NCBI RefSeq assembly: GCF_018873765.1
Contig: NC_057926.1
Coordinates: 53,581,378-53,645,377 of the forward strand
Reading direction: 5' to 3'
DNA: 64,000 bases
Source of the DNA: Telopea speciosissima
Lineage: Eukaryota > Streptophyta > Magnoliopsida > Proteales > Proteaceae
In this document: positions 1 to 64,000 of the stretch, in pieces
Layout of the letters: every line of letters begins with the position of its first letter
Position numbering within the stretch: position 1 is the first letter of the stretch
Notes under the pieces: generated by a model
What the model was told of the DNA's origin: nothing
Seen by the model: the letters and a program-made list of their open reading frames with translations, nothing else
Databases searched by the model: none
Translations under genes and position numbers: made by a program

Positions 1-44
1 CTAGGAATTTTCAGACTCTCTTGCAATTAATATCTACTGCCTAG
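1..44 (+). CDS. 3' end of a UGT78-type glycosyltransferase (partial, runs off left edge)
   Basis: Thirteen in-frame codons plus TAG encode the C-terminal tail RNFQTLLQLISTA. This matches the last residues of the intact UGT78 gene at 13897-15726, and the following ~500 bases also match the 3' flank of that gene (from 15727). The rest of the gene lies outside the window, so intactness cannot be judged. It is evidence for a fourth UGT78 copy in this local array, most closely related to the 13897 copy rather than to the copies at 6524 and 34366. Confidence 0.85.
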   Translation, partial: RNFQTLLQLISTA

Positions 45-560
45 TATACCAAACATATGTACTAGGTCCCTCCTTAGCATGGAAATAAATGTACTCTTTC
101 ATTTTCTTTTTAGGGTTTTTATCAAATGCCTCTCTCCCATATGTACAAATGCATCCCTGAAAGTTTATTAATTTTAAATGCACTGTCACTTTCCAAACTT
201 TGTAACAATTAGTCCAGACCGTTATTCTGTTCTTTTTCTGTACATGATTAGACAATTCTGCCCTTGATCAATGTATAAAGTAACAAAAATGCTTTTACTT
301 GAAAAAAAAATAAAAAATCCTGTAACTCATCTTCCCCAAATCGATCAGGGTTTGAAATTTGTAAAATTGTAAGTTTTTTTCTATTTGAAGACTAGTTAGA
401 TTTGCAAAGAGCATTAAAGTTAGGAACGTTGGGGAATGGTTGATTCTAATTTTCACAAAGTTTCCCGAATCATTCTTTCGGTCATCAAAGCAGCTTTGCT
501 CACTAACTTTCTCGTGTCGGCCACATTTTAATTTTAGTCCGAGAATGAGGATTAGAAATA
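45..560 (+). repeat. Duplicated UGT78 3' flank
   Basis: This stretch aligns base for base, with scattered substitutions and small gaps, to 15727-16370 downstream of the intact UGT78 gene. It marks the extent of the duplication that produced these two copies. Part of it (about 105-300) is a dispersed repeat that also appears in inverted orientation at about 31730-31895. No gene is seen in it. Confidence 0.75.
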
Positions 561-1797
561 ACTGTAGGAGTTAAATATCATGGGCAACAAGTATAAGACT
601 AGAAATACAATAAACAAATAGTAAATACAAAACTTATCTGATTGGTATGGCAGATAGTATTGCACCGCATCAACAACACGTGTCCTCGTGTAATCTGAAT
701 AATAAATGGTAGAGTTGAGTCTCATCAAACGATGCTCTCCTTAAGGTTTTTAGATGCCCCAATTGCAATCCGGGTTGACCATGCATCTATACCTCCAAGA
801 TAAAACAACTCTCTAATCACATAGGTTGCAGTTCCAAATATGATTACAAAAGGTGTTCAAAGGCTATATTCACCAACTCATTGACACTGACCAACTACAA
901 TGGGAAAGAAAACATAAACTAGAAATGCTTCTAATTACACATGTTTTCAAAACCAATTGTTTGAGAATGAGCAAGACCTCCTCTCTTTATATAAGAGAGG
1001 AGGAGACACCAGTAAGGGATGTCTCCAAGAAATATGCCCCAAAACACGTGTCTTTTCTCATAAGGCTTGTTTGTTAGCCATTTAAACAAGTCTTCCAATA
1101 GACACCCATTGGCTATTTAAATGTCTATAAAGCAAAGACATAACCCTCTAACACATCCAACAAAAACGTGCTTTGAATCTTTAATTTTAAGGGTAAATTA
1201 TAGTGCCACCCCCTGAGGTTTGTATAAATTACAGTACGACCCCCTGTGTTTCCAAATTATACAGCTACACCCCCTCAGCTGACGGTAAGTGGATGGTGTT
1301 AACTTATACATTTTATATACCAACTTTGCCCTCGTCTAATATGTTGTTTAAACTTAGTGGAAATTCCATCTTTGCCCTGATGTAAGATTATAACCCAAAC
1401 CCTTTTACCGTTTTCTTCCCCAAATGTGAAGTTGCTACCATCGCTGGCCTGCAAATCCATCGCTGACCTGCAACTGCAACTCCATCGCTAACCTGCAAAT
1501 CCAAATGTGAAGTTGCTTCCATCCCCATTGGTGAACTACAACTCCATCGTACAGGTATACATCTATTTCTCTCTCTCATCTATTCTTCCTCTATGCTTGC
1601 TCTCTCCGATTTTTTTTCGTTTCTCTCAGTCATTTGCTATTAACCCTAAAAAAATCTGTTCCAACACAAGCAGGTCAGAACTCAGAACTAGAGAAATAAA
1701 CTTCTCCTCTCAATCATCTCTAGCTATCTAGTTAGTTAATAATTTTCTTCTAGCTAGCTCTAATAAATTAAGGGATTTAATTGATTTGAGGTTGCAG
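561..1797. other. Intergenic, repeat-like, no gene recognised
   Basis: No coding similarity recognised. About 1195-1385 has the look of a dispersed plant repeat (several CCCCCTGAGG/CCCCCTGTG blocks spaced by AT-rich sequence). About 975-1020 contains a TATATAA-like box beside a short palindromic GAGAGGAGG stretch, so it could be an old LTR, but no second LTR or target-site duplication was found. The expected first exon of the downstream MYB gene was looked for here and not found. Confidence 0.4.
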
Positions 1798-2724
1798 GGC
1801 TGCAAGGTGTGGAAAGAGTTGCAGACTGAGATGGATTAACTACCTAAGACCAGAGCTGAAAAGGGGTTCTTTTTCTGAACAAGAAGAAAGAACCATCACT
1901 GATGTTCATAGAATTCTAGGCAACAGGTTTGTCTGTGTGATCCAATTCGTTAAAGTCCCAACCCATCAAATTTCTCAGCATTTCCGATTTCTCATCAGAT
2001 GAAGTTCCTTAATTTATTTATTTTTCACAGATGGGCCCAGATAGCTAAGCATCTACCAGGAAGAACAGATAATGAGGTGAAGAATTTCTGGAACTCATGC
2101 ATTAAGAAAAAGCTGATTGCACAAGGATTGGACCCAAAAACTCACAATCTCCTCCCTTCTCATCAGTTTACCAGCAATAAAAATAACAATGCATGCAATA
2201 ATCTTCATATCTACCAAGAACCCACTTCAATTTTCTCAGTAAATTCACAGATGAGAGATGGACCAATGAACACAAGTTCACTTTTTATCACATTGCCACC
2301 ACCACCACCTCCTCCTCCTCCTCATCCATCTTTTGCATATACTACTTCTACTCAAATTCATACTCCATTTCATGAAACCATGACAATTATTAATCCCTCC
2401 TATGAATACCAAAATCCCAATCTTGCTTGGAATGTTAAAGGCCAAAACTTGCAGGTTTCTTTTGATTTTGCTAGTCGATCTTCTATTGATCAGAGCATCC
2501 CTATCTCCTCATCTCCAATAATTCCATCTGGGTTTGGGTTTTTAGATGAGAATCTCATGTGGGGTGCTTGTGGTGTTGAACCCTTTGAGCCTCCAAGGCA
2601 AGAAGAGATGCAACCATTACAACAAGAAAAGAGAGCCCAGGAGGTATATAAAGCTGAGTTCAATGAAACCAATGAAGTGAAGGGTGGTGGTGGTGGTCAT
2701 CAGGATATGCAGATTGGTATATAA
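1798..2724 (+). pseudogene. R2R3-MYB transcription factor remnant lacking exon 1
   Basis: Exon 2 (1798-1926) encodes the R2/R3 junction with [16 protein letters not shown] and continues to ILGNR. A GT-AG intron (1927-2030) follows, and exon 3 (2031-2724) starts [20 protein letters not shown] and ends the R3 repeat. The C-terminal region is low complexity with a run of nine prolines (about 2297-2323). In the family, exon 1 encodes the N terminus and most of R2; it is absent from the 750 bases upstream. At the exon 2 start the usual CTGCAAAGGTGTGG is CTGCAAGGTGTGG, one A short, which puts the exon boundary out of frame. The R3/linker resembles MYB26/MYB67-type proteins of secondary-wall regulation, but the clade call is only moderate. 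A Copia fragment begins directly after the stop. Confidence 0.75.
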
Positions 2725-2734
2725 TAACATTGGA

Positions 2735-3157
2735 TTATATTCCTTGATTTGTATTGCTCTCAATGGCGAGTATATATACAAGTTTACATAAGCAATCTCC
2801 TAGCTCTTTAATCTAGGAAATAAATTACAAGGATTACAAATAAAATCAAAACAAATAAAATCAAATATTGTGTTTCCCTATTGAAGAGATTGAGCCTTGG
2901 AAGGAAAGATCTTGTGATTACATGTGATCACATATGAAGATTGTGCCCTGTAACGAATGATACTGTGATCACATGTGAGTGGCTGAGAAAGGAGAGGATA
3001 TCTGTCGATATCTCTCAATACACCCCCTCAAGGTGGAGAATTGGTTGGCCGAATCTTCAGCTTGTCTCTCAAGAAAATGAACCTAGTCGTGCCAAGTGCT
3101 TTGGTAAATGTGTCGGCCAGTTGATCATGTGTAGAGATGAATTGAACCTGTAACTGT
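2735..3157 (-). mobile_element. Ty1/Copia fragment: pol C terminus plus 3' LTR
   Basis: On the minus strand, 3157 to about 3030 encodes a Copia-type tail containing QLADTFTKAL and LRDKLKIRP, the standard C terminus of the Copia RNase H region. A purine-rich tract (plus strand 3023-3030, CCCCCTCA) follows, then an LTR starting TGTATTG (plus 3022 downward), so the PPT-LTR order is correct. The LTR runs to about 2735, abutting the MYB remnant. The rest of the element is missing; the 3157 edge coincides with the start of the segmental duplication. No open frame survives beyond the tail. Confidence 0.7.
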
Positions 3158-3757
3158 TTCTTTTTAGGGGCAACCAAACAAACTACTTTCTCTTTTTGGA
3201 CAAAAGAAAAGAAATTTGCATTACTTAATTACCATGTACAAAGGGACCACTAATATGTCCAAGTGTGAAAGTGTAGAAAAAGAAGAGAACACTGTGGGAC
3301 TCTTATTTTCTCAAAGTGATGGCTCCTCTTTTGGACTTCATTCTTAAAAAAAGAAAAATAGGTGAACGAAGGGGCCCCAAAATCGTTGGACTTAAGGTGG
3401 CTCCAATGCTTCATCCAAAGTTAACATCTTTCCTATTAAATAGGGGCGAGAGGATATCTTCATTCTCTAATTCTCTACGGCCTGATTTAGTATGATTTCT
3501 ATTCCAATTCCAAGGGGATGATTTCTATTTTGGAAATTGTTCGGTGATTTTTGCACCTTTATTTTAACGAAATAGAAATCAAGTGGAATATAAATTATGA
3601 AATAGCTGAGGAGCTATTTCAGATTTTCTATTTCATGTGATTTCACTCTTGCTTTTTAATGAGCAATTGGTTAATTTGATGGGCAAAGTCGCAATTTCAA
3701 GTTCAAAATAAAGGGAAATTTAGATGTAGCTCCCCTGAGGTAAAGCCTAATTACAGA

Positions 3758-3943
3758 CAAATCATTATCCCCTGAGGTTCGCTGACCGGTATGGTTGTGC
3801 GGTTGCTCTCATGGGAGGGAGGGGGGCTGAAATGACCATTCTACCCCCTGACCGAACACACTGTTCGGGTGGGGTCCATCCCCCTTTTATTAGAGGCACT
3901 AGGGAACCATAACGGGCAGGGGAACCACAAGTGATAAAAATTC
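3758..3943. mobile_element. Mutator-type foldback MITE with 9-bp TSD
   Basis: It is flanked by direct repeats AATTACAGA at 3749-3757 and 3944-3952. The duplicate block (near 32510) has a single AATTACAGA and no insert, giving the empty site. The 186-bp insert has imperfect inverted ends (right end GTGATAAAAATTC) and half of the GAAATGACCA...CCCC core seen in related elements. A 9-bp TSD and long inverted ends point to the Mutator superfamily. It is non-coding. Confidence 0.82.
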
Positions 3944-5085
3944 AATTACAGACCCACACGTGAGTTTTGGATATTTACGCGTACCTCTCCTGCTTTCTCA
4001 AATAATTAATAAGTAAACCTGCTCTGTTGACTTGGGACTGAAAACATTAGAATTGTTCAAATGTTTGACCAAAATTCCCTTCATGTTAAAATAAACCTAT
4101 TTCTTCCATTACTTGCTCTGTGGAGCAATAACAAACCGAAAGCAGAACACCGCCGCTTCTTCTTGTTGCGACTACACCCCCGCCATTCTTGCTTTTGTGG
4201 CTATTCCTCTGCCATTCTTGCCGCTGATTTGAAACAACCTACTAATGGCTTCTGACAACCTAAAAATGTGGAGTTACTACTGAGATCAGCTACCTGCAAC
4301 CATTCTACCACTTTGCTGCCATGGTCACTGAGGTTGAGAAGCAGGTAGGTAATAGTATTGCGGAAAATAAAAACAACAAGGGGATGTCAGGGTTACAAAG
4401 GAGAGACATTTGCTCCAGCGGTGATGCTCATAGGATTTTGGCAACAAGGAATGGCGGTTTAGGGGATAGGAGGAGGTGGGGGCATGTTGCAGGGTGGCGC
4501 GGGATTACAAGGGTGGGTGATGCAGGTAGTGGTGGTGTCTGTGGTGGAGGTAGTGGTACGTGCAAGATGAATGAGAAAGGAGAATGAATGTTTTGTCTAG
4601 TTTTGTAAACTTAAACCATAGTTGGAAAATTGGGTTTTGACTAGGCCAAATCACCCGAGTTGAGTCAAAATTTTGGAAAACCTGGGGAAGAGTCGTGTAG
4701 ATTAGGTTAGGGTAAAAAATGATGAGATTTGGTCATAAATCATCTGAGTCAAATAAGACTCAATATTTTTACCCGAGTAATGATAGACTTTGCAAGTTTA
4801 GTCATTTTTTTAAAATCCATAAAATCGATTCACTTAAAAATTGAGTTGAGTAAAATAGTAAAATTTTATTCTAAAGTAGTAATAAATCCTCAATTCCTTG
4901 TCTTCCTTCTATTGTTCAATGGTATAAACTCAAAATGCATTGACATGTGATTCTTTAATTTTTTCTATATATTTTTTTTGTTTTTTAGTTACTAATTTAT
5001 ACATATTTATTGCATAAAAAATTAAAAAAAAAAGTGACTCGCCATGACTGGGTTTGACAAGGCCGAATCACCTGGTTTTTCTGAA

Positions 5086-5242
5086 GAGTTGAGCTCGTCT
5101 CCAGGGAGGCGTGCGCCCAAGGTGCTGCCACGGGGCATCCAGGGGCTGAGCTGTGCCGCACACATTTTGACGCATGCCTAGGGATGTGTGGAGCACAGCC
5201 CAATGGCTGGCAGCGCCCTGACAATTCCCTGCTCCTTGCTCC
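5086..5242. mobile_element. Small insertion element with 9-bp TSD
   Basis: It is flanked by TTTTCTGAA at 5077-5085 and 5243-5251. The paralogous block (near 33640) lacks the insert. The 157-bp sequence is GC-rich and non-coding, and resembles about 57545-57680 in the same orientation. The 9-bp TSD suggests Mutator-type mobilisation, although its terminal inverted repeats are weak. Confidence 0.75.
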
Positions 5243-5415
5243 TTTTCTGAAAGGCAAGTCGAGTAAAAAACCAGATTTTCCAACTATATATGGCTTAACC
5301 ATTTTTTTTTTTTCGTATTTTTGTTGGCTGAAACCCAAAAGAAGATAATTATGTAGTTCTCCATAAATGTTTTGCCTCCACCTATAATACAAAGTCAAAA
5401 ATACCCACCGTTTCT

Positions 5416-5603
5416 TGGACTTAACTCCTCTCAGGTTCCCTGCTCGGTCAGGTTCGTAGGTTCCTCTCATAGGGTACCGGAAATGACGACCTCACCCCCT
5501 GCCTGAACAGACTACTTGAGTGGGGTGAGGTCGTCATTTCCGCCCTCCCTATGAGAGGAACCTATGAACTTGACCGGGCAGGGAACCTGAGAGGAGAAAA
5601 ATT
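5416..5603. mobile_element. Mutator-type foldback MITE with 8-9-bp TSD
   Basis: The 188-bp element is nearly a perfect hairpin: the arm starting CTCCTCTCAGGTTCCCTGC is repeated in inverted form up to CCTGAGAGGAG. The arms meet at a palindromic core, 5479-5541. Flanks are ACCGTTTCT (5407-5415) and CCCGTTTCT (5604-5612), 8 of 9 identical. The duplicate block near 33850 has one CCGTTTCT and no insert. No coding capacity. Confidence 0.87.
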
Positions 5604-5826
5604 CCCGTTTCTCAATTCCATGTGGACACCATCTAAATCCCTCAACACTCGACAATGAGCGTGGGAAAACTCAGTCCTAAAAGGCTAAAACCATGGTTTT
5701 ATTGCATGGTATCGGATCGGGTATCAGTCACCTCCGATATGGTATTAGCATGGATCGGCTGTATCAAACAAATAAAAAAAAAAAAAAAGAATTTGTAACT
5801 GTTTTACGCTTATACATACCGTGTCA

Positions 5827-6090
5827 TAGGGATGTAAACAGATCGGATTCGGCTCGGATAGTGCTATATCCGCATCCGATTAGCTTTCGAACGGATTCGG
5901 ATAGTGCTAAACGGATACAGACACAGATACGGATTGGATATTTTATCAGTTTACATGTAAATATAGCTTTTCGGATAGCTATAGCCTATCTGTATCTGTA
6001 TCTGTTTAGCTTTCGGATGGATTTGGATAGTGCTAAATGGATATGGACACGAATACGGAAACGGATTTTGACTATTCATTTACATCCTTA
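5827..6090. mobile_element. hAT-like MITE, copy 1
   Basis: The 264-bp insert has terminal inverted repeats TAGGGATGTAAA / TTTACATCCTTA and is flanked by CGTGTCA at 5820-5826 and 6091-6097 (8-bp window with one mismatch). The paralogous block near 34120 has the empty site. Internally it repeats CGGAT/ATCCG-rich units. The 8-bp TSD and short TIRs fit the hAT superfamily. The only long ORF across it (5693-6109) is not genic. A second copy is at 40037-40318. Confidence 0.85.
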
Positions 6091-6152
6091 CGTGTCACCA
6101 ATAAGATAAACATGCTACCGGGATTGGCCACTAGCAAAACCATTAAACGATG

Positions 6153-6327
6153 GATCATTATCACCTCCAATTCTGTCACCCTACAATCCCTCACATAGGA
6201 GCTGAAATGACCACCTATCCACTGCCTGAACACACTGCTCAAGGTGGGGTAGGGTGGTCATTTCAGCTCCTATCCGAGGGATTGGAGGGAATTGGAGGGG
6301 TGTCAGAATTGGAGGAGATAAAAATTC
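6153..6327. mobile_element. Foldback MITE of the ~187-bp family (TSD not resolved)
   Basis: The inverted arms (from ATTATCACCTCCAATT to AATTGGAGGAGATAAAAATT) surround the core 6201-6270, with GAAATGACCACC paired to GGTGGTCATTTC. It is absent from the paralogous block near 34160-34190, where a few bases also differ, so the exact ends and TSD could not be fixed. Terminal bases GATAAAAATTC match the elements at 3758 and 10796. Confidence 0.7.
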
Positions 6328-6523
6328 TACCTGAAACCATGCCTACGTTTCTAACTACCTAATATTCAAACATATATTTTTTTGTTTTTGTGGTCTTTCT
6401 AATGAAGACCTAACATTCAAACAAACATGAAGCGCGTGCAGACACGCAGCAACACCCAAGTTCATAACACTTATCAATTCCCTCCCTCTACATTCTCAAA
6501 CCAAGCCCTCCTCCTCCTCAGCC

Positions 6524-7695
6524 ATGGATGAAACATGTTATCACTATGGCGCCTCAAACAAAGATCCCCACGTTGCTGTCCTCTCGCTCCCATTCTCCAG
6601 CCACCCTATGGCTCTCTTCATGCTCGTCCGTCGATTAACTGCCGCCGCTCCAGATGTGATGTTCTCATTCTTCGACACTGCAAAATCCAATGGCATTATC
6701 TTCAAGAACATTGACAATGGCCTTCTTCAGAATCTAAAAGCTTATGATGTAGATGATGGGATACCAGAAAACTACGTATCCACAGGCAAATGGGAGGAGG
6801 AAATCGAGTTTTTCATGGCCGAGACGCCGTTGAATTTTAACAAGGGTATAGAGGTCGCAGTGGTGGAGAAAGGAAGGATGATAACATGTTTGATGAGTGA
6901 TGCTTTCTGGTGCTTTGTCGAACCATGCACGTAAATCTCTTGTCTCATTTTTATGTATGTGCTTGTTTTTCTTTTGTGTTTTTGATTGATCTTGCACATA
7001 TCGATTTTGTGTATTTCTAACACCACAAACAGAAATTTGAAAATGTTGTTTTCATAACCTCAACATTACCTGAGTCTTCAACCATCATATATATTTCTTT
7101 AATAGTCCGCGTCACTAGACCACAAATTAATAGTGTTCAATTCAATGGTATCTATGGAAAGTCATTCTTAAAAGCTTTTTTTGTGGGATCGATCACTCTT
7201 TAATAGTGTTCAATTCAATGGTATCAAGGAACAATTACCGGTTAGTTTCCTAAACAGGACAAGGGAGTGGGGACTCATAGTCCTTTGGGCTCCTCAGTTT
7301 CGTGTCCTACAACACACAGCGGTAGGTGTGTTCATGACACATTGTGGATGGAATTCAGTATTAGAGAGTATCTTGGGTGGGGTTCCGGTGATCGGCCGTC
7401 CGATTTTCGGCGACCAACCCTTGAACTTACGGTTTATTTCGGACGTATGGGGGGTTTTGGAATTAGAATTGATAATGGGGTCTTTACCAAAGATGGAGTA
7501 ATTAAAGGACTAGAATTGATTTTGTTCAACGAGGAAGGAAAGAAAATGATGGAGAAGGTTCAAGCCTTTAAAAAGCTTGCAGAAAAGGCAATTGAAGGTG
7601 ATGGTAGTAGCTCCACTATGAGTTTCAAGACACTGACCTTGCAAATAGTCTCTTTTATCAAACAGCCACCCTATATGGATGACGACCACCTTTGA
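6524..7695 (+). pseudogene. UGT78-type flavonoid glycosyltransferase pseudogene (copy A)
   Basis: Exon 1 starts MDETCYHYGASNKD and follows the UGT78 N terminus, including the catalytic-His region FSSHPMALF, as far as MSDAFWCF near 6914. There a 775-bp segment present in the sister copy (34757-35531) is missing, joining exon 1 into intron sequence. A second gap removes the intron end and about 450 bases of exon 2, with a 22-base templated filler at 7204-7225. The PSPG box survives ([10 protein letters not shown] to GDQ, Gln at the last position). A G run at about 7448-7453 is one G shorter than at 36512, shifting the frame before the C terminus, which ends MDDDHL as in the sister. It cannot encode a working enzyme. 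Confidence 0.93.
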
Positions 7696-8044
7696 TACGA
7701 TGGGACACAAATTCTATGAATGATGAGATCCATGTAAGGTGACACCCCACGTGGGGGAGTTGATTCCAACTCAAAATTAATAGTCACTTAAGTTCGAAGC
7801 TTAATTTGCTTGGTCTCGATTTGTATTTTTGATTTGTTGGAAATCAGAATTTTCTGCGGGTACATGCATGGTCGTGGTTTGTATCTTGATAAAGACCCTC
7901 TTTAGCATATAATAAATAAATTTACTTAATATTTTCTTTTGGGTGCAGCCAAACAGACGTACCACTCACTTGATTCATTATGTGCCCTAACCATACTCTA
8001 TCATATTAATATGATATCTATATCTATCTATCTATTATATAAAA

Positions 8045-8222
8045 GTAGGGAGAAAGTTCTCTGTCTGGACCGGAGTGTGGCCTATGCCAGCATTTCCATG
8101 AGTCTATCTCTCTCCTCCTCATTTGAAGACACCTCTGTCCCCTTGTTTTAAGGAGCTAGGGAGAGATAGACACATGGGAGTGTTGATGTAGGCCACACTC
8201 CGGGTCAGAAAACTACTTCCCA
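8045..8222. mobile_element. Foldback MITE shared by both duplicate copies
   Basis: Inverted arms GGGAGAAAGTTCTCTGTC ... and their complement near ACTTCCCAT surround GGAGTGTGGCCTA / TAGGCCACACTCC. The same element is present at about 37110-37289 in the other duplication copy, so it inserted before the duplication. The preceding (TATC)n stretch is also shared. It contains no gene. Confidence 0.7.
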
Positions 8223-8665
8223 TAAATGTATGAAGGACATTTTGAATTTTTGATATATTTTTTTCATTTGATAAAAATTCTCATCCTTTTATTAATGGAT
8301 ATATTTTAGTTTCAGTAAAATCCCTCCAAAACTTATTTTAGTTTAATTTGTTCTCAATAAAAATTTAGGGGAAGAATTGAACCGGTGAAATCGGACCGCA
8401 TTGAACCAAACTAGTTCGAATCGGGGCTTATTTGTTCGTACAAACCTGTGCAGTTGAAGTAACACAAATATCGCTGGTAGTCAGTCCATTTCCATCAGCC
8501 GACCGGTGAGAGTAAAAAGTATAGGATATGTTTGGTATTTCTTCCATCAATCATCTGGATCTACGCCAATGTTCGATTCCAGTTGTTGTCTCAATCGTCT
8601 TCTCATAAAGTTCTAACAGTCATTTCTGGAATAGAAACATGGCCCAGTCAATTTTGTATGGCAAC

Positions 8666-9395
8666 TGATGAGGCATAAAACACCCCACCAATCAGAGGCT
8701 GCCACGTGGTCGACCTGAGGTCAGTCCAAGAACCGAACTGAGCTGAGCAGGAAATTGGGCCGACCCGGTCTCCGATGGGTCACCTAATAGAGCCGAGCTC
8801 ACACAAGTCAGCCATAAACTCCTGACCGAGCATACACAGGACAGCCTAGGCCGAGTTGACTGCCGAGACCGACCTAACAGGCCGACCTCCTAGGCCGAGG
8901 TGACTACCAAGACTGACCTACCAGGCCGACCTAATAGGCCGACCTCCGAGGCCGAACCCTCCTCCATAGAAGCTACCATAGCGCCCCACCGGGGATCGTG
9001 GGGCCACGTCAGCACATCCCGAGAATCACGGGATAAGGATCAAGCCACGATCCCAACGCAATACGAAATCACACTTTACATGGACTCTTACCTTAATAAG
9101 AGCCTGAAAATAGCTCTCCACTCCGCTCACGCGAGAGAGCCTTCCAAAAGAAGGACTCCTACCATACTAGGACTCTCCCAATCGCCTCATCTCATCCTCA
9201 CTCTATAAATACCCAGGTATAGAGCACCATTCCTCATCTCGCTTTTTACTAGCTGTTACGCTGTTGCACTGGTGATCTAACTTGAGCATCGGAGAGTCCT
9301 AGGCTGGAGCCACATCGGCCCTCTTGTGCTCATCACTTGGTCCTTGCAGGCTCATCCGTGGGCGAACCAAGCGTCGGAGATTTCCACACGCAACA
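8666..9395 (+). mobile_element. Solo LTR (Ty3/gypsy-like), 5-bp TSD GCAAC
   Basis: The 730-bp sequence starts TGATGAGGC and ends CGCAACA, flanked on both sides by GCAAC (8661-8665, 9396-9400). A TATA box, CTATAAATA, lies near 9203 and is followed by the CATCGGAGAGTCCTAGGC-type sequence seen in plant gypsy LTRs. No internal domain or second LTR is present, so it is a solo LTR left by unequal recombination. Tandem AGGCCGACCT/AGGCCGAG units occupy about 8850-8960. The ORF at 8900-9208 lies inside it and is not a gene. Confidence 0.88.
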
Positions 9396-9400
9396 GCAAC

Positions 9401-10654
9401 ATATCTGTGTTTTTTGAGCGTTTCTAAGTCTAACACAATTTTTTGAGTGTTTCTGGATCCTAAAATGTTGTATGGTAACACTGAAAAAAAAAAAAAAAAA
9501 GCTTTTGTACCTAAGAAAAAACACAAACCTGTATGAGTAGAAGAGTGTTTCAAGGAAGGATTGGTGGTGGCATCAGGAAAATGGCAGGGGTGCTTCTAAC
9601 TCAGGGGGGTCAAGGAATATGTGATGGAGTGGATTGGGAATGAGATCCTCCATAGAGCATCATTGTGGTTTCCTCTCTTTAACTTGCCTCACTCTCCTTC
9701 TCTAATGAAAGATGACGATGAGTTCAGAGATCTCTACACTTACATCCTACGCCCTTTCTCTTAATCAGATCCTTCTCAGCCTCTAGTCTTCTCCTCTATA
9801 GTCTCAGGCTCTTTTGCAAACCCTTCATCCGACCCTAACAATCACAGCGACAACAATGAAATTTTCATTACCCCAAGACCTCTGTGATTTGTTCTAGGCA
9901 TGACCTGGGATTTCCAGCATTTGGGCTGGCATAAAGTTGAGGCACTGGGTTTTTTACTACCCGAATATTAGTTCAAATTCATACATGTTTAAATGTATGC
10001 ATATATGAATGTAATATATATAGGGGCATACACATAAATATGTGCCATTAATTTATCAAAAAAAAAAAAATTTGTTGTGCCATTGATATAGTTACCTGAA
10101 GGGATGTAATCAAACATTTATTTTAGATATGAAATGAATCCATTTGAATTAGAAGGATTAAAGGATTTAGTGATAATGATTCAGGTTTTGAATTCAGTTT
10201 GGGTTGGGATATCAGGGGCCTATGCATTTGAGACCTCAGGCTTGGCAATACGTGTCCCTATAGATGTCTGCTCCGTCCAAACCTTATTGCTTGTACAATC
10301 CACTGCCACGTACTGCCAAAACACACCTTGGAAATTAAAGTTGACCACACAAATAAAAACATTCTAAGGCTTTCCATTCAAGTCACGCTCGTGTATGATA
10401 ATCTGACCACATTTCACTTCTTCGCTCCTTGATCGATGTCACAAGGATCCTACCCAAAAAAAATATATATATCTTTGTCACAAGAATGCCTCGATTTTTA
10501 CACAATTATCTAATAAATAAATTTCTTTCTTATCAGAAAAAAAAAAAAAAAAAAATCAAACGTTTTTTTTATTATTATTTTTTTCCTTTGAAGATAAATT
10601 ACAGTTAAAGTTTTTTACTCATGAGATTTTAATCCCTTCCAATTCCTTAAAAAT
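9401..10654. other. Intergenic, no gene recognised
   Basis: AT-rich sequence with homopolymer tracts (A runs near 9484, 10060 and 10538) and no recognisable exon. The sequence on each side of the solo LTR at 8666-9395 reads as one older repeat interrupted by it. Confidence 0.5.
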
Positions 10655-10998
10655 GTGCAGTGTGATTGAGTAAGGTGGAGATGTCCACACCTGGCAACTC
10701 AGACATCCATCAGTCCGACAACAACAAGAGTCAATGAGTTTGGATCGTTGGATGTCCGAGCTGTCAGGTGTCAATATCTCCACCTAGCACTACCGGAATT
10801 TTTATCACCTTTAATTCACTGTCCCCTCCAATTCCCTTCAATCCCTCACATAAGAGCAGAAATGACCACCCTACCCCACCTTGGGTAGTGTGTTTGGGCA
10901 ATGGATAAGGTGATCATTTCTGCTCCTATGTGAGAGATTGGAGGGAATTGGAACGGACAGAAATTGGAGGTGATAACGATTCGCACTACCGCACTGCA
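10655..10998. repeat. Hairpin repeat (family B) interrupted by a younger MITE
   Basis: The outer arms (GTGCAGTG...GGTGGAGAT...GGACATCC-type sequence, and their complements with CCACCTAGCACTACCGCACTGCAC) form a hairpin like the uninterrupted one at 42844-42987. The 3' arm is split by the element at 10796-10982, whose TSD lies within the arm. Confidence 0.75.
10796..10982. mobile_element. Mutator-type foldback MITE with perfect 9-bp TSD
   Basis: The 187-bp element starts GAATTTTTATCACC, ends GGTGATAACGATTC and is flanked by GCACTACCG on both sides (10787-10795, 10983-10991). Arms contain CCAATTCCCTTCAATCCCTC and its complement. The core 10856-10925 carries GAAATGACCACCCTACCCC and the complementary GGTGATCATTTC. 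It is inserted in hairpin family B, giving a relative age. Confidence 0.9.
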
Positions 10999-11504
10999 CA
11001 CTTATGTCATGCTCTCACCTGTAAATTAAGAAAATCTCTATCGTGTGTTCAAGGACATGATCCATGCTCCATGTAATTTGACATAAGATATTGAATTGAA
11101 TTTTACCAAAACAATAAAAAAAGATATTGAATTGAATTTTTCTTAAATAACGGTGAATGAGAATCTATTCATTTTAAGACTTCATAAGTGCACGTACAGG
11201 GATATCAAAAGGATATTTTGAAAAACATATTAAAACCGTCTAAAAATTGCAAACCTACGATGATGGATGATGGTGAAAAAGTGAAGGTCAAGATGTTCCG
11301 TTGAATGGGACCCATCTATTAATGAGCTCTAATCATCTTCTAAACGTCCACATCAAAACCAATTCGACAAATCAACAAAATTGATTGAAAGCTGGTTCAC
11401 ACAAGACTTATTAGTCAATTACTGAATCTCATAAGGCCACGCCATCCCCCTTTAAAGTCGATACTTTAAAGAGACCTTGCCCAGCTGTTATATTCTATCT
11501 GTCC
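10999..11504. other. Intergenic, no gene recognised
   Basis: AT-rich DNA with two short direct copies of an AAGATATTGAATTGAATTTT-like segment near 11088 and 11120. No exon or RNA gene recognised. Confidence 0.45.
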
Positions 11505-12638
11505 GATTTGGATCCTCTGCTGTCGCCTACCGGTGCACGGCCAGCGTGTAGCCTCACACAGGCGTGCATGGATCCCATGTGAGCCTCATTCGAACACCCT
11601 TGGCTCCTGTCCTGCAGTGGCAGGAGCTGGAGCGTCTAGCACCCCCTGCGATCACTCCACGTGGTCCTCTTTGAATCCAACGACATAATATTATTTGAAC
11701 CATTATTTTAATTCAGACCTCCCATTAACCTCTCTCACCCGCCCAGATCCCATTAAACCTGACCCGATATATCACACACGCTTTTTCCATTTATTATTGT
11801 TGGAGATTACTGTGTAAGCTTTGAAGTCACATAAGAATGTGAATCAGAGATTAAACTCAGAGAAGAGGGACCCATGTGACTGTGAATCAGAGATTAAAAC
11901 TCGAAGAATTGAAGAAGAGGACCACCACTTTCAGCAATTTCTACCTTTTTGTCGCTTTCTTGACTGAGAGAAGCAGATAGAGGAAGAAGGGCCCATTTAA
12001 ATGAAGGTTCGATGAAGGTTTTCACCGGAGTTTATTTTCTTTTGTTTCTTCAAAGAAACTGGAAACTAGCAAAACCTCAGAACCCAACCTCTTTTTCCAA
12101 TTGCTTTTCTGATCCAAAGCTGATTCAGTGCCACTATCGTTTGAATTATGTGTCGTTCGGAAAAGGAGAGAGAAGAAGAGGGGAGAGTCACACGAACTAT
12201 CGTCGTCGGTTGCCATTCGCCTTCGTCGTTTTTTACCGTTCGTCGTTCGCCGTTCAACCAGTAGAGATGGAGGTGAGAGCTCCCTAGGGTTTGTCGTTGT
12301 TTAAGCAAAACGAATAGAGGAAAAGAAGGGAAGAGAAAGACCCACTCCTTGATTTTTGTTTTCAAAAAGTGAAATACATCGGTCGGGTTTAATGGGATCT
12401 GGGCGGGTGAGAGGAATTGGGAGATCTGGATTAAAATAATGGTTCAAACAATATTATGCCGTTGGATTCAAAGAGGGCCACGTGGAGTGATCACAGGGAG
12501 GTGCTGGACACTCCAACTCCCGCCACTGTAGGATAGGAGCCATGTCCCTTGGGCAGTGGGTTTGGTGGCCTTTTCATCCCTGCCTACGTGAGGCTGCACG
12601 CCGGTGACACAGACAAGGGGAAGCAGAGGACTCCAATC
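11505..12638. mobile_element. Non-autonomous foldback Mutator-like element, ~1.13 kb
   Basis: Terminal inverted repeats of about 260 bp (11505-11765 and 12384-12638) match closely, for example GATCACTCCACGTGG and ATCCCATTAAACC in one arm and their complements in the other. Direct repeats TCTGTCC lie immediately outside both ends (11498-11504, 12639-12645). The interior (about 11766-12383) holds a doubled GAATCAGAGATTAAA-type segment (near 11841 and 11886) and ORFs of 64-99 codons (12012-12365, both strands) with no recognised domain. No transposase is seen. The long TIRs suggest a MULE or foldback element, and the interior may be captured host DNA. Confidence 0.82.
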
Positions 12639-12647
12639 TCTGTCCAA

Positions 12648-13560
12648 ATTTTAAGTAAATAATTTTCTATTTTCACAAAGCGATATAAAAAGGATGTGTC
12701 GACGTATCTACGGATACAACTGTGACAGGTACAATATGGTGCTCCTTGACAAGGGACCCTGTCCTAAGCTAGGTGATTTTTCTATATTTTTCCACTCTGC
12801 CTCACTCTCTCTTCCTGCTTTTTTTCTTCTCTACCTCACTCCCTAATGACCGAACGCCCTTTTTTCTTTTTTTCTTCTTTTAAAATCCCCCCTATTACAC
12901 AGGTTCTTCTCTCTCTGCCCTTTTGAGAAATGAAATGACGGCCCCCCATTTTAAATCTTTGTCCTTTTTACCAATCTCAACCCCCCCCCCTCTTTTAGGG
13001 TTTTAAAATGTTTAATTTGTTTTCCCAATTCTGCCCCCACCTTTAGATAGGGTTTGTTAGAATTTTATAGTTTTCCTTTTTAACCCTCCCCCCTTTTGGG
13101 GTTTTAAAAGTTTAATTCATTTTTCCAATTCTACCCTCACCTTTATTTTAATTTTTTCTATTTTATCCTCTAAAATAGCTTTTCCATTTTACCCTCTTAC
13201 TTTTAGGGTTTGTTTTAGATTTTTTAAATAAACTTCCCCATTTACCCCTCTACTTAGGGTTTGTTTAGATTTTATTAATTTTCTAATTTACCCATTTTGG
13301 GTTTAGATTTTATTATTTCTCAATTTACCCCCTTATGGACTTGGCACCAATGGGTTTTTCCATGGGCCAAGTCCACACATTCTCTCTTTTTTTGGGTGTC
13401 TGAGACAGAAGTCGTCGGTCTTTTACGTATCATCATTGTCAGGGAGGATGACAAAAATCAGGTGTCTACACTTTCCAAGTGTAAATCCTAGACATGGACC
13501 AATGCCTTAGTTACTTGGATCTGGCTCTCCTCTAGCCGTAGTGGGAGTTAGAGGGTCCAA
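12648..13560. other. Pyrimidine-rich degenerate repeats, probable LTR remnant
   Basis: About 12990-13335 holds five or six degenerate units of roughly 60 bases built on AGGGTTT..TTTAGATTTTATTA..CAATTTACCC. The block ends near 13470 with AAATCAGGTGTCTACA, a terminal motif seen in some plant Ty3/gypsy LTRs. No matching second LTR or TSD was found, so the call as an LTR remnant is inference. No exon is recognised. Confidence 0.4.
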
Positions 13561-13896
13561 CCTAACAAAAACACCAAAAAACATGGGGTTTATGGTCATT
13601 TCAAAGTGGGCCCCACTTGTGTAAACCACCTTTTTTTTTTTTGGTGTATTTTTGGGAGACTGGAGGGGTATCCGACTTTAAGCCGAACCACCACCACCCT
13701 TGTTTTTGGGTGTATTGGTTGGACTGGACTATCCAGCTACCACCACGGTTGCAGAAGAGTGAAGTTGTAGTTACTCTAACTCCAAAGTCCAAACTACCTA
13801 ACATTCAAAGAAGCGCTCCAACATCTCAAGTTCTGAACTCAACTATTTATTCCCTCCCTTTCCTTTCTCAGACCAAGCCACTCCTTCACCCCAGCC

Positions 13897-15726
13897 ATGG
13901 ATGAAACATTTCACTCTGGCAACTCAAACAATGCTCCCCATGTTGCTATCCTCTCATTCCCATTCGCAAGCCACCCTATGCCTCTCTTCATGCTCGCCCG
14001 TCGCTTACTCACTGCTGCTCCGGACGTGATGTTCTCATTCTTCGGCACTGCAACATCCAATGGCCAGATCTTCAAGAACATTGACACATGCCTTGAGAAT
14101 CTAAAAGCTTATGATGTATATGATGGGATGCCAGAAAACAGTATATTCAGGGGCACACCACAAGAGGAAATGGAGCTTTTCATGGCGGTGACGCCATGGA
14201 ACTTTAAGAAGGGTATCGAGGTCGCAGTGTTGGAGAGAAGGAGGAAGATAACATGTGTGATGAGTGATGCATTCTGTTGGTTTGGTGGGGACATTGCAGA
14301 TGAGATTGGGGTTCCTTGGATAGCGGCTTCATTAGGGGGTGATTGTTCTCTCACAACTCATGTCTACACTGACCTGATCCGCTCAACCATAGGAGTTGGT
14401 CCAAATGGTAATTATAATCAACTTGATTAATTTATTTATTTTTAGGGGTTTTTTTTTTCTGAATTTCTATCCTCTTTAGTGCACGGTGCACTGTCCAGTT
14501 CACTTTTAAAGTGTATCTGACAATGGCCAAGATCGAACATGTTCTTGATTTTTATCCTATCGAGTGCAATGATAACCGTCAGATGCAGTTTAAATGTGCA
14601 CTGGATGATAGATGATAGTGCACCCCACTTAAAGAGGATGAGAATCCTTCTTTCCCTTGCTTGAGATGTACATCTTTCATTACATGAATCGACTAAACCC
14701 CATGGCAATTACAACTTTGATGGCAAGAATATGCACTCTTACCTGATAACACTGCACAGATAGATAGTGTTGGATCAATTACAAGGTTGTAATTAACGCT
14801 TTTTGTTGAATCGATCACTCTTTTAACTATGGATCTTCTTAACAAACACAGCCATCGCCGGACGGGAAGATGAAACTCTTGGTTTCATTCAAGGAATGTC
14901 GTCCGTACATATTCGAGATGTGCAAGATGGAATCATCGTAGGGAACTTGGATTCTGCGTTCCATCGCATGCTACATCGGATGGGCCAAATGTTACCACAC
15001 GCAACTGCGGTTGTAGTCAATACTTTCGAGGAATTGAACACTACGATCATCCAAGACCTCAAATCAAAGTTCAAAAAGTGCCTTTCAGTTGCACCCTTCA
15101 CACTGAATTACCCACCACTCTCTGATTCAGATACTACTGGTTGCCTTTCATGGCTGGACAAGCAGAAACCTTCTTCTGTAGTGTACATTAGCTTTGGAAC
15201 AGTAGGGGGGTTACCACCACAAGAATTTGAAGCATTAGCAGAAGGATTAGAAGAAGCTAGTGGAACACCATTTCTATGGTCTCTCAAGGATAAGCTAAAA
15301 GAACAATTACCAGAGAGTTTCCTAAACAAGACTAAGGAGAGGGGACTCATAGTCCCATGGGTTCCTCAATTGCGTGTCTTACAACACAAATCAGTAGGTG
15401 TGTTCATGACACATTGTGGATGGAATTCAGTACTAGAGACTATCTTGGCTGGGGTTCCGGTAATCGGCCGTCCAATTTTCGGAGACCATCATCTGAACGG
15501 ACGGTTTATTTCCGACGTGTGGGGGATCGGAATTCGAATTGATAATGGGGTCTTTACCAAAGATGGAGTGATCAAGGGACTAGAATTGCTTTTGTTTAAT
15601 GAAGAAGGGAAGAAAATGAGGGAGAAGGCTCAGGGCCTTCAAGAACTTGCAAAGAGGGCAATTGAAATTGATGGTAGCACTACTAGAAATTTCCAGACTC
15701 TCTTGCAATTAATATCTACTGCCTAG
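13897..15726 (+). CDS. UGT78-type flavonoid 3-O-glycosyltransferase, intact
   Basis: Two exons, 13897-14407 and 14852-15726, flank a 444-bp GT-AG intron (phase 1) and encode 461 aa, normal for UGT78. The family transfers a sugar from a UDP-sugar to the 3-hydroxyl of flavonols or anthocyanidins in the cytosol. The catalytic dyad is inferred as His26 (FPFASHPMPL) and Asp124 (CVMSDAFCWF). The PSPG box spans residues 340-383, from WVPQLRVLQH through THCGWNS to IFGDH. Its last residue is His383 (codon CAT, 15487-15489); glucosyltransferases usually have Gln here and characterised galactosyltransferases have His. The start ATG sits in the same AGCCATGGATGA context as in the two sister copies. No frame breaks were found. 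The sugar donor is inferred, not shown. Confidence 0.95.
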
Positions 15727-16436
15727 CTAGTATACCAAACATATGTACTAGGCTCCGTTTGTGGTGGAGCAGTGGAGGAGGTTTTTTTTTTTTTTTTCTT
15801 GGGTAAAAGAGCCGTGGAGGAGGTTTGTGTCTTGATAAAAGGTCCCTCCTTAGCATGGAAATAAATGTACTCTTTTATTTTCTTTTTAGGGGTTTTTATC
15901 AAATGCCCCTCTCAAATTGCCCATATGTACAAATGCACCCTTGAAAATTTATTAATTTCTAATGTACCGTTACTTTCTAAACTTTATAACAATCTAGTCC
16001 AGTCCGTTAGTATGGGACGTTATGTTCAAACGTCTATTCTTTTCTATACATGGTTAGACAATTCGGCCCTTGATCAATGTGTAAAGTGACAAAAATGCCT
16101 TTACTTAGAAAAAAAAAACAAATTTCTTGTAACTCATCGTCCCCAAATCGTTTAGGGTTTGAAAATTGCAAGATTTTTCTGTATGAAAGATTGGTTAGAT
16201 TTGTAGGGAGCATTAAAGTTAGGAACGATTGGCGAATGGTTGATTCTAATCTTCTCAGAGTTTCCCAATTCATTCTTTCGGTCATCAAAGCAATTTTGCT
16301 CGCTAACTTTCTCGTGTCGGCCACTATTTTAATTCCACCGAGAATGGGGATTAGAAATAACTACATGTAACAATTCCTTATTACATTTCTTACCCGCACT
16401 GATTACCACTTGTAGGACTTGTAACGAACACTCATT
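15727..16436 (+). other. UGT78 3' flank up to LINE insertion
   Basis: This is the 3' UTR and downstream sequence of the intact UGT, homologous to 45-560. It ends with ACGAACACTCATT (16424-16436), one half of the 13-bp target-site duplication of the LINE that begins at 16437. No other gene seen. Confidence 0.7.
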
Positions 16437-16529
16437 TTTTTTTGGGTAAAGAGACTTTATTAACGCTAGAACAACGTTCCAGAAGAGTCAGAGAAGAGAG
16501 GGAGGATACATTCTGAGGGGGGGGGGAAA

Positions 16530-17088
16530 TCAATCTAGACATGACTATTCTGAGAAGAGGCTCCAAGGGTGGCTAGCTTGTCCGCTACAGAATTGGCTTC
16601 ACGCAGAGTATGAACAAAGTAGATTTGATTAAAACAAGAAGTTAAAACTCTGCAATCCTAAATGATAGAAGATATCTTCCAAGATGTCTCCAAAGTATAG
16701 TTTTGAAGAGTATTAACCACAAAGAGGTTATCGCTTTCCACGATGATAGAGGAGATACCCATTTGGAGAGCTATTCGCATGGCTTTTTGTATAGCTAGAG
16801 CTTCTGCCACCAAGGCGTAATTCCATCCTATACCTTGTGAAAAGCCACATATGAAAGAGGAATTGGATGATCGAAAAACTCCGCCCATGCCTGCACTACC
16901 TGGGTTATCCTGACTTGCTGCATCCACATTAAATTTCATAAAAGGTGCAACTGGTGGATGCCATTGAACCAATGTTACTTCTCGCCTCCTGGGCTCAATG
17001 AAGTTCTGTTCCTGATCCCTAGCTGTAGACGCTGAATTTTGGCACCTTGCAAGTATGACTCGGCGATGATAATTAAAGCTCGACTGGC
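16530..17088 (-). pseudogene. LINE RNase H domain
   Basis: The minus-strand frame 16972-16658 carries the RVT_3-type RNase H start WHPPVAPFMKFNVDAAS with MGGVFR and ALVAEALAIQKAM. After one in-frame TAG near 16650, a second part reads HTLREANSVADKLATLG, the typical RNase H end. Upstream it extends to RALIIIAESYLQG at 17083-17045, where the solo-LTR insert interrupts it. The first Asp of the active site (FNVDAA) is visible. It is the C-terminal part of LINE ORF2, not a host gene. Confidence 0.85.
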
Positions 17089-19780
17089 TTGCGTGGTGAC
17101 CAAATGGTAGAAAATTATCAATTTACCCTTACCCCACTTTTTGTAACCAAACTGTCCCAAGTAGAGCCCAAATCTCTAGGATAGCCTTGTTTAACCATTT
17201 TAAGCCCATATGTGAAATTTCACTCCAATCTGACGCCTTTTTGTCAAAATGACTGTCTTACCCCTGGCCTGGTTCTCAGTATCTGGACTGCCCGATTTGG
17301 CCCAAAATACTTTGGATGACCTTATTTGGTCATATTAAGCTTTCACGAAAAGTTTCGGACAAATCGGATAACTTTTATGAAAATGACCATTTTGCCCGTG
17401 GCATGGTTCTTGGTACCCAAGCCACCCGATGTGACCTGAAACCATTTGGATAACTTTATTTGGTCATATTGTGCTTACACATAAAATTTCATGTAATTTC
17501 GGTATCATTTGGACCCTGATCAGTGTGAAACACCATTTACGTACTTTCCTCGATATCCGTGCCATTTTTAGGCAAAATGTGACCATATCTGCCACACGGA
17601 TGGAAAGTACATGTTGAGACCTTCGCGGTGATATGTGGCGCATCAAAATCGGCCATTCGGATCAAAAGATATCAATATTTGAATGTGGACCTTTAAAATG
17701 GAATCTTTAAGAAAGAGAAAGAAAAAAAATTGACCGATCCGAGTCAGACCGGATTGACCCGACAGGATCAACCCGGCCTGACCCGACCCAGCTGGACTGT
17801 CGGCAGGGGACAAGCCCCCACCATTTAGGCTGAGCCACACATGGCCCCATGCCCACTTGGCTGAGCCACACAAGGCCCATCACCCATGCCCACCTGCCCA
17901 GCATGCCTAGGCACACGCAAGCCCAGGCTGCACAGCAAGCCTAGGCACATGCAAGCCCAGGCTGCGCAGCAAGCCTGGCCACACGCAAGCCAGCCCATCA
18001 CTCCTTATCCTAGCCATTAATGCACCAGGGGTCTTTGAGACCTTTCTTCGAACAGTTTTTCCCCTATAAATAATAGGCCATTTGGAGGGTTTAGGGACCG
18101 AGAAAACTCATGAAAAAATTATCATTGTGAAGTTCGTTCTTCCCTCTGTCCATCCATTCCAGAGACATCTCCATATCATGCTTCCATAGACATATAAAAT
18201 TCCTCAAATACCCCTTGTTCACCACTCTTGCCATTCGGGGCAAACACACTTGGAGTGGCTTTTGGTGCCTTCCGACGATAATTCCGGCCATCCAAGGATA
18301 TGTAGACTGAGCCCAAACACTTCCACGCTTCAAGGGTAGGTTTTATATATCTTTATTTAGTTTGTATGTATTTCTTTTGATTTTCTTTAGTTAAAAGAGG
18401 CTGTTTTCAGTTAAAAAATCTTCAAAAATAACACAAGAGTGGTAAATTTCTGAAAATTTTAGGGAAGATGTTCCCCACTGTGCTTGATGTCCATTAATTT
18501 TCTCAAGCTCCAAATCACGGTTTTTGTGATATTTTTGCCCCTATGAAGGATTTTGGATTATGTAAAATCTGAACCTGTGGGTGGAGATTTGGACAAAATC
18601 ATTATGACCATGTTAAATATCATGTTTTGATTAGTGGGTGTGGGCTCTGGTTTGATCCAATTGGGATCTGTGATGGAGATTTTGTATTTTTCTTTGTTTT
18701 CCCTTCTTTTTAGCATTTCAAAAAATATTAAAAATAGTATAAATGCATAAAAATTCACAAAAAAATTATGGGATACATATTTCATCAGGATTGATTTTAT
18801 GGGATCATTAATCACTGACATGAATGTTTGATCATTTTCATAGGTGTTCCTTACCATGTTAGGGATGTAGATGTCATTTTTCTATTTGTTGTGAAAATCC
18901 AAGAAAATCCGACAAAATACATTTCTAAGCATTAAATTCTGTTTTAAGTTGTTTTAGAATGCTTTCATATGCATACATGCCCACCATGAATCATAAGCAT
19001 GCATAAAAAGTCACTTCTGCCCTCAGGGGTATTTTGGTCATTTTGCGACCAAATCATATTTAGGGCCTTGGAAAGATTTCTATCACTTTATTTGCATGTT
19101 TTAACTTTCATAAGCATGTTTTAAGTATACTTTTGCATTTTCATGCATATTTGTATTTTTGCCTTAATAGGGGCATTTTGGTAATTTTACCACTTTGTAG
19201 TATTGTATATATTTTAATGATTCACATGCATGCCAGTAATCATGTTTTAATCATTTTAGTATTTAAATGTGATTTCTTGCCTTTGTACATATTTTGGTCC
19301 TCTAGGGGTATTTTCATAATTTTGGCCATTTTGGCTCTACATAATCACCTAACTTAGGGGTAGTAATTAGGATTAAAACATTAATTTTAATTAGCCTAAT
19401 TAGGTCCATAAATTTCAACAAAGATAATCAAAACACAAAAAATAAAATAGTTTAATTAGGTGCATAATACGCATAACACAACAGTATACAATAGAGTTTG
19501 GTCTAGGAAGATCGGCTGTCGGCCGGGCGGTTGCTGGGTGCCTAACACCTTCCTAGCCCGTAACTTGACACCTACCCAGAGATCTGGAGTAGACCATCCA
19601 TTGAGTCATTGGAGTTAATTAGCGCCCTTCTCTGAAGAACGGGTACCATTTGTGGGTCCTAGACTCTGATCTAGGTGGCGACTCCCTACACCATCAACAA
19701 CAATCCCCGCACCGCTCCCACACTCGGGTGCACCACGCCAGAAAGAGGTCGCGGATCGATCTTCATCCGTTGCGCCTACA
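17089..19780 (+). mobile_element. Solo-LTR-like insert (Ty3/gypsy, Tat/Ogre-like) inside LINE ORF2
   Basis: The insert interrupts LINE ORF2: joining 17083 to the bases beyond 19780 on the minus strand restores an uninterrupted frame (VTAS|RALII). Flanking CTGGC (17084-17088) and CTAGC (19781-19785) form a 5-bp TSD with one mismatch. Ends are TTGCGTGG...GCGCCTACA. Features typical of a long gypsy LTR include a TATA box, CTATAAATAATAGG, near 18064, GCCTAACACCTTCC near 19540, and GGTGGCGACTCC near 19674. At 2.69 kb with no pol domain it fits a solo LTR. Short ORFs inside are not genes. Confidence 0.8.
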
Positions 19781-19785
19781 CTAGC

Positions 19786-20475
19786 AGTCACAATTGCTCT
19801 GAGAGTAATAGCCGCAGAGTTGAAGGGTACCTGGCGAAAGACAAGATCCCAGTATGCAATCCAAATGATGCCACAAAAGAGAGAAACTTGACTCCAGTTA
19901 TCTCTATTGGTTTTATGTGGACTGTGAAGAGCTGAGATAATTCCTGAGCGAATGTCATCATTGTTAAAGAGATGTAGCAAGCCAACTTGTCTCCATATAT
20001 TTCAAACTCTGTCACAAGAGAAGAACAAATGTGAGGAGGTCTGCGACTGATGTTGATAGATATGGCATAGTGGATTTTGGTTAAATCCTCTGAGATTTAG
20101 AAGATCTGGGAGAGGGAGTTTCTGATGGAGAGTTTTCCATATTAAATGTTGTATCTTAGGAGCCATTGGTAGGTGCCAAACTCTGAGCCACATCTTATCT
20201 CTTGGCTGTGTACCCTTGTCGATCGCTAATGAATATGCTGAGGCCACTGAGAAAATTCCTGATGAGGTAATATGCCAAACTATATGGTCCTCGGTTTGAA
20301 ATATGGGTATTGGGATGGATAGAATCATACATGCCACGTCAGGGGGCCACCAGTGGAAAATCCTCTCTCTGATCCACTGTCGGGAGTGAAGATCTATGAA
20401 GAAGTCAACAGAGGATGGAGCATGAGGCAGAAAGGGGAATGGATCTGAAGAGGGAGGGGGAAAGAAGGTATCCAA
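19786..20475 (-). pseudogene. LINE zf-RVT/ORF2 segment
   Basis: The minus frame 20475-20002 contains VWHITSSGIFSVASAYSL and PKIQHLIWKTLHQKLPLPDLL, the zinc-binding region (zf-RVT) found between reverse transcriptase and RNase H in plant L1 elements. The next frame (19980-19786) continues IIWIAYWDLVFRQVPFNSA. A frameshift lies near 20000. It belongs to the LINE ORF2 relic. Confidence 0.82.
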
Positions 20476-22570
20476 TAATCAGTCCAAGGATTGATGGTGT
20501 TGCCATTGCCCACTTGATGATATATACCTAGTCGCAGAAGGTCACGAGTGGAGCAAACCAATTTCCAGCCCCAAGAAGCATTCACAGGGCACTTGGCTTG
20601 TAGAAAGCTGGTATTGGGGAAATACTTCTCCTTCATTAATCTAGCCCACAAGGATGAAGGAGGAAACATGAGTTCCCAACCCTTCTTAGCTAGGAGAGCC
20701 TGGTTCATAGGTGCAGAGAGTTTAATGTTTAATCCCCCTCTTCTTTTGGGTTGGCAAATGGAGGACCAAGAGATTGTAGGAACAGAGGAACTAGGCCCAT
20801 TTGACCAGTAGAAGCTACGACTGACCGTGTCCAAAGACTTCTGAATTGTAGTTGGAATTTTGAAACAAGACATGACATACTGGGGCATTGCTGAAAGAGA
20901 TGCTTGAATCAATATAGTCTTACCTGCAGGACTAAGATATTGTGTTTTCCAATGCTGTAGTTTGTTGGTTACCCTGGGTAGCAGATTGGCACATTGTTGC
21001 TTGGATAATTTGCCACTGGAGTAAGGTATGCCCAGATATCTATCGAGTGTTGCTTTCGGAATGAACTGAAAGAAGTCCCTGAGCTGACGCTTCGTGGCCG
21101 AATGTACATTAGGGCTGAACTGGGCTGTAGACTTACTGAGATTGATCTTTTGTCCTGAAGCCTTACAATAGGTATCAAGAACACTATTAAGTACTCTTGC
21201 CTCATTCATAGTAGCTTCCCCAAAGAAGATAAGATCATCAGCGAAGGCCATGTGAGATATTTGTTCTCCACCTCATTTGATTTGCAGGCCCTGAATCCTT
21301 CTTTCTTGCATCTCTATGTTCAGCTTTGTTGAGAGGACCTCAGCACAAAGAACAAAGAGATATAGGATGAAAGGGGATCACCTTGTCTCAGTCCTCTAGA
21401 TGGTTTAAGGTATGGCAGTGGGGATCCATTGAGCAGTATACCCAGTTGGGTATTTTCCACACAAAACATCACTCTTTGGATCCAAGTTTTATCAAAGCCA
21501 TAATTAGAGAGTGTGCTCCTTAGAAACTGCCATTCTACCCTATCATAGGCCTTATTCATGTCAATCTTGAGTGAGTAATAACCCTTGTTACCTCGCCGAG
21601 TATTCTTGATTTTATGCAGAAGTTCATGACATATTAGTACATTGTCCTGGATGTGTCTGCCTTTAATAAAGCCATTCTGATTGAAGGATATGATCTTGTT
21701 GAGGATTGGACGTAGACGTTTCACTAGAATCTGCAAGATGATCTTATAAACAAAGTTGCAGAAGCTAATGGGTTTAAATTCAGAGACCGATGATGGGTGA
21801 TTAACCTTAAGAATAAGAGTAATATAAGTATGGTTGAGGGAGAGGGAGAAAGTACCAGTATTGAAGAATTTGATAATGGAATTCGAGATTTTCCTTCCAA
21901 TGATCGACCAGGTCTTCCGAAAGAACATGCCAAAGAAGCCATCTGGTCTAGGGGCTTTATTGGCAGACATTTTCTTCACTGTATTGTATACCTCTGCCTC
22001 AGTGACTGGGGTAAGCAGTTGCCTATTATCGTCCTGGGAGATTCGACCTCTGATCAGTTCAAAATAGTTGTCTTCTATGATTGGGTTGGAGGTGGAGAAC
22101 AACTCCTTATAATAATCGAGAAAGGCTAACCCAACCTGTTGCGGGTCGATTATTGTCACCCCACCAGAATTGATGAATCTCACTGTATTCCTTGCTCTTC
22201 TCTTAACTGTGGTGAGATGAAAATATTTTGTGTTCCGATCCCCATGCATGATCCAATTGCTTCTGGATTTCTGTTGCCATAATATTTTCTCTTGATGAGC
22301 TAACTTTTTGAGGATTGCTATCTGGTGTTTTTCCTCCATGAACCATTGATCGTCACGTAGTGAAGGCCTTATATTATATAAAGATGACAAATAGGCCTTA
22401 ACTTGTTCCATGTTCTGAAAGATATTACCAATATGATGTTTATTCCAATATTTGAGACTTGTTTGGAGGGCATTTAGTTTCTTGCAGATCTGAAAAGAGG
22501 GTGAACCCTGACTGTTTGAGCTTGCCAAGCCCCTTGAACCACATCCATATACCCTGGTTCGGTCAACCAA
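20394..22570 (-). pseudogene. LINE reverse transcriptase (ORF2), frameshifted
   Basis: The minus frame 22570-21320 contains RSNWIMHGDRNTKYFH, NKAPRPDGF, KIDMNKAYDRVEWQFL and GLRQGDPLS, the standard order of L1 RT motifs. A frameshift near 21330 moves the remaining part to 21251-20394, starting with the catalytic motif AFADDLIFF and continuing with GQKINLSKS. A stop lies between the two frames. Length and order match a full RT domain; it is non-functional because of the breaks. Confidence 0.9.
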
Positions 22571-23367
22571 AAGGCTTCAAATCTAAAAGGCCTAGGTTGG
22601 AAATTTCGATTAGTGTCTGTATGAAGTATTATTGCCTTGTGATCAGAATTTGCAAGTACATCAGAAGAAGCTTTTGCATTTGGAAAGAGGTGGGTCCATT
22701 CTGCATTAACCAAGTATTTGTCAAGCTTGGCTTCAATGCGCCTCTCACCAAACTGCCTGTTGTTCCAAGTAAAGCTGCTATCTGTTAGATGGACATCCGC
22801 AAGACAAGCTAAATTGATGAAAGTGTTCAAAGGCTGAATCTAGGTGGGTGTAATTGGTCTACCCCCAATTTTGTCTTCCACTCCAAGATAAGAGTTCCAG
22901 TCGCCCGCTAGCATCCACGGGTTCTTGATGCCCGAAGCTAAATTGGTTAGATTTGTAAGTTGGGTTTGACGAATGCTATCATTGCAACTCATATACACAA
23001 AAGTTGATGTCCACCATTGATTGAATTCAAAAAGGTACAACTGAACATGCACACACCAATCACAACTCCAGAGAATGTTACACCTGACACTATTGGCCCA
23101 CATCAACAACATTCCACCTGCACCACTGCTTGCAGGGACACACTCAAAATTAGAAAAACTAAGAGGCCGATAGAAACTATGAACATTAGAGCTGGACTTC
23201 TTTGTTTCAGATAGAAAGCACACAGATGGTCGATGTTTTATGACAAGCTGGCGGATTTCCCGCTTTGTCGCAGGCCGACCGATCCTGCGACAATTCAAAG
23301 CCAATATCTTCATTTCCCTCCGGGTGGTTGTTTGCGGCAAGCTGGCTGTTCTCTGCATCCAAATCAT
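22474..23367 (-). pseudogene. LINE endonuclease (ORF2 N terminus)
   Basis: The minus frame 23367-22840 starts near MKILALNCRRIGRPATKR and shows FLSETK and MLAGDWNSYLG. After a stop near 22840 the same domain continues at 22830 with FTWNNRQFGERRIEAKLDKY and SDHKAII. These are the apurinic-type endonuclease/EEP motifs of L1 ORF2. One nonsense codon separates the two pieces. Confidence 0.85.
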
Positions 23368-23390
23368 GCTTGGATTTCTTACTTGCTACA

Positions 23391-24250
23391 CTAGTACCGG
23401 GAGTACCCACCGGCCTGCAATACGCCGTTCATATCTCGTGCATTCTTGGACTTCAAAATGAAACGATCTGCCGCTTGTTCTACCAGGGGTATTTCTTCCA
23501 CATTAATGGACCTTGCATGTCCAACTCTGTTGAACATGACACGAAGCTCAAGCGTTGAAACATGTACTTTGTCCATGACCCAACCAGTGACAAAAAACTG
23601 ACAATTAGTTTGTGCTTGATGAAGCGCCTGTTCAAATACTTCCACAGTAGGAGTTTACATGTTGGGCAATTCAAGTTTGGCAGAGAACTCAGCTGCGAAC
23701 TGTTCTTCGAAGACTTTGGCACCAAAACATTCACCGAGAGCAAAGGAAGAAAGAATGGATGATGGACTCTAGCCATAGGATCAGTAGTTGTTTGACACGA
23801 CAATGCCACAAGAACACTCACAGCAAGGAATGACTCTAGGGTTAATGAAGGTTTAACAACCCTCCTAAACAGTCCGTGCATATATAGCTCCATAACACCA
23901 ATGAAACTTAGATAACCAAGTTTTGTATTCCAGCCGGAAGCTAAGAACTCAATATGAGAAAAACCAATTGCACTAGGGAGATGATAACATGCAGTAGATA
24001 TAACATGATGAAAAACCCTTAAAACAACTAAGCAATCTCCAGGAATAGGGTAAAATTTTAAAAACACAGGCATGCCTCTAATAGCTCCAGATACGGACGA
24101 AATAGAGCAGGGTATGAATCGACTTACTGAAATCTGATTCGTCACAGGTAGAAGGCGTGATTAACAACCCCAGAGAACCACGAATCGCAGCTAACCCTTC
24201 AATATCAATAGAAATCCAGCTTGATGAAGATCATTGAATGCGCTGATATA
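23391..24250 (-). pseudogene. LINE ORF1 remnant
   Basis: Overlapping minus-strand ORFs (24145-23480, 23645-23391, 23410-23207) lie where L1 ORF1 should be, directly 5' of the endonuclease. The frame has shifted several times and no zinc knuckle is visible, so the call rests on position. Nothing suggests a host gene here. Confidence 0.5.
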
Positions 24251-25899
24251 AACGGCAGAATGTCCATGCAAGTTCATCTTAGAGCCCATAAATCGAAAGT
24301 AAATCCAAGGAAGATAAAGAGACACCCATATGGATCCAGAGGGTCATGCATCCAGCGACTAGGAGGGAAGAAGATGCCTCGTTTGCTGATGATTGAGTTT
24401 ATGTTGAGCGTGTTGGAATAAATCGATCCGAATAGGGACAAAATCCCAAAAGCCAGGATCTCCATAGGGCGTTCAAGAACACAATCTAATAAATAATAGA
24501 AAATAGGGATAGAACCACTGACCTTGTTTCGCATCCATAGTGATGATGATTGCAGCGGAAAATAAAGAACAAAGATCTAGGTGCTTCCCCTCTATTCCCA
24601 AAGTAACTGGCCTGATGAGAATACCGAATGCGCAGGGACGACGAACACGAATATCTTCCTCTCTTTCTAGAATGCACTCCTCAATAGCAATTGAGAATAA
24701 TAAGTTGTGTTGGGTAGAGGGGGACCTAGCTCTCCTTATATAGTAATCCCTATAGGTCGACTCATCACAGTCCCAATAGGAATCTATCCGGCCCACACTA
24801 AGCCACCCACATTAGACTTCTAATATAACTTAATGACCCCACTTTATTAGACCAAAACCCTAATTAGCCTGGTTTAGGGATTTAATTATGTCCATATAGA
24901 ATTTTATTAGAACTAAAATTCTAACATTCTCCCACTTGGACTTACATTAAATTCCTTATTTTTAAAAAACAGTTTTGACCAAAACAAATCACAGGCTAAC
25001 AACTCTTTAAGAAAACTTTATGTGCACAATTTTTAAAATAAATTGGTCTAGAGGTCATATTAAAAAGTCAATCCTATCCCATAGAGTTTTAGACACCGAA
25101 TCATGGCGGTAACTGCATCTATGATCAAGCGACACAGAGCCTTCCATGGTCATGAGAGCCCTCAACTCTACTAACATGGATACAATGTGGTAGTGTGGCA
25201 ACGAGATAATAGTCACGCAGTGATTCCTTATGTATTATCCGTTTATCACCCAAAATTTCTCTTCTTTAAGTGGCACAGCTCACTAGAGAAATAAACTTCG
25301 TGATTCTAACGAATCGTATGTCTCATCGAAATAACTTGAGTTATACTTTATGTGTTACAAGACATACCTTTAGGCTAACAACTTAATGCCCTAACCTTGC
25401 TTAAGGTTAACACATTCCTTAAGACTTTAAAATCGAAATATATACATCATGTCAATAAATAAAACACTCATGTGTTTAAAAGAAACGCATGCAATGACAC
25501 CGATATGTATATAAATCAAAGTTTACCATAAGGTAAAAATACAGATGAAAAGAAACTTTAAATTGAAATGAAGCAAAATAAAACAAACTCCCACTAACTA
25601 ACCACATCCCATGATGCAACTAAGCCCATGCCCATGACATGTCTCTCAAAAACACAAGGGCGAAGACCTTTGGTTAGGGATCTCGCAACCATATCATCTC
25701 GTACTAATATGCTCCACCGTAATGTCACCTTCCTTTACTCTCTCCTTTATGGTCAAATACTTGACCTCCATGTGTTTAGACCTCTAAGTCCTTTATTGTT
25801 GTTTATAACCAACACAAGCAGAGTCAAGTATCACAAGATATCCGGATGGGTCTATCCACAAAATCTACAATAGTCAACTCCTTTATGAGATTTACGAGC

Positions 25900-27211
25900 C
25901 AAATAGCCGAGTAGCAGCCCCATAGCATGCCACAAACTCTGCCGCATAGTCGAATTGGTCACCAATGTCTCGCTTTTACTCTTCCATGATATCGCCCCCG
26001 CCATCAAGAAAACATAACTCGATGTGGATTTTCTGTCATCCTCACAACAAGAAAGTCGTAGTCCGTATACCCCACTAGCTTGAGTTCGGGAACATGTCCG
26101 TAAGTCAGCATATAATCTCTTGTCCCCTTCAAGTACCTCAATACTTTCTTAGCAAAGAACCCAAGAACTAAGACCAGGATCGACCGATACCGCCAAGAAG
26201 TCCCGTCACAAAGCAATATCCGTCCGTACAGCACTGAGCATACATGATACTACCAAGTGCGCTAGCATAAGGCACCTTCTTCATTTCATCCCTCTCAGCT
26301 TTATTTTTCGGCACTCGTGTCGAACTCGGTTTGTCACCCTTGAGAATAGGAACATTCCCTGTGTTTGCAATCCAAAGAATCAACCTCTCCGAACACGATC
26401 AACATAAGCCCTCCGAGAAAGACTTAATAAACGGCGAGAACGATCCCTATGGATCTCAATCCCAAGAACAAAAGAGGCCTCACCAAGGTCCTTCATGTCA
26501 AATTCCCTAGATAAAAGTTGCTTTGTATTATGCAACATCCCTAGGTCATCGCTTGCAAGCAGGATGTCATCCACATACGTAATGAGAAAATAGAATTTTC
26601 TCCCATCGACCTTGTGATATATACACTGATCCATTTTATTTTTCATAAAACCAAACGAAGTCACAACATCACAAATTTCGGATACCATCGCCTAGAAGCT
26701 TGTTTGAGATCGTAGATAGACTTCTTGAGTCTACACACAAGATGATCTGAATCATCCACTCGCAAAACCCTCAAGGCTGAACCATATATACTTCCTCATC
26801 AAGATTGCCATTGAGAAAGGCGGTTTTAACATCCATCCGATGTAGCTCCATATCAAAATGAGCTACCAATGCCATGATCACCCTGAAGGAATCCTTCGAG
26901 GAGACTGGAGAAAAGGTCCCATTGTAGTCTACTCCCTCTCTCGAGTGAATCCCTTGGCTACCACCGGCTTTAAACCTCTCAACTTTTCCTTTGGAATCTC
27001 TTTTGGTTTTATACACCCATTTGCAACCAATGGGCTTACAACCTTTAGGTAAATCAACAAGCTCCCAAACATCATTATGTTTCATTGATTGCATTTTATC
27101 TCTCATCGCATCTATCCACAAATCGACGAGGACTAGAAACAACGCTTTGAATAAGTAATGGATCGACCACACAACCAATATCATAGTCATGTTCTCCCGG
27201 ATAGACCTCAT
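25900..27211 (-). pseudogene. Copia reverse transcriptase / RNase H relic
   Basis: The minus frame 27211-26771 includes GCKWVYKTKRDSKGKVERFKA, FSPVSSKDSFRVIMALVAH and MDVKTAFLNGNLDEEVYM. Frame 26688-26380 carries the catalytic YVDDILLAS and RRLLSLSRRAYVDRV. The next frame (26383-26168) has PYASALGSIMYA, and RNase H-like sequence continues to about 25900. At least two frameshifts separate these. Part of the Copia element at 24411-31140. Confidence 0.85.
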
Positions 27212-27489
27212 AGATAGGTGATATAGCTGACCTTCTCTCCCTGGTGGATCTCCGTAATGGTGCCACTACCGCCTCAACTCGAACCGAGGAATCTCATGAA
27301 CCGCATCAATGATAGGATCCTCAACCGCATCCGAATAAGAGGAATCTCATCGGTGCTACATGAATGTCGGGGACGGTATCAATATCGGCTCCGAACTCCA
27401 AAGAGTGTAACCAATGGCACAATATGCCCCACATCGTCTGAATAGGTAGAAGAATGGGTACCGATGTACCAACCATGTGACTATCTTGA

Positions 27490-28330
27490 ACGATCGAGAA
27501 CAGTCATTCTTTTCGCCACATCAAATTCCGTAAACTTCATGCCAGTGACTCCACAATCCTAGTGCCTCCGCAGGATTATAAAATTTATATCCTTTCGAAT
27601 GATCCGGGTGGCGACAAAGTAGCAACGAGTAGTCTTGGGATCCAACTTGTTTAAAGTTGGATTATACAACTTCACTTCTGCAGGCACCCCAAACTCTAAG
27701 ATGGTTTAAATCGGGTTTACGCGGTCCATAACTTAAAAGGTGTAAGAGGAGCACTTTAGTAGGTACACGATTAAGGATATAAAGAGCAGTTTTCAAGGCT
27801 TCACCCCATAAGAACTTAGGTAAATTTGTCCTACTAACCATACTCCTCACCATGTCCATAAGGGTACTCGTTCGCCTTTGCGACCCCATTTTGTTCAGAC
27901 TTCCCGGCATAGTAAACCGACTAACTATTCCGAGTCCTCAAGGTATTTGGCAAATGAGCCCTTAAGCTGTCCAAAGATCGCCATGTCCGCCATAATACTC
28001 ACCCCACGATCGATCTAACAATTTTAATAACTTTTCCTAACTATTTCTCAACTTCAATTCTAAAAATCTTGAACTTGTCAAGAGATTCGGACTTTTCTTT
28101 ACTTAAGTACAGGTATCCATATCGGGAATAGTCGCTCGTAAAAGTGATGAAATAAAAATTTTTACACAATGTGATGAATAGGGACCACGATGTCGGTGTG
28201 AATGACCTCTAACAGTCGAACTACTGGATCTAGTTTTCTTCTTTATTTTGGTCATCTTTCCCTTACACATGTTCTACACAAGTTTCTAGATCACTTTCGA
28301 GAGTAGGCGGGATGTCGACTTTATCACCTT
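27490..28330 (-). pseudogene. Copia integrase relic
   Basis: Minus frame 27910-27662 reads [23 protein letters not shown] and [15 protein letters not shown], then [12 protein letters not shown], the C-terminal half of a Copia integrase core. Upstream sequence to about 28330 is frame-broken. It lies between the gag and RT relics as expected for Copia. Confidence 0.78.
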
Positions 28331-28889
28331 TCCACTCTTGCCTTAGAAATATGACCTAGCCGCTTATGCCACAATGTGAAAGACCGTTCTTTAGGTAAGG
28401 GTCTTTTAGAAACAACACTTTCAACATTACAGGAGACGTAGATATCAGTGGGAGACAAACACAATCAGACAATCCGTTGGACATAAAGCAGAACCAACTT
28501 TAGTTGAATTAAAAAATAAATTAACCATAGTATTCTTTATTTCAAAATAGAAACCACTAATGTCCAAAACGAAACCGAAATCAAATTCCGCCTAAAGGAC
28601 GGTCCATAAAAAGTGTTCTTTAAAGTCAATTTAAAACCAGAATCTAATAATAAAATGACATCTCCCACGAACTCTACGTCGAATGTCCATCATTTCCTAC
28701 GACCACCTTGATTCATCCTTATTTGGCCTCCTCCCGGTTTATGAACCCTCGTATGGTAAAAGCAACATGGTTAGTTGCACCGCTATCTAGCCACCAAGAA
28801 CTGGATGGGGCTTCGATAGATTGGATTCACAAACAAAAGCCAAAGAATTATTACTCGATGGTGCTTGGGCTTGAGTAACCAAGCCTTGT

Positions 28890-29854
28890 ATTTGTCGCAT
28901 CCTTCTTCATGTGACCCTTCTTCTTGCAAAAGAAGCGCGATCACTCTCTTTCTTCAAAGAGTCTTTCTTGGGTCCCAAATTGTTAGTCCGATCGGATTGT
29001 TTATGTAGACTTATGAGTATGGTTTTTAGACTTTTTACTCTTACGGGCTTTGGAAGTAAACGAGGCGAGGCTTTTTCTCTTTCTTCGCTTTCTCTTCCTC
29101 GACACAACCCTAGAAATTAGGTCATTAATGCTCCGGACTCCATCTTGGGAAATGTAGTTGGTTTTTATGATGCCAAATTCGAAGGTAGGGTATTTAAGGC
29201 TTGATGGACAATTAGGGCATCCGGAAGAGGAATGTCTAAGGCCTTGAGTTTAGTTTGGTAATCAACCATCCTAATAATGTAATCCCTAACACCCCCTAAC
29301 CATCATACTCCATATTAAATAACCCTTGCGAAGTGTCCCAATCTCAAAGATTCGATGAAACTTTGTATCTCTTGAAAATTGCATCTAGCAATTCCCCGGC
29401 AAGACATTTCTCAGTGACCACTTTTTAGGTGTTCCGGTATCGACCTCTTTATGGACAAGATACTTCGAGTCGATTACTCTTTTGCCATACAAAGATGCAC
29501 TGGACTTTTCATCCTCAAGCATTATCAAGATTAGTTCCATTGGTGTGTCCATAACAAGGACGTGTGCACATCCGCCATTTCCATAGCAAACATAATGTCC
29601 TCTTTCCACTTCTTAAAGTTTGACCCAGTGAGGAGCTCAATAGTAATCATGTTATTATTGACAGAGAAGGTGACTTGAAAATTTAAACAATGAACAATAT
29701 AATAATTAAAATGATGCAAATGCTTGAAAACTTTATAAGCTAATGAGAATTTTACACACATCATTGTGAAATCACCTTTGGGCTGAATTCTCAATATGCA
29801 ATTGTAAAAATCCCTACATACCAAAGGGCCATGGGAATATAGCTCAACTTTCAA
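28890..29854 (-). pseudogene. Copia gag relic
   Basis: The gag start is seen in the minus frame 29854-29531 (LLTGSNFKKWKEDIMFAME), followed by 29609-29385. Near 28945-28895 the minus strand reads FFCKKKGHMKKD, the remains of a CCHC zinc knuckle with later positions altered. It lies next to the right-hand (5') LTR, as gag should. The frames are broken. Confidence 0.75.
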
Positions 29855-31262
29855 AATCCACCACCTTTGGGTGTGCGTAATTCTAGGTCAACCTATTCAC
29901 AAGCATATCGTATATGTACCCCTTCAAGTACCAATACATGACCACCACCTTTGGGTGTATGACCACACATTAGAGTTGAAGGACACCCCACAATCGTATG
30001 AGACCGGTGTTTCACAAATCCAACAAGGAAGGTCGCTTTGGCGGCCGCATCCTCGTCGAACCCATGGAACCCTCTCTTGGGATATTCCAAAATTACTTAC
30101 ATCCTTAAACAAATTGTGTTATTTTATACTTTATGACAAGGGGCTTTAAATGTATTAAAATTAACACAAAAATAATAATAATATTGTTCATCAAGGTAGG
30201 TATTCCAGCAATTCAGAAATTGGTTCGGTTCCCAATAGAACGAACCGATAAATTACATAAAGGGCATGCATCAAAAGAATACCAAAAATATTTAAAATAT
30301 TCATATCTCGATCAAAACAGATGGCACCACTGTAGAGCACGTAAAAACAGAGCTAACGCAAAAAATGGGACCCCAAACGGAGTTCGTAGCCCCTAAAGCC
30401 TTGGCCAAAGTTCAAGTCAAAATCGGTTGATCAGCTTGGTCAAACGGTCCGAAAGTCAAACCAAATCAATTTGGTTCAACCCCGTCCGATCAACGGTTCA
30501 GACCTGGCCCAACCGGTTCGGTCGACCAAATCGGTCAAGATCGGCCAACGGTCGGTTTTGGTCAAAAACGGGTTGACCGGACCCGAGAGGCGACGTTAGC
30601 ATCGTCGTACATAGAATCAGTGCACGATAGCAAAACCCGATTCTTTTTTTTTTTTTTTTTTTTTACACTGCCGAGTGAAGATCACCCTGGCTGCCTCCCA
30701 GCGTGAGAGCGCGCGTCCCAGCACTCGCCGGCGGTGATCCACCCTCCGAAAACTCGATTTTGCGAGCTCTACGCCCCATGTGATCGGATTCTGTTTTGCC
30801 GGCTAAAAAATCGGCGTAATGCAGTGTCCATACGGGTTTTTGGAAAACTGGAAAACCCTAAAACCTTGATTCGAATCGAAAAATTTTCGATTCCCTTATT
30901 ATGTTCTATTATTTTGAATCCATATAGGTTCAAGAACGGATCTATGGAGGCTCGATACCACATGTTGGAATAAATCGTCTGAATAGGGACAAAATCCCAA
31001 AAGCCAAGATCTCCATGGGCGTTCAAGAACACAATCTAATAAATAATAGAAAATAGGGATAACCACCGACCTTGTTTAGCAGATCCATAGTGATGATGAT
31101 CGTGAAAAATAAAGAACAAAGGCCAATTTTAGTTCTAATAGAGCGCTCAAATAGCAGAGAACAAGAAATCAAGAAGGAAAACGGCGAGAATCACAGCAGA
31201 AAATTAAGAGAAGATAAGGTGAGAGATAAACACGAAGCGTGATGGAGTCACGAACACTCATT

Positions 31263-31897
31263 CATTTGATAAAATTTCAGCCTGGGAAAAGTGTGGGAAT
31301 TTCGTGAAAAAAGTTTAAAGCTCCAATCATGGCAAACACAGATAAAGTAGGGACGAAATGTAAAGGGAATTTAAGGTATAATTATTCAGAAGCTCCTGAT
31401 GTTTGGGGGTAATTAATTAGACTTGTCATCCTAAGTTTGCCCTGGTTGCACCTACGGTCCCAAGACCCTCAATGATGCGTTGTGAGGGGAAAAGGATTGC
31501 TTGGAGGGGTTCCTCCTGTAGGAATGTTTGATTTTAAACCCTAGGAGCAATTTTCTTCTCTTTTTTAAGATTATTTTATGTTTCATTTGATTTTCAATTT
31601 CAAATCCTAAATCATTTGGGGATGAAGGAGGAATATTCCCTTGATTCTTCCTAATGGTACCATGAACAAATAATAAATAAATAATAATATTAGTGAGGGT
31701 AATTTGGTTATTCTATCTTATCAAGGGCAGAATTGTCTAATCATGTACAAAAAAGGCCAGAGGTTTGAACATAACGTCCTAGACTAACGGACTAGACTAG
31801 ATTGTTACAAAAGTTCGAAAAATAGAGGTGCATTTGAAATTAGTAAACTTTCAGGATGCATTTGTACGTATGGGCAATTTGAGGGAGGCAATTTGAT
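31263..31897. other. UGT78 downstream flank beyond the LINE, with an inverted dispersed repeat
   Basis: This resumes the sequence interrupted by the LINE. About 31730-31895 is the reverse complement of a repeat also found at about 105-300 and 15885-16100. Between them is AT-rich DNA with an ATAAATAATAAT stretch. No gene recognised. Confidence 0.55.
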
Positions 31898-34365
31898 AAA
31901 AACCCTTCTTTTTAGGTGCAACCAAACAAACTACTTTATGTTTTTGGACAAAGAAAAGAAAAGAAATTTGCATTACTTAATTACCACGTACAAAGGGACC
32001 ACGAACATGTCCAAGTATGAAAGTGTAGTAAAAGAAGAGAACACTGTGGAACTCTTATCTTCTCAAAGTGATGGCTCCTCTTCTGGACTTCATTCTTAAA
32101 AGAAAAAAATTAGGGGAGGGAAGGGACCCCCAAATCGTTGGACTTAAGGTGGCTCCAATGCTTCATCCAAAGTTAACATCTTTCCTATTAAATAGGGGTG
32201 AGAGGATATCTTCATTCTCTAATTCTCTAGGGCCTGATTTAGTATGATTTCTATTTCAATGCCAAGGGGGTGATTTCTATTTCGGAATTTGTTCGGTGAT
32301 TTGTGCACCTTTATTTCAATGAAATAGAAATCAAGTGAAATATAAATTATGAAATAGCTGAGGAGTTGTTTCAGATTTTCTATTTCATATGATTTCCCTC
32401 TTGCTTTTTAATGAGCACTTGGTTAATTTGATGGACAAAATTGTAATTTCATGTTAAAAAAAAAGAAAAATTTATATGTACCTCCCCTGAGGTAAAGCCT
32501 AATTACAGATCCATACGTGAGTTTTGAATATTTACGCGTACTTCTCCTGCTTTCCCAAATAATTAATAAGTAAACTCGCTCTAGTGTTAACTTAATTGGG
32601 ACTGAAAACATTAGAATTGTTCAAATGTTTGACCAAAATTCCCTTCATGTTAAAATAAACCTATTTCTTGCTCTGTGGAGCAATAACAAACCATAAGCAG
32701 ACCACCGCCGCTTCTTGTTGTTGCGACTACACCTCCGCCATTCTTGCTTTTGTGGCTACTCTTCTGCCATTCTTGCCGCTGTTCTGAAACAGCCCACTAA
32801 TTAATGGCTTCTGACAACCTAAAAATATAGAGGTGCTACTGAGATCTGCTACCTGCAACCATTCCACCACTTTGCTGCCATGGTCACTGAGGTTGAGAAG
32901 CAGATAGGTAATAGTATTGGAGAAAATAAAAACAGCAAGGGGATGTCAGGGTCACAATTAAAGGAGAGACATTTGCTCCAGCGGTGATGCTCATAGGATT
33001 TTGGCAACAAGGAATCGCGGTTCAGGGGATAGGAGGAGGTGGGGGCATGTTGCAAGGTGTTGCGGGATTACAAGGGTGGGTGATGCAGGTAGTGGTGGTG
33101 TCTACGGTGGAGGCAGACGTGCAAGATGAATGACAAAGGAGAATGAATGTTTTGTCTAGTTTTGTAAACTTAAACCATAGTTGGAAAATCGAGTTTTGAC
33201 TAGGACGAATCGTTCGCATTGAGTCAAAATTTTGGAAAACTTGGGGAAATGTCGTGTAGATTAGGTTAGGGTAAAAAATGATGAGATTTGATCATAAATC
33301 ATCTGAGTCAAATAAGACTCAGTATTTTTACCCGAGTCATGATAGACTTTGCAAGTTTAGTCATTTTTTTTTTAAATCCACAAAATTGATTCTCTTAGAA
33401 ATTGAGTTGAGTAAAATAGTAAATTTTTATTCTAAAACAATAATAAATCCTCAATTCCTTGTCTTCCTTCTATTGTTCAATGGTATAAACTCAAAATGCA
33501 TTGATATGTGATTCCTTGATTTTCTCTATATTTTTCTTTTTTGTTTTTTATTTACTAACTTATACAAATTTATTGCATAAAAAATAAAAAAAATTACTCG
33601 CCATGATTGGGTTTGATAAGGCTGAATCACCTGGATTTTTTGAAAGACGAATCCAGTAAAAAAAACCAGGTTTTCCAACCATATATGACTTAAACATGTT
33701 TTTTTTTTTTTTTTTATTCTACCAAAAAAAAAAATACATGTTTTTCTTTTGTATTTTTGTTGGCGGAAACCCAAAAGAAGATAATCATGTAGTTTTCCCT
33801 AAATGTTTTGCCTCCATCTATAATAATACAAAGTCAAAAATACCCACCGTTTCTCGATCCTATGTGGATACCATCTAAATCCCTCAACACTCAGACAATG
33901 AGCGTTGGAAAACTCAGTCCTAAAACCATGGTTTTATTGCATGGTGTCAGATCGGGTATCAGTCACCCCCGATATGGTATTAGCATGGATCGGTTGTATC
34001 GAACAAATTTCCCCCTAAATTTTTTTTAAAATGAAAAACAGGTTTTTTGGCTCTGTTTTTTTTTTTTTTTTTGATGAAAAGATTTTTGATTGTTTTACTC
34101 CTTATACATACCGTATCACCAATAAGATAAACATGATATCCGGATTGGCCACTAGAAAAACCGTTAAACGATATGATACCAATATCTCAAACCATGCCGA
34201 AAACCCCTACGTTTCTAACTACCTAATATTCAAACATATTTTTTTTTTTTGGTGGTCTTTCTAATGAAGACCTAACATTCAAACATGACGCGCGTGCAGA
34301 CACGCAGCAACACCCAAGTTCATAACACTGATTAATTCCCTCCCTCTCCATTCTCAAACCAAGCC

Positions 34366-36757
34366 ATGGATGAAACATTTCATCACTGTGGCGCCTCAAA
34401 CAAAGATCCCCACGTTGCTGTCCTGTCGCTCCCATTCTCCAGCCACCCTATGGCTCTCTTCATGCTCGTCCGTCGATTAACTGCCGCCGCTCCAGATGTG
34501 ATGTTCTCATTCTTCGGCACTGCAAAATCCAATGGCCTTATCTTCAAGAACATTGACAATGGCCTTCAGAATCTAAAAGCTTAGGATGTAGATGATGGGA
34601 TACCAGAAAACTACGTATCCACAGGTAAATGGGAGGAGGAAATCGAGTTTTTCATGGCCGCGACCCCGTCTAATTTTAAGAAGGGTATAGAGGTCGCAGT
34701 GGTAGAGAAAGGGAGGAAGATAACATGTTTGATGAGTGATGCTTTCTGGTGCTTTGCTGGGGACATGGCAGAGGAGATGGGGGTTCCTTGGTTGGCGTTC
34801 TATAATGCGGAGGCTTGTGCGCTCGCAACTTATGTCTACACTGACCTGATCTGCTCAACCACAGGAGTTGGTCCAAATGGTAATTATCATCTACTCTTTA
34901 ATTGACTCATTTATTATTATTTCCCCCTTATTTATCATTCTTTTAGGTTACAATCGTGATTTAGAACTTAAAAACGAAAAAAAAAATAAAGTCACATAGA
35001 CTTGGGGTCATTTGATTCATTTTCTTTGTTTGAGCGTTAGGCACTCATAATACCTTGAAAGACTTAAATTGTGATTGAATTTCATTGATTCCTCTCAACA
35101 TGAGTTATGTTTTGGATAAGAGTTCAAATGTGTGGTTACAACAGAAAATATTTTGATAGGTGACATGATTTTTTGTTTTTTAGTTCTAAATCATATATGC
35201 CACCTATTAAGATAGTGGCCGGGTTTTTTCTATGGAGAGAGAAAATAACAAGGTAGATCGAAGAGTTCTATAAAAGAAGAGAGTAGTGATGATCCAAGTG
35301 ACGAGTCAAAATGTAAGGATCCAAGTGAGAGTCCAAGAGGTACAATATGGGAGCAAAGTTTGTACAAGGACTAAGCAAAGAGTCAATTAAGGTGGGTATG
35401 TAGAGTGAATGGAAGATGCGATCGAGAAGGATGTACATGAGTGCTTGGGTTTGGGTGTCAGATTGCAAAGGTTGTACTATTTTCTCTTCTCTTCTCTTCT
35501 CTTAATTTTATAGTAAAAATTAGGGGTTTTGTCGAACCATGCACGTAAATCTCTTGCCTCTTTTTTTATGTATATGCTTGTTTTTCTTTTGTGTTTTTGA
35601 TTGATCTTGCACATATCGATTTTGTTTATTTCTAACATCACAAAGAGAAATTTGAAAATGTTGTTTTCATAACCTCAACATTACCTGAGTCTTCAACCAT
35701 CATATATATTTCTTTAGTAGTCCGCGTCACTAGACCACAAATTAATCGTGTTCAATTCAATGGTATCTATGGAAAATCATTCTTAAAAAGTTTTTTTTGT
35801 GGGATGGATCACTCTTTAACTATGGATGTTTTTTTTAACACAGCCATCACCGGGCGAGAACATGAAACTCTTGGTTTCATTCCAGGAATGTCATCGGTAC
35901 GTATAAGAGATGTGATGATAGATGGAATCATCATAGAGAACTTAGGGTCTACATTCATTAGCATGGTACATCGGATGGCCCAAATGTTGCCGCGTGCAAC
36001 TGCTGTTTTGATCAATACGTACGAGGAACTGAACCCTACGATCATCAAAGAACTCAAATCGAATTTCCAAAAATGCCTTTCACTTGCACCCTTCACACTT
36101 GACTACCCACCACCGTCCGATTCGGATACTACTGGTTGCCTTACTTGGCTGGACAAGCAGAAACCTTCGTCTGTAGGATATATTAGCTTTGGCACAGTAG
36201 GGACATTGCCAGCATATGAGTTGGAAGCATTAGCAGAAGGATTAGAAGGTAGTGGAACACCCTTTCTGTGGTCTCTCAAAGATAAGCTGAAGGAACAATT
36301 ACCGGTTAGTTTCCTAAACAGGACAAGGGAGTGGGGACTCATAGTCCCATGGGCTCCTCAGTTTCGTGTCCTACAACACACAGCGGTAGGTGTGTTCATG
36401 ACACATTGTGGATGGAATTCAGTATTAGAGAGTATCTTGGGTGGGGTTCCTGTGATCGGCCGTCCGATTTTCGGAGACCAACCCTTGAACTTACGGTTTA
36501 TTTCGGACGTATGGGGGGGTTTTGGAATTAGAATTGATAATGGGGTCTTTACCAAAGATGGAGTAATTAAAGGACTAGAATTGATTTTGTTCAATGAGGA
36601 AGGAAAGAAAATGATGGAGAAGGTTCAAGCCTTTAGAAAGCTTGCAGAAAAGGCAATTGAAAGTGACGGTAGCTCCACTATGAGTTTCAAGGCACTGACC
36701 TTACAAATAGTCTCTTCTACCAAACCGCCATCCTATATGGATGACGATCACCTTTGA
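34366..36757 (+). pseudogene. UGT78-type glycosyltransferase, one nonsense codon (copy C)
   Basis: Exons 34366-34879 and 35844-36757 flank a 964-bp GT-AG phase-1 intron and together give 475 codons with every UGT78 landmark. These include catalytic-His region FSSHPMALF, MSDAFWCFAGD, FLWSLKDKLKEQ, and a PSPG box [10 protein letters not shown] ... IFGDQ with Gln last (codon 36479-36481). The single defect is TAG at 34582-34584 (codon 73), where the left copy and the 13897 copy have a Tyr codon (TAT). No other break was seen, so loss looks recent, or the stop could be an assembly or allele difference. Copy C carries a longer C-terminal tail (SYMDDDHL) than the 13897 gene. Confidence 0.9.
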
Positions 36758-37109
36758 TACGATGGGACACATATTCTATGAATGATGAGATCCATGTAAG
36801 GTGACACCCCCACGTGGGGGAGTTGATTCCAACTCAAAATTAATAGTCACTTAAGTTCGAAGCTTAATTTGCTTGGTCTCGATTTGTATTTTAGATTTGT
36901 TGGAAATCAGAATTTTCTGCGGGTACATATGCATGGTCGTGGTTTGTATCTTGATAAAGACCCTCTTTAGCATATAATAAATAAATTTACTTAATATTTT
37001 CTTTTGGGTGCAGCCAAACAGACGTACCACTCACTTGATTCATTATGTGCCCTAACCATACTCTATCATATTAATATGATATCTATATCTATCTATCTAT
37101 TATATAAAA

Positions 37110-37289
37110 GTAGGGAGAAAGTTCTCTGTCTGGACCGGAGTGTGGCCTATGCCAACATTTCCATGAGTCTATCTCTCTCCTCCTCATTTGAAGACACCTC
37201 TGTCCCCTTGTTTTAAGGAGCTAGGGAGAGATAGACACATGGGAGTGTTGATGTAGGCCACACTCTGGGTCATAAAACTACTTCCCATA
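37110..37289. mobile_element. Foldback MITE, second copy of the 8045-8222 element
   Basis: Same inverted arms (GGGAGAAAGTTCTCTGTC and GGAGTGTGGCCTA with complements) and same flanking (TATC)n tract as at 8045-8222. The copy arose by the segmental duplication. Confidence 0.7.
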
Positions 37290-37435
37290 AATGTATGAAT
37301 GATATTTTGAATTTTTGATATATTTTTTTCATTTGATAAAAATTCTCATCCTTTAATTAATGGATATATTTTTAGGTAAAAGGTATTATATATGGTCGTA
37401 GACATACATGATCATGTCTTCAACCTAAACATGCT

Positions 37436-37624
37436 CCAAAAGGATTCTGTCCAGCACCCTACCCAGACTGCATGTGCAGCGCCAGACTTGTTGAGACTTG
37501 AAAAGACCGCCTCACCCCTGCTCGGGCAAGGCGGTTGAGCAGGGATGAGGTGGTCTTTTCACGTCTCACTGTATCCAGTGCTGCTCATGTAGCCCAGGCA
37601 AGGTGCTGGACAGGAGCCGAGTCT
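37436..37624. mobile_element. Mutator-type foldback MITE with TSD
   Basis: The direct repeat CTAAACATGCT occurs at 37425-37435 and 37623-37633, so the insert is 187-189 bp depending on how much of the 11-bp repeat is TSD. Inverted arms start GGATTCTGTCCAGCACC and end GGTGCTGGACAGGAGCC. The central part (37499-37562) is a palindrome with AAAAGACCGCCTCACCCC and GATGAGGTGGTCTTTT, related to the core of the elements at 5416 and 10796 although the ends differ. Confidence 0.83.
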
Positions 37625-37689
37625 AAACATGCTACGAAGATTAAAAACAAGTGTTAGGGAAATGATCAATTTGGAAGACCTTTTGTAAA

Positions 37690-37860
37690 AACCAGGATTC
37701 AAATCCTCTCCTACACGAGTGCCTCTCCAACAGGCATCTGACAGCTGGGCTAGAATGATGCACACTCTGGCACACATCCCAGTGCCACTGCGCATTATGT
37801 CAGCCCAGCCATTGGATTGCGCATGGAGAGGCACCCACGGGAGAGGATCTGTAAACCATA
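37690..37860. repeat. Foldback repeat (hairpin)
   Basis: Arms with CCTCTCCTACACGAGTGCCTCTCC and, inverted, GGAGAGGCACCCACGGGAGAGG enclose a CACTCTGGCACACATCCCAGTGCCACTG centre, also partly palindromic. It is probably a MITE; TSD not identified. Confidence 0.6.
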
Positions 37861-38009
37861 TTACTTGTGCATTCCCAACTACCACTTAGTACCAAAACAC
37901 ACGTACCCTGAAAAATAAAGGTGACATTTAAGGCATGTTTTCTCTAAGGCTCACCAATCAAGTGGTTTAGGTTCTTAATTAAAGAAGGTTGAGAAACGCC
38001 TCCACCAAG

Positions 38010-38470
38010 GGATTTATTTAAAGTCTGTAAAGAAGTTTTTTCACAAATGAACCAAAGAAACTCCCTTAGCTAGAACATGAGCTTCACTGTTCCTAGAACG
38101 GGCGGGGGACAAAACAAAACCTAACACTAACAAAGCTATTATACAGCAAATGAAGTCCTCTACGAAAATGCTTGTCGCCCAATTAGTTGCTGCAGTAGAA
38201 CCATTAAGACAAGAAACAAGACCTAATGAATCAGAAATAAAGATTTTGAAGAGATAAAATGTTGGCCAACAGTAAACCGTCTCTTAGAGCTTCAGCTTCC
38301 TTAGATGAAGCAGAAAAACTTCTCCCAGATTTGTAATTGGCAGCAACAAAATCGTATTTGAAGCCACAAATGGTTACACCCCTACCACTACAAGAAGAGT
38401 TAATTTTCCAGGCTCCATCAGAATTGAAGGAATAATAAAATGGGTACCAAGCAAAGAAGGGACAACCGAT
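38010..38470 (-). pseudogene. LINE-type RNase H fragment
   Basis: The minus strand from about 38440 reads FNSDGAWKINSSC, then GRGVTICGFKYDFVAA and FSASSKEAEALRDGLLLAN, an RVT_3-type RNase H as found at the end of plant L1 ORF2. A stop near 38250 interrupts it. No reverse transcriptase is adjacent, so it is a 5'-truncated or decayed LINE fragment. Confidence 0.65.
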
Positions 38471-39544
38471 AAAGAGGCAGGATTAGTATGGTACTTATGC
38501 TGATTCCTATTAATACTCAGACTTCCTTCCTTTGTAAATTAAATGAAGGGATGGTTTAATATGATTCCTATTATTACTCAACTCAAGGTTCTATTCTTGA
38601 TGTTTGGGGTCGGGGAAACGGTACTGAATTTTGGTGTGCCTTAAAGACGAATGATTCTTGTAAAGCACTAAAGCCTATAGGTGAAATGAAAATGGGGAAG
38701 TTTTCTCTGTGCAAAAGCGTGGCTCCTGTGCACACCTGGGAGCCAATGGAAGAGTGTTTATGAGCATCAAGTGGGACATCTTTTGCACTTTTTTTTTTTT
38801 GTGGGGGGGGGGGGGGAGGGAGGGGCGATCATTTCACGCTCATGTGTCTGGACGCAGGATGTACACTCGTTCTTTTGGTATAATATATTCACCCATGTGA
38901 TCTAGTTATTATCTCTCTCCTCCCCTTCCGTTGTCGTACATCTGGTATATGTTTTATGAATTCCATCCAACTACCATAATCCGTGGAGATTCTCTCTTCA
39001 CTATAGGTGAAAGAAAATTCGGTCTAAAATAAAATATTTCATGTTATTCAAATAGGTCAATTTTTAGCATATGATATTCTTTCGAATGGGACCCATCTAG
39101 AAATGTGCTATATCTTCTCAACATCAGCCACATCAAAACTGGTCCGGTCCAGTTGGTTTGACCCAAATTCCTAGGACCCAATCATTAAAATCGGTGGATC
39201 AATCCAGTTGATTGATTTTTGTCTCTTAAGAAACCCCATAAATTGATACAATGGGTTTCATAAAAGCTTTATACACACCTCCTAACGTGTCAAATAATTT
39301 GTAATTTTATTTTAGAAAAATGATCTTTGAAAGTCAACGTTACCCTGTTCCTAGACACAAAGGAGTGTAAATTAAATTATTACCCCGCCCCCCATGAAAA
39401 GCTATATCTTACCCTTGTTAATTAGTTTGTTACTTCTATTGGGCTGGCCTTGAGGACCAAGATCTTCTCTTCTTCTTATGCTCATTCAGGTACAGTCATT
39501 CTATGGAAGGACATCCACCTCAACTCATCCCCTTCCAAGCACAA
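38471..39544. other. Intergenic, no gene recognised
   Basis: Mostly AT-rich. About 38705-38875 may be a foldback with CACGCTCATGTGTCTGGACGC near its right end, and contains a G run at about 38802-38815. No exon seen. Confidence 0.4.
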
Positions 39545-39730
39545 TTTGGATCCTCTACTATCAAGCTGCCTGGCAAGACCGTGATGCGCAGACACAACAA
39601 GGCAAGAAATGACCGCCTTACCCCTGCCCGAACGCCTTGCCCAAATGAAAGTAAGGTGGCCATTTCCCGCCTTACTATGTCTACGCAGCACGGTCCTGCC
39701 GGGCAGCTCAACAATAGAGGATGAGGATCC
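39545..39730. mobile_element. Foldback MITE with shared palindromic core
   Basis: It starts TTTGGATCCTCTACTATCAAG, close to the TTTGGATCCTCTGCTG at the left end of the 1.13-kb element at 11505, and ends AATAGAGGATGAGGATCC. Inner arms contain GCTGCC(T)GGCAAGACCGTG and its complement. The core 39604-39669 contains GAAATGACCGCCTTACCCC and GTAAGGTGGCCATTTC. Length is 186 bp. No clear TSD. Confidence 0.72.
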
Positions 39731-40036
39731 CTCCCAGCATGGTTTTGTAGATTTAATTGATGAGGCCTAAATGGGTATCCAACAAATTTGGAGACAAAAT
39801 TTTTGTGCTACACTACTACAAGGCTGGTAGCCAAGGAAATTGAATCTTAAAAGGTATTTTAGAAAATAATAAAACCAATGAGGGTATTAATTATAAACCC
39901 AAAGGGAAAAAGAATTATTCCATTTCCTTGGCTGTTAGCCTTGTAGTAGGAAGCGGCAAAACTTTTTCCTAACTTTGGGGTGATTTGGTTGGGGCCGTAG
40001 TAAAAATGGATTTTTGCATACGAGAGAAAGGAATAC

Positions 40037-40318
40037 TAAGGATGTAAATGGATCGGACTCAGCTCGAATAGTGCTATATCCGCATCCGCATCCGCATCCG
40101 CATCCGATTAGCTTTTGGATTGATTCAGATAATGCTAAACGGATACGGACAAGGATACAGATCGGATATTTTATCCGTTTACATGTAAATGTAGTTTTCC
40201 GGATACCTTTAGCCTATCTGTATCCACATCCGTTTAGCTTTCAGACGGATTCAAATAGTGCTAAACGGATACGAATACGGATACAGAAATAAATTTTGAC
40301 TATTCATTTACAACCCTA
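40037..40318. mobile_element. hAT-like MITE, copy 2
   Basis: The 282-bp element starts TAAGGATGTAAA and ends TTTACAACCCTA, with AGGAATAC (40029-40036) and AAGAATAC (40319-40326) as an 8-bp TSD with one mismatch. It is homologous along its length to 5827-6090 and carries an extra (GCATCC)n expansion near 40081-40106. Confidence 0.82.
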
Positions 40319-40326
40319 AAGAATAC

Positions 40327-42784
40327 TAGGATCTTTCGCAGTATATATATCTAAAATGACCATTTCATCTCCCATGAAATAATTTTTTTCTATTTTTACA
40401 TTGGACTCTCTCCTTTTAATTATAATGTAAAAGAAGAAAGAAGAGAGGTTGAAGGGACCATGCAAAGACAAAACCGAAGTCCATATTTTATTGCAAACCA
40501 ATATTATGTTTATTTATGTGAAGGAGATGGGGGGAGAAGGCATGTTGTTTGCACCCGGTGGAATGAATTGTTTGCGGCAGACAAAGAATGCCGTACTACG
40601 CATTTTATTCTGCTTGTCCCATAACTTCATATCTAATTTCATTAATTTCTTTTGTCTTCTCTGCTTTGGTGGACTAATTACATTCCTATTTGCCTGTTGA
40701 GATTGAGAAAGAAGACGAAACTATAAAGCATTAAAGTCCGGAATTTGCTCTTTTGGCCATCCTCCTATCTCCTTGTCTTTCCACTGCTTCAACTCCACCA
40801 TTGCCGACTTATCTTCAAAGATCTCATCTTGATTATTGCTTTGTTGCTGGTTTCCCAATAAATATGAACAGCTCGATCTTTAGTACCAGATTCTAAAAGC
40901 CTAACACATCCAACAATAATAATAATAGTTCCACCTTGTCTACTGTGTAGTAGTTTTGTTTAGTATGGAATAGGAGATAGGCACAACATTATATATAAAG
41001 AGATGGGGGGGGGTGATCAATAAGATGATCGATAACTAAGATCCCGGCCCGCACATCCAGGGAAGTTGTTCTCAAAAAGCTTTCAATTCCTACTCCCTTA
41101 AAAACCACTACTGTGGCACACCCTCCTTTTAATTAGGTTTAGCATTCCACCCTGTATTCTGTATTAGTTGTTATGTTTCACACACTTTACCAAAAGAAAC
41201 AGCCTATATATATGGTCTTCAATCCAACACTATTACTTTGGATTGTCTACTTGTCTTCTACTTCCGAACTTTGTCTCTACAGAATCTTCTGCCTTAGGGT
41301 TGATATAATTTATGCACGAAAGAGGCACTCTACACTACTATAACTCTGCAGTCAATAATTGTGTCTTCCCTCCTTGAAAATTGTTGCTATTATAAACATA
41401 GAAGATTTTTAATTTTACGGAGGCAGACTGTAATTTCACACGCTCCTGTATCTGGGCACAGGATCCACGAGACCTGCAGACCGTGTTCTTTTCCATATAT
41501 ATAGTGCTTAGGTTTTCTACCTGCTATCTATCTCTCTCCTTGGGGCAAAGATGTCATTTCCTATGAGGAGGAGAAAGAGAGGGGGAGGTGCTAGCACACC
41601 CTGTACTCCTGCGAAGGAAACAATACATATATATATTGTCCATGTCATAGAAGACCCTTCTAGGCATCACTATGTTATGCCTAGCTAGTGAATTATAACA
41701 CTTCACTATTTATCACTTGGCAAAACATGAATTGGTCTATGTGATAGAGGACCCCACAAATATTTATTTCAATAACTAAATTTTTGTTCAAATAAACAAA
41801 GAAAATTGTTTAGACTCATATTCAAAGTTTTAATAAAATTATCAAAATGCCATCAAATGAGATAAATATAAAATACAAAAAAGTATCTTTTGTAAATTTA
41901 GCTGCTATCTCTACTCGTTCTAATCTAAAATTGTACCAATTAGATGCTTGCGTAGGCGTGAACATAGCAAAAAAATTTGCTGCTGTCCGGGCTCACAACC
42001 GAGGGAAATGGGATGGATAATTCACTATCCTCTTGGGTTCACAAATATCCTCCTAGGTTTTAATACTGTAGTTTGTAGCCCAATCCAGTCCTTAATTATT
42101 TGCATCCTCATACTCCAGATTTTCTTACTTATTTATGAGGCTGAGATCCCATATCAGATCAGATCCGATCAGTGTACGTGTTTTTAGGTTTAATTATTAA
42201 TCTTTTTGGTAAAGAGGTTTAATTATTAATGGTGCCATAATTTTTGTGTATTACGAGAGAATGCCACTGTTTAAGTTAATTAAGGTCTGGCCAAGTAGCA
42301 GCAAGCGTGCGTAATCGGAGACTGTGAGGGCCAGGATCGAGCAAAGACAAGAGGCCTTTGGAGGACTATTTCAATTTACTTATGTTTTTAAAAAAATCAC
42401 TGTAGCAGCACTCCCTCGGGCTCAAGATCAAGGTCAACCGCAAACAAATTTTGCTTATATGGTGGAACTTACAACGTAACAGTCACAACTCACAAGGATT
42501 GTCTACTTACTTTCATGGTAATCTAGGTATTAAATATTACATTTATGGGCAAAACTTTCTTAAATAGGTCACTTTGAATCATGGTTTTAGTAATTGGTAT
42601 CGGATCGGGTGTATTGGTTGACTCTGATATTGATACCTGGCCGAAATGAGAACGCTGGAGCATCTATGGTAGGAATTTCAATATGGGAGCTAGAGATGCA
42701 TCCCAAGAGGGAGCGGGAGCAGGATTCATTCTGGAGAGGGATAGAGAGAAAAATAGAGACGGAGAAGGGCCAAGGGAAATTTTT

Positions 42785-42832
<48 letters not shown>

Positions 42833-42843
42833 GAGTTGCCGGA
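40327..42843. other. Intergenic, no gene recognised
   Basis: No exon or RNA gene recognised. It includes a possible foldback at about 41430-41625, and a (TG)n followed by (GA)n microsatellite at about 42785-42831 that creates spurious ORFs on both strands. About 42580-42640 resembles a dispersed GGTATCGGATCGGGT repeat also present near 5706 and 33940. Confidence 0.45.
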
Positions 42844-42987
42844 GCAGTGCGGTAGTGCTAGGTGGGGATGCCGATACGTGGCAGCTTGGACATCCAACAG
42901 TCCGAGTTCAACATAGTCAATGAGCTCGGACCATTGGATGTCTGAGCTGCCACATGTCGGCATCTCCACCTAGCACTGCCGCACTGC
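42844..42987. repeat. Near-perfect hairpin (family B), 144 bp
   Basis: The arm GCAGTGCGGTAGTGCTAGG with GGATGCCGATACGTGGCAGC and GGACATCCAA is followed by its inverted copy ending CTAGCACTGCCGCACTGC, with a loop around CCGAGTTCAACATAGTC. It is homologous to the hairpin at 10655-10998. It is probably a MITE; a small-RNA precursor is possible but unsupported. Confidence 0.75.
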
Positions 42988-44652
42988 CAAGTTTTAGGGA
43001 ATTGAAAAGGATAATTTTTCATGCAAGGGAGTTGCAGGGCGCGGTAGGTGAGGGCCGGGCAGTCTTTTACCTTCTCTAGACCAGATTCAATCAATTCTTG
43101 TGCGACAGTACGCGTTCGAGTCTCTCTCCTATTGGGGGTACAATGTCTTGTATTCCATCACTTGCATTTGTGGGCTGATTCTAAAGAGTCGTTAATAGGT
43201 CGTAGGGCTCAAGGCCGAGAGGAATCGGCCCACCTTTCATGTTATCTTAGTTACTAGGGACTCGATGAACTGACGGGTCCATGGCCGGGTTCGGGGGCGG
43301 TAGCTCCAGAACTAAAATTTTGTAGGTTTACTTGGGTACTTTAGTAATATGTGCTTGTGTAGGGTTTCGCTATATAATTGTAGCAAGATGGTTTTCTCTG
43401 TAATTTGAAAGATGTGTGAAGACGAGCAACTGCAACCTTACCTTATTCTCCATTAATAATAAAGCATGTGTTACCAAAAAAATAAATAATAAAGCATATG
43501 TCATCTTATTATGGACGTATAAGCAATCTTGTCGAACAACATAAATTATCATGTTTTTCTAGTAGGATTGTTCATTGCAATTTAGCATCTTTGACGAAAT
43601 GGCATGTGGTTGTCTAAGAAGATGGATATGATGCCTTCCGCAGACTGAGCCATGTTAAGTGAGAGGAGTTCCAGTTGAGTTATGTCAATGAAACGGATGC
43701 CAGTGATGGAAGCGCTAAGCAATTCAATGAGAGAGCATTGAAGCTTGCGAAATTAGGAGTCCTCATGAAAAGAACGGTGACGGAAAGGAGATCATTTAAA
43801 ACAATCAAGAGCTTCTCAAGCTCAATCGTTGAAACTATTTAACTGACAACCAGGGCTAGAATGAACACCAGTGCTGCTTTCTTCGACATCCTTTTCTTCT
43901 TTCACTCTTTCGCCAAAATGGGTTGAACGAGGGTGTGGATTTGTAGAGGTGGGGCGGGGAAGCCAGAGGTGACAAGGGTGTTTATCTCTCGGGAGGCAAA
44001 GGTATAGGGGCAGGACACGGGAGGGTCAAGAAGAGAGAGGGGCAGCCGGTGAGGGTGGGATGAGGGTGGGAAAGAGCAAGGTTGTAAGGGTAGGGGGGGG
44101 GGGGGGGGGGGATGGAGTAGCCTAATCGTATTTATTTTATAGAAAAAATATTTAATGGAGCTAATTCTCTAGGCAATCGAAAAAAGGTGGATTTTTTTTT
44201 GGGTAATAGCATTTTATTTAGTAACATGAAAACTCATAGTTGAACATTACTAAACTCCAAGATCTATGGATCAGAATAAGATGGATCAACTCAAATATTT
44301 CAGATCATATGGGTTCCAAATTTTTAGATTCAAAATTTAATTTAAACAGAATTTGTGCAGTAACAATAAGGACCTTTGGGGGAAAAAAATTTGATAGAAA
44401 ACCTTTGAAAATTCAGGACTATGGAAAAATATACAATAGTTATTAAAATACCACAAGCAAGCATGGAGAATTAGGCTGACATTAATTTTGACATGTGGCT
44501 AATCAAGTCCATGTACTAATCAGAATTATGACATCATGTTCATGTGGGACAATGAGAATGTTTGGTAATTAGAATGATTTTTCTTCCTATTTAACGCACA
44601 AAGCAACTTAATTAATACTTAAATCCATCTTGCTTTTGCTAGCCAAGAAATC
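42988..44652. other. Intergenic, no gene recognised
   Basis: No exon recognised. A G run lies at about 44092-44110. The final few hundred bases form the upstream region of the GATA gene. Confidence 0.45.
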
Positions 44653-44659
44653 TATAAAA
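44653..44659 (+). promoter_or_regulatory. Probable TATA box of the GATA gene
   Basis: TATAAAA lies 193 bases before the ATG at 44852. A CT-repeat tract (about 44689-44701) follows within the presumed 5' UTR, as is common in plant leaders. Position and sequence fit a core promoter; the transcription start was not determined. Confidence 0.6.
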
Positions 44660-44851
44660 TGAATGGTGCAAAAATCGCCAAACCCTACTCTCTCTCTCTC
44701 TGGCTCGCTTGCTTTACGCTATTGGTCTGTGTTTGTTACTGTGTTCGCAGCCTTTTGCTTTGCTCTTGCATTTTTGACTCCTGAGTTCTGAGACCGAATC
44801 ACTTTTCTCATCCTAGTGAGCGGTGAATCCATGCTTCTGCAATAGAAAAAC

Positions 44852-45813
44852 ATGGGCTCAGGTTCGGATTCTCACCATCACCATCACCATCACCATCACC
44901 ATCAGTATCGTCATTACCATCGAAAACCTTCTCCAGGGCAGGAACGGGATAGTGATCCCCACTTTCTTGAGGAAAACCCAAAACCGAAGCTAAGCTTACA
45001 GGGAATGGAGAACCCAATAAGAGTAACTTCACCAGGAAAAGAGGGAGAAATGTTTGGGGTGTTAACGGGGAAGAGACATATGATAGATGATGATGATGGT
45101 CAGGATCAGGTGGTGGCCACCTCAACCGCAAGAATCTGTGCCGATTGCAAGACCTCCAAAACCCCTTTATGGAGAAGTGGCCCTCATGGTCCCAAGGTAC
45201 ACTATGTACCTTCATTTGAAGCTTCCTTTTACTTTCTCTTTTCATGTATGAAAAAGGGTTTATGGAAAAGGGTTTTCTCCCCCTCCGTCTCCCTTTTACC
45301 TTCGGGTTCGGATTCTCTATCCATGTGGGGTGCCACCCCACATGGTGAGAGCCAATGAAATAGAATCTCTACCCCATCTGACATAGGGTAAAGGGCATCA
45401 GATGGATAGAGATTTCATTTCATTAGCCCTCCCCATGTGGGGTGATCCAGAAACTCTGTTCCCTTTATGTTACAATTCTCAAAATGGGTTATTTAGTTCT
45501 TTGCCTAAGGATTTAGATTCTCAGATTTTAAATCCCAATGTAAAAATGTAGTGTATTTATTCAATTATTTTCTGTTCTTATGTTTTTGCAGTCCTTGTGT
45601 AATGCTTGTGGGATAAGATACAGGAAGAGGAGGAGAAGAGAATTTGAATTTCTCAAAATGGGTAAAGATATCTCCATGAAGGAGAAGAAGAATGGACACG
45701 TAGTTGATGAAGAGGGAGAACTACTTGTCTTACAGGGAAAATTTGCAGGAAAAGAAGAAGCAGAGGCAGCTCTTTTGCTAATGGCTTTGTCTTGTGGGCT
45801 TTGTGTTCGTTGA
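44852..45813 (+). CDS. B-class GATA transcription factor with LLM motif
   Basis: Exon 1 (44852-45196, 115 codons) and exon 2 (45592-45813) are joined by a phase-0 GT-AG intron (395 bp) to give 188 aa. The single plant-type GATA zinc finger is split by the intron: Cys96, Cys99, Cys118, Cys121 in the C-X2-C-X18-C-X2-C pattern (ICADCKTSKTPLWRSGPHGPK / SLCNACGIRYRKRRRR). The C terminus has EAALLLMALSCG, the LLM (Leu-Leu-Met, 177-179) signature of B-GATAs such as GATA15/16/17, nuclear DNA-binding regulators of greening, germination and hormone responses. Residues 8-17 are ten histidines from a (CACCAT)5 repeat. A hairpin MITE sits in the intron. The exact paralog (GATA15, 16 or 17) is not resolved. 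Confidence 0.93.
45320..45445. repeat. Hairpin MITE within the GATA intron
   Basis: AATGAAATAGAATCTCTACC (45353 on) pairs with its near-complement ending TTTCATTTCATT (45424), and CCATGTGGGGTG blocks occur on both sides (45320, 45434). It lies fully within the intron and does not touch the splice sites. TSD not identified. Confidence 0.65.
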
Positions 45814-48279
45814 TCAATCATGACAATCCCTCTCCGATTCAAAAGTTTGGAAACTTTTCTATTTTGGCCTTTTCGAGTGGTGAATGGCAGTTGCTGTACC
45901 TCTGGCTTTTTTCTCTGGTCTCTATCAGTGCAAAGAGAACAGAAACACAAATGTCCCTGCCTTCTCCCTAGTCCCCACTAGCTATCCACTGTTTCCATTG
46001 CAATGCCTGCATATTGGCACGACTTTAGAGGGTGAGAGATGAAGTGGTTCTTGTTTTCTTGTGTTTGGATTTTCTTTTTGTCCTTCCCTAATAAAGAAAC
46101 CAGAGCTGAGTCAGCTGAGCAAGTTGATCTTCTGTCACAGTTTTTCCTGTATCTTTCTTGTCTTCCATTCACAAATCACTGCACCACTTTTTAACCTGAA
46201 GGCAATATTCCCTTTTGTTTAAGGAGATTGTGGTTTGAGAGGATATAACGGTCACATTGTACAAAATCTCCCAGCTGTGGCATTTTCTTCACTTTTTTGT
46301 TTAGACAAATAATTCTTTTTGGGTTTTTGTAATGTGATTAAACTAATTGTTCCAATGTTGAATTTTACTTCTTTTTATGATAGGTGGTAGTCTTCTTTAT
46401 TGGATAAGAGGCAAAAATGATATTACATTACAATTAAAAATGGTATTGTATCAAAAAAAAAAAAAAAAAAAAAACCCAAAAATGGTATTACACAATTAAA
46501 AATGTTTTTATATGTATATCAGATTAGATGGTTAAAACTATTTATAACCAAACTATAAATTAAAAGGGGCAACATTCTCTGTCTGGAAGCGTACTTAGGC
46601 GCAAGCTGTGCACAGACACATGGGGTGGGACTAGGGTGGAGGTAGGGTCATTAGGGGGGGTTTCATTTCGCCCACCCCATGTGTCTGGGCGCAGCCAATG
46701 CAAAGAACTTAATCCCTAATTAAAAAAAAAAAAAATTTATTAGTTTTCCGAATCTCATGATTTTCTATTTGATAGAGAGAATATGGTCTAAATTAGTCAT
46801 GCATCGAGTTTCAAAGTTTAATTCAATCAAATACTCTGGTGTAACTTGTTATGACCATGTATTTGAACCAATACCCTAGCCATTACAATGCACTATTCCA
46901 ATTATGAATAGTAACAAACGGTTTAAATAGGAAAAATCATGAAAATGAACAGATTAAATCCGTCTTGTGATTTCTAAAAATGTCACAAACAATTGTGACA
47001 CTAATACCTACCCTAAAAAAAGTTGTACTCTGTCATTTTTTGGTAAAAATAATGTTATGATCCGGCACCTCTAGGGATTAACTATAGATAGGCACAGCTA
47101 GTTTGTCACCATCACATTGCATTTCTAGGGAATTACACTTCAGCATTTCTTACTAACTTAATATGGGCTTCTGTGCCAAACAAGTTATAATCCTATGAGA
47201 GAAACTGAGGAATAGAAGATAATGTGGCTTTCTAAGGTTCAAAGATAGCCAGCTTGAATGGAATCAACTCTTCCATGTTTTCTCATGGTTTTGGTTCATG
47301 AGGAAATTGGGATCATATACGTAATAGGGGATGTTGCTATTAACTGTTAAGTGTTGATGAAGACATTTGTGAGGTGAGCCAGAACTGGAAATGGCACTTC
47401 TGTGATTCTGTCTATGCCAAACATTCTGTGGACTTCAAAAAACTGGCAAAATTTAGCCATTTAAACTTTGTTTTATTTCATTTTGGTGAAAATTTTGATG
47501 CAGGTAGTGTATAAAACACGGTCAATACTTCAGCCATTCGATAGGAATATTTGATTCTCATGTGCCTATCAAACGCTGAAGTGTTGACTGTATTTCTTAC
47601 ACGATCGTCTATAAAAATCATTCCCTCTTATTTTTGTTCATGAATTTGATTTATGAGGAGTAAAGTGATAAGACCATATCAGTCTGCAAATCACATCTTT
47701 GGTCTTTGGCTTTTCAATGGGTTTGTTTCCTTGTTCTATAGGTATAGATAGGGCCACTAGTACGGAACAGGGTTCCCATCTTTAGGTGCTAATTCAATCT
47801 TATATTCCAGCTTTTTCTAGGGCAAAAAAGATGCAATTCCAGTAGGGTTAATGGGGAATTCAGCTCCTTCTCTCCATTTCCCCATGTGATATGAAAGTTG
47901 GACTAATATGAACCTCTATGGGAATATGGGAACAAGATATCATGTATAGGTCAGGTGTTAAATTTGTAGCTCATCTTGCAATGTACATTTAGAGCTTCTG
48001 ATCCAAAATGCTGGGCCTGAAAGGATAAGTTGTCCAATTGATGATCCATGGAAACAAATACCTACCAAGGGATAAACAAAATGCATTACAATGTCTTGGC
48101 AAATTGTTAAGTGCTTTCAATGACAATGGAAGATTGAATATGACAGAAGAAGATTACTCCAGAAATGGAAAGACCATTTTGTTTTAATTGTCCAACTGCA
48201 TGCACATTACACTGCATAGACAAAATGGTGAACAATAGAAATGCAACAAGAAGAGTATATATGCCAGCAAAGGATTTAT
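45814..48279. other. Intergenic between the GATA gene and the convergent WVD2-like gene
   Basis: It holds the 3' UTR of the GATA gene, a possible foldback at 46570-46710 with ACACATGGGGTGGG and CCACCCCATGTGTCTGG, an A run near 46452, and the hairpin at 47507-47602. No coding exon was recognised. The two genes point toward each other, so both 3' ends lie here. Confidence 0.55.
47507..47602. repeat. 96-bp imperfect hairpin
   Basis: GTGTATAAAACACGGTCAATA followed by CTTCAGC pairs with GCTGAAGTGTTGACTGTATTTC...TTACAC over about 28 bases, then an inner ATAGG/CCTAT pair. It looks like a short MITE; a small-RNA precursor cannot be excluded. Confidence 0.6.
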
Positions 48280-51200
48280 TTAGAAGGCAATGCCGACTGC
48301 TAGATGATCCATTCCAGAACCTCCACCAACACCTTTGCTGCCAACTCCCTTCATCGCCTTCCTCACCAGTTCCCCGCTAGCCCTTCCAACAGCTCCTACT
48401 ACCTGTTTCCCCTCTATTCTCTTCAACTTACTGCCCCCTGATCCTCGCTGTTTACAATTCTTACCCCTCTCTATATTTTTCTTCCCCATTGGATGACTTC
48501 TGTTTAAGACCTTTGAGGTGCAGTTTTTATTGGTTGATGCACTAGAAGTACTTTCACTCACTTTAGAGGCCACTGTTGATGGACAATCAGTTTCTTCTGA
48601 CGCTTGTGGCTGAGCAGCTGTATTTTCAGATTCACGGGCAGAAAAGCCTTGCTGACTTCCTGCTTTTGAAGAATGTGGCGGTCTATCTGCAACTGTGCAT
48701 CCGGAACGTGGAGACTTGCTTTGCGATTTTGCTAATTTCACATGACTTATTATGACCTGAGAGAGATGAATGCAACCAATATCAGCTGGTATGCTTGGTT
48801 ATCTCCTTTGCTGGGATACACATTGGAAAAGAAATACCACAACCACTCTATTTGGAATAACAACCTTTCATAGGCATGATGCAATGAGAAACAAAGCACT
48901 AGAAACATGGTGGGTACGTGTATGCTAATTTCTGTGTCTCCTAGTCGAAAAGATTATTACCTAATCAGATCCAACTAATTACAGTGAGGAGTCAAAATAT
49001 GTAGATTATATTGACTTCTGTTCATCTTCATCAATGATGATAGACTTAGGCTCTTTATTTTTGTTTCCAATGTTTTTGTCATGCATCAAAAACCAAGTTC
49101 AAGCAGGTACTCATCAAGACTAAATATTAGACGGGCACGTTTATAAGAAAAGTATACGACATGTTTTAAATTAATTATATGCTTCTATGATGTTCATATA
49201 GAAAGGGTTTTTTCCCATAGGATGGTTACTCTGTCAGGACGTTCAATATTCGGTCCCTTTCTTCATAGGAACCAGGCCCAACCAGGAAATCAACCAGAGG
49301 TCAAGGTTCTGATATTTTTATTTTTATTCCCCCCCCCCCCCCTTTTTCTTTCTAAAAAAAACCGCTTTATGCACTGTTTGTTAATAACAGCTGGCACCTC
49401 TCACTTCTATAGATAAGAGAAATAAAAAGCTAAAACTTAAGAACTACTGACATAAGTGCAACATACAGTATAGAATATTAGAATTACATTTCAATTTCCG
49501 TAAAATAGGAACATGATGGTACTAATCAATCAAACTAAAAGCATATCCTCACAGATGTGATGAGTTATAAGCTGTTATTACTCTCAATTTTCTGGAGAAA
49601 GTCCTACACAACCAGGGTTAAGTGCAGTCAGGTTATAGTTGTCAAGGCGTCGCCTAGTTGGTATCGCCTTGATTTTGGACCCTCTCCAACGCCTTGGGTT
49701 GCCTAGACGCCATAATAACTATGGTCAGGTAGGGTTAGGCTCAGAAAAAATTAAAGTAATAAATCAATGATCACTGTGAGACTTGAGTCCTATAGCTTCT
49801 CTCATGCTCTTACCACAAAGCCAAAACTTTATCCCTACATTGTCATACTCACAGATAATTTTAACATGTCTGTATACATAATACATTTAGAGATGCGCTA
49901 CAGATCTGGTTGGTCAAGGTGCCTTAGGCTTCTATACAAGCCAACCAGATCTGGGTTCAGGATTTAACTTCAATCCCAAGCCCAATCCAAGGTCTGGATA
50001 TACAAGCATAACAAGCCTCCAGTTCAGTTTTGTGTCCAGGGTAGATTCTAACCCAACTGGCCACTGTCTCCAAACTACTGAACCAAAGAAATAGATTGGC
50101 ACTGTTGTTCAGTTTATGGGCAAATCTAAAGATATCAAGTACAGTTGCTTCCAATAAAACAGATTCAAAGCCTTTTTTTTTCAAAACTAGATTCATTAAT
50201 AAAAACTGCAGTCAATTTGATGAATGAAGTAACTAGATATATGATTATATAAATAATTGATAAATAAAATTCATATTTATAATAGCCAAACAAGGCAAAA
50301 TGGCTTGCCTAACTGTTTTCTGAATGTTGGCCCCCAATCTGACACATCCAACACTCCATCCGGGCTTGGTACCGGCAGCGCAACAGCACTGGCAGGGTTG
50401 TAATAGTTAAACGGAAATGGATAAATAAAGATTTATTCCATCAAGAATGTAGGCATGTGTACGCATGTGCCCAATGAGTATCTGACTCACTGATTCATCA
50501 AACTTTTGCAAGAAAATGAAGTGTCCTGCTAGATTGTTTGGATTTTCAATCTATCTAGTTATTAGAAAGCTATTCAGAACCATTCTGCTTACCTTTTTGC
50601 CATCTGAGCCTCGTGGTGCAGCTTCGTGATAAAAAGAAGGCATAGGTGTAGCCTTGAAGTTTAAGCTTTTGCGAAGTTGTTTAATCTCAGCATCCGTCTC
50701 TTCCTACAAATAAAGCAATTTAAGACAATAAGATCCATGATAATAGTAATAAGAAACATAAAAGTTACTAAAAGTAAGAGCAGGGGATTGACATGCTGAC
50801 GGTGTGGGATGGAATCTCCCACACCAAGCCAATGGTAACAGAGACTGCAGGGGTCGGTGCCGCACGGTTCATCTACAGGGGGGGCACAGGTCAAAGAGGA
50901 GAGAGAGTGTGAGAGGGCGCACAATACCGGCAGTGTGGCCATCATTTTCCCTCAAGTAAATTCCTTAGTTATATTAATTTATGTAACATTAATACATGGA
51001 AAATAAAGAGAACACAGATGAAAGGCATGTCCATACATTTTATTTCACAAATAGTAGGCCCTTATATGACTAATAATCATGGTGCAAAGATATTCTATAT
51101 ACAATAGTATCAATTATGAGTAAATCTCATGCACTGTTAAATTAACTTGGTTCCTCCAAATATTATTAGTCATAAGAAATTATGGTTTCATAGAATATTG

Positions 51201-54200
51201 ATTATAAGACTTCTTATTGTATCTTGAGATAAAAATTGAAAATAATTTAGTTCATCAGGGTGACCCATTGTAATCATCAAAATCAAGGCATGTGATTAAA
51301 ATTTAAAATAAGAGAGAAAAAAATTGGGCCTTTACCCCCAAAATTAAAGGGTTTCCAGTTGTTTTGACTGTCTATTCTAAATAGCATCTGCCATAGCCAA
51401 ACTTCATAAAAATTGGACGCTAATAGTTGAATGGACTAGAAGAAGGGACAACAAAAAGAAGTGTCATGAGTAACACACTAACTAATTTTCTAAGTCACCA
51501 TTGTATAAAGAATGATCCAACTAAAATAAGTCTACATCGGAATAGATCAGTCCACAGACCTGTGTTATTGCATGGATCTGGTTCATCTCAGCCTCTTTGG
51601 CATGCATTTTTTCCTCTAACTTCATATAGAACTGAAAAGAAGGGACAAACACTGAAATAAGACTTTCATGTTCAATATCTCATAGATGAAATTAATTTCA
51701 AATGAAAAGAACCAGATGACAGCTTGCCTCTTTTCTCTTTACTGCTCTTTCATCACTCTGGAAATGAAAGATCACAGAAGTTGGTTTCATGTCTGACTTC
51801 GTTGAATTAACTGTTCTCCTAGGCCTACACCATCCCATTCTTGATCAGGAAGTCAATACTAGCAAATAAAGAGAATTATTAGTGAAGTCGGTCACAAACC
51901 TGTCCACTGATTGTCTTGCTGTGGGTTCACTTTTCTCTAAAGTAGAGGGTTGAGACTTAGTACCTGCTTTCTTTACCTTTAGATCTTTTTCACTGTCATA
52001 AAAATAAAGTAAGTACCTTTGAGGTGTAAACTGAGGAAATTTTTATTTACTTCAGCTGTAGAGGAAAGAAGTGAATACCTTTTATCTTGGCCGAGTTTTG
52101 CCCTCAAATTTTCTGGATCCTGCACAGAAAACAAATCAACAACCAAAAATGAAACTAAGAATGTTATAACAAAGAAATTCACTTTTTTGCAACAACAATT
52201 CCGAGTCGAAATAATACCCATAATTAGATGTGTTGACATCAAACAGGGCAATACCATTATCTGTCTCATCATTATTTTGGTAATATCGGTATTTACAGGA
52301 TGATTGTTTACATATGATACTTATCTAGAGATCTATTTATAAAAAATCAACAAACATCAACTTTGACACTCAAGTTTGGGGTGTTTGCGGTCAAATGCTG
52401 ACTGTCTCTTTGACTAAAAGATAGATCGGTGGCAGAGTATGTAGGTTTTTTTTTTTTTTTTTGGTGGTGGTGGTGGGGGGGGGGGGGGGATAGGTAGGCC
52501 CCAAGGAAAGTTGAACTCATGACCTCTTAATCGTGAGGTGTTGGACCTTACCAACTGAGCTACCCCCTTGGGGTTAGCAGAGTACATAGTTATTGATATT
52601 AAAATAGATTTTATAATCACAAAATCAGATACCTACCTCTGGTTTTGAAGTTCTTGCCAGAGAAGATGCAGTTTGTAAAGCCTTTGGTGGTAATGGCTTC
52701 ACTGTTTTAGTCCTCAGTTGACTCTCTCTCTCCCTTGGATTCTTTGTGGATTCCTTAGGTGCTTCACTTGAAATCTTTCTTGGAACCTGAGCCATCAATT
52801 TTGTTTTGGCTGTTTTAGTTTCTGTTGTGGCCTTTACCTAGCAATCAAGGTATCAAACTATGTAAGCCAAAAGAAAAAGTGTATTACAAAATCTTCATTC
52901 GCCAATGAAAAGAGACCATGTTCCTATGGCAAAGTTCCTATAGATAGAATCACCACATAGATAGAAGGAAACAAGAAAGATAAGAACTTCATTAAAAATA
53001 CTGGAGAACAGAGACTCCACAGGAGCTAATAAATAAAATGATTTAACATCTATGTGATCAGTAAATAAAACCTTTAGAGTTTGTCTCTGGGAATTCTTCA
53101 ATCTAGGGCTATCATCTTTTAAGGCCACATGCCTCTTTGGGGCTGAACGGCTTCTTGGTAATGTCTCCAAATTTTTTGTTTCATCAGCAAGTTTATCATT
53201 AAATTCTACTTCTGGTTCATCCTTAACTAATGGTAGTGTGTTGCTCTTGAACCGAGTTTTGTGAAGTTCAGCAGACTCTACATTTTGTGGATCACCATCT
53301 AACACTTTATTATCATAAGGGAGAGCGAGTGCAACATCTTGAAGACCATTCAACATTGTATCACTATTGGTGAGAGGAAGCGCATCATCTTGGAGATCAT
53401 CATTCAACACTGCATCATCACTGGCGAAAGAAGGTGGTTCAACTTGAAGATCACCATCCAACACTGCATTATTATTGGCGAGAGCCACTGCATAATCCTG
53501 ATGATCGCCATTGAACACTAGATCATCATTACTAAGGGTGGGTGTAGCATTTATGTCAAATTTAGAAGATGAAATTTCATTACACTCTCTTTCACACCGC
53601 ATTTCATGAGATTCTCCTTGGCAATCTGAACCACGAGGGCTCGCATCATAGTGAATAAAATGGTTTCCTACATTAGCATGCTCAAATTCTTTCATGTAAT
53701 TCATATGATCCAGGATATCATTTTCACTAGTTTGGTAATCCACACCAATCTGACTCTCAGTAGAAGCCTGACTGAGAAGAGCCTTCTTCTTAAAATGAGC
53801 TTCGAAATATGCTTTCTTTTGAGTAACTGAACCCGGTGTTGAGTATTTCTCAACTTCTTCAAGATATCTGTCGTGTGAGAAGGATGACCTCCTTTCCCAA
53901 GACAAGGGTTCAGTTTCAAACCTTCCAAATGATATGGAACCAGAGTGTATAGAGTTTGCCTGCAAATTTTGCAAGAGAAAGAGTGAATTAGTAAGTAGCC
54001 AATGGTGAAAGAGGCAATTTATGTTTTTCAGATGGAGTAGAATGCTTTAAAAAAAAAAAAAAAGAAAAGAAAAGAAGAAGACAATAACAGAGTATAACAT
54101 ATCAACTCAAGTATAAGAATAAGCAACGATAGATCTGTTGACATTCATAAAGACAAAGCAGTAAAAGGATTAAAGGGGAGCAGTTGGGGAGTTGTATCTA

Positions 54201-54961
54201 CAGGGATTTGGATCCTGCCCATAATATGGTAACTAAAGCAAGGGAATTAGAAAATTTTGATTTCCAACTGTAAAGAATTTGGGTCATGGCTGAAAAAGAC
54301 ATCACACCTAGTACAATATCTAAGGCACTGGGTGGACCTCCTCTGTCTGCTCTCTAAAAAATTCCTTATCTAACAATTTATTTTTTCAGTTTTTTTTTTT
54401 TATTTTTTTTATTTTCTAAAGATAGTTTTGGAAGAAACCCAATCTCCAACAGATTATTCAGTGCAGAAAATAGTGAGATGCACTATAAGAGGATTTAACA
54501 AAACAGAGGCATTTGAAACATGGCTAGGCAAGATGAGAGGCTGAAAAATAATAGCTACGGACTATCTTAACTGAACTCATTGGATCAAGAAACAGTGAGC
54601 CATAGAGGCTTCGATTCTCTATTTCATACGTGAAGTCGACAATCTTTGTGGTGGGACGTAGGAGTATGAACTTTATTTTCTAGATTGAATTCCGAGTTGA
54701 GAACGTTGGCTCAGACAGCCATAACTGTGCATTCGTAATTTGCTAAGCAACTTTGATTCTTGGTAAAGATTCACATTGGGATATAAATCTTTTTACTGAA
54801 ATCAAATCAAATCATACAAAGCAAGGTTAAAGAGCTAAGGATTTCTTCCAAAGACAACGATGCCCCCGTCGGTTGCCTTTAATAAATAGAAGTGCAATGC
54901 TGGTACAGTGAAGGTGAAACCATACCTGAAAGCTAATGGGTTCTTCCATCTCTCCAGCCAT
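48280..54961 (-). CDS. WVD2-like (WDL) TPX2-domain microtubule-associated protein
   Basis: Nine coding exons on the minus strand: 54961-54926, 53959-53072, 52837-52637, 52119-52079, 51992-51900, 51824-51728, 51631-51560, 50703-50593, 48756-48280. All phases agree and give 671 aa. Start [12 protein letters not shown] leads into [20 protein letters not shown] and [14 protein letters not shown], typical of WVD2-like 7-type proteins. The TPX2 domain (residues ~433-511) contains [43 protein letters not shown] and PRGSDGKK. The family binds cortical microtubules and affects cell expansion and organ twisting. The intron after 51728 has a GC donor (GAG|GCAAGC). Residues ~150-245 hold 18-aa tandem repeats. 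The C-terminal exon is Lys/Ser/Gly-rich and disordered. Confidence 0.93.
49625..49730. repeat. Short dispersed repeat in the WDL last intron
   Basis: GGTTATAGTTGTCAAGGCG... and ...CGCCATAATAACTATGG form short inverted ends around a CGCCTAG / GCCTAGACG-rich centre. It is a plant MITE-like sequence, with no coding content. Confidence 0.5.
49901..49953. repeat. 13-bp perfect inverted repeat with 27-nt loop
   Basis: CAGATCTGGTTGG (49901-49913) and CCAACCAGATCTG (49941-49953) are exact complements, inside the large WDL intron 48757-50592. It would fold in the pre-mRNA on either strand. Confidence 0.65.
50785..50945. other. GC-rich small insertion-like segment in the WDL intron
   Basis: A GC-rich block with GGTGTGGGATGGAATCTCCC and CCACACC arms sits in otherwise AT-rich intron DNA. 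Ends and TSD could not be defined, so it is only a candidate MITE. Confidence 0.35.
52445..52576 (-). mobile_element. tRNA-derived SINE with target-site duplication
   Basis: Minus strand: GGGGGTAGCTCAGTTGGTAA (tRNA A box region) followed by GTCATGAGTTCAACTTTCC (B box region), then a CCACCACC stretch and a poly(A) tail (plus-strand T run 52446-52462). Flanking GCAGAGTATGTAG (52432-52444) and GCAGAGTACATAG (52577-52589) are a 13-bp TSD with two mismatches. It lies in a WDL intron, in the same orientation as the gene. Too short and altered to be a working tRNA gene. Confidence 0.88.
53275..53540 (-). repeat. In-frame 54-bp tandem repeat in WDL exon 2
   Basis: About five units of ~54 bp (18 aa, consensus like NDAVLNGDLQDxALxLAN) occur within the coding exon: [53 protein letters not shown] (one residue shorter) and flanking diverged units. 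It is an acidic, probably disordered linker between the N-terminal motif and the TPX2 domain. Confidence 0.8.
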
Positions 54962-54994
54962 AAGAGGTCAAATCTATCATCACATTCACCAACA

Positions 54995-55340
54995 CCTGCA
55001 AATATAAAATAGAAATCAAAATCTCTCTTCTGATTTTCTGAAACCAGTGTTTGAAACAGATCGACAGAATCACCAAATATAATTACGAACACAAACACCG
55101 ATTAAACTATCAGCCATTTGATGAATACTTCAAAAAGAACATAATTTTACAACACTTCTTGCCAATTTCACAAGAAGATGCGCTGATCAACCAAAATTAC
55201 AAGAAAAACGCCAAAAAAAAAAAAAAAAAACCAGAAAAATGAGTTATACCTACGAATGCAGTTGAAGATTTTCGTCACTCTGGCACCAAACATCCATTTC
55301 GACGCGGCATTCTCCATTCCATGAAGTCTAACCAATATAC
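54995..55340 (-). other. WDL 5' UTR region with an intron and short upstream ORFs
   Basis: A GT-AG intron (55249-54996) separates an upstream exon ending ATTCGTAG at 55250 from the start-codon exon, which begins at 54995 and contains the ATG at 54961. The upstream exon has two overlapping ATGs (55322 and 55317). The second opens a short frame, MENAASKWMFGARVTKIFNC..., that crosses the intron and ends soon after it. Both are out of frame with the main ORF. Transcript evidence is lacking. Confidence 0.6.
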
Positions 55341-55900
55341 CTCAGTCCAGAGCTCACGAATCCAATGAAACAGAGCTCGACGATTACTGCTCCGCTTGAT
55401 CTACCAAAGCTTCAAAAGCTAATAATGAATCTCACAGAAATGTCGCAATCAAATGATTTCTAAGAATCCTGAACCTGCCTGTGGCGTGTGGGAGTGAACT
55501 TCAGTACAAAAACACCAAATTATCTTAAAATTTTCTCATTTTCAAGGGGTTTTCCGCGAAGGTGATGAGATGAGAGCGGAGGAACACTCTGAAGATTAAT
55601 AATCTTAATCAGAGCCTGAGGAGATGCTTCAAAGATTTGCTTCATTGCTCTATGGTGTCTCCTACTCTCCTCTTGTTTCGTTCTGATTAAACCACCCTTT
55701 TAAGGCAAATAAGAAATTAAAGAAAAAAGATTTTTTTCTTCAATAATCCAGATTTTTATCCTCCGTCAGAGATCGTCAGATTACCGTTAAACTTCCTAAT
55801 CGAGGGAATATCCAATTCATTCGCTGGGGATTAATTACTATTAAGATGAATTAAGATCATGGCAGGCGTTTGAGGAAACTGACGGGAACCGTCTACGGTG
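55341..55900 (-). promoter_or_regulatory. Presumed leader and promoter region of the WDL gene
   Basis: This lies upstream of the WDL 5' UTR exon. About 55600-55700 is rich in GA/CT motifs. No clear TATA box was identified on the minus strand. No other gene is recognised. Confidence 0.35.
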
Positions 55901-57544
55901 ACCTGGCATCCACGTGTCATTTCTTAGCTTAAAATCACTTCCTTATTTTTTTTGAATAAATGATTTAATATTACTCCTTAAATAGGATTTATCGATTTAA
56001 GTAAAAACGAATAGAGATCCCGATCAATCCCGGCCGATTTTCTACCAAATGAAAAAAAAATCCATGTCAGAGTTAGGACGGACCGGTTGGATTGAATGAA
56101 ACTGCCCGGTTCAGCCTAGACCCAACCGAACCCTTATTGGTTATATTTTGGGTTGGATTTATGGAACTGGTAAAAACCAAAACCGAAGTGGACCGACCGA
56201 ATGCACCAACTGCAATTGAAAAGTGGATCGAACCCATTAAAAAATCGTGACTAGACCAATAGTAATCCAACAAGGAACCCAAAACCCAAAAAGCCAGAAT
56301 TTTTCAATTGATTTCCTTATATATACATGTAAAACTGAAACTAGACTAAATCGAACCCGGTAGTAGCCTGATTACAAATAGATAACAAAAATAAAAAAGA
56401 AACAGACCAAACCAGACTAAAACCAAAGCTTCCTGAAAATCAGATCGAATCAATCGATTGATACCCTTACTGGCCGGCTTGTAGATGTAAGACTCACTGA
56501 TTTAACAAAAGTATATAACAAGTTAAGGCTGTGAGTTGAACTCACACAATATGGTTCAAGGTATCGGTATAATATCGATTATTGGTATATCAATATATGA
56601 TACCTATATGGGTGGGTTGTATAGAATAAAAAGTGGTCTATTTTTTAAATTGCATCTGATCCAAGTCTCAGACGGCTCAATATGCATCAATATTGTATTG
56701 GTATCAGCCCAGATCGATACGAATATCGATATAGACCTATAAATTTGCTCACGAAGCTCAACCAGGTTGGGAGTAGATTCGAGCCTGGCCACTTTTCTAC
56801 CTTAGGTAAAAGGAGAAGGGGGGGGGGGGGGGTTCATATCAGGGCCAACCAACTTGGTCTGACCCAAATTACACATGTAAGGATCAATTTTAGGGTCCGA
56901 AGTCCAAACCTAACTAAAATGGATAGATCCATATTTGGTGCCTACTAGCTGGAATGATGTTCTAATCATCTAATCTGATGCCAATCAAGTGAAACACTTT
57001 AACTGAATTTATGTGAAAAAGTTACATGATTGGATCGAAAAGGTTCACTTAGAAGTTTTGGTGCATGCAAATGATTATAATTTATAATCATTGAATATAT
57101 ATACATGAGCAGGTTCTTACCTGGGGCCAAATGTGTGTGGGCCAGTGATATTTCTGGCTAAATCTGTTCATAAAACATTTTTGTGTATAGGGCACCACAC
57201 AATGTGACGCAAAAGCCAAAAGGTTTGTGCTCATTAAACTCACTCTTATTCATTGTTTTTAAAAGAACCAATATCTTATTGACCCATAAATTGGGGCCAA
57301 TAAAATTTATTTTTATTTATTGGTTTTTCTTTCAATAATGAGGATTAGTTGATTCGGCAATTTGTAGGTAATCATCTCTTTAAAACTAAAATTAACTATG
57401 AACCTCAAATTGGGTTGATTTATTTTTGTTTATTATTGCACTCAAAGTAGTTTTCTAACACACCTTCCCCCCCCCCCCCCAAAACAAAAAAAAAAAGCAA
57501 AAAAAAATCATACTATGAGTACAAATTAAAGAATTTAGCTTGTC
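55901..57544. other. Intergenic, no gene recognised
   Basis: AT-rich with runs of A and of G (about 56819-56832) and C (57466-57480). About 56550-56735 contains a dispersed GGTATCGGTATA/GATATCGAT-type repeat. No exon or RNA gene recognised. Confidence 0.4.
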
Positions 57545-57680
57545 TCTACGCCCAGGGTGCTGTCAGGGGGGCATCTAGCGGTTGAGGTGTACCGCATATA
57601 TCTCAATGCACACCTAGGGATGTATGTGGCACAACCAACGGCTGGCAGCGCCCTAGACATTCCCTGCTCCCTGGAGACGA
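57545..57680. repeat. Second copy of the 5086-5242 element family
   Basis: It shares, in the same orientation, GGTGCTG.CA..GGGGCATC, GGATGT.TG, GGCTGGCAGCGCCCT and ATTCCCTGCTCC with 5086-5242. No TSD was identified. It has no coding capacity. Confidence 0.65.
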
Positions 57681-60502
57681 TCTTGATCCCAAATTAAACC
57701 TAGAGTTTGGAGTCAGTCTTAACTTTTACCATTTTTGCACAAAGTGGTCACCCTCAAGACTTGAACCCGAGCATTCAAACTAAGTAATTGGAATATCTAA
57801 TTTGGCCTCTTACCACCTTGTTTCATTGTAAAAGGAGGGTTTAGGCAGGTGTGGTTCCAAAAAAACGTTCAATTAAGGACTATACATATGAGTTCAAGTT
57901 CAAACTTACAATAAATGAAGACACGGAGAGAGATAAGTGGTAGGGTTGTAAAAGACAAGTTTTCTACCTACCCATTTTACTACTAATTACATAGTATCTT
58001 GGAGTCCAAGCAAATTAAGCCAACACACTGTTTTTTACTTCTGTTAAGAAGGTTAGAAGAATATCACTATCAGGCATCAATCATATCAAACAATAAACCA
58101 ATATTGAGACGATAGCTAAAGCCAGACCACCAGCTTCTGTGGGCTATGATTATCGTTTAACCTGCCTCATTGCCATCTCTATCTTTCAGTTGTGAAGCCC
58201 TTTTCAGAAGTTGTAATTTTCTTTCTTTAATTAATGTCATTAATCCCATTTCTTAATTCTGAGTCAATGCTTTTACATCATCACATGCCTTGTTGCTTTC
58301 AGACCTTACAAGCTGAAGTAATTAATTTCTCTCAAGGTTCTTATTGAAGTGAAACTCATTAGTTAATTCAAGTGAAGGAATTAGGTCCAAAAGGCAAGAA
58401 AGAAGGTTATAGGTCCGAAAGTCCTGGACAGGGACCTCCCTAAGTAGGCAATACTATGAGTTATGGAGTTCATGTCTCTCCTGATGAAAGTAAAATATAG
58501 GATTGAGTTTCTCTCCACCCATGGTGAATGGGATCACTGCAAGGCGGGAGAGGATGGGAAAGAGTATCAGGAGGGTATTTTGGAACATACAAAAACCCAA
58601 AGAAAGGTTTGTGAACCTTAAGATGATAGGTGAACCGTCCCTATGAATGGAGGGAAACTTAGTCCTAAAATATATATACACAAATTTTATAGAATCTAAT
58701 GAATAGCCTTCAAAACACACCCACAATCCATGTGATGTGTTTGGATAAGACCTGTGACATCTTTTTTCAAGGACTTTAAAGGGCAGAAGGGTTATTCAAA
58801 ATTCTTTATCCTTGTTTGTTTTAATACTGCCAAAATTGAGCCTAGAAATTTTCTACCATTGCTTCCTGTGAAGTCGTTTCATGGATGATAGCAAATCCTA
58901 TTGTGAATAATAACAATTTTTGCTGGGGACAGATGCACAACCACTAGAAAGAAATCAAACAAATAATTACACAACACGGGGGATTTATCATGGTTAGTAT
59001 GAATGCCTACATCCACCTTAGAGAAAACTCTCTAGATCACTTTCTACCTACCAAAGTGATATATCTTTTATTTGTATTTAGGGTTTTTTCCATACAGAGA
59101 ATATATAGGGAATCAAAAAACCTTAATCTCAATCAGTTATAATTATGGGAGAAAGAAAGCTAATCGATCGTGCAGCGATGTGTACCTACATCCAGACACA
59201 ACTGCGTGCGAAATGATCGGCATACACCCCTGGTCCTTTCCGCCTTTCCAAGGTGTGTGATGATCATTTCGTGCGCAGACAGTGTCAAGGCGCAGGTCCA
59301 CGCTACGCTCAACAACCGGTGGTAATCATACTCGATAATATAATTGAACCAAAACCCAATCCAATTACAAATACATACCCAATATTAATTATGTAGACCC
59401 AAGTACCCAACCCCAACGGATGTGGGATGGGGTGGGGTTAGATACCCGCAGAGGAGAGGAACCTGATTCAGTATTAATTACATCTCTATGTCTCAAAATT
59501 CTCAACACTCATTATTATTTCATCTTTAAGGGTTTAAGCTTCAAATTAAGTAAAGAAAGTCTCCGAGTATGCTGTCCAGTAGTGCAACTACTAATTTTTC
59601 ATGTGAGATTTTGTGAATCTCGTGCTCTTCCATAAACCTAACCCTCTCCCTTCTTTCTTTGCTTCTCATATTCTTGGGAATATGGGGTAGGAATCTAGAG
59701 AGAGAAAGAGAGACCATCTAAGAGTGACCAAGGAAATATTAATGGTGTACCATTTAACAGTTACAGAAAGAAGAACGAAACCGTACACTACTCATGAATG
59801 CAAAACACGGGCTCCCTTATTTAGTAAATGTGTTAATTCAATTGGTTCTTTCCACCCCCATTGGGAATCCATTGGTGTCTCAGGTCAGGTAAGGGATTAA
59901 AATCTTTTCCAATTCCTTGATCCCCAAGTGCTTGCAGTTCGAGGTTAAGAGGTTGATACCGGCCGATGGGCATGACATCTAATGGTTCAAAGTCTATTGA
60001 GTCAATTTTTTTTTTTGTTGTTTTTCTCAAATTTAGTACCATTGGATGTTGTATCTACCAAGTGTCGAGCCTAAGGATCAAGGAATTGGAGGGGATGAGT
60101 GGTAGGGATGTGGACATGTATCTATGTTGGATCTGGTCCTTCCGGTCATCTTGACTGTCTAATTACCATTGCCAGCCATGTAACTGGCCGGTTAGCAAAG
60201 TCATGTGATTTCATGTGTTCAGATGTGACTCGCCACCTATTTTGTGTATTTGTGTGTGTGTGTTTAAGAGAGGGAGGGGATTATTATATAAGACTCAACT
60301 AATTAACCAAACTCAGCTTCTTAGTAGTTTACAAATGATAATTAATTTCTCGATCACCATAGGAACCACTTTGAACTCTTCTTTATATTGAGTCAAATAG
60401 TTGACTTCCAGCACTGATCTGCTTTTAAATATACTCCTAATCTTGTTGGTTGTGTAGTCAATTATTCATTTAACCTCCACTATATATTTGAATTTTAAAG
60501 AG

Positions 60503-60536
<34 letters not shown>

Positions 60537-61009
60537 TACTGTGTTTGGTGTGTAATATTCTTAGAATAGATTTTAGATTCAGAACACATTTTAAAATCTG
60601 ATTCTACTTATTTTCTTGCTTTGAAGTTTATACCCAAAAAAATCTATTCTGAAAATGCATACTAAAGTAAACTCAATAGCGCCTTAAATGAAGCAAGGAG
60701 GTAAGAGTGGCCGTTCACTGTAACTTTTTCTAACTTTGGACATGTGGATCAGTATCAATAATTCTAATATATCACCAATTTTATCTCAAACACCGCCAGC
60801 CATGACTTTATCAGGCAGCAGAGAAGACAAGGAACTAGTCATTCTATGATGCTAAAGCTAAGCTACAATTCACATGCCCAAGAGCTGAGTGGCTCTCCTA
60901 GCTTCATCTAAAATTATAATTATATGAGTACCATACTAAATTGAAAATTTTGTAATTGACTACCTAGCTCTCAGGACTTTGGTTTTGTACCTCGGGGTGG
61001 GCCTACCTT
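57681..61009. other. Intergenic, no gene recognised
   Basis: No gene recognised. A foldback-like segment lies at about 59170-59320 (ACTGCGTGCGAAATGATC and GATCATTTCGTGCGCAG). A T run of about 30 bases lies near 60506. ORFs up to 90 codons (58454-58726) have no recognised domain. Confidence 0.4.
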
Positions 61010-61200
61010 GGAAAAGGATCTTATCCCGTCGTGGCGGGAGCTGCACCTGTGCAGCACCACTAAACGATAAGAAAAATGGGGTAAGGTAGTCATTTCACAG
61101 GGGGTCCCACCTGGGCCCCACACCACCTCCCCCTTGTATTCAGGGTGGGTTTTGGTGCTACACAGTGCAGCTCCCGCCACAGCTGCACAAGATCCAAGTT
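61010..61200. repeat. Foldback repeat
   Basis: GTGGCGGGAGCTGCACCTGTGCAGCACCA and the inverted TGGTGCTACACAGTGCAGCTCCCGCCAC enclose GGGGTAAGGTAGTCATTTCAC, the same type of core fragment as in other foldbacks here. Probably a MITE; TSD not resolved. Confidence 0.65.
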
Positions 61201-61299
61201 CGTCCACCTTTGGGGTTAGGTATCCACCATGCCATCATGATGTGAAGATGATGATTTTGATTTTCCATAATGAATAACACCCTATATAGTCTATTATTG

Positions 61300-61800
61300 G
61301 AGAAGGTTCTCTGAGCAAGCGACATAGAAAACACACCAATGAAGAATGCCCAGATGTTTTCATACATAGGGGCAAAGCGATCATTTTATGAGAGAAGGTT
61401 TCAGTGTCCCTTCTCATAGTCAGCATCATTTTATACAAGAATTGACAAATCATGCAAGAAATCAAATGATATGACAAGTAGCTTCTCATCTCTGGATGGA
61501 TGAGAACCAAAGTAATCTGCAAATCGATTCGACTCCCACCAAACATGTTCAAAGCTATCATAGTCGAAGGCATCACATTGTTTTAACAACTAAAATAGAA
61601 TCAGTAAACATTAACATCCGCAAGGATGACTTGTACAAATATGGGTTAGCAACTGGAGGCACTTATCTCGACTTGACCCATATACCTTTCAAAGACTATG
61701 ATAAGGCCATTAATGAATGGGCAGAAACCTTAGCCATTCTAATTGCCAATAATAAAACTACCTGGAAAGCTGAGAAATTCTTAACTCTAAGGTAAAATGA
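61300..61800. other. Unidentified ORFs, possible fragment of a gene or element
   Basis: The plus frame 61496-61795 (99 codons, ending ...ETLAILIANNKTTWKAEKF) and the minus frame running through 61560-61420 (EHVWWESNRFADYFG) both have protein-like composition, which is unusual for this AT-rich neighbourhood. They overlap only partly. I do not recognise either. A decayed retroelement gag or host gene fragment is possible; no intron or start context supports an intact gene. Confidence 0.3.
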
Positions 61801-64000
61801 CACTCTACAAATACATGACCTATATGATTATTTGCATTAAATTCTTCTAATATATTGGTTGGCCTAGGGTTCACAAAATGATATATATGATGTGCAACAT
61901 AATAGGTACGAAAAGATTTTTTTTTTTTTTTTGGGAAAAAAAAAAGAACACAACCAGTTTCTCTGGAATGGACAACTACATACCACATAGCAGGTAGTGC
62001 ATATGGCAAAATAATTGTGAACAAGAAGACCCAAAATATGTCACTCTATGTTAGTTTCAACTAAAATGGAGTTGGTTTAGTGGAATGATAAACCACTGAA
62101 AGTCCAAGAATATAGAAGGGTGCATGTCAATAAATGGAATGACTAAAGTACATTCAATCTGAAATTCGACACATGGGTAATATCACCATTTCCTAAATAT
62201 CTGATGTTTAAATTTACCACATCATCCTTTCACATGGCACAACTATGTTAGTTCAGAGGTACCATTTAGATAATGCAGTTCAAAAAACTATTGTGCAAAT
62301 TAGAAGCAAACAAGTTCAAATCATGCATCTACCTAGGAATAACCTGAAAAGTTGAGCCAGAACTTTCTTCAATGCCTTTGAATAAAAACAAAAAAGGGAA
62401 ACTGGTATCTGCACTGGGGGCACAGGATGCACCCAGACAGATGGGGTGGGCAAAATGACCAACCCACCCCCCTGAATGACCGAAATGACGTGGCTGTCCC
62501 ACCCCATGTGTCTGGATGCAGCCTACGGCCTCATGCACTCCTGGGCATAGAACATCATCCCTAAAAAAAAAAAAATGGTTTTTTTTTCTTTAATAGAAAA
62601 CACTAGATAAATGTGTACAGCGAAAATATTGTTATAACCAAATTTGATGGATTAGAAGTTGTAAAATAGTAGTTTATGACATAATGAATATAATTATTCT
62701 TTCAAAGATTATAGAATTTTATCATTTCACATGTGTATTGGAAGACTGTACCAAACAATAACAGTTTTGACATAATGATTAGTCATTTTTAAATTATTTT
62801 AAAAACTTTTATTTACTCTTGATTTATATATATAAAAAAAAAGACGCCACATCAAGAACCTTAACATACTTGGCTGCGCTTTGGGGCAACTTAAAAAAAT
62901 TTCAACCATATCTCTTCTTCCTTTAATTTTTTTCAAGAGAATCTCTTCATCTGAGGTGATTATTGGGATGATGGGAAGAGTGAATATTATCATTAACTTC
63001 TACCCTTTATTATTGAAAGATCCGAAATACCTTTTTTTTAAAGTCCAATCAGTGGGTTAAATCCCATGGATGAAGATATTCTCTCTTCACCATGGATAAA
63101 GAGAAACTGTTATATATAATTTTTTTCAAACAAAAAATAGGTTCCTATGTGTTGTATAGTTTTTGGTCTTGGCCTGTTTTTCCAAATAATACCTGAGCGA
63201 TAACAGCTACATTAAATTTTAATACACCATATTAACCCCAAAAGTACTGCTTTTATTACACTGCTTTTTTGTGATTACACTTTCATAAAAAAAAAAAAAA
63301 AGAAAAAGAAAAAGGGGTGTGTGAGTTTAGTCCCACAGCGGGCATGTGAGTGTGGTGTGTGTTGTATATATCCGCCATTCTACGGTCCTAAAAGTGGGTT
63401 AATCTTTTGGGATTAATGTGTGGTTTGTGTGATTACACTTTCATCAAAAAAAAAATATATATCAAAATACTAAAAGAATAATTCATTAACAATTAACAAA
63501 CTAAAAAGTGTGAGAAGCATTTTCCAAAGAAAAGCTATATCAAACACAGCCATCATACTATTGTTCCATCCAAAAAAAAAAAAAAACCACAGCCATACCA
63601 GTAATGCAAACGATTACCTCATGTACTGTGGGGGTGTGTTCCAACGAAAATGCCATTACTAGAGGACCAACCAAAAGAAACAAACTCATAATAATTACTA
63701 AAAATTCTCTATTCCTCGATATATGTTTGTCCAGAGAAACAACATTTTATTTTTAATTCATCCTTGGTTAATAGTCATCGGTACAATGAAATTTTTTTCG
63801 TAATCCCTCATACAATGGATATCATTTACAACATGCAACTAGCAGTCGATCTTTAACACATTATGTAATGTATAGTTCTAAGTATGGCTGTTGATTTTAC
63901 AACTCAGTCCTTGCATAGATTCAAAGGACAGCACAACTGGTGGTTCCTCTTGGTTCCTCTTGTCAAATAAATTGGCAAGGGCCATCTCCAGGTCACCATT
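61801..64000. other. Intergenic to window end, no gene recognised
   Basis: A foldback lies at about 62400-62560 with CCAGACAGATGGGGTGGGC and CCCACCCCATGTGTCTGG. A 17-bp direct repeat TGTGATTACACTTTCAT occurs at about 63271 and 63429, each followed by an A run. The rest is AT-rich. Nothing gene-like is seen. Confidence 0.4.

Follow-up and report, generated by a model that had tools for sequence, protein, structure and literature searches.

Foldback elements with a common palindromic core in Telopea speciosissima: probable MULE-type families of one lineage

Mutator-like elements (MULEs) have TSDs of 8–11 bp, mostly of 9 bp, and long terminal inverted repeats. The FARE foldbacks of Arabidopsis, described by Windsor and Waddell in 2000, reportedly combine modular inverted repeats with 9-bp TSDs, as is seen here, but their inverted repeats are said to be several hundred bp long, unlike those of the present elements. 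To our knowledge no core common to several families is known from FARE. Like the elements described here, FARE are plant foldbacks of the Mutator group, and they are credited with a MULE-domain transposase in a study on nematode elements (PMC3169594). The Tm1 Mutator/Foldback elements of root-knot nematodes resemble the present elements in their 9-bp TSDs, their MITE-like members and their composite inverted repeats, in which a motif recurs internally, as it does most clearly in families A and D here (PMC3169594). The short asymmetric terminal motifs of Tm1 are 7 bp long, whereas the two ends of one element differ over about 12 bp here. Tm1 is moreover a family of nematodes for which a Phantom-type MULE transposase has been identified and in which the number of repeats varies (PMC3169594), whereas we deal with plant elements of about 188 bp that fall into several families, diverged from one another but alike in the core. 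MuTAnT of Medicago truncatula is likewise a plant family of Mutator-like DNA transposons; it targets TA microsatellites (PMC4486113), whereas the TSDs found here have, as judged by eye, no single fixed sequence. In a literature text search of titles and the first parts of abstracts no description of the present foldbacks was recognised, which does not by itself show absence in print.

The window, i.e., the whole stretch of 64,000 nucleotides that was analysed (C11:53581378-53645377), had been noted in a preliminary description for five palindromic cores of about 65 bp and two half-cores. All five cores were recovered (Table 1), and each of the five sites proved to be a foldback of 176–189 bp built around a common palindromic core, which measures about 60 bp. 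A half-core was found at 3829 and a related half-motif in a different foldback; the former is part of the family F element, a sixth, degraded foldback. We grouped the elements into families A to G. Family C was encountered elsewhere in the genome among the pattern sites described below. Family F is represented by the one copy examined, family B by five and family C by seven copies.

Table 1. Foldback elements, cores and flanking repeats in the window
Feature	Position	Strand	Remarks
Family F foldback MITE	3758..3943	+	Right core half degraded; sequence and TSD; arm homology to A and D
Family F TSD AATTACAGA	3749-3757 and 3944-3952		Flanks of the 3758..3943 copy
Family D foldback MITE, 188 bp	5417..5604	+	28 copies aligned
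Family D copy, TSD	5408-5416 / 5605-5613		CCGTTTCTT / CCGTTTCTC
Family D copy, palindromic core	5480..5540	.	
Family A foldback MITE	6152..6327	+	Left arm shortened; no clear TSD
Family A copy 6152..6327, palindromic core	6204..6264	.	
Host foldback, other family (GGTGGAGATGTC...)	10655..10999	+	Interrupted by family A copy; edges by eye
Family A foldback MITE	10796..10982	-	Inserted in arm of another foldback
Family A copy 10796..10982, TSD GCACTACCG	10787-10795 and 10983-10991		Perfect, 9 bp
Family A copy 10796..10982, palindromic core	10859..10920	.	
Family E foldback MITE	37436..37624	+	9-bp TSD AAACATGCT at 37427-37435 and 37625-37633
Family E copy, palindromic core	37500..37560	.	GAAAAGACC variant
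Family B foldback MITE	39544..39731	+	TSD imperfect
Family B copy, core	39606..39666	.	Right side decayed
Family G foldback	59147..59334	+	Related, more distant core GAAATGATCGG...; ends resemble family C
Half-core motif GAAATGACTACCTTACCCC	61078..61096	-	Within a different foldback (61016-61195)

The sequence GAAATGACC or its complement occurs with six exact matches in the window, compared to 0.9 on average and never more than 4 in 50 dinucleotide shuffles. When the genome (822,943,500 bases in 1287 contigs) was searched with the palindromic-core pattern GAAATGACCRCCN{25,50}GGYGGTCATTTC, 159 sites were found versus none for the reversed control. Eight cores were then compared in pairs with 500 shuffles per pair: five from families A, B, D, and E (three consensus sequences and two window copies), a single copy of C, a single copy of G, and the degraded F. 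In this test the better of the two orientations was used, which slightly favours similarity. The real similarity was reached by none of the 500 shuffles in all 21 pairs without F. Four of the seven pairs with F were likewise reached by no shuffle, and the pairs of F with E, C, and G were reached by 6, 1, and 24 of 500. Over 19 nt the mean core identity is 0.79–0.89 across seven family comparisons, including that of A/D with C/G. Five of six core stretches fold better than every one of 200 shuffles (z −4.2 to −10); for the family F core z is −0.99 and 29 of the 200 shuffles fold equally well. Rfam gave no match at the gathering score, and an exact core half had no match in the IMG/VR viral contigs.

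TSDs, dispersed families and a nested insertion show that these elements inserted as transposons. The ends GGACTTAACTCC and GAATTTTTCTCC were used for reading the TSDs of family D. There the flanks agree best at exactly 9 bp, with an identity of 0.753 versus 0.259 for mismatched pairs; 27 of 28 copies were readable, the one copy without both ends being left out, and 17 of the 27 show at most one mismatch. Family E also has a 9-bp TSD (0.717 versus 0.267; all 20 copies readable, at most one mismatch in 10), and the flanks of its window copy match over 11 bp (CTAAACATGCT) when the last two element bases are omitted. For family A the best length was 10 bp (0.604 versus 0.261), 9 bp giving 0.449 versus 0.247; 23 of 29 copies were readable, the six without both ends being left out, and eight of the 23 have at most one mismatch. 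With the end positions left free, lengths of 8, 9, and 10 bp were alike in family A at 0.55–0.56 (26 of 31 copies, the other five being left out). The five copies of family B gave about 0.52 for 8–11 bp alike. A likely 9-bp TSD of a family C copy (locus L052), TTATTTATA, was seen by eye with one end shifted by one base.

The nested insertion is supported by a relative of the host foldback at 42844-42987, which is uninterrupted across the site where the family A copy sits in the host. Furthermore, a family D copy (L006) lies within a relative of the 8064 foldback and is flanked by eight of nine TSD bases, as read by eye. Dispersed copies were collected with whole-element searches for D, E, and G, in which the best 40 each of 1349, 702, and 164 candidates were scored. 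Full-length elements measure about 187–189 bp, and their inverted-repeat arms extend nearly to the centre, almost the whole element being inverted repeat. A consensus of 187–189 bp is too short for a transposase gene, hence the elements would be without one of their own. Since the length of the TSDs, which is clear at 9 bp in D and E, and the long inverted repeats match Mutator-like elements, we infer that the foldbacks of families A–G are MULE-type MITEs.

Other repeats are present in the window. A separate element at 11644-12498 has inverted repeats of 81 nt that are 93% complementary and 693 nt apart. The stretches 7980-8260 and 37080-37300 are near-identical by eye, each with a foldback with a GAAGACACCTCTGTCCCC loop. 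Pfam searches with 10 of the 20 listed open frames gave pieces of Myb, UDPGT (twice) and reverse transcriptase in four of the ten; as UDPGT pieces lie in the frames starting at 14827 and 35636, a larger duplication around the two near-identical stretches is possible.

The outer arms of the different groups had been taken to be unrelated. For families A, B, D, E, and F this does not hold, as their arms are linked by alignment against shuffles, by a spacer and by the spacing of repeats. Arms were aligned globally and compared with 2000 dinucleotide shuffles; the arm consensuses A1/A2, B, and above all C had been tidied by eye, a choice that the z-scores carry. The B core departs from its computed consensus at one base, whereas for E and G the computed consensus was used as it stood. 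The real score was reached by no shuffle for A–D (z 5.0–7.0), A–F (6.1–6.6), D–F (6.6–8.2), D–E2 (3.9–4.5), and E2–B (5.0–5.3). Weaker values were obtained for E1–B (3.2–3.8), A–B (2.2–3.5), D–B (1.6–3.5), D–E1 (1.6–2.7), A–E (1.3–3.0), and for F with B or E (1.2–1.9). A rerun with 500 shuffles gave 4.8–6.5 for A–D, 1.7–4.8 for D–E, and 3.0–5.5 for E–B. By the D–E2 and E2–B alignments, family E joins D to B.

The arms of C and G align with each other at z 7.7 and 9.2. What these two families have in common with B and E is the core together with some 10 bp of the inner arm: over the arms z is 0.6–3.5 (12 pairs), and one similar stretch lies 11–20 nt outside the core (0.80 versus 0.59 in shuffles). 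With A and D they have little in common beyond the core (z 0.1–2.7 in 12 pairs; 3.0 for A2–C in a separate run), so that a common descent of A/D with C/G rests on the core. Taken together, the sequence comparisons support a putative chain of descent F–D–A, D–E, and E–B, with C placed with G.

A TGCCC spacer is located at −39 or −40 in A, B, D, and E2. When an 8-mer at this place was sought in B and the two E halves jointly, 2 of 1000 shuffles did as well with A as the reference and none of 1000 with D; for single pairs an 8-mer shared at one place is not significant (A–B 76, D–B 58, and A–D 85 of 1000 shuffles). Families A, D, and F have three repeat units per arm at nearly matching spacing, whereas the sequence of the unit is specific for the family. 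CAATTC units are found at −47/−30/−20 in A2 and at −46/−30/−20 in A1, AGGTTC units at −47/−30/−22 in D1 and one further out in D2, and GGTT in F, read on the left arm only, is spaced by 17 and 8 nt, the same steps as in D. Internal repeats as strong as the real ones were present in none of 1000 shuffles for A and in one for D, compared to 27 and 273 for the two E halves, 334 for B, and 1000 for C. Six family A copies (L061, L062, L063, L066, L067, and L068) lack one repeat unit and spacer in their arms, as if these had been lost between short repeats.

In comparisons between A, B, D, and E, differences affect 0.13–0.25 of the core sites and 0.26–0.32 of the arm sites, gaps being excluded, which understates the arms. 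Of the original interpretation it is thus this part that stands: the core changes most slowly between families. From the alignments it appears that a single lineage probably diverged with its arms changing faster than its core. Accordingly, we consider it quite likely that the families are non-autonomous MULE-type foldback MITEs, one lineage in a chain of descent.

Why the core changed more slowly could have two reasons. First, it could be a cis-acting functional site, for example for binding a protein or for nucleating the hairpin, that selection on transposition maintains; second, it could be less mutable. Selection on the core does not conflict with the single diverging lineage and would supplement it; we put it forward tentatively. 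In its favour are the low divergence of the core between families and the variation within family E, where the non-CpG variability of the core stem is 0.067 versus 0.133 in the arms (p 0.0024), and where changes other than C-to-T/G-to-A were counted at 7/797 in the stem and 56/2120 in the arms (p 0.002), these counts referring to sequences, not events; for CHH transitions p is 0.31. In family D, however, stem and arms do not differ significantly overall (p 0.32 and 0.083; two classes of change 0.20 and 0.03), and CHG transitions are even more common in the stem (14/56 versus 42/475 in the arms). In addition, the loops of family C differ freely, and the families were noticed through their core, which is a source of ascertainment bias. 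Constraint and lower mutability are indistinguishable here as the ratio of core to arm variation is similar within and between families. In both D (L001-L028) and E (L089-L108), about 60% of the changes are C-to-T/G-to-A at CG or CHG sites, which suggests that these copies are methylated and silenced.

We regard it as unlikely that the half-core represents a more widespread motif of plant genomes, RAAATGACNNNNNTNCCCC, which would have got into several classes of repeats independently. This motif has eight exact matches in the window and, if one mismatch is allowed, 15, the copies in the families being counted, whereas the reversed motif has none of either; in 200 kb of sampled genome it was found seven times with one mismatch versus once for the reversed motif, four of the seven being in locus L033. 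Outside families A–F it is present in the window at 17246, 17380, 19026, 19170, 41542, 61078, 61369, and 62452, and also in L030 and L046; the sites at 17246, 19026, 41542, and 61078, which lie outside family G as well, speak for such a spread. At about 2089-2156 of L033 the half-cores GAAATGACCACCCCACCCC and GAAATGACCAGCCCACCCC are directed away from the centre of another foldback, i.e., in the orientation opposite to that in families A–G, which is also in favour. Against it, families A, B, D, and E are alike in the centre of the core beyond RAAATGACNNNNNTNCCCC.

The preliminary description had further proposed that arms are swapped around a fixed core. For this part of the interpretation we found no support, as core and arm types segregate together. 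Distances were computed among 73 copies, 71 of which have at least one other member of their family in the set. For these 71 the nearest neighbour was of the copy's own family in 70 cases by the core and in all 71 by the arms. The exception is L057 of family B, whose core is closest to the single E copy used. Core and arm relationships, whose disagreement was to be checked, therefore agree at the level of nearest neighbours (distances, not trees), close to the outcome that speaks against swapping. Over all copies core and arm distances correlate with r 0.777 (p 0.0002), a correlation that is due to the families: within families the Mantel test was null for A (0.006), B (0.095), and D (−0.025) and gave 0.52 for C (p 0.017). 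The arm units behave likewise, CAATYC being present in 57 of 58 A arms and AGGTTC in none, and AGGTTC in 56 of 56 D arms and CAATYC in none.

The copies of A, B, and C were chosen by the exact core pattern, which raises the core identity within these families; 40 of the 50 sites listed, out of 159 in total, were fetched, comprising all four B-type, all seven C-type, and 29 of the 39 A-type sites among those listed. By eye every A-type (29/29), B-type (4/4), and C-type core (7/7) had arms of its own family on at least one side; L079 (A) and L049 and L052 (C) have one recognisable full arm only. Among the copies examined none clearly joins the core of one family to the arms of another, L057 being ambiguous.

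A modular exchange, in which new arms recombined around a fixed core, would account for A and B cores that are identical at 49 of 62 sites next to arms weakly above shuffles, for the A/D and C/G cores (0.79) with arms near the shuffle level, and for the core of L057. The joint segregation in 70 of 71 copies, the intermediate position of E between D and B and the TGCCC spacer at the same distance argue against it. For families A, B, D, E, and F arm exchange is largely refuted, and as a general explanation we hold it to be very improbable. That the cores are alike by chance as low-complexity G/C palindromes, which nothing favours except the weaker core pairs involving the degraded F, is refuted by the 159 genome sites versus none for the reversed control and by the 21 F-free core pairs.

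Assuming a single diverging lineage, a MULE transposase acting in trans would bind the ends and the repeated arm units, excise the element and insert it elsewhere. Each family would then follow a source element whose arm units had changed together (CAATTC versus AGGTTC, for instance), perhaps due to a shifted binding preference of the transposase. Gene conversion between the hairpin arms is another possible cause of the concerted change of the units. The inner core, being outside that contest, would have changed more slowly, owing to a role of its own or to lower mutability. It is conceivable, though we would not expect it, that the foldbacks record a coevolution of transposase and binding sites, the three units per arm having been replaced in concert in both arms with their spacing almost kept and the central palindrome having been kept for a separate, family-independent step such as bending, end pairing or the binding of a host factor.

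The group is a real and informative set of families, and the elements are of a kind already known. What appeared as a chimera becomes a readable series of related element families, and a single lineage can comprise foldbacks whose ends would have them classed as unrelated. The repeat units, which change together, and the core and the TGCCC spacer, which do not, may give a clue to the sites that are read by the transposition machinery.
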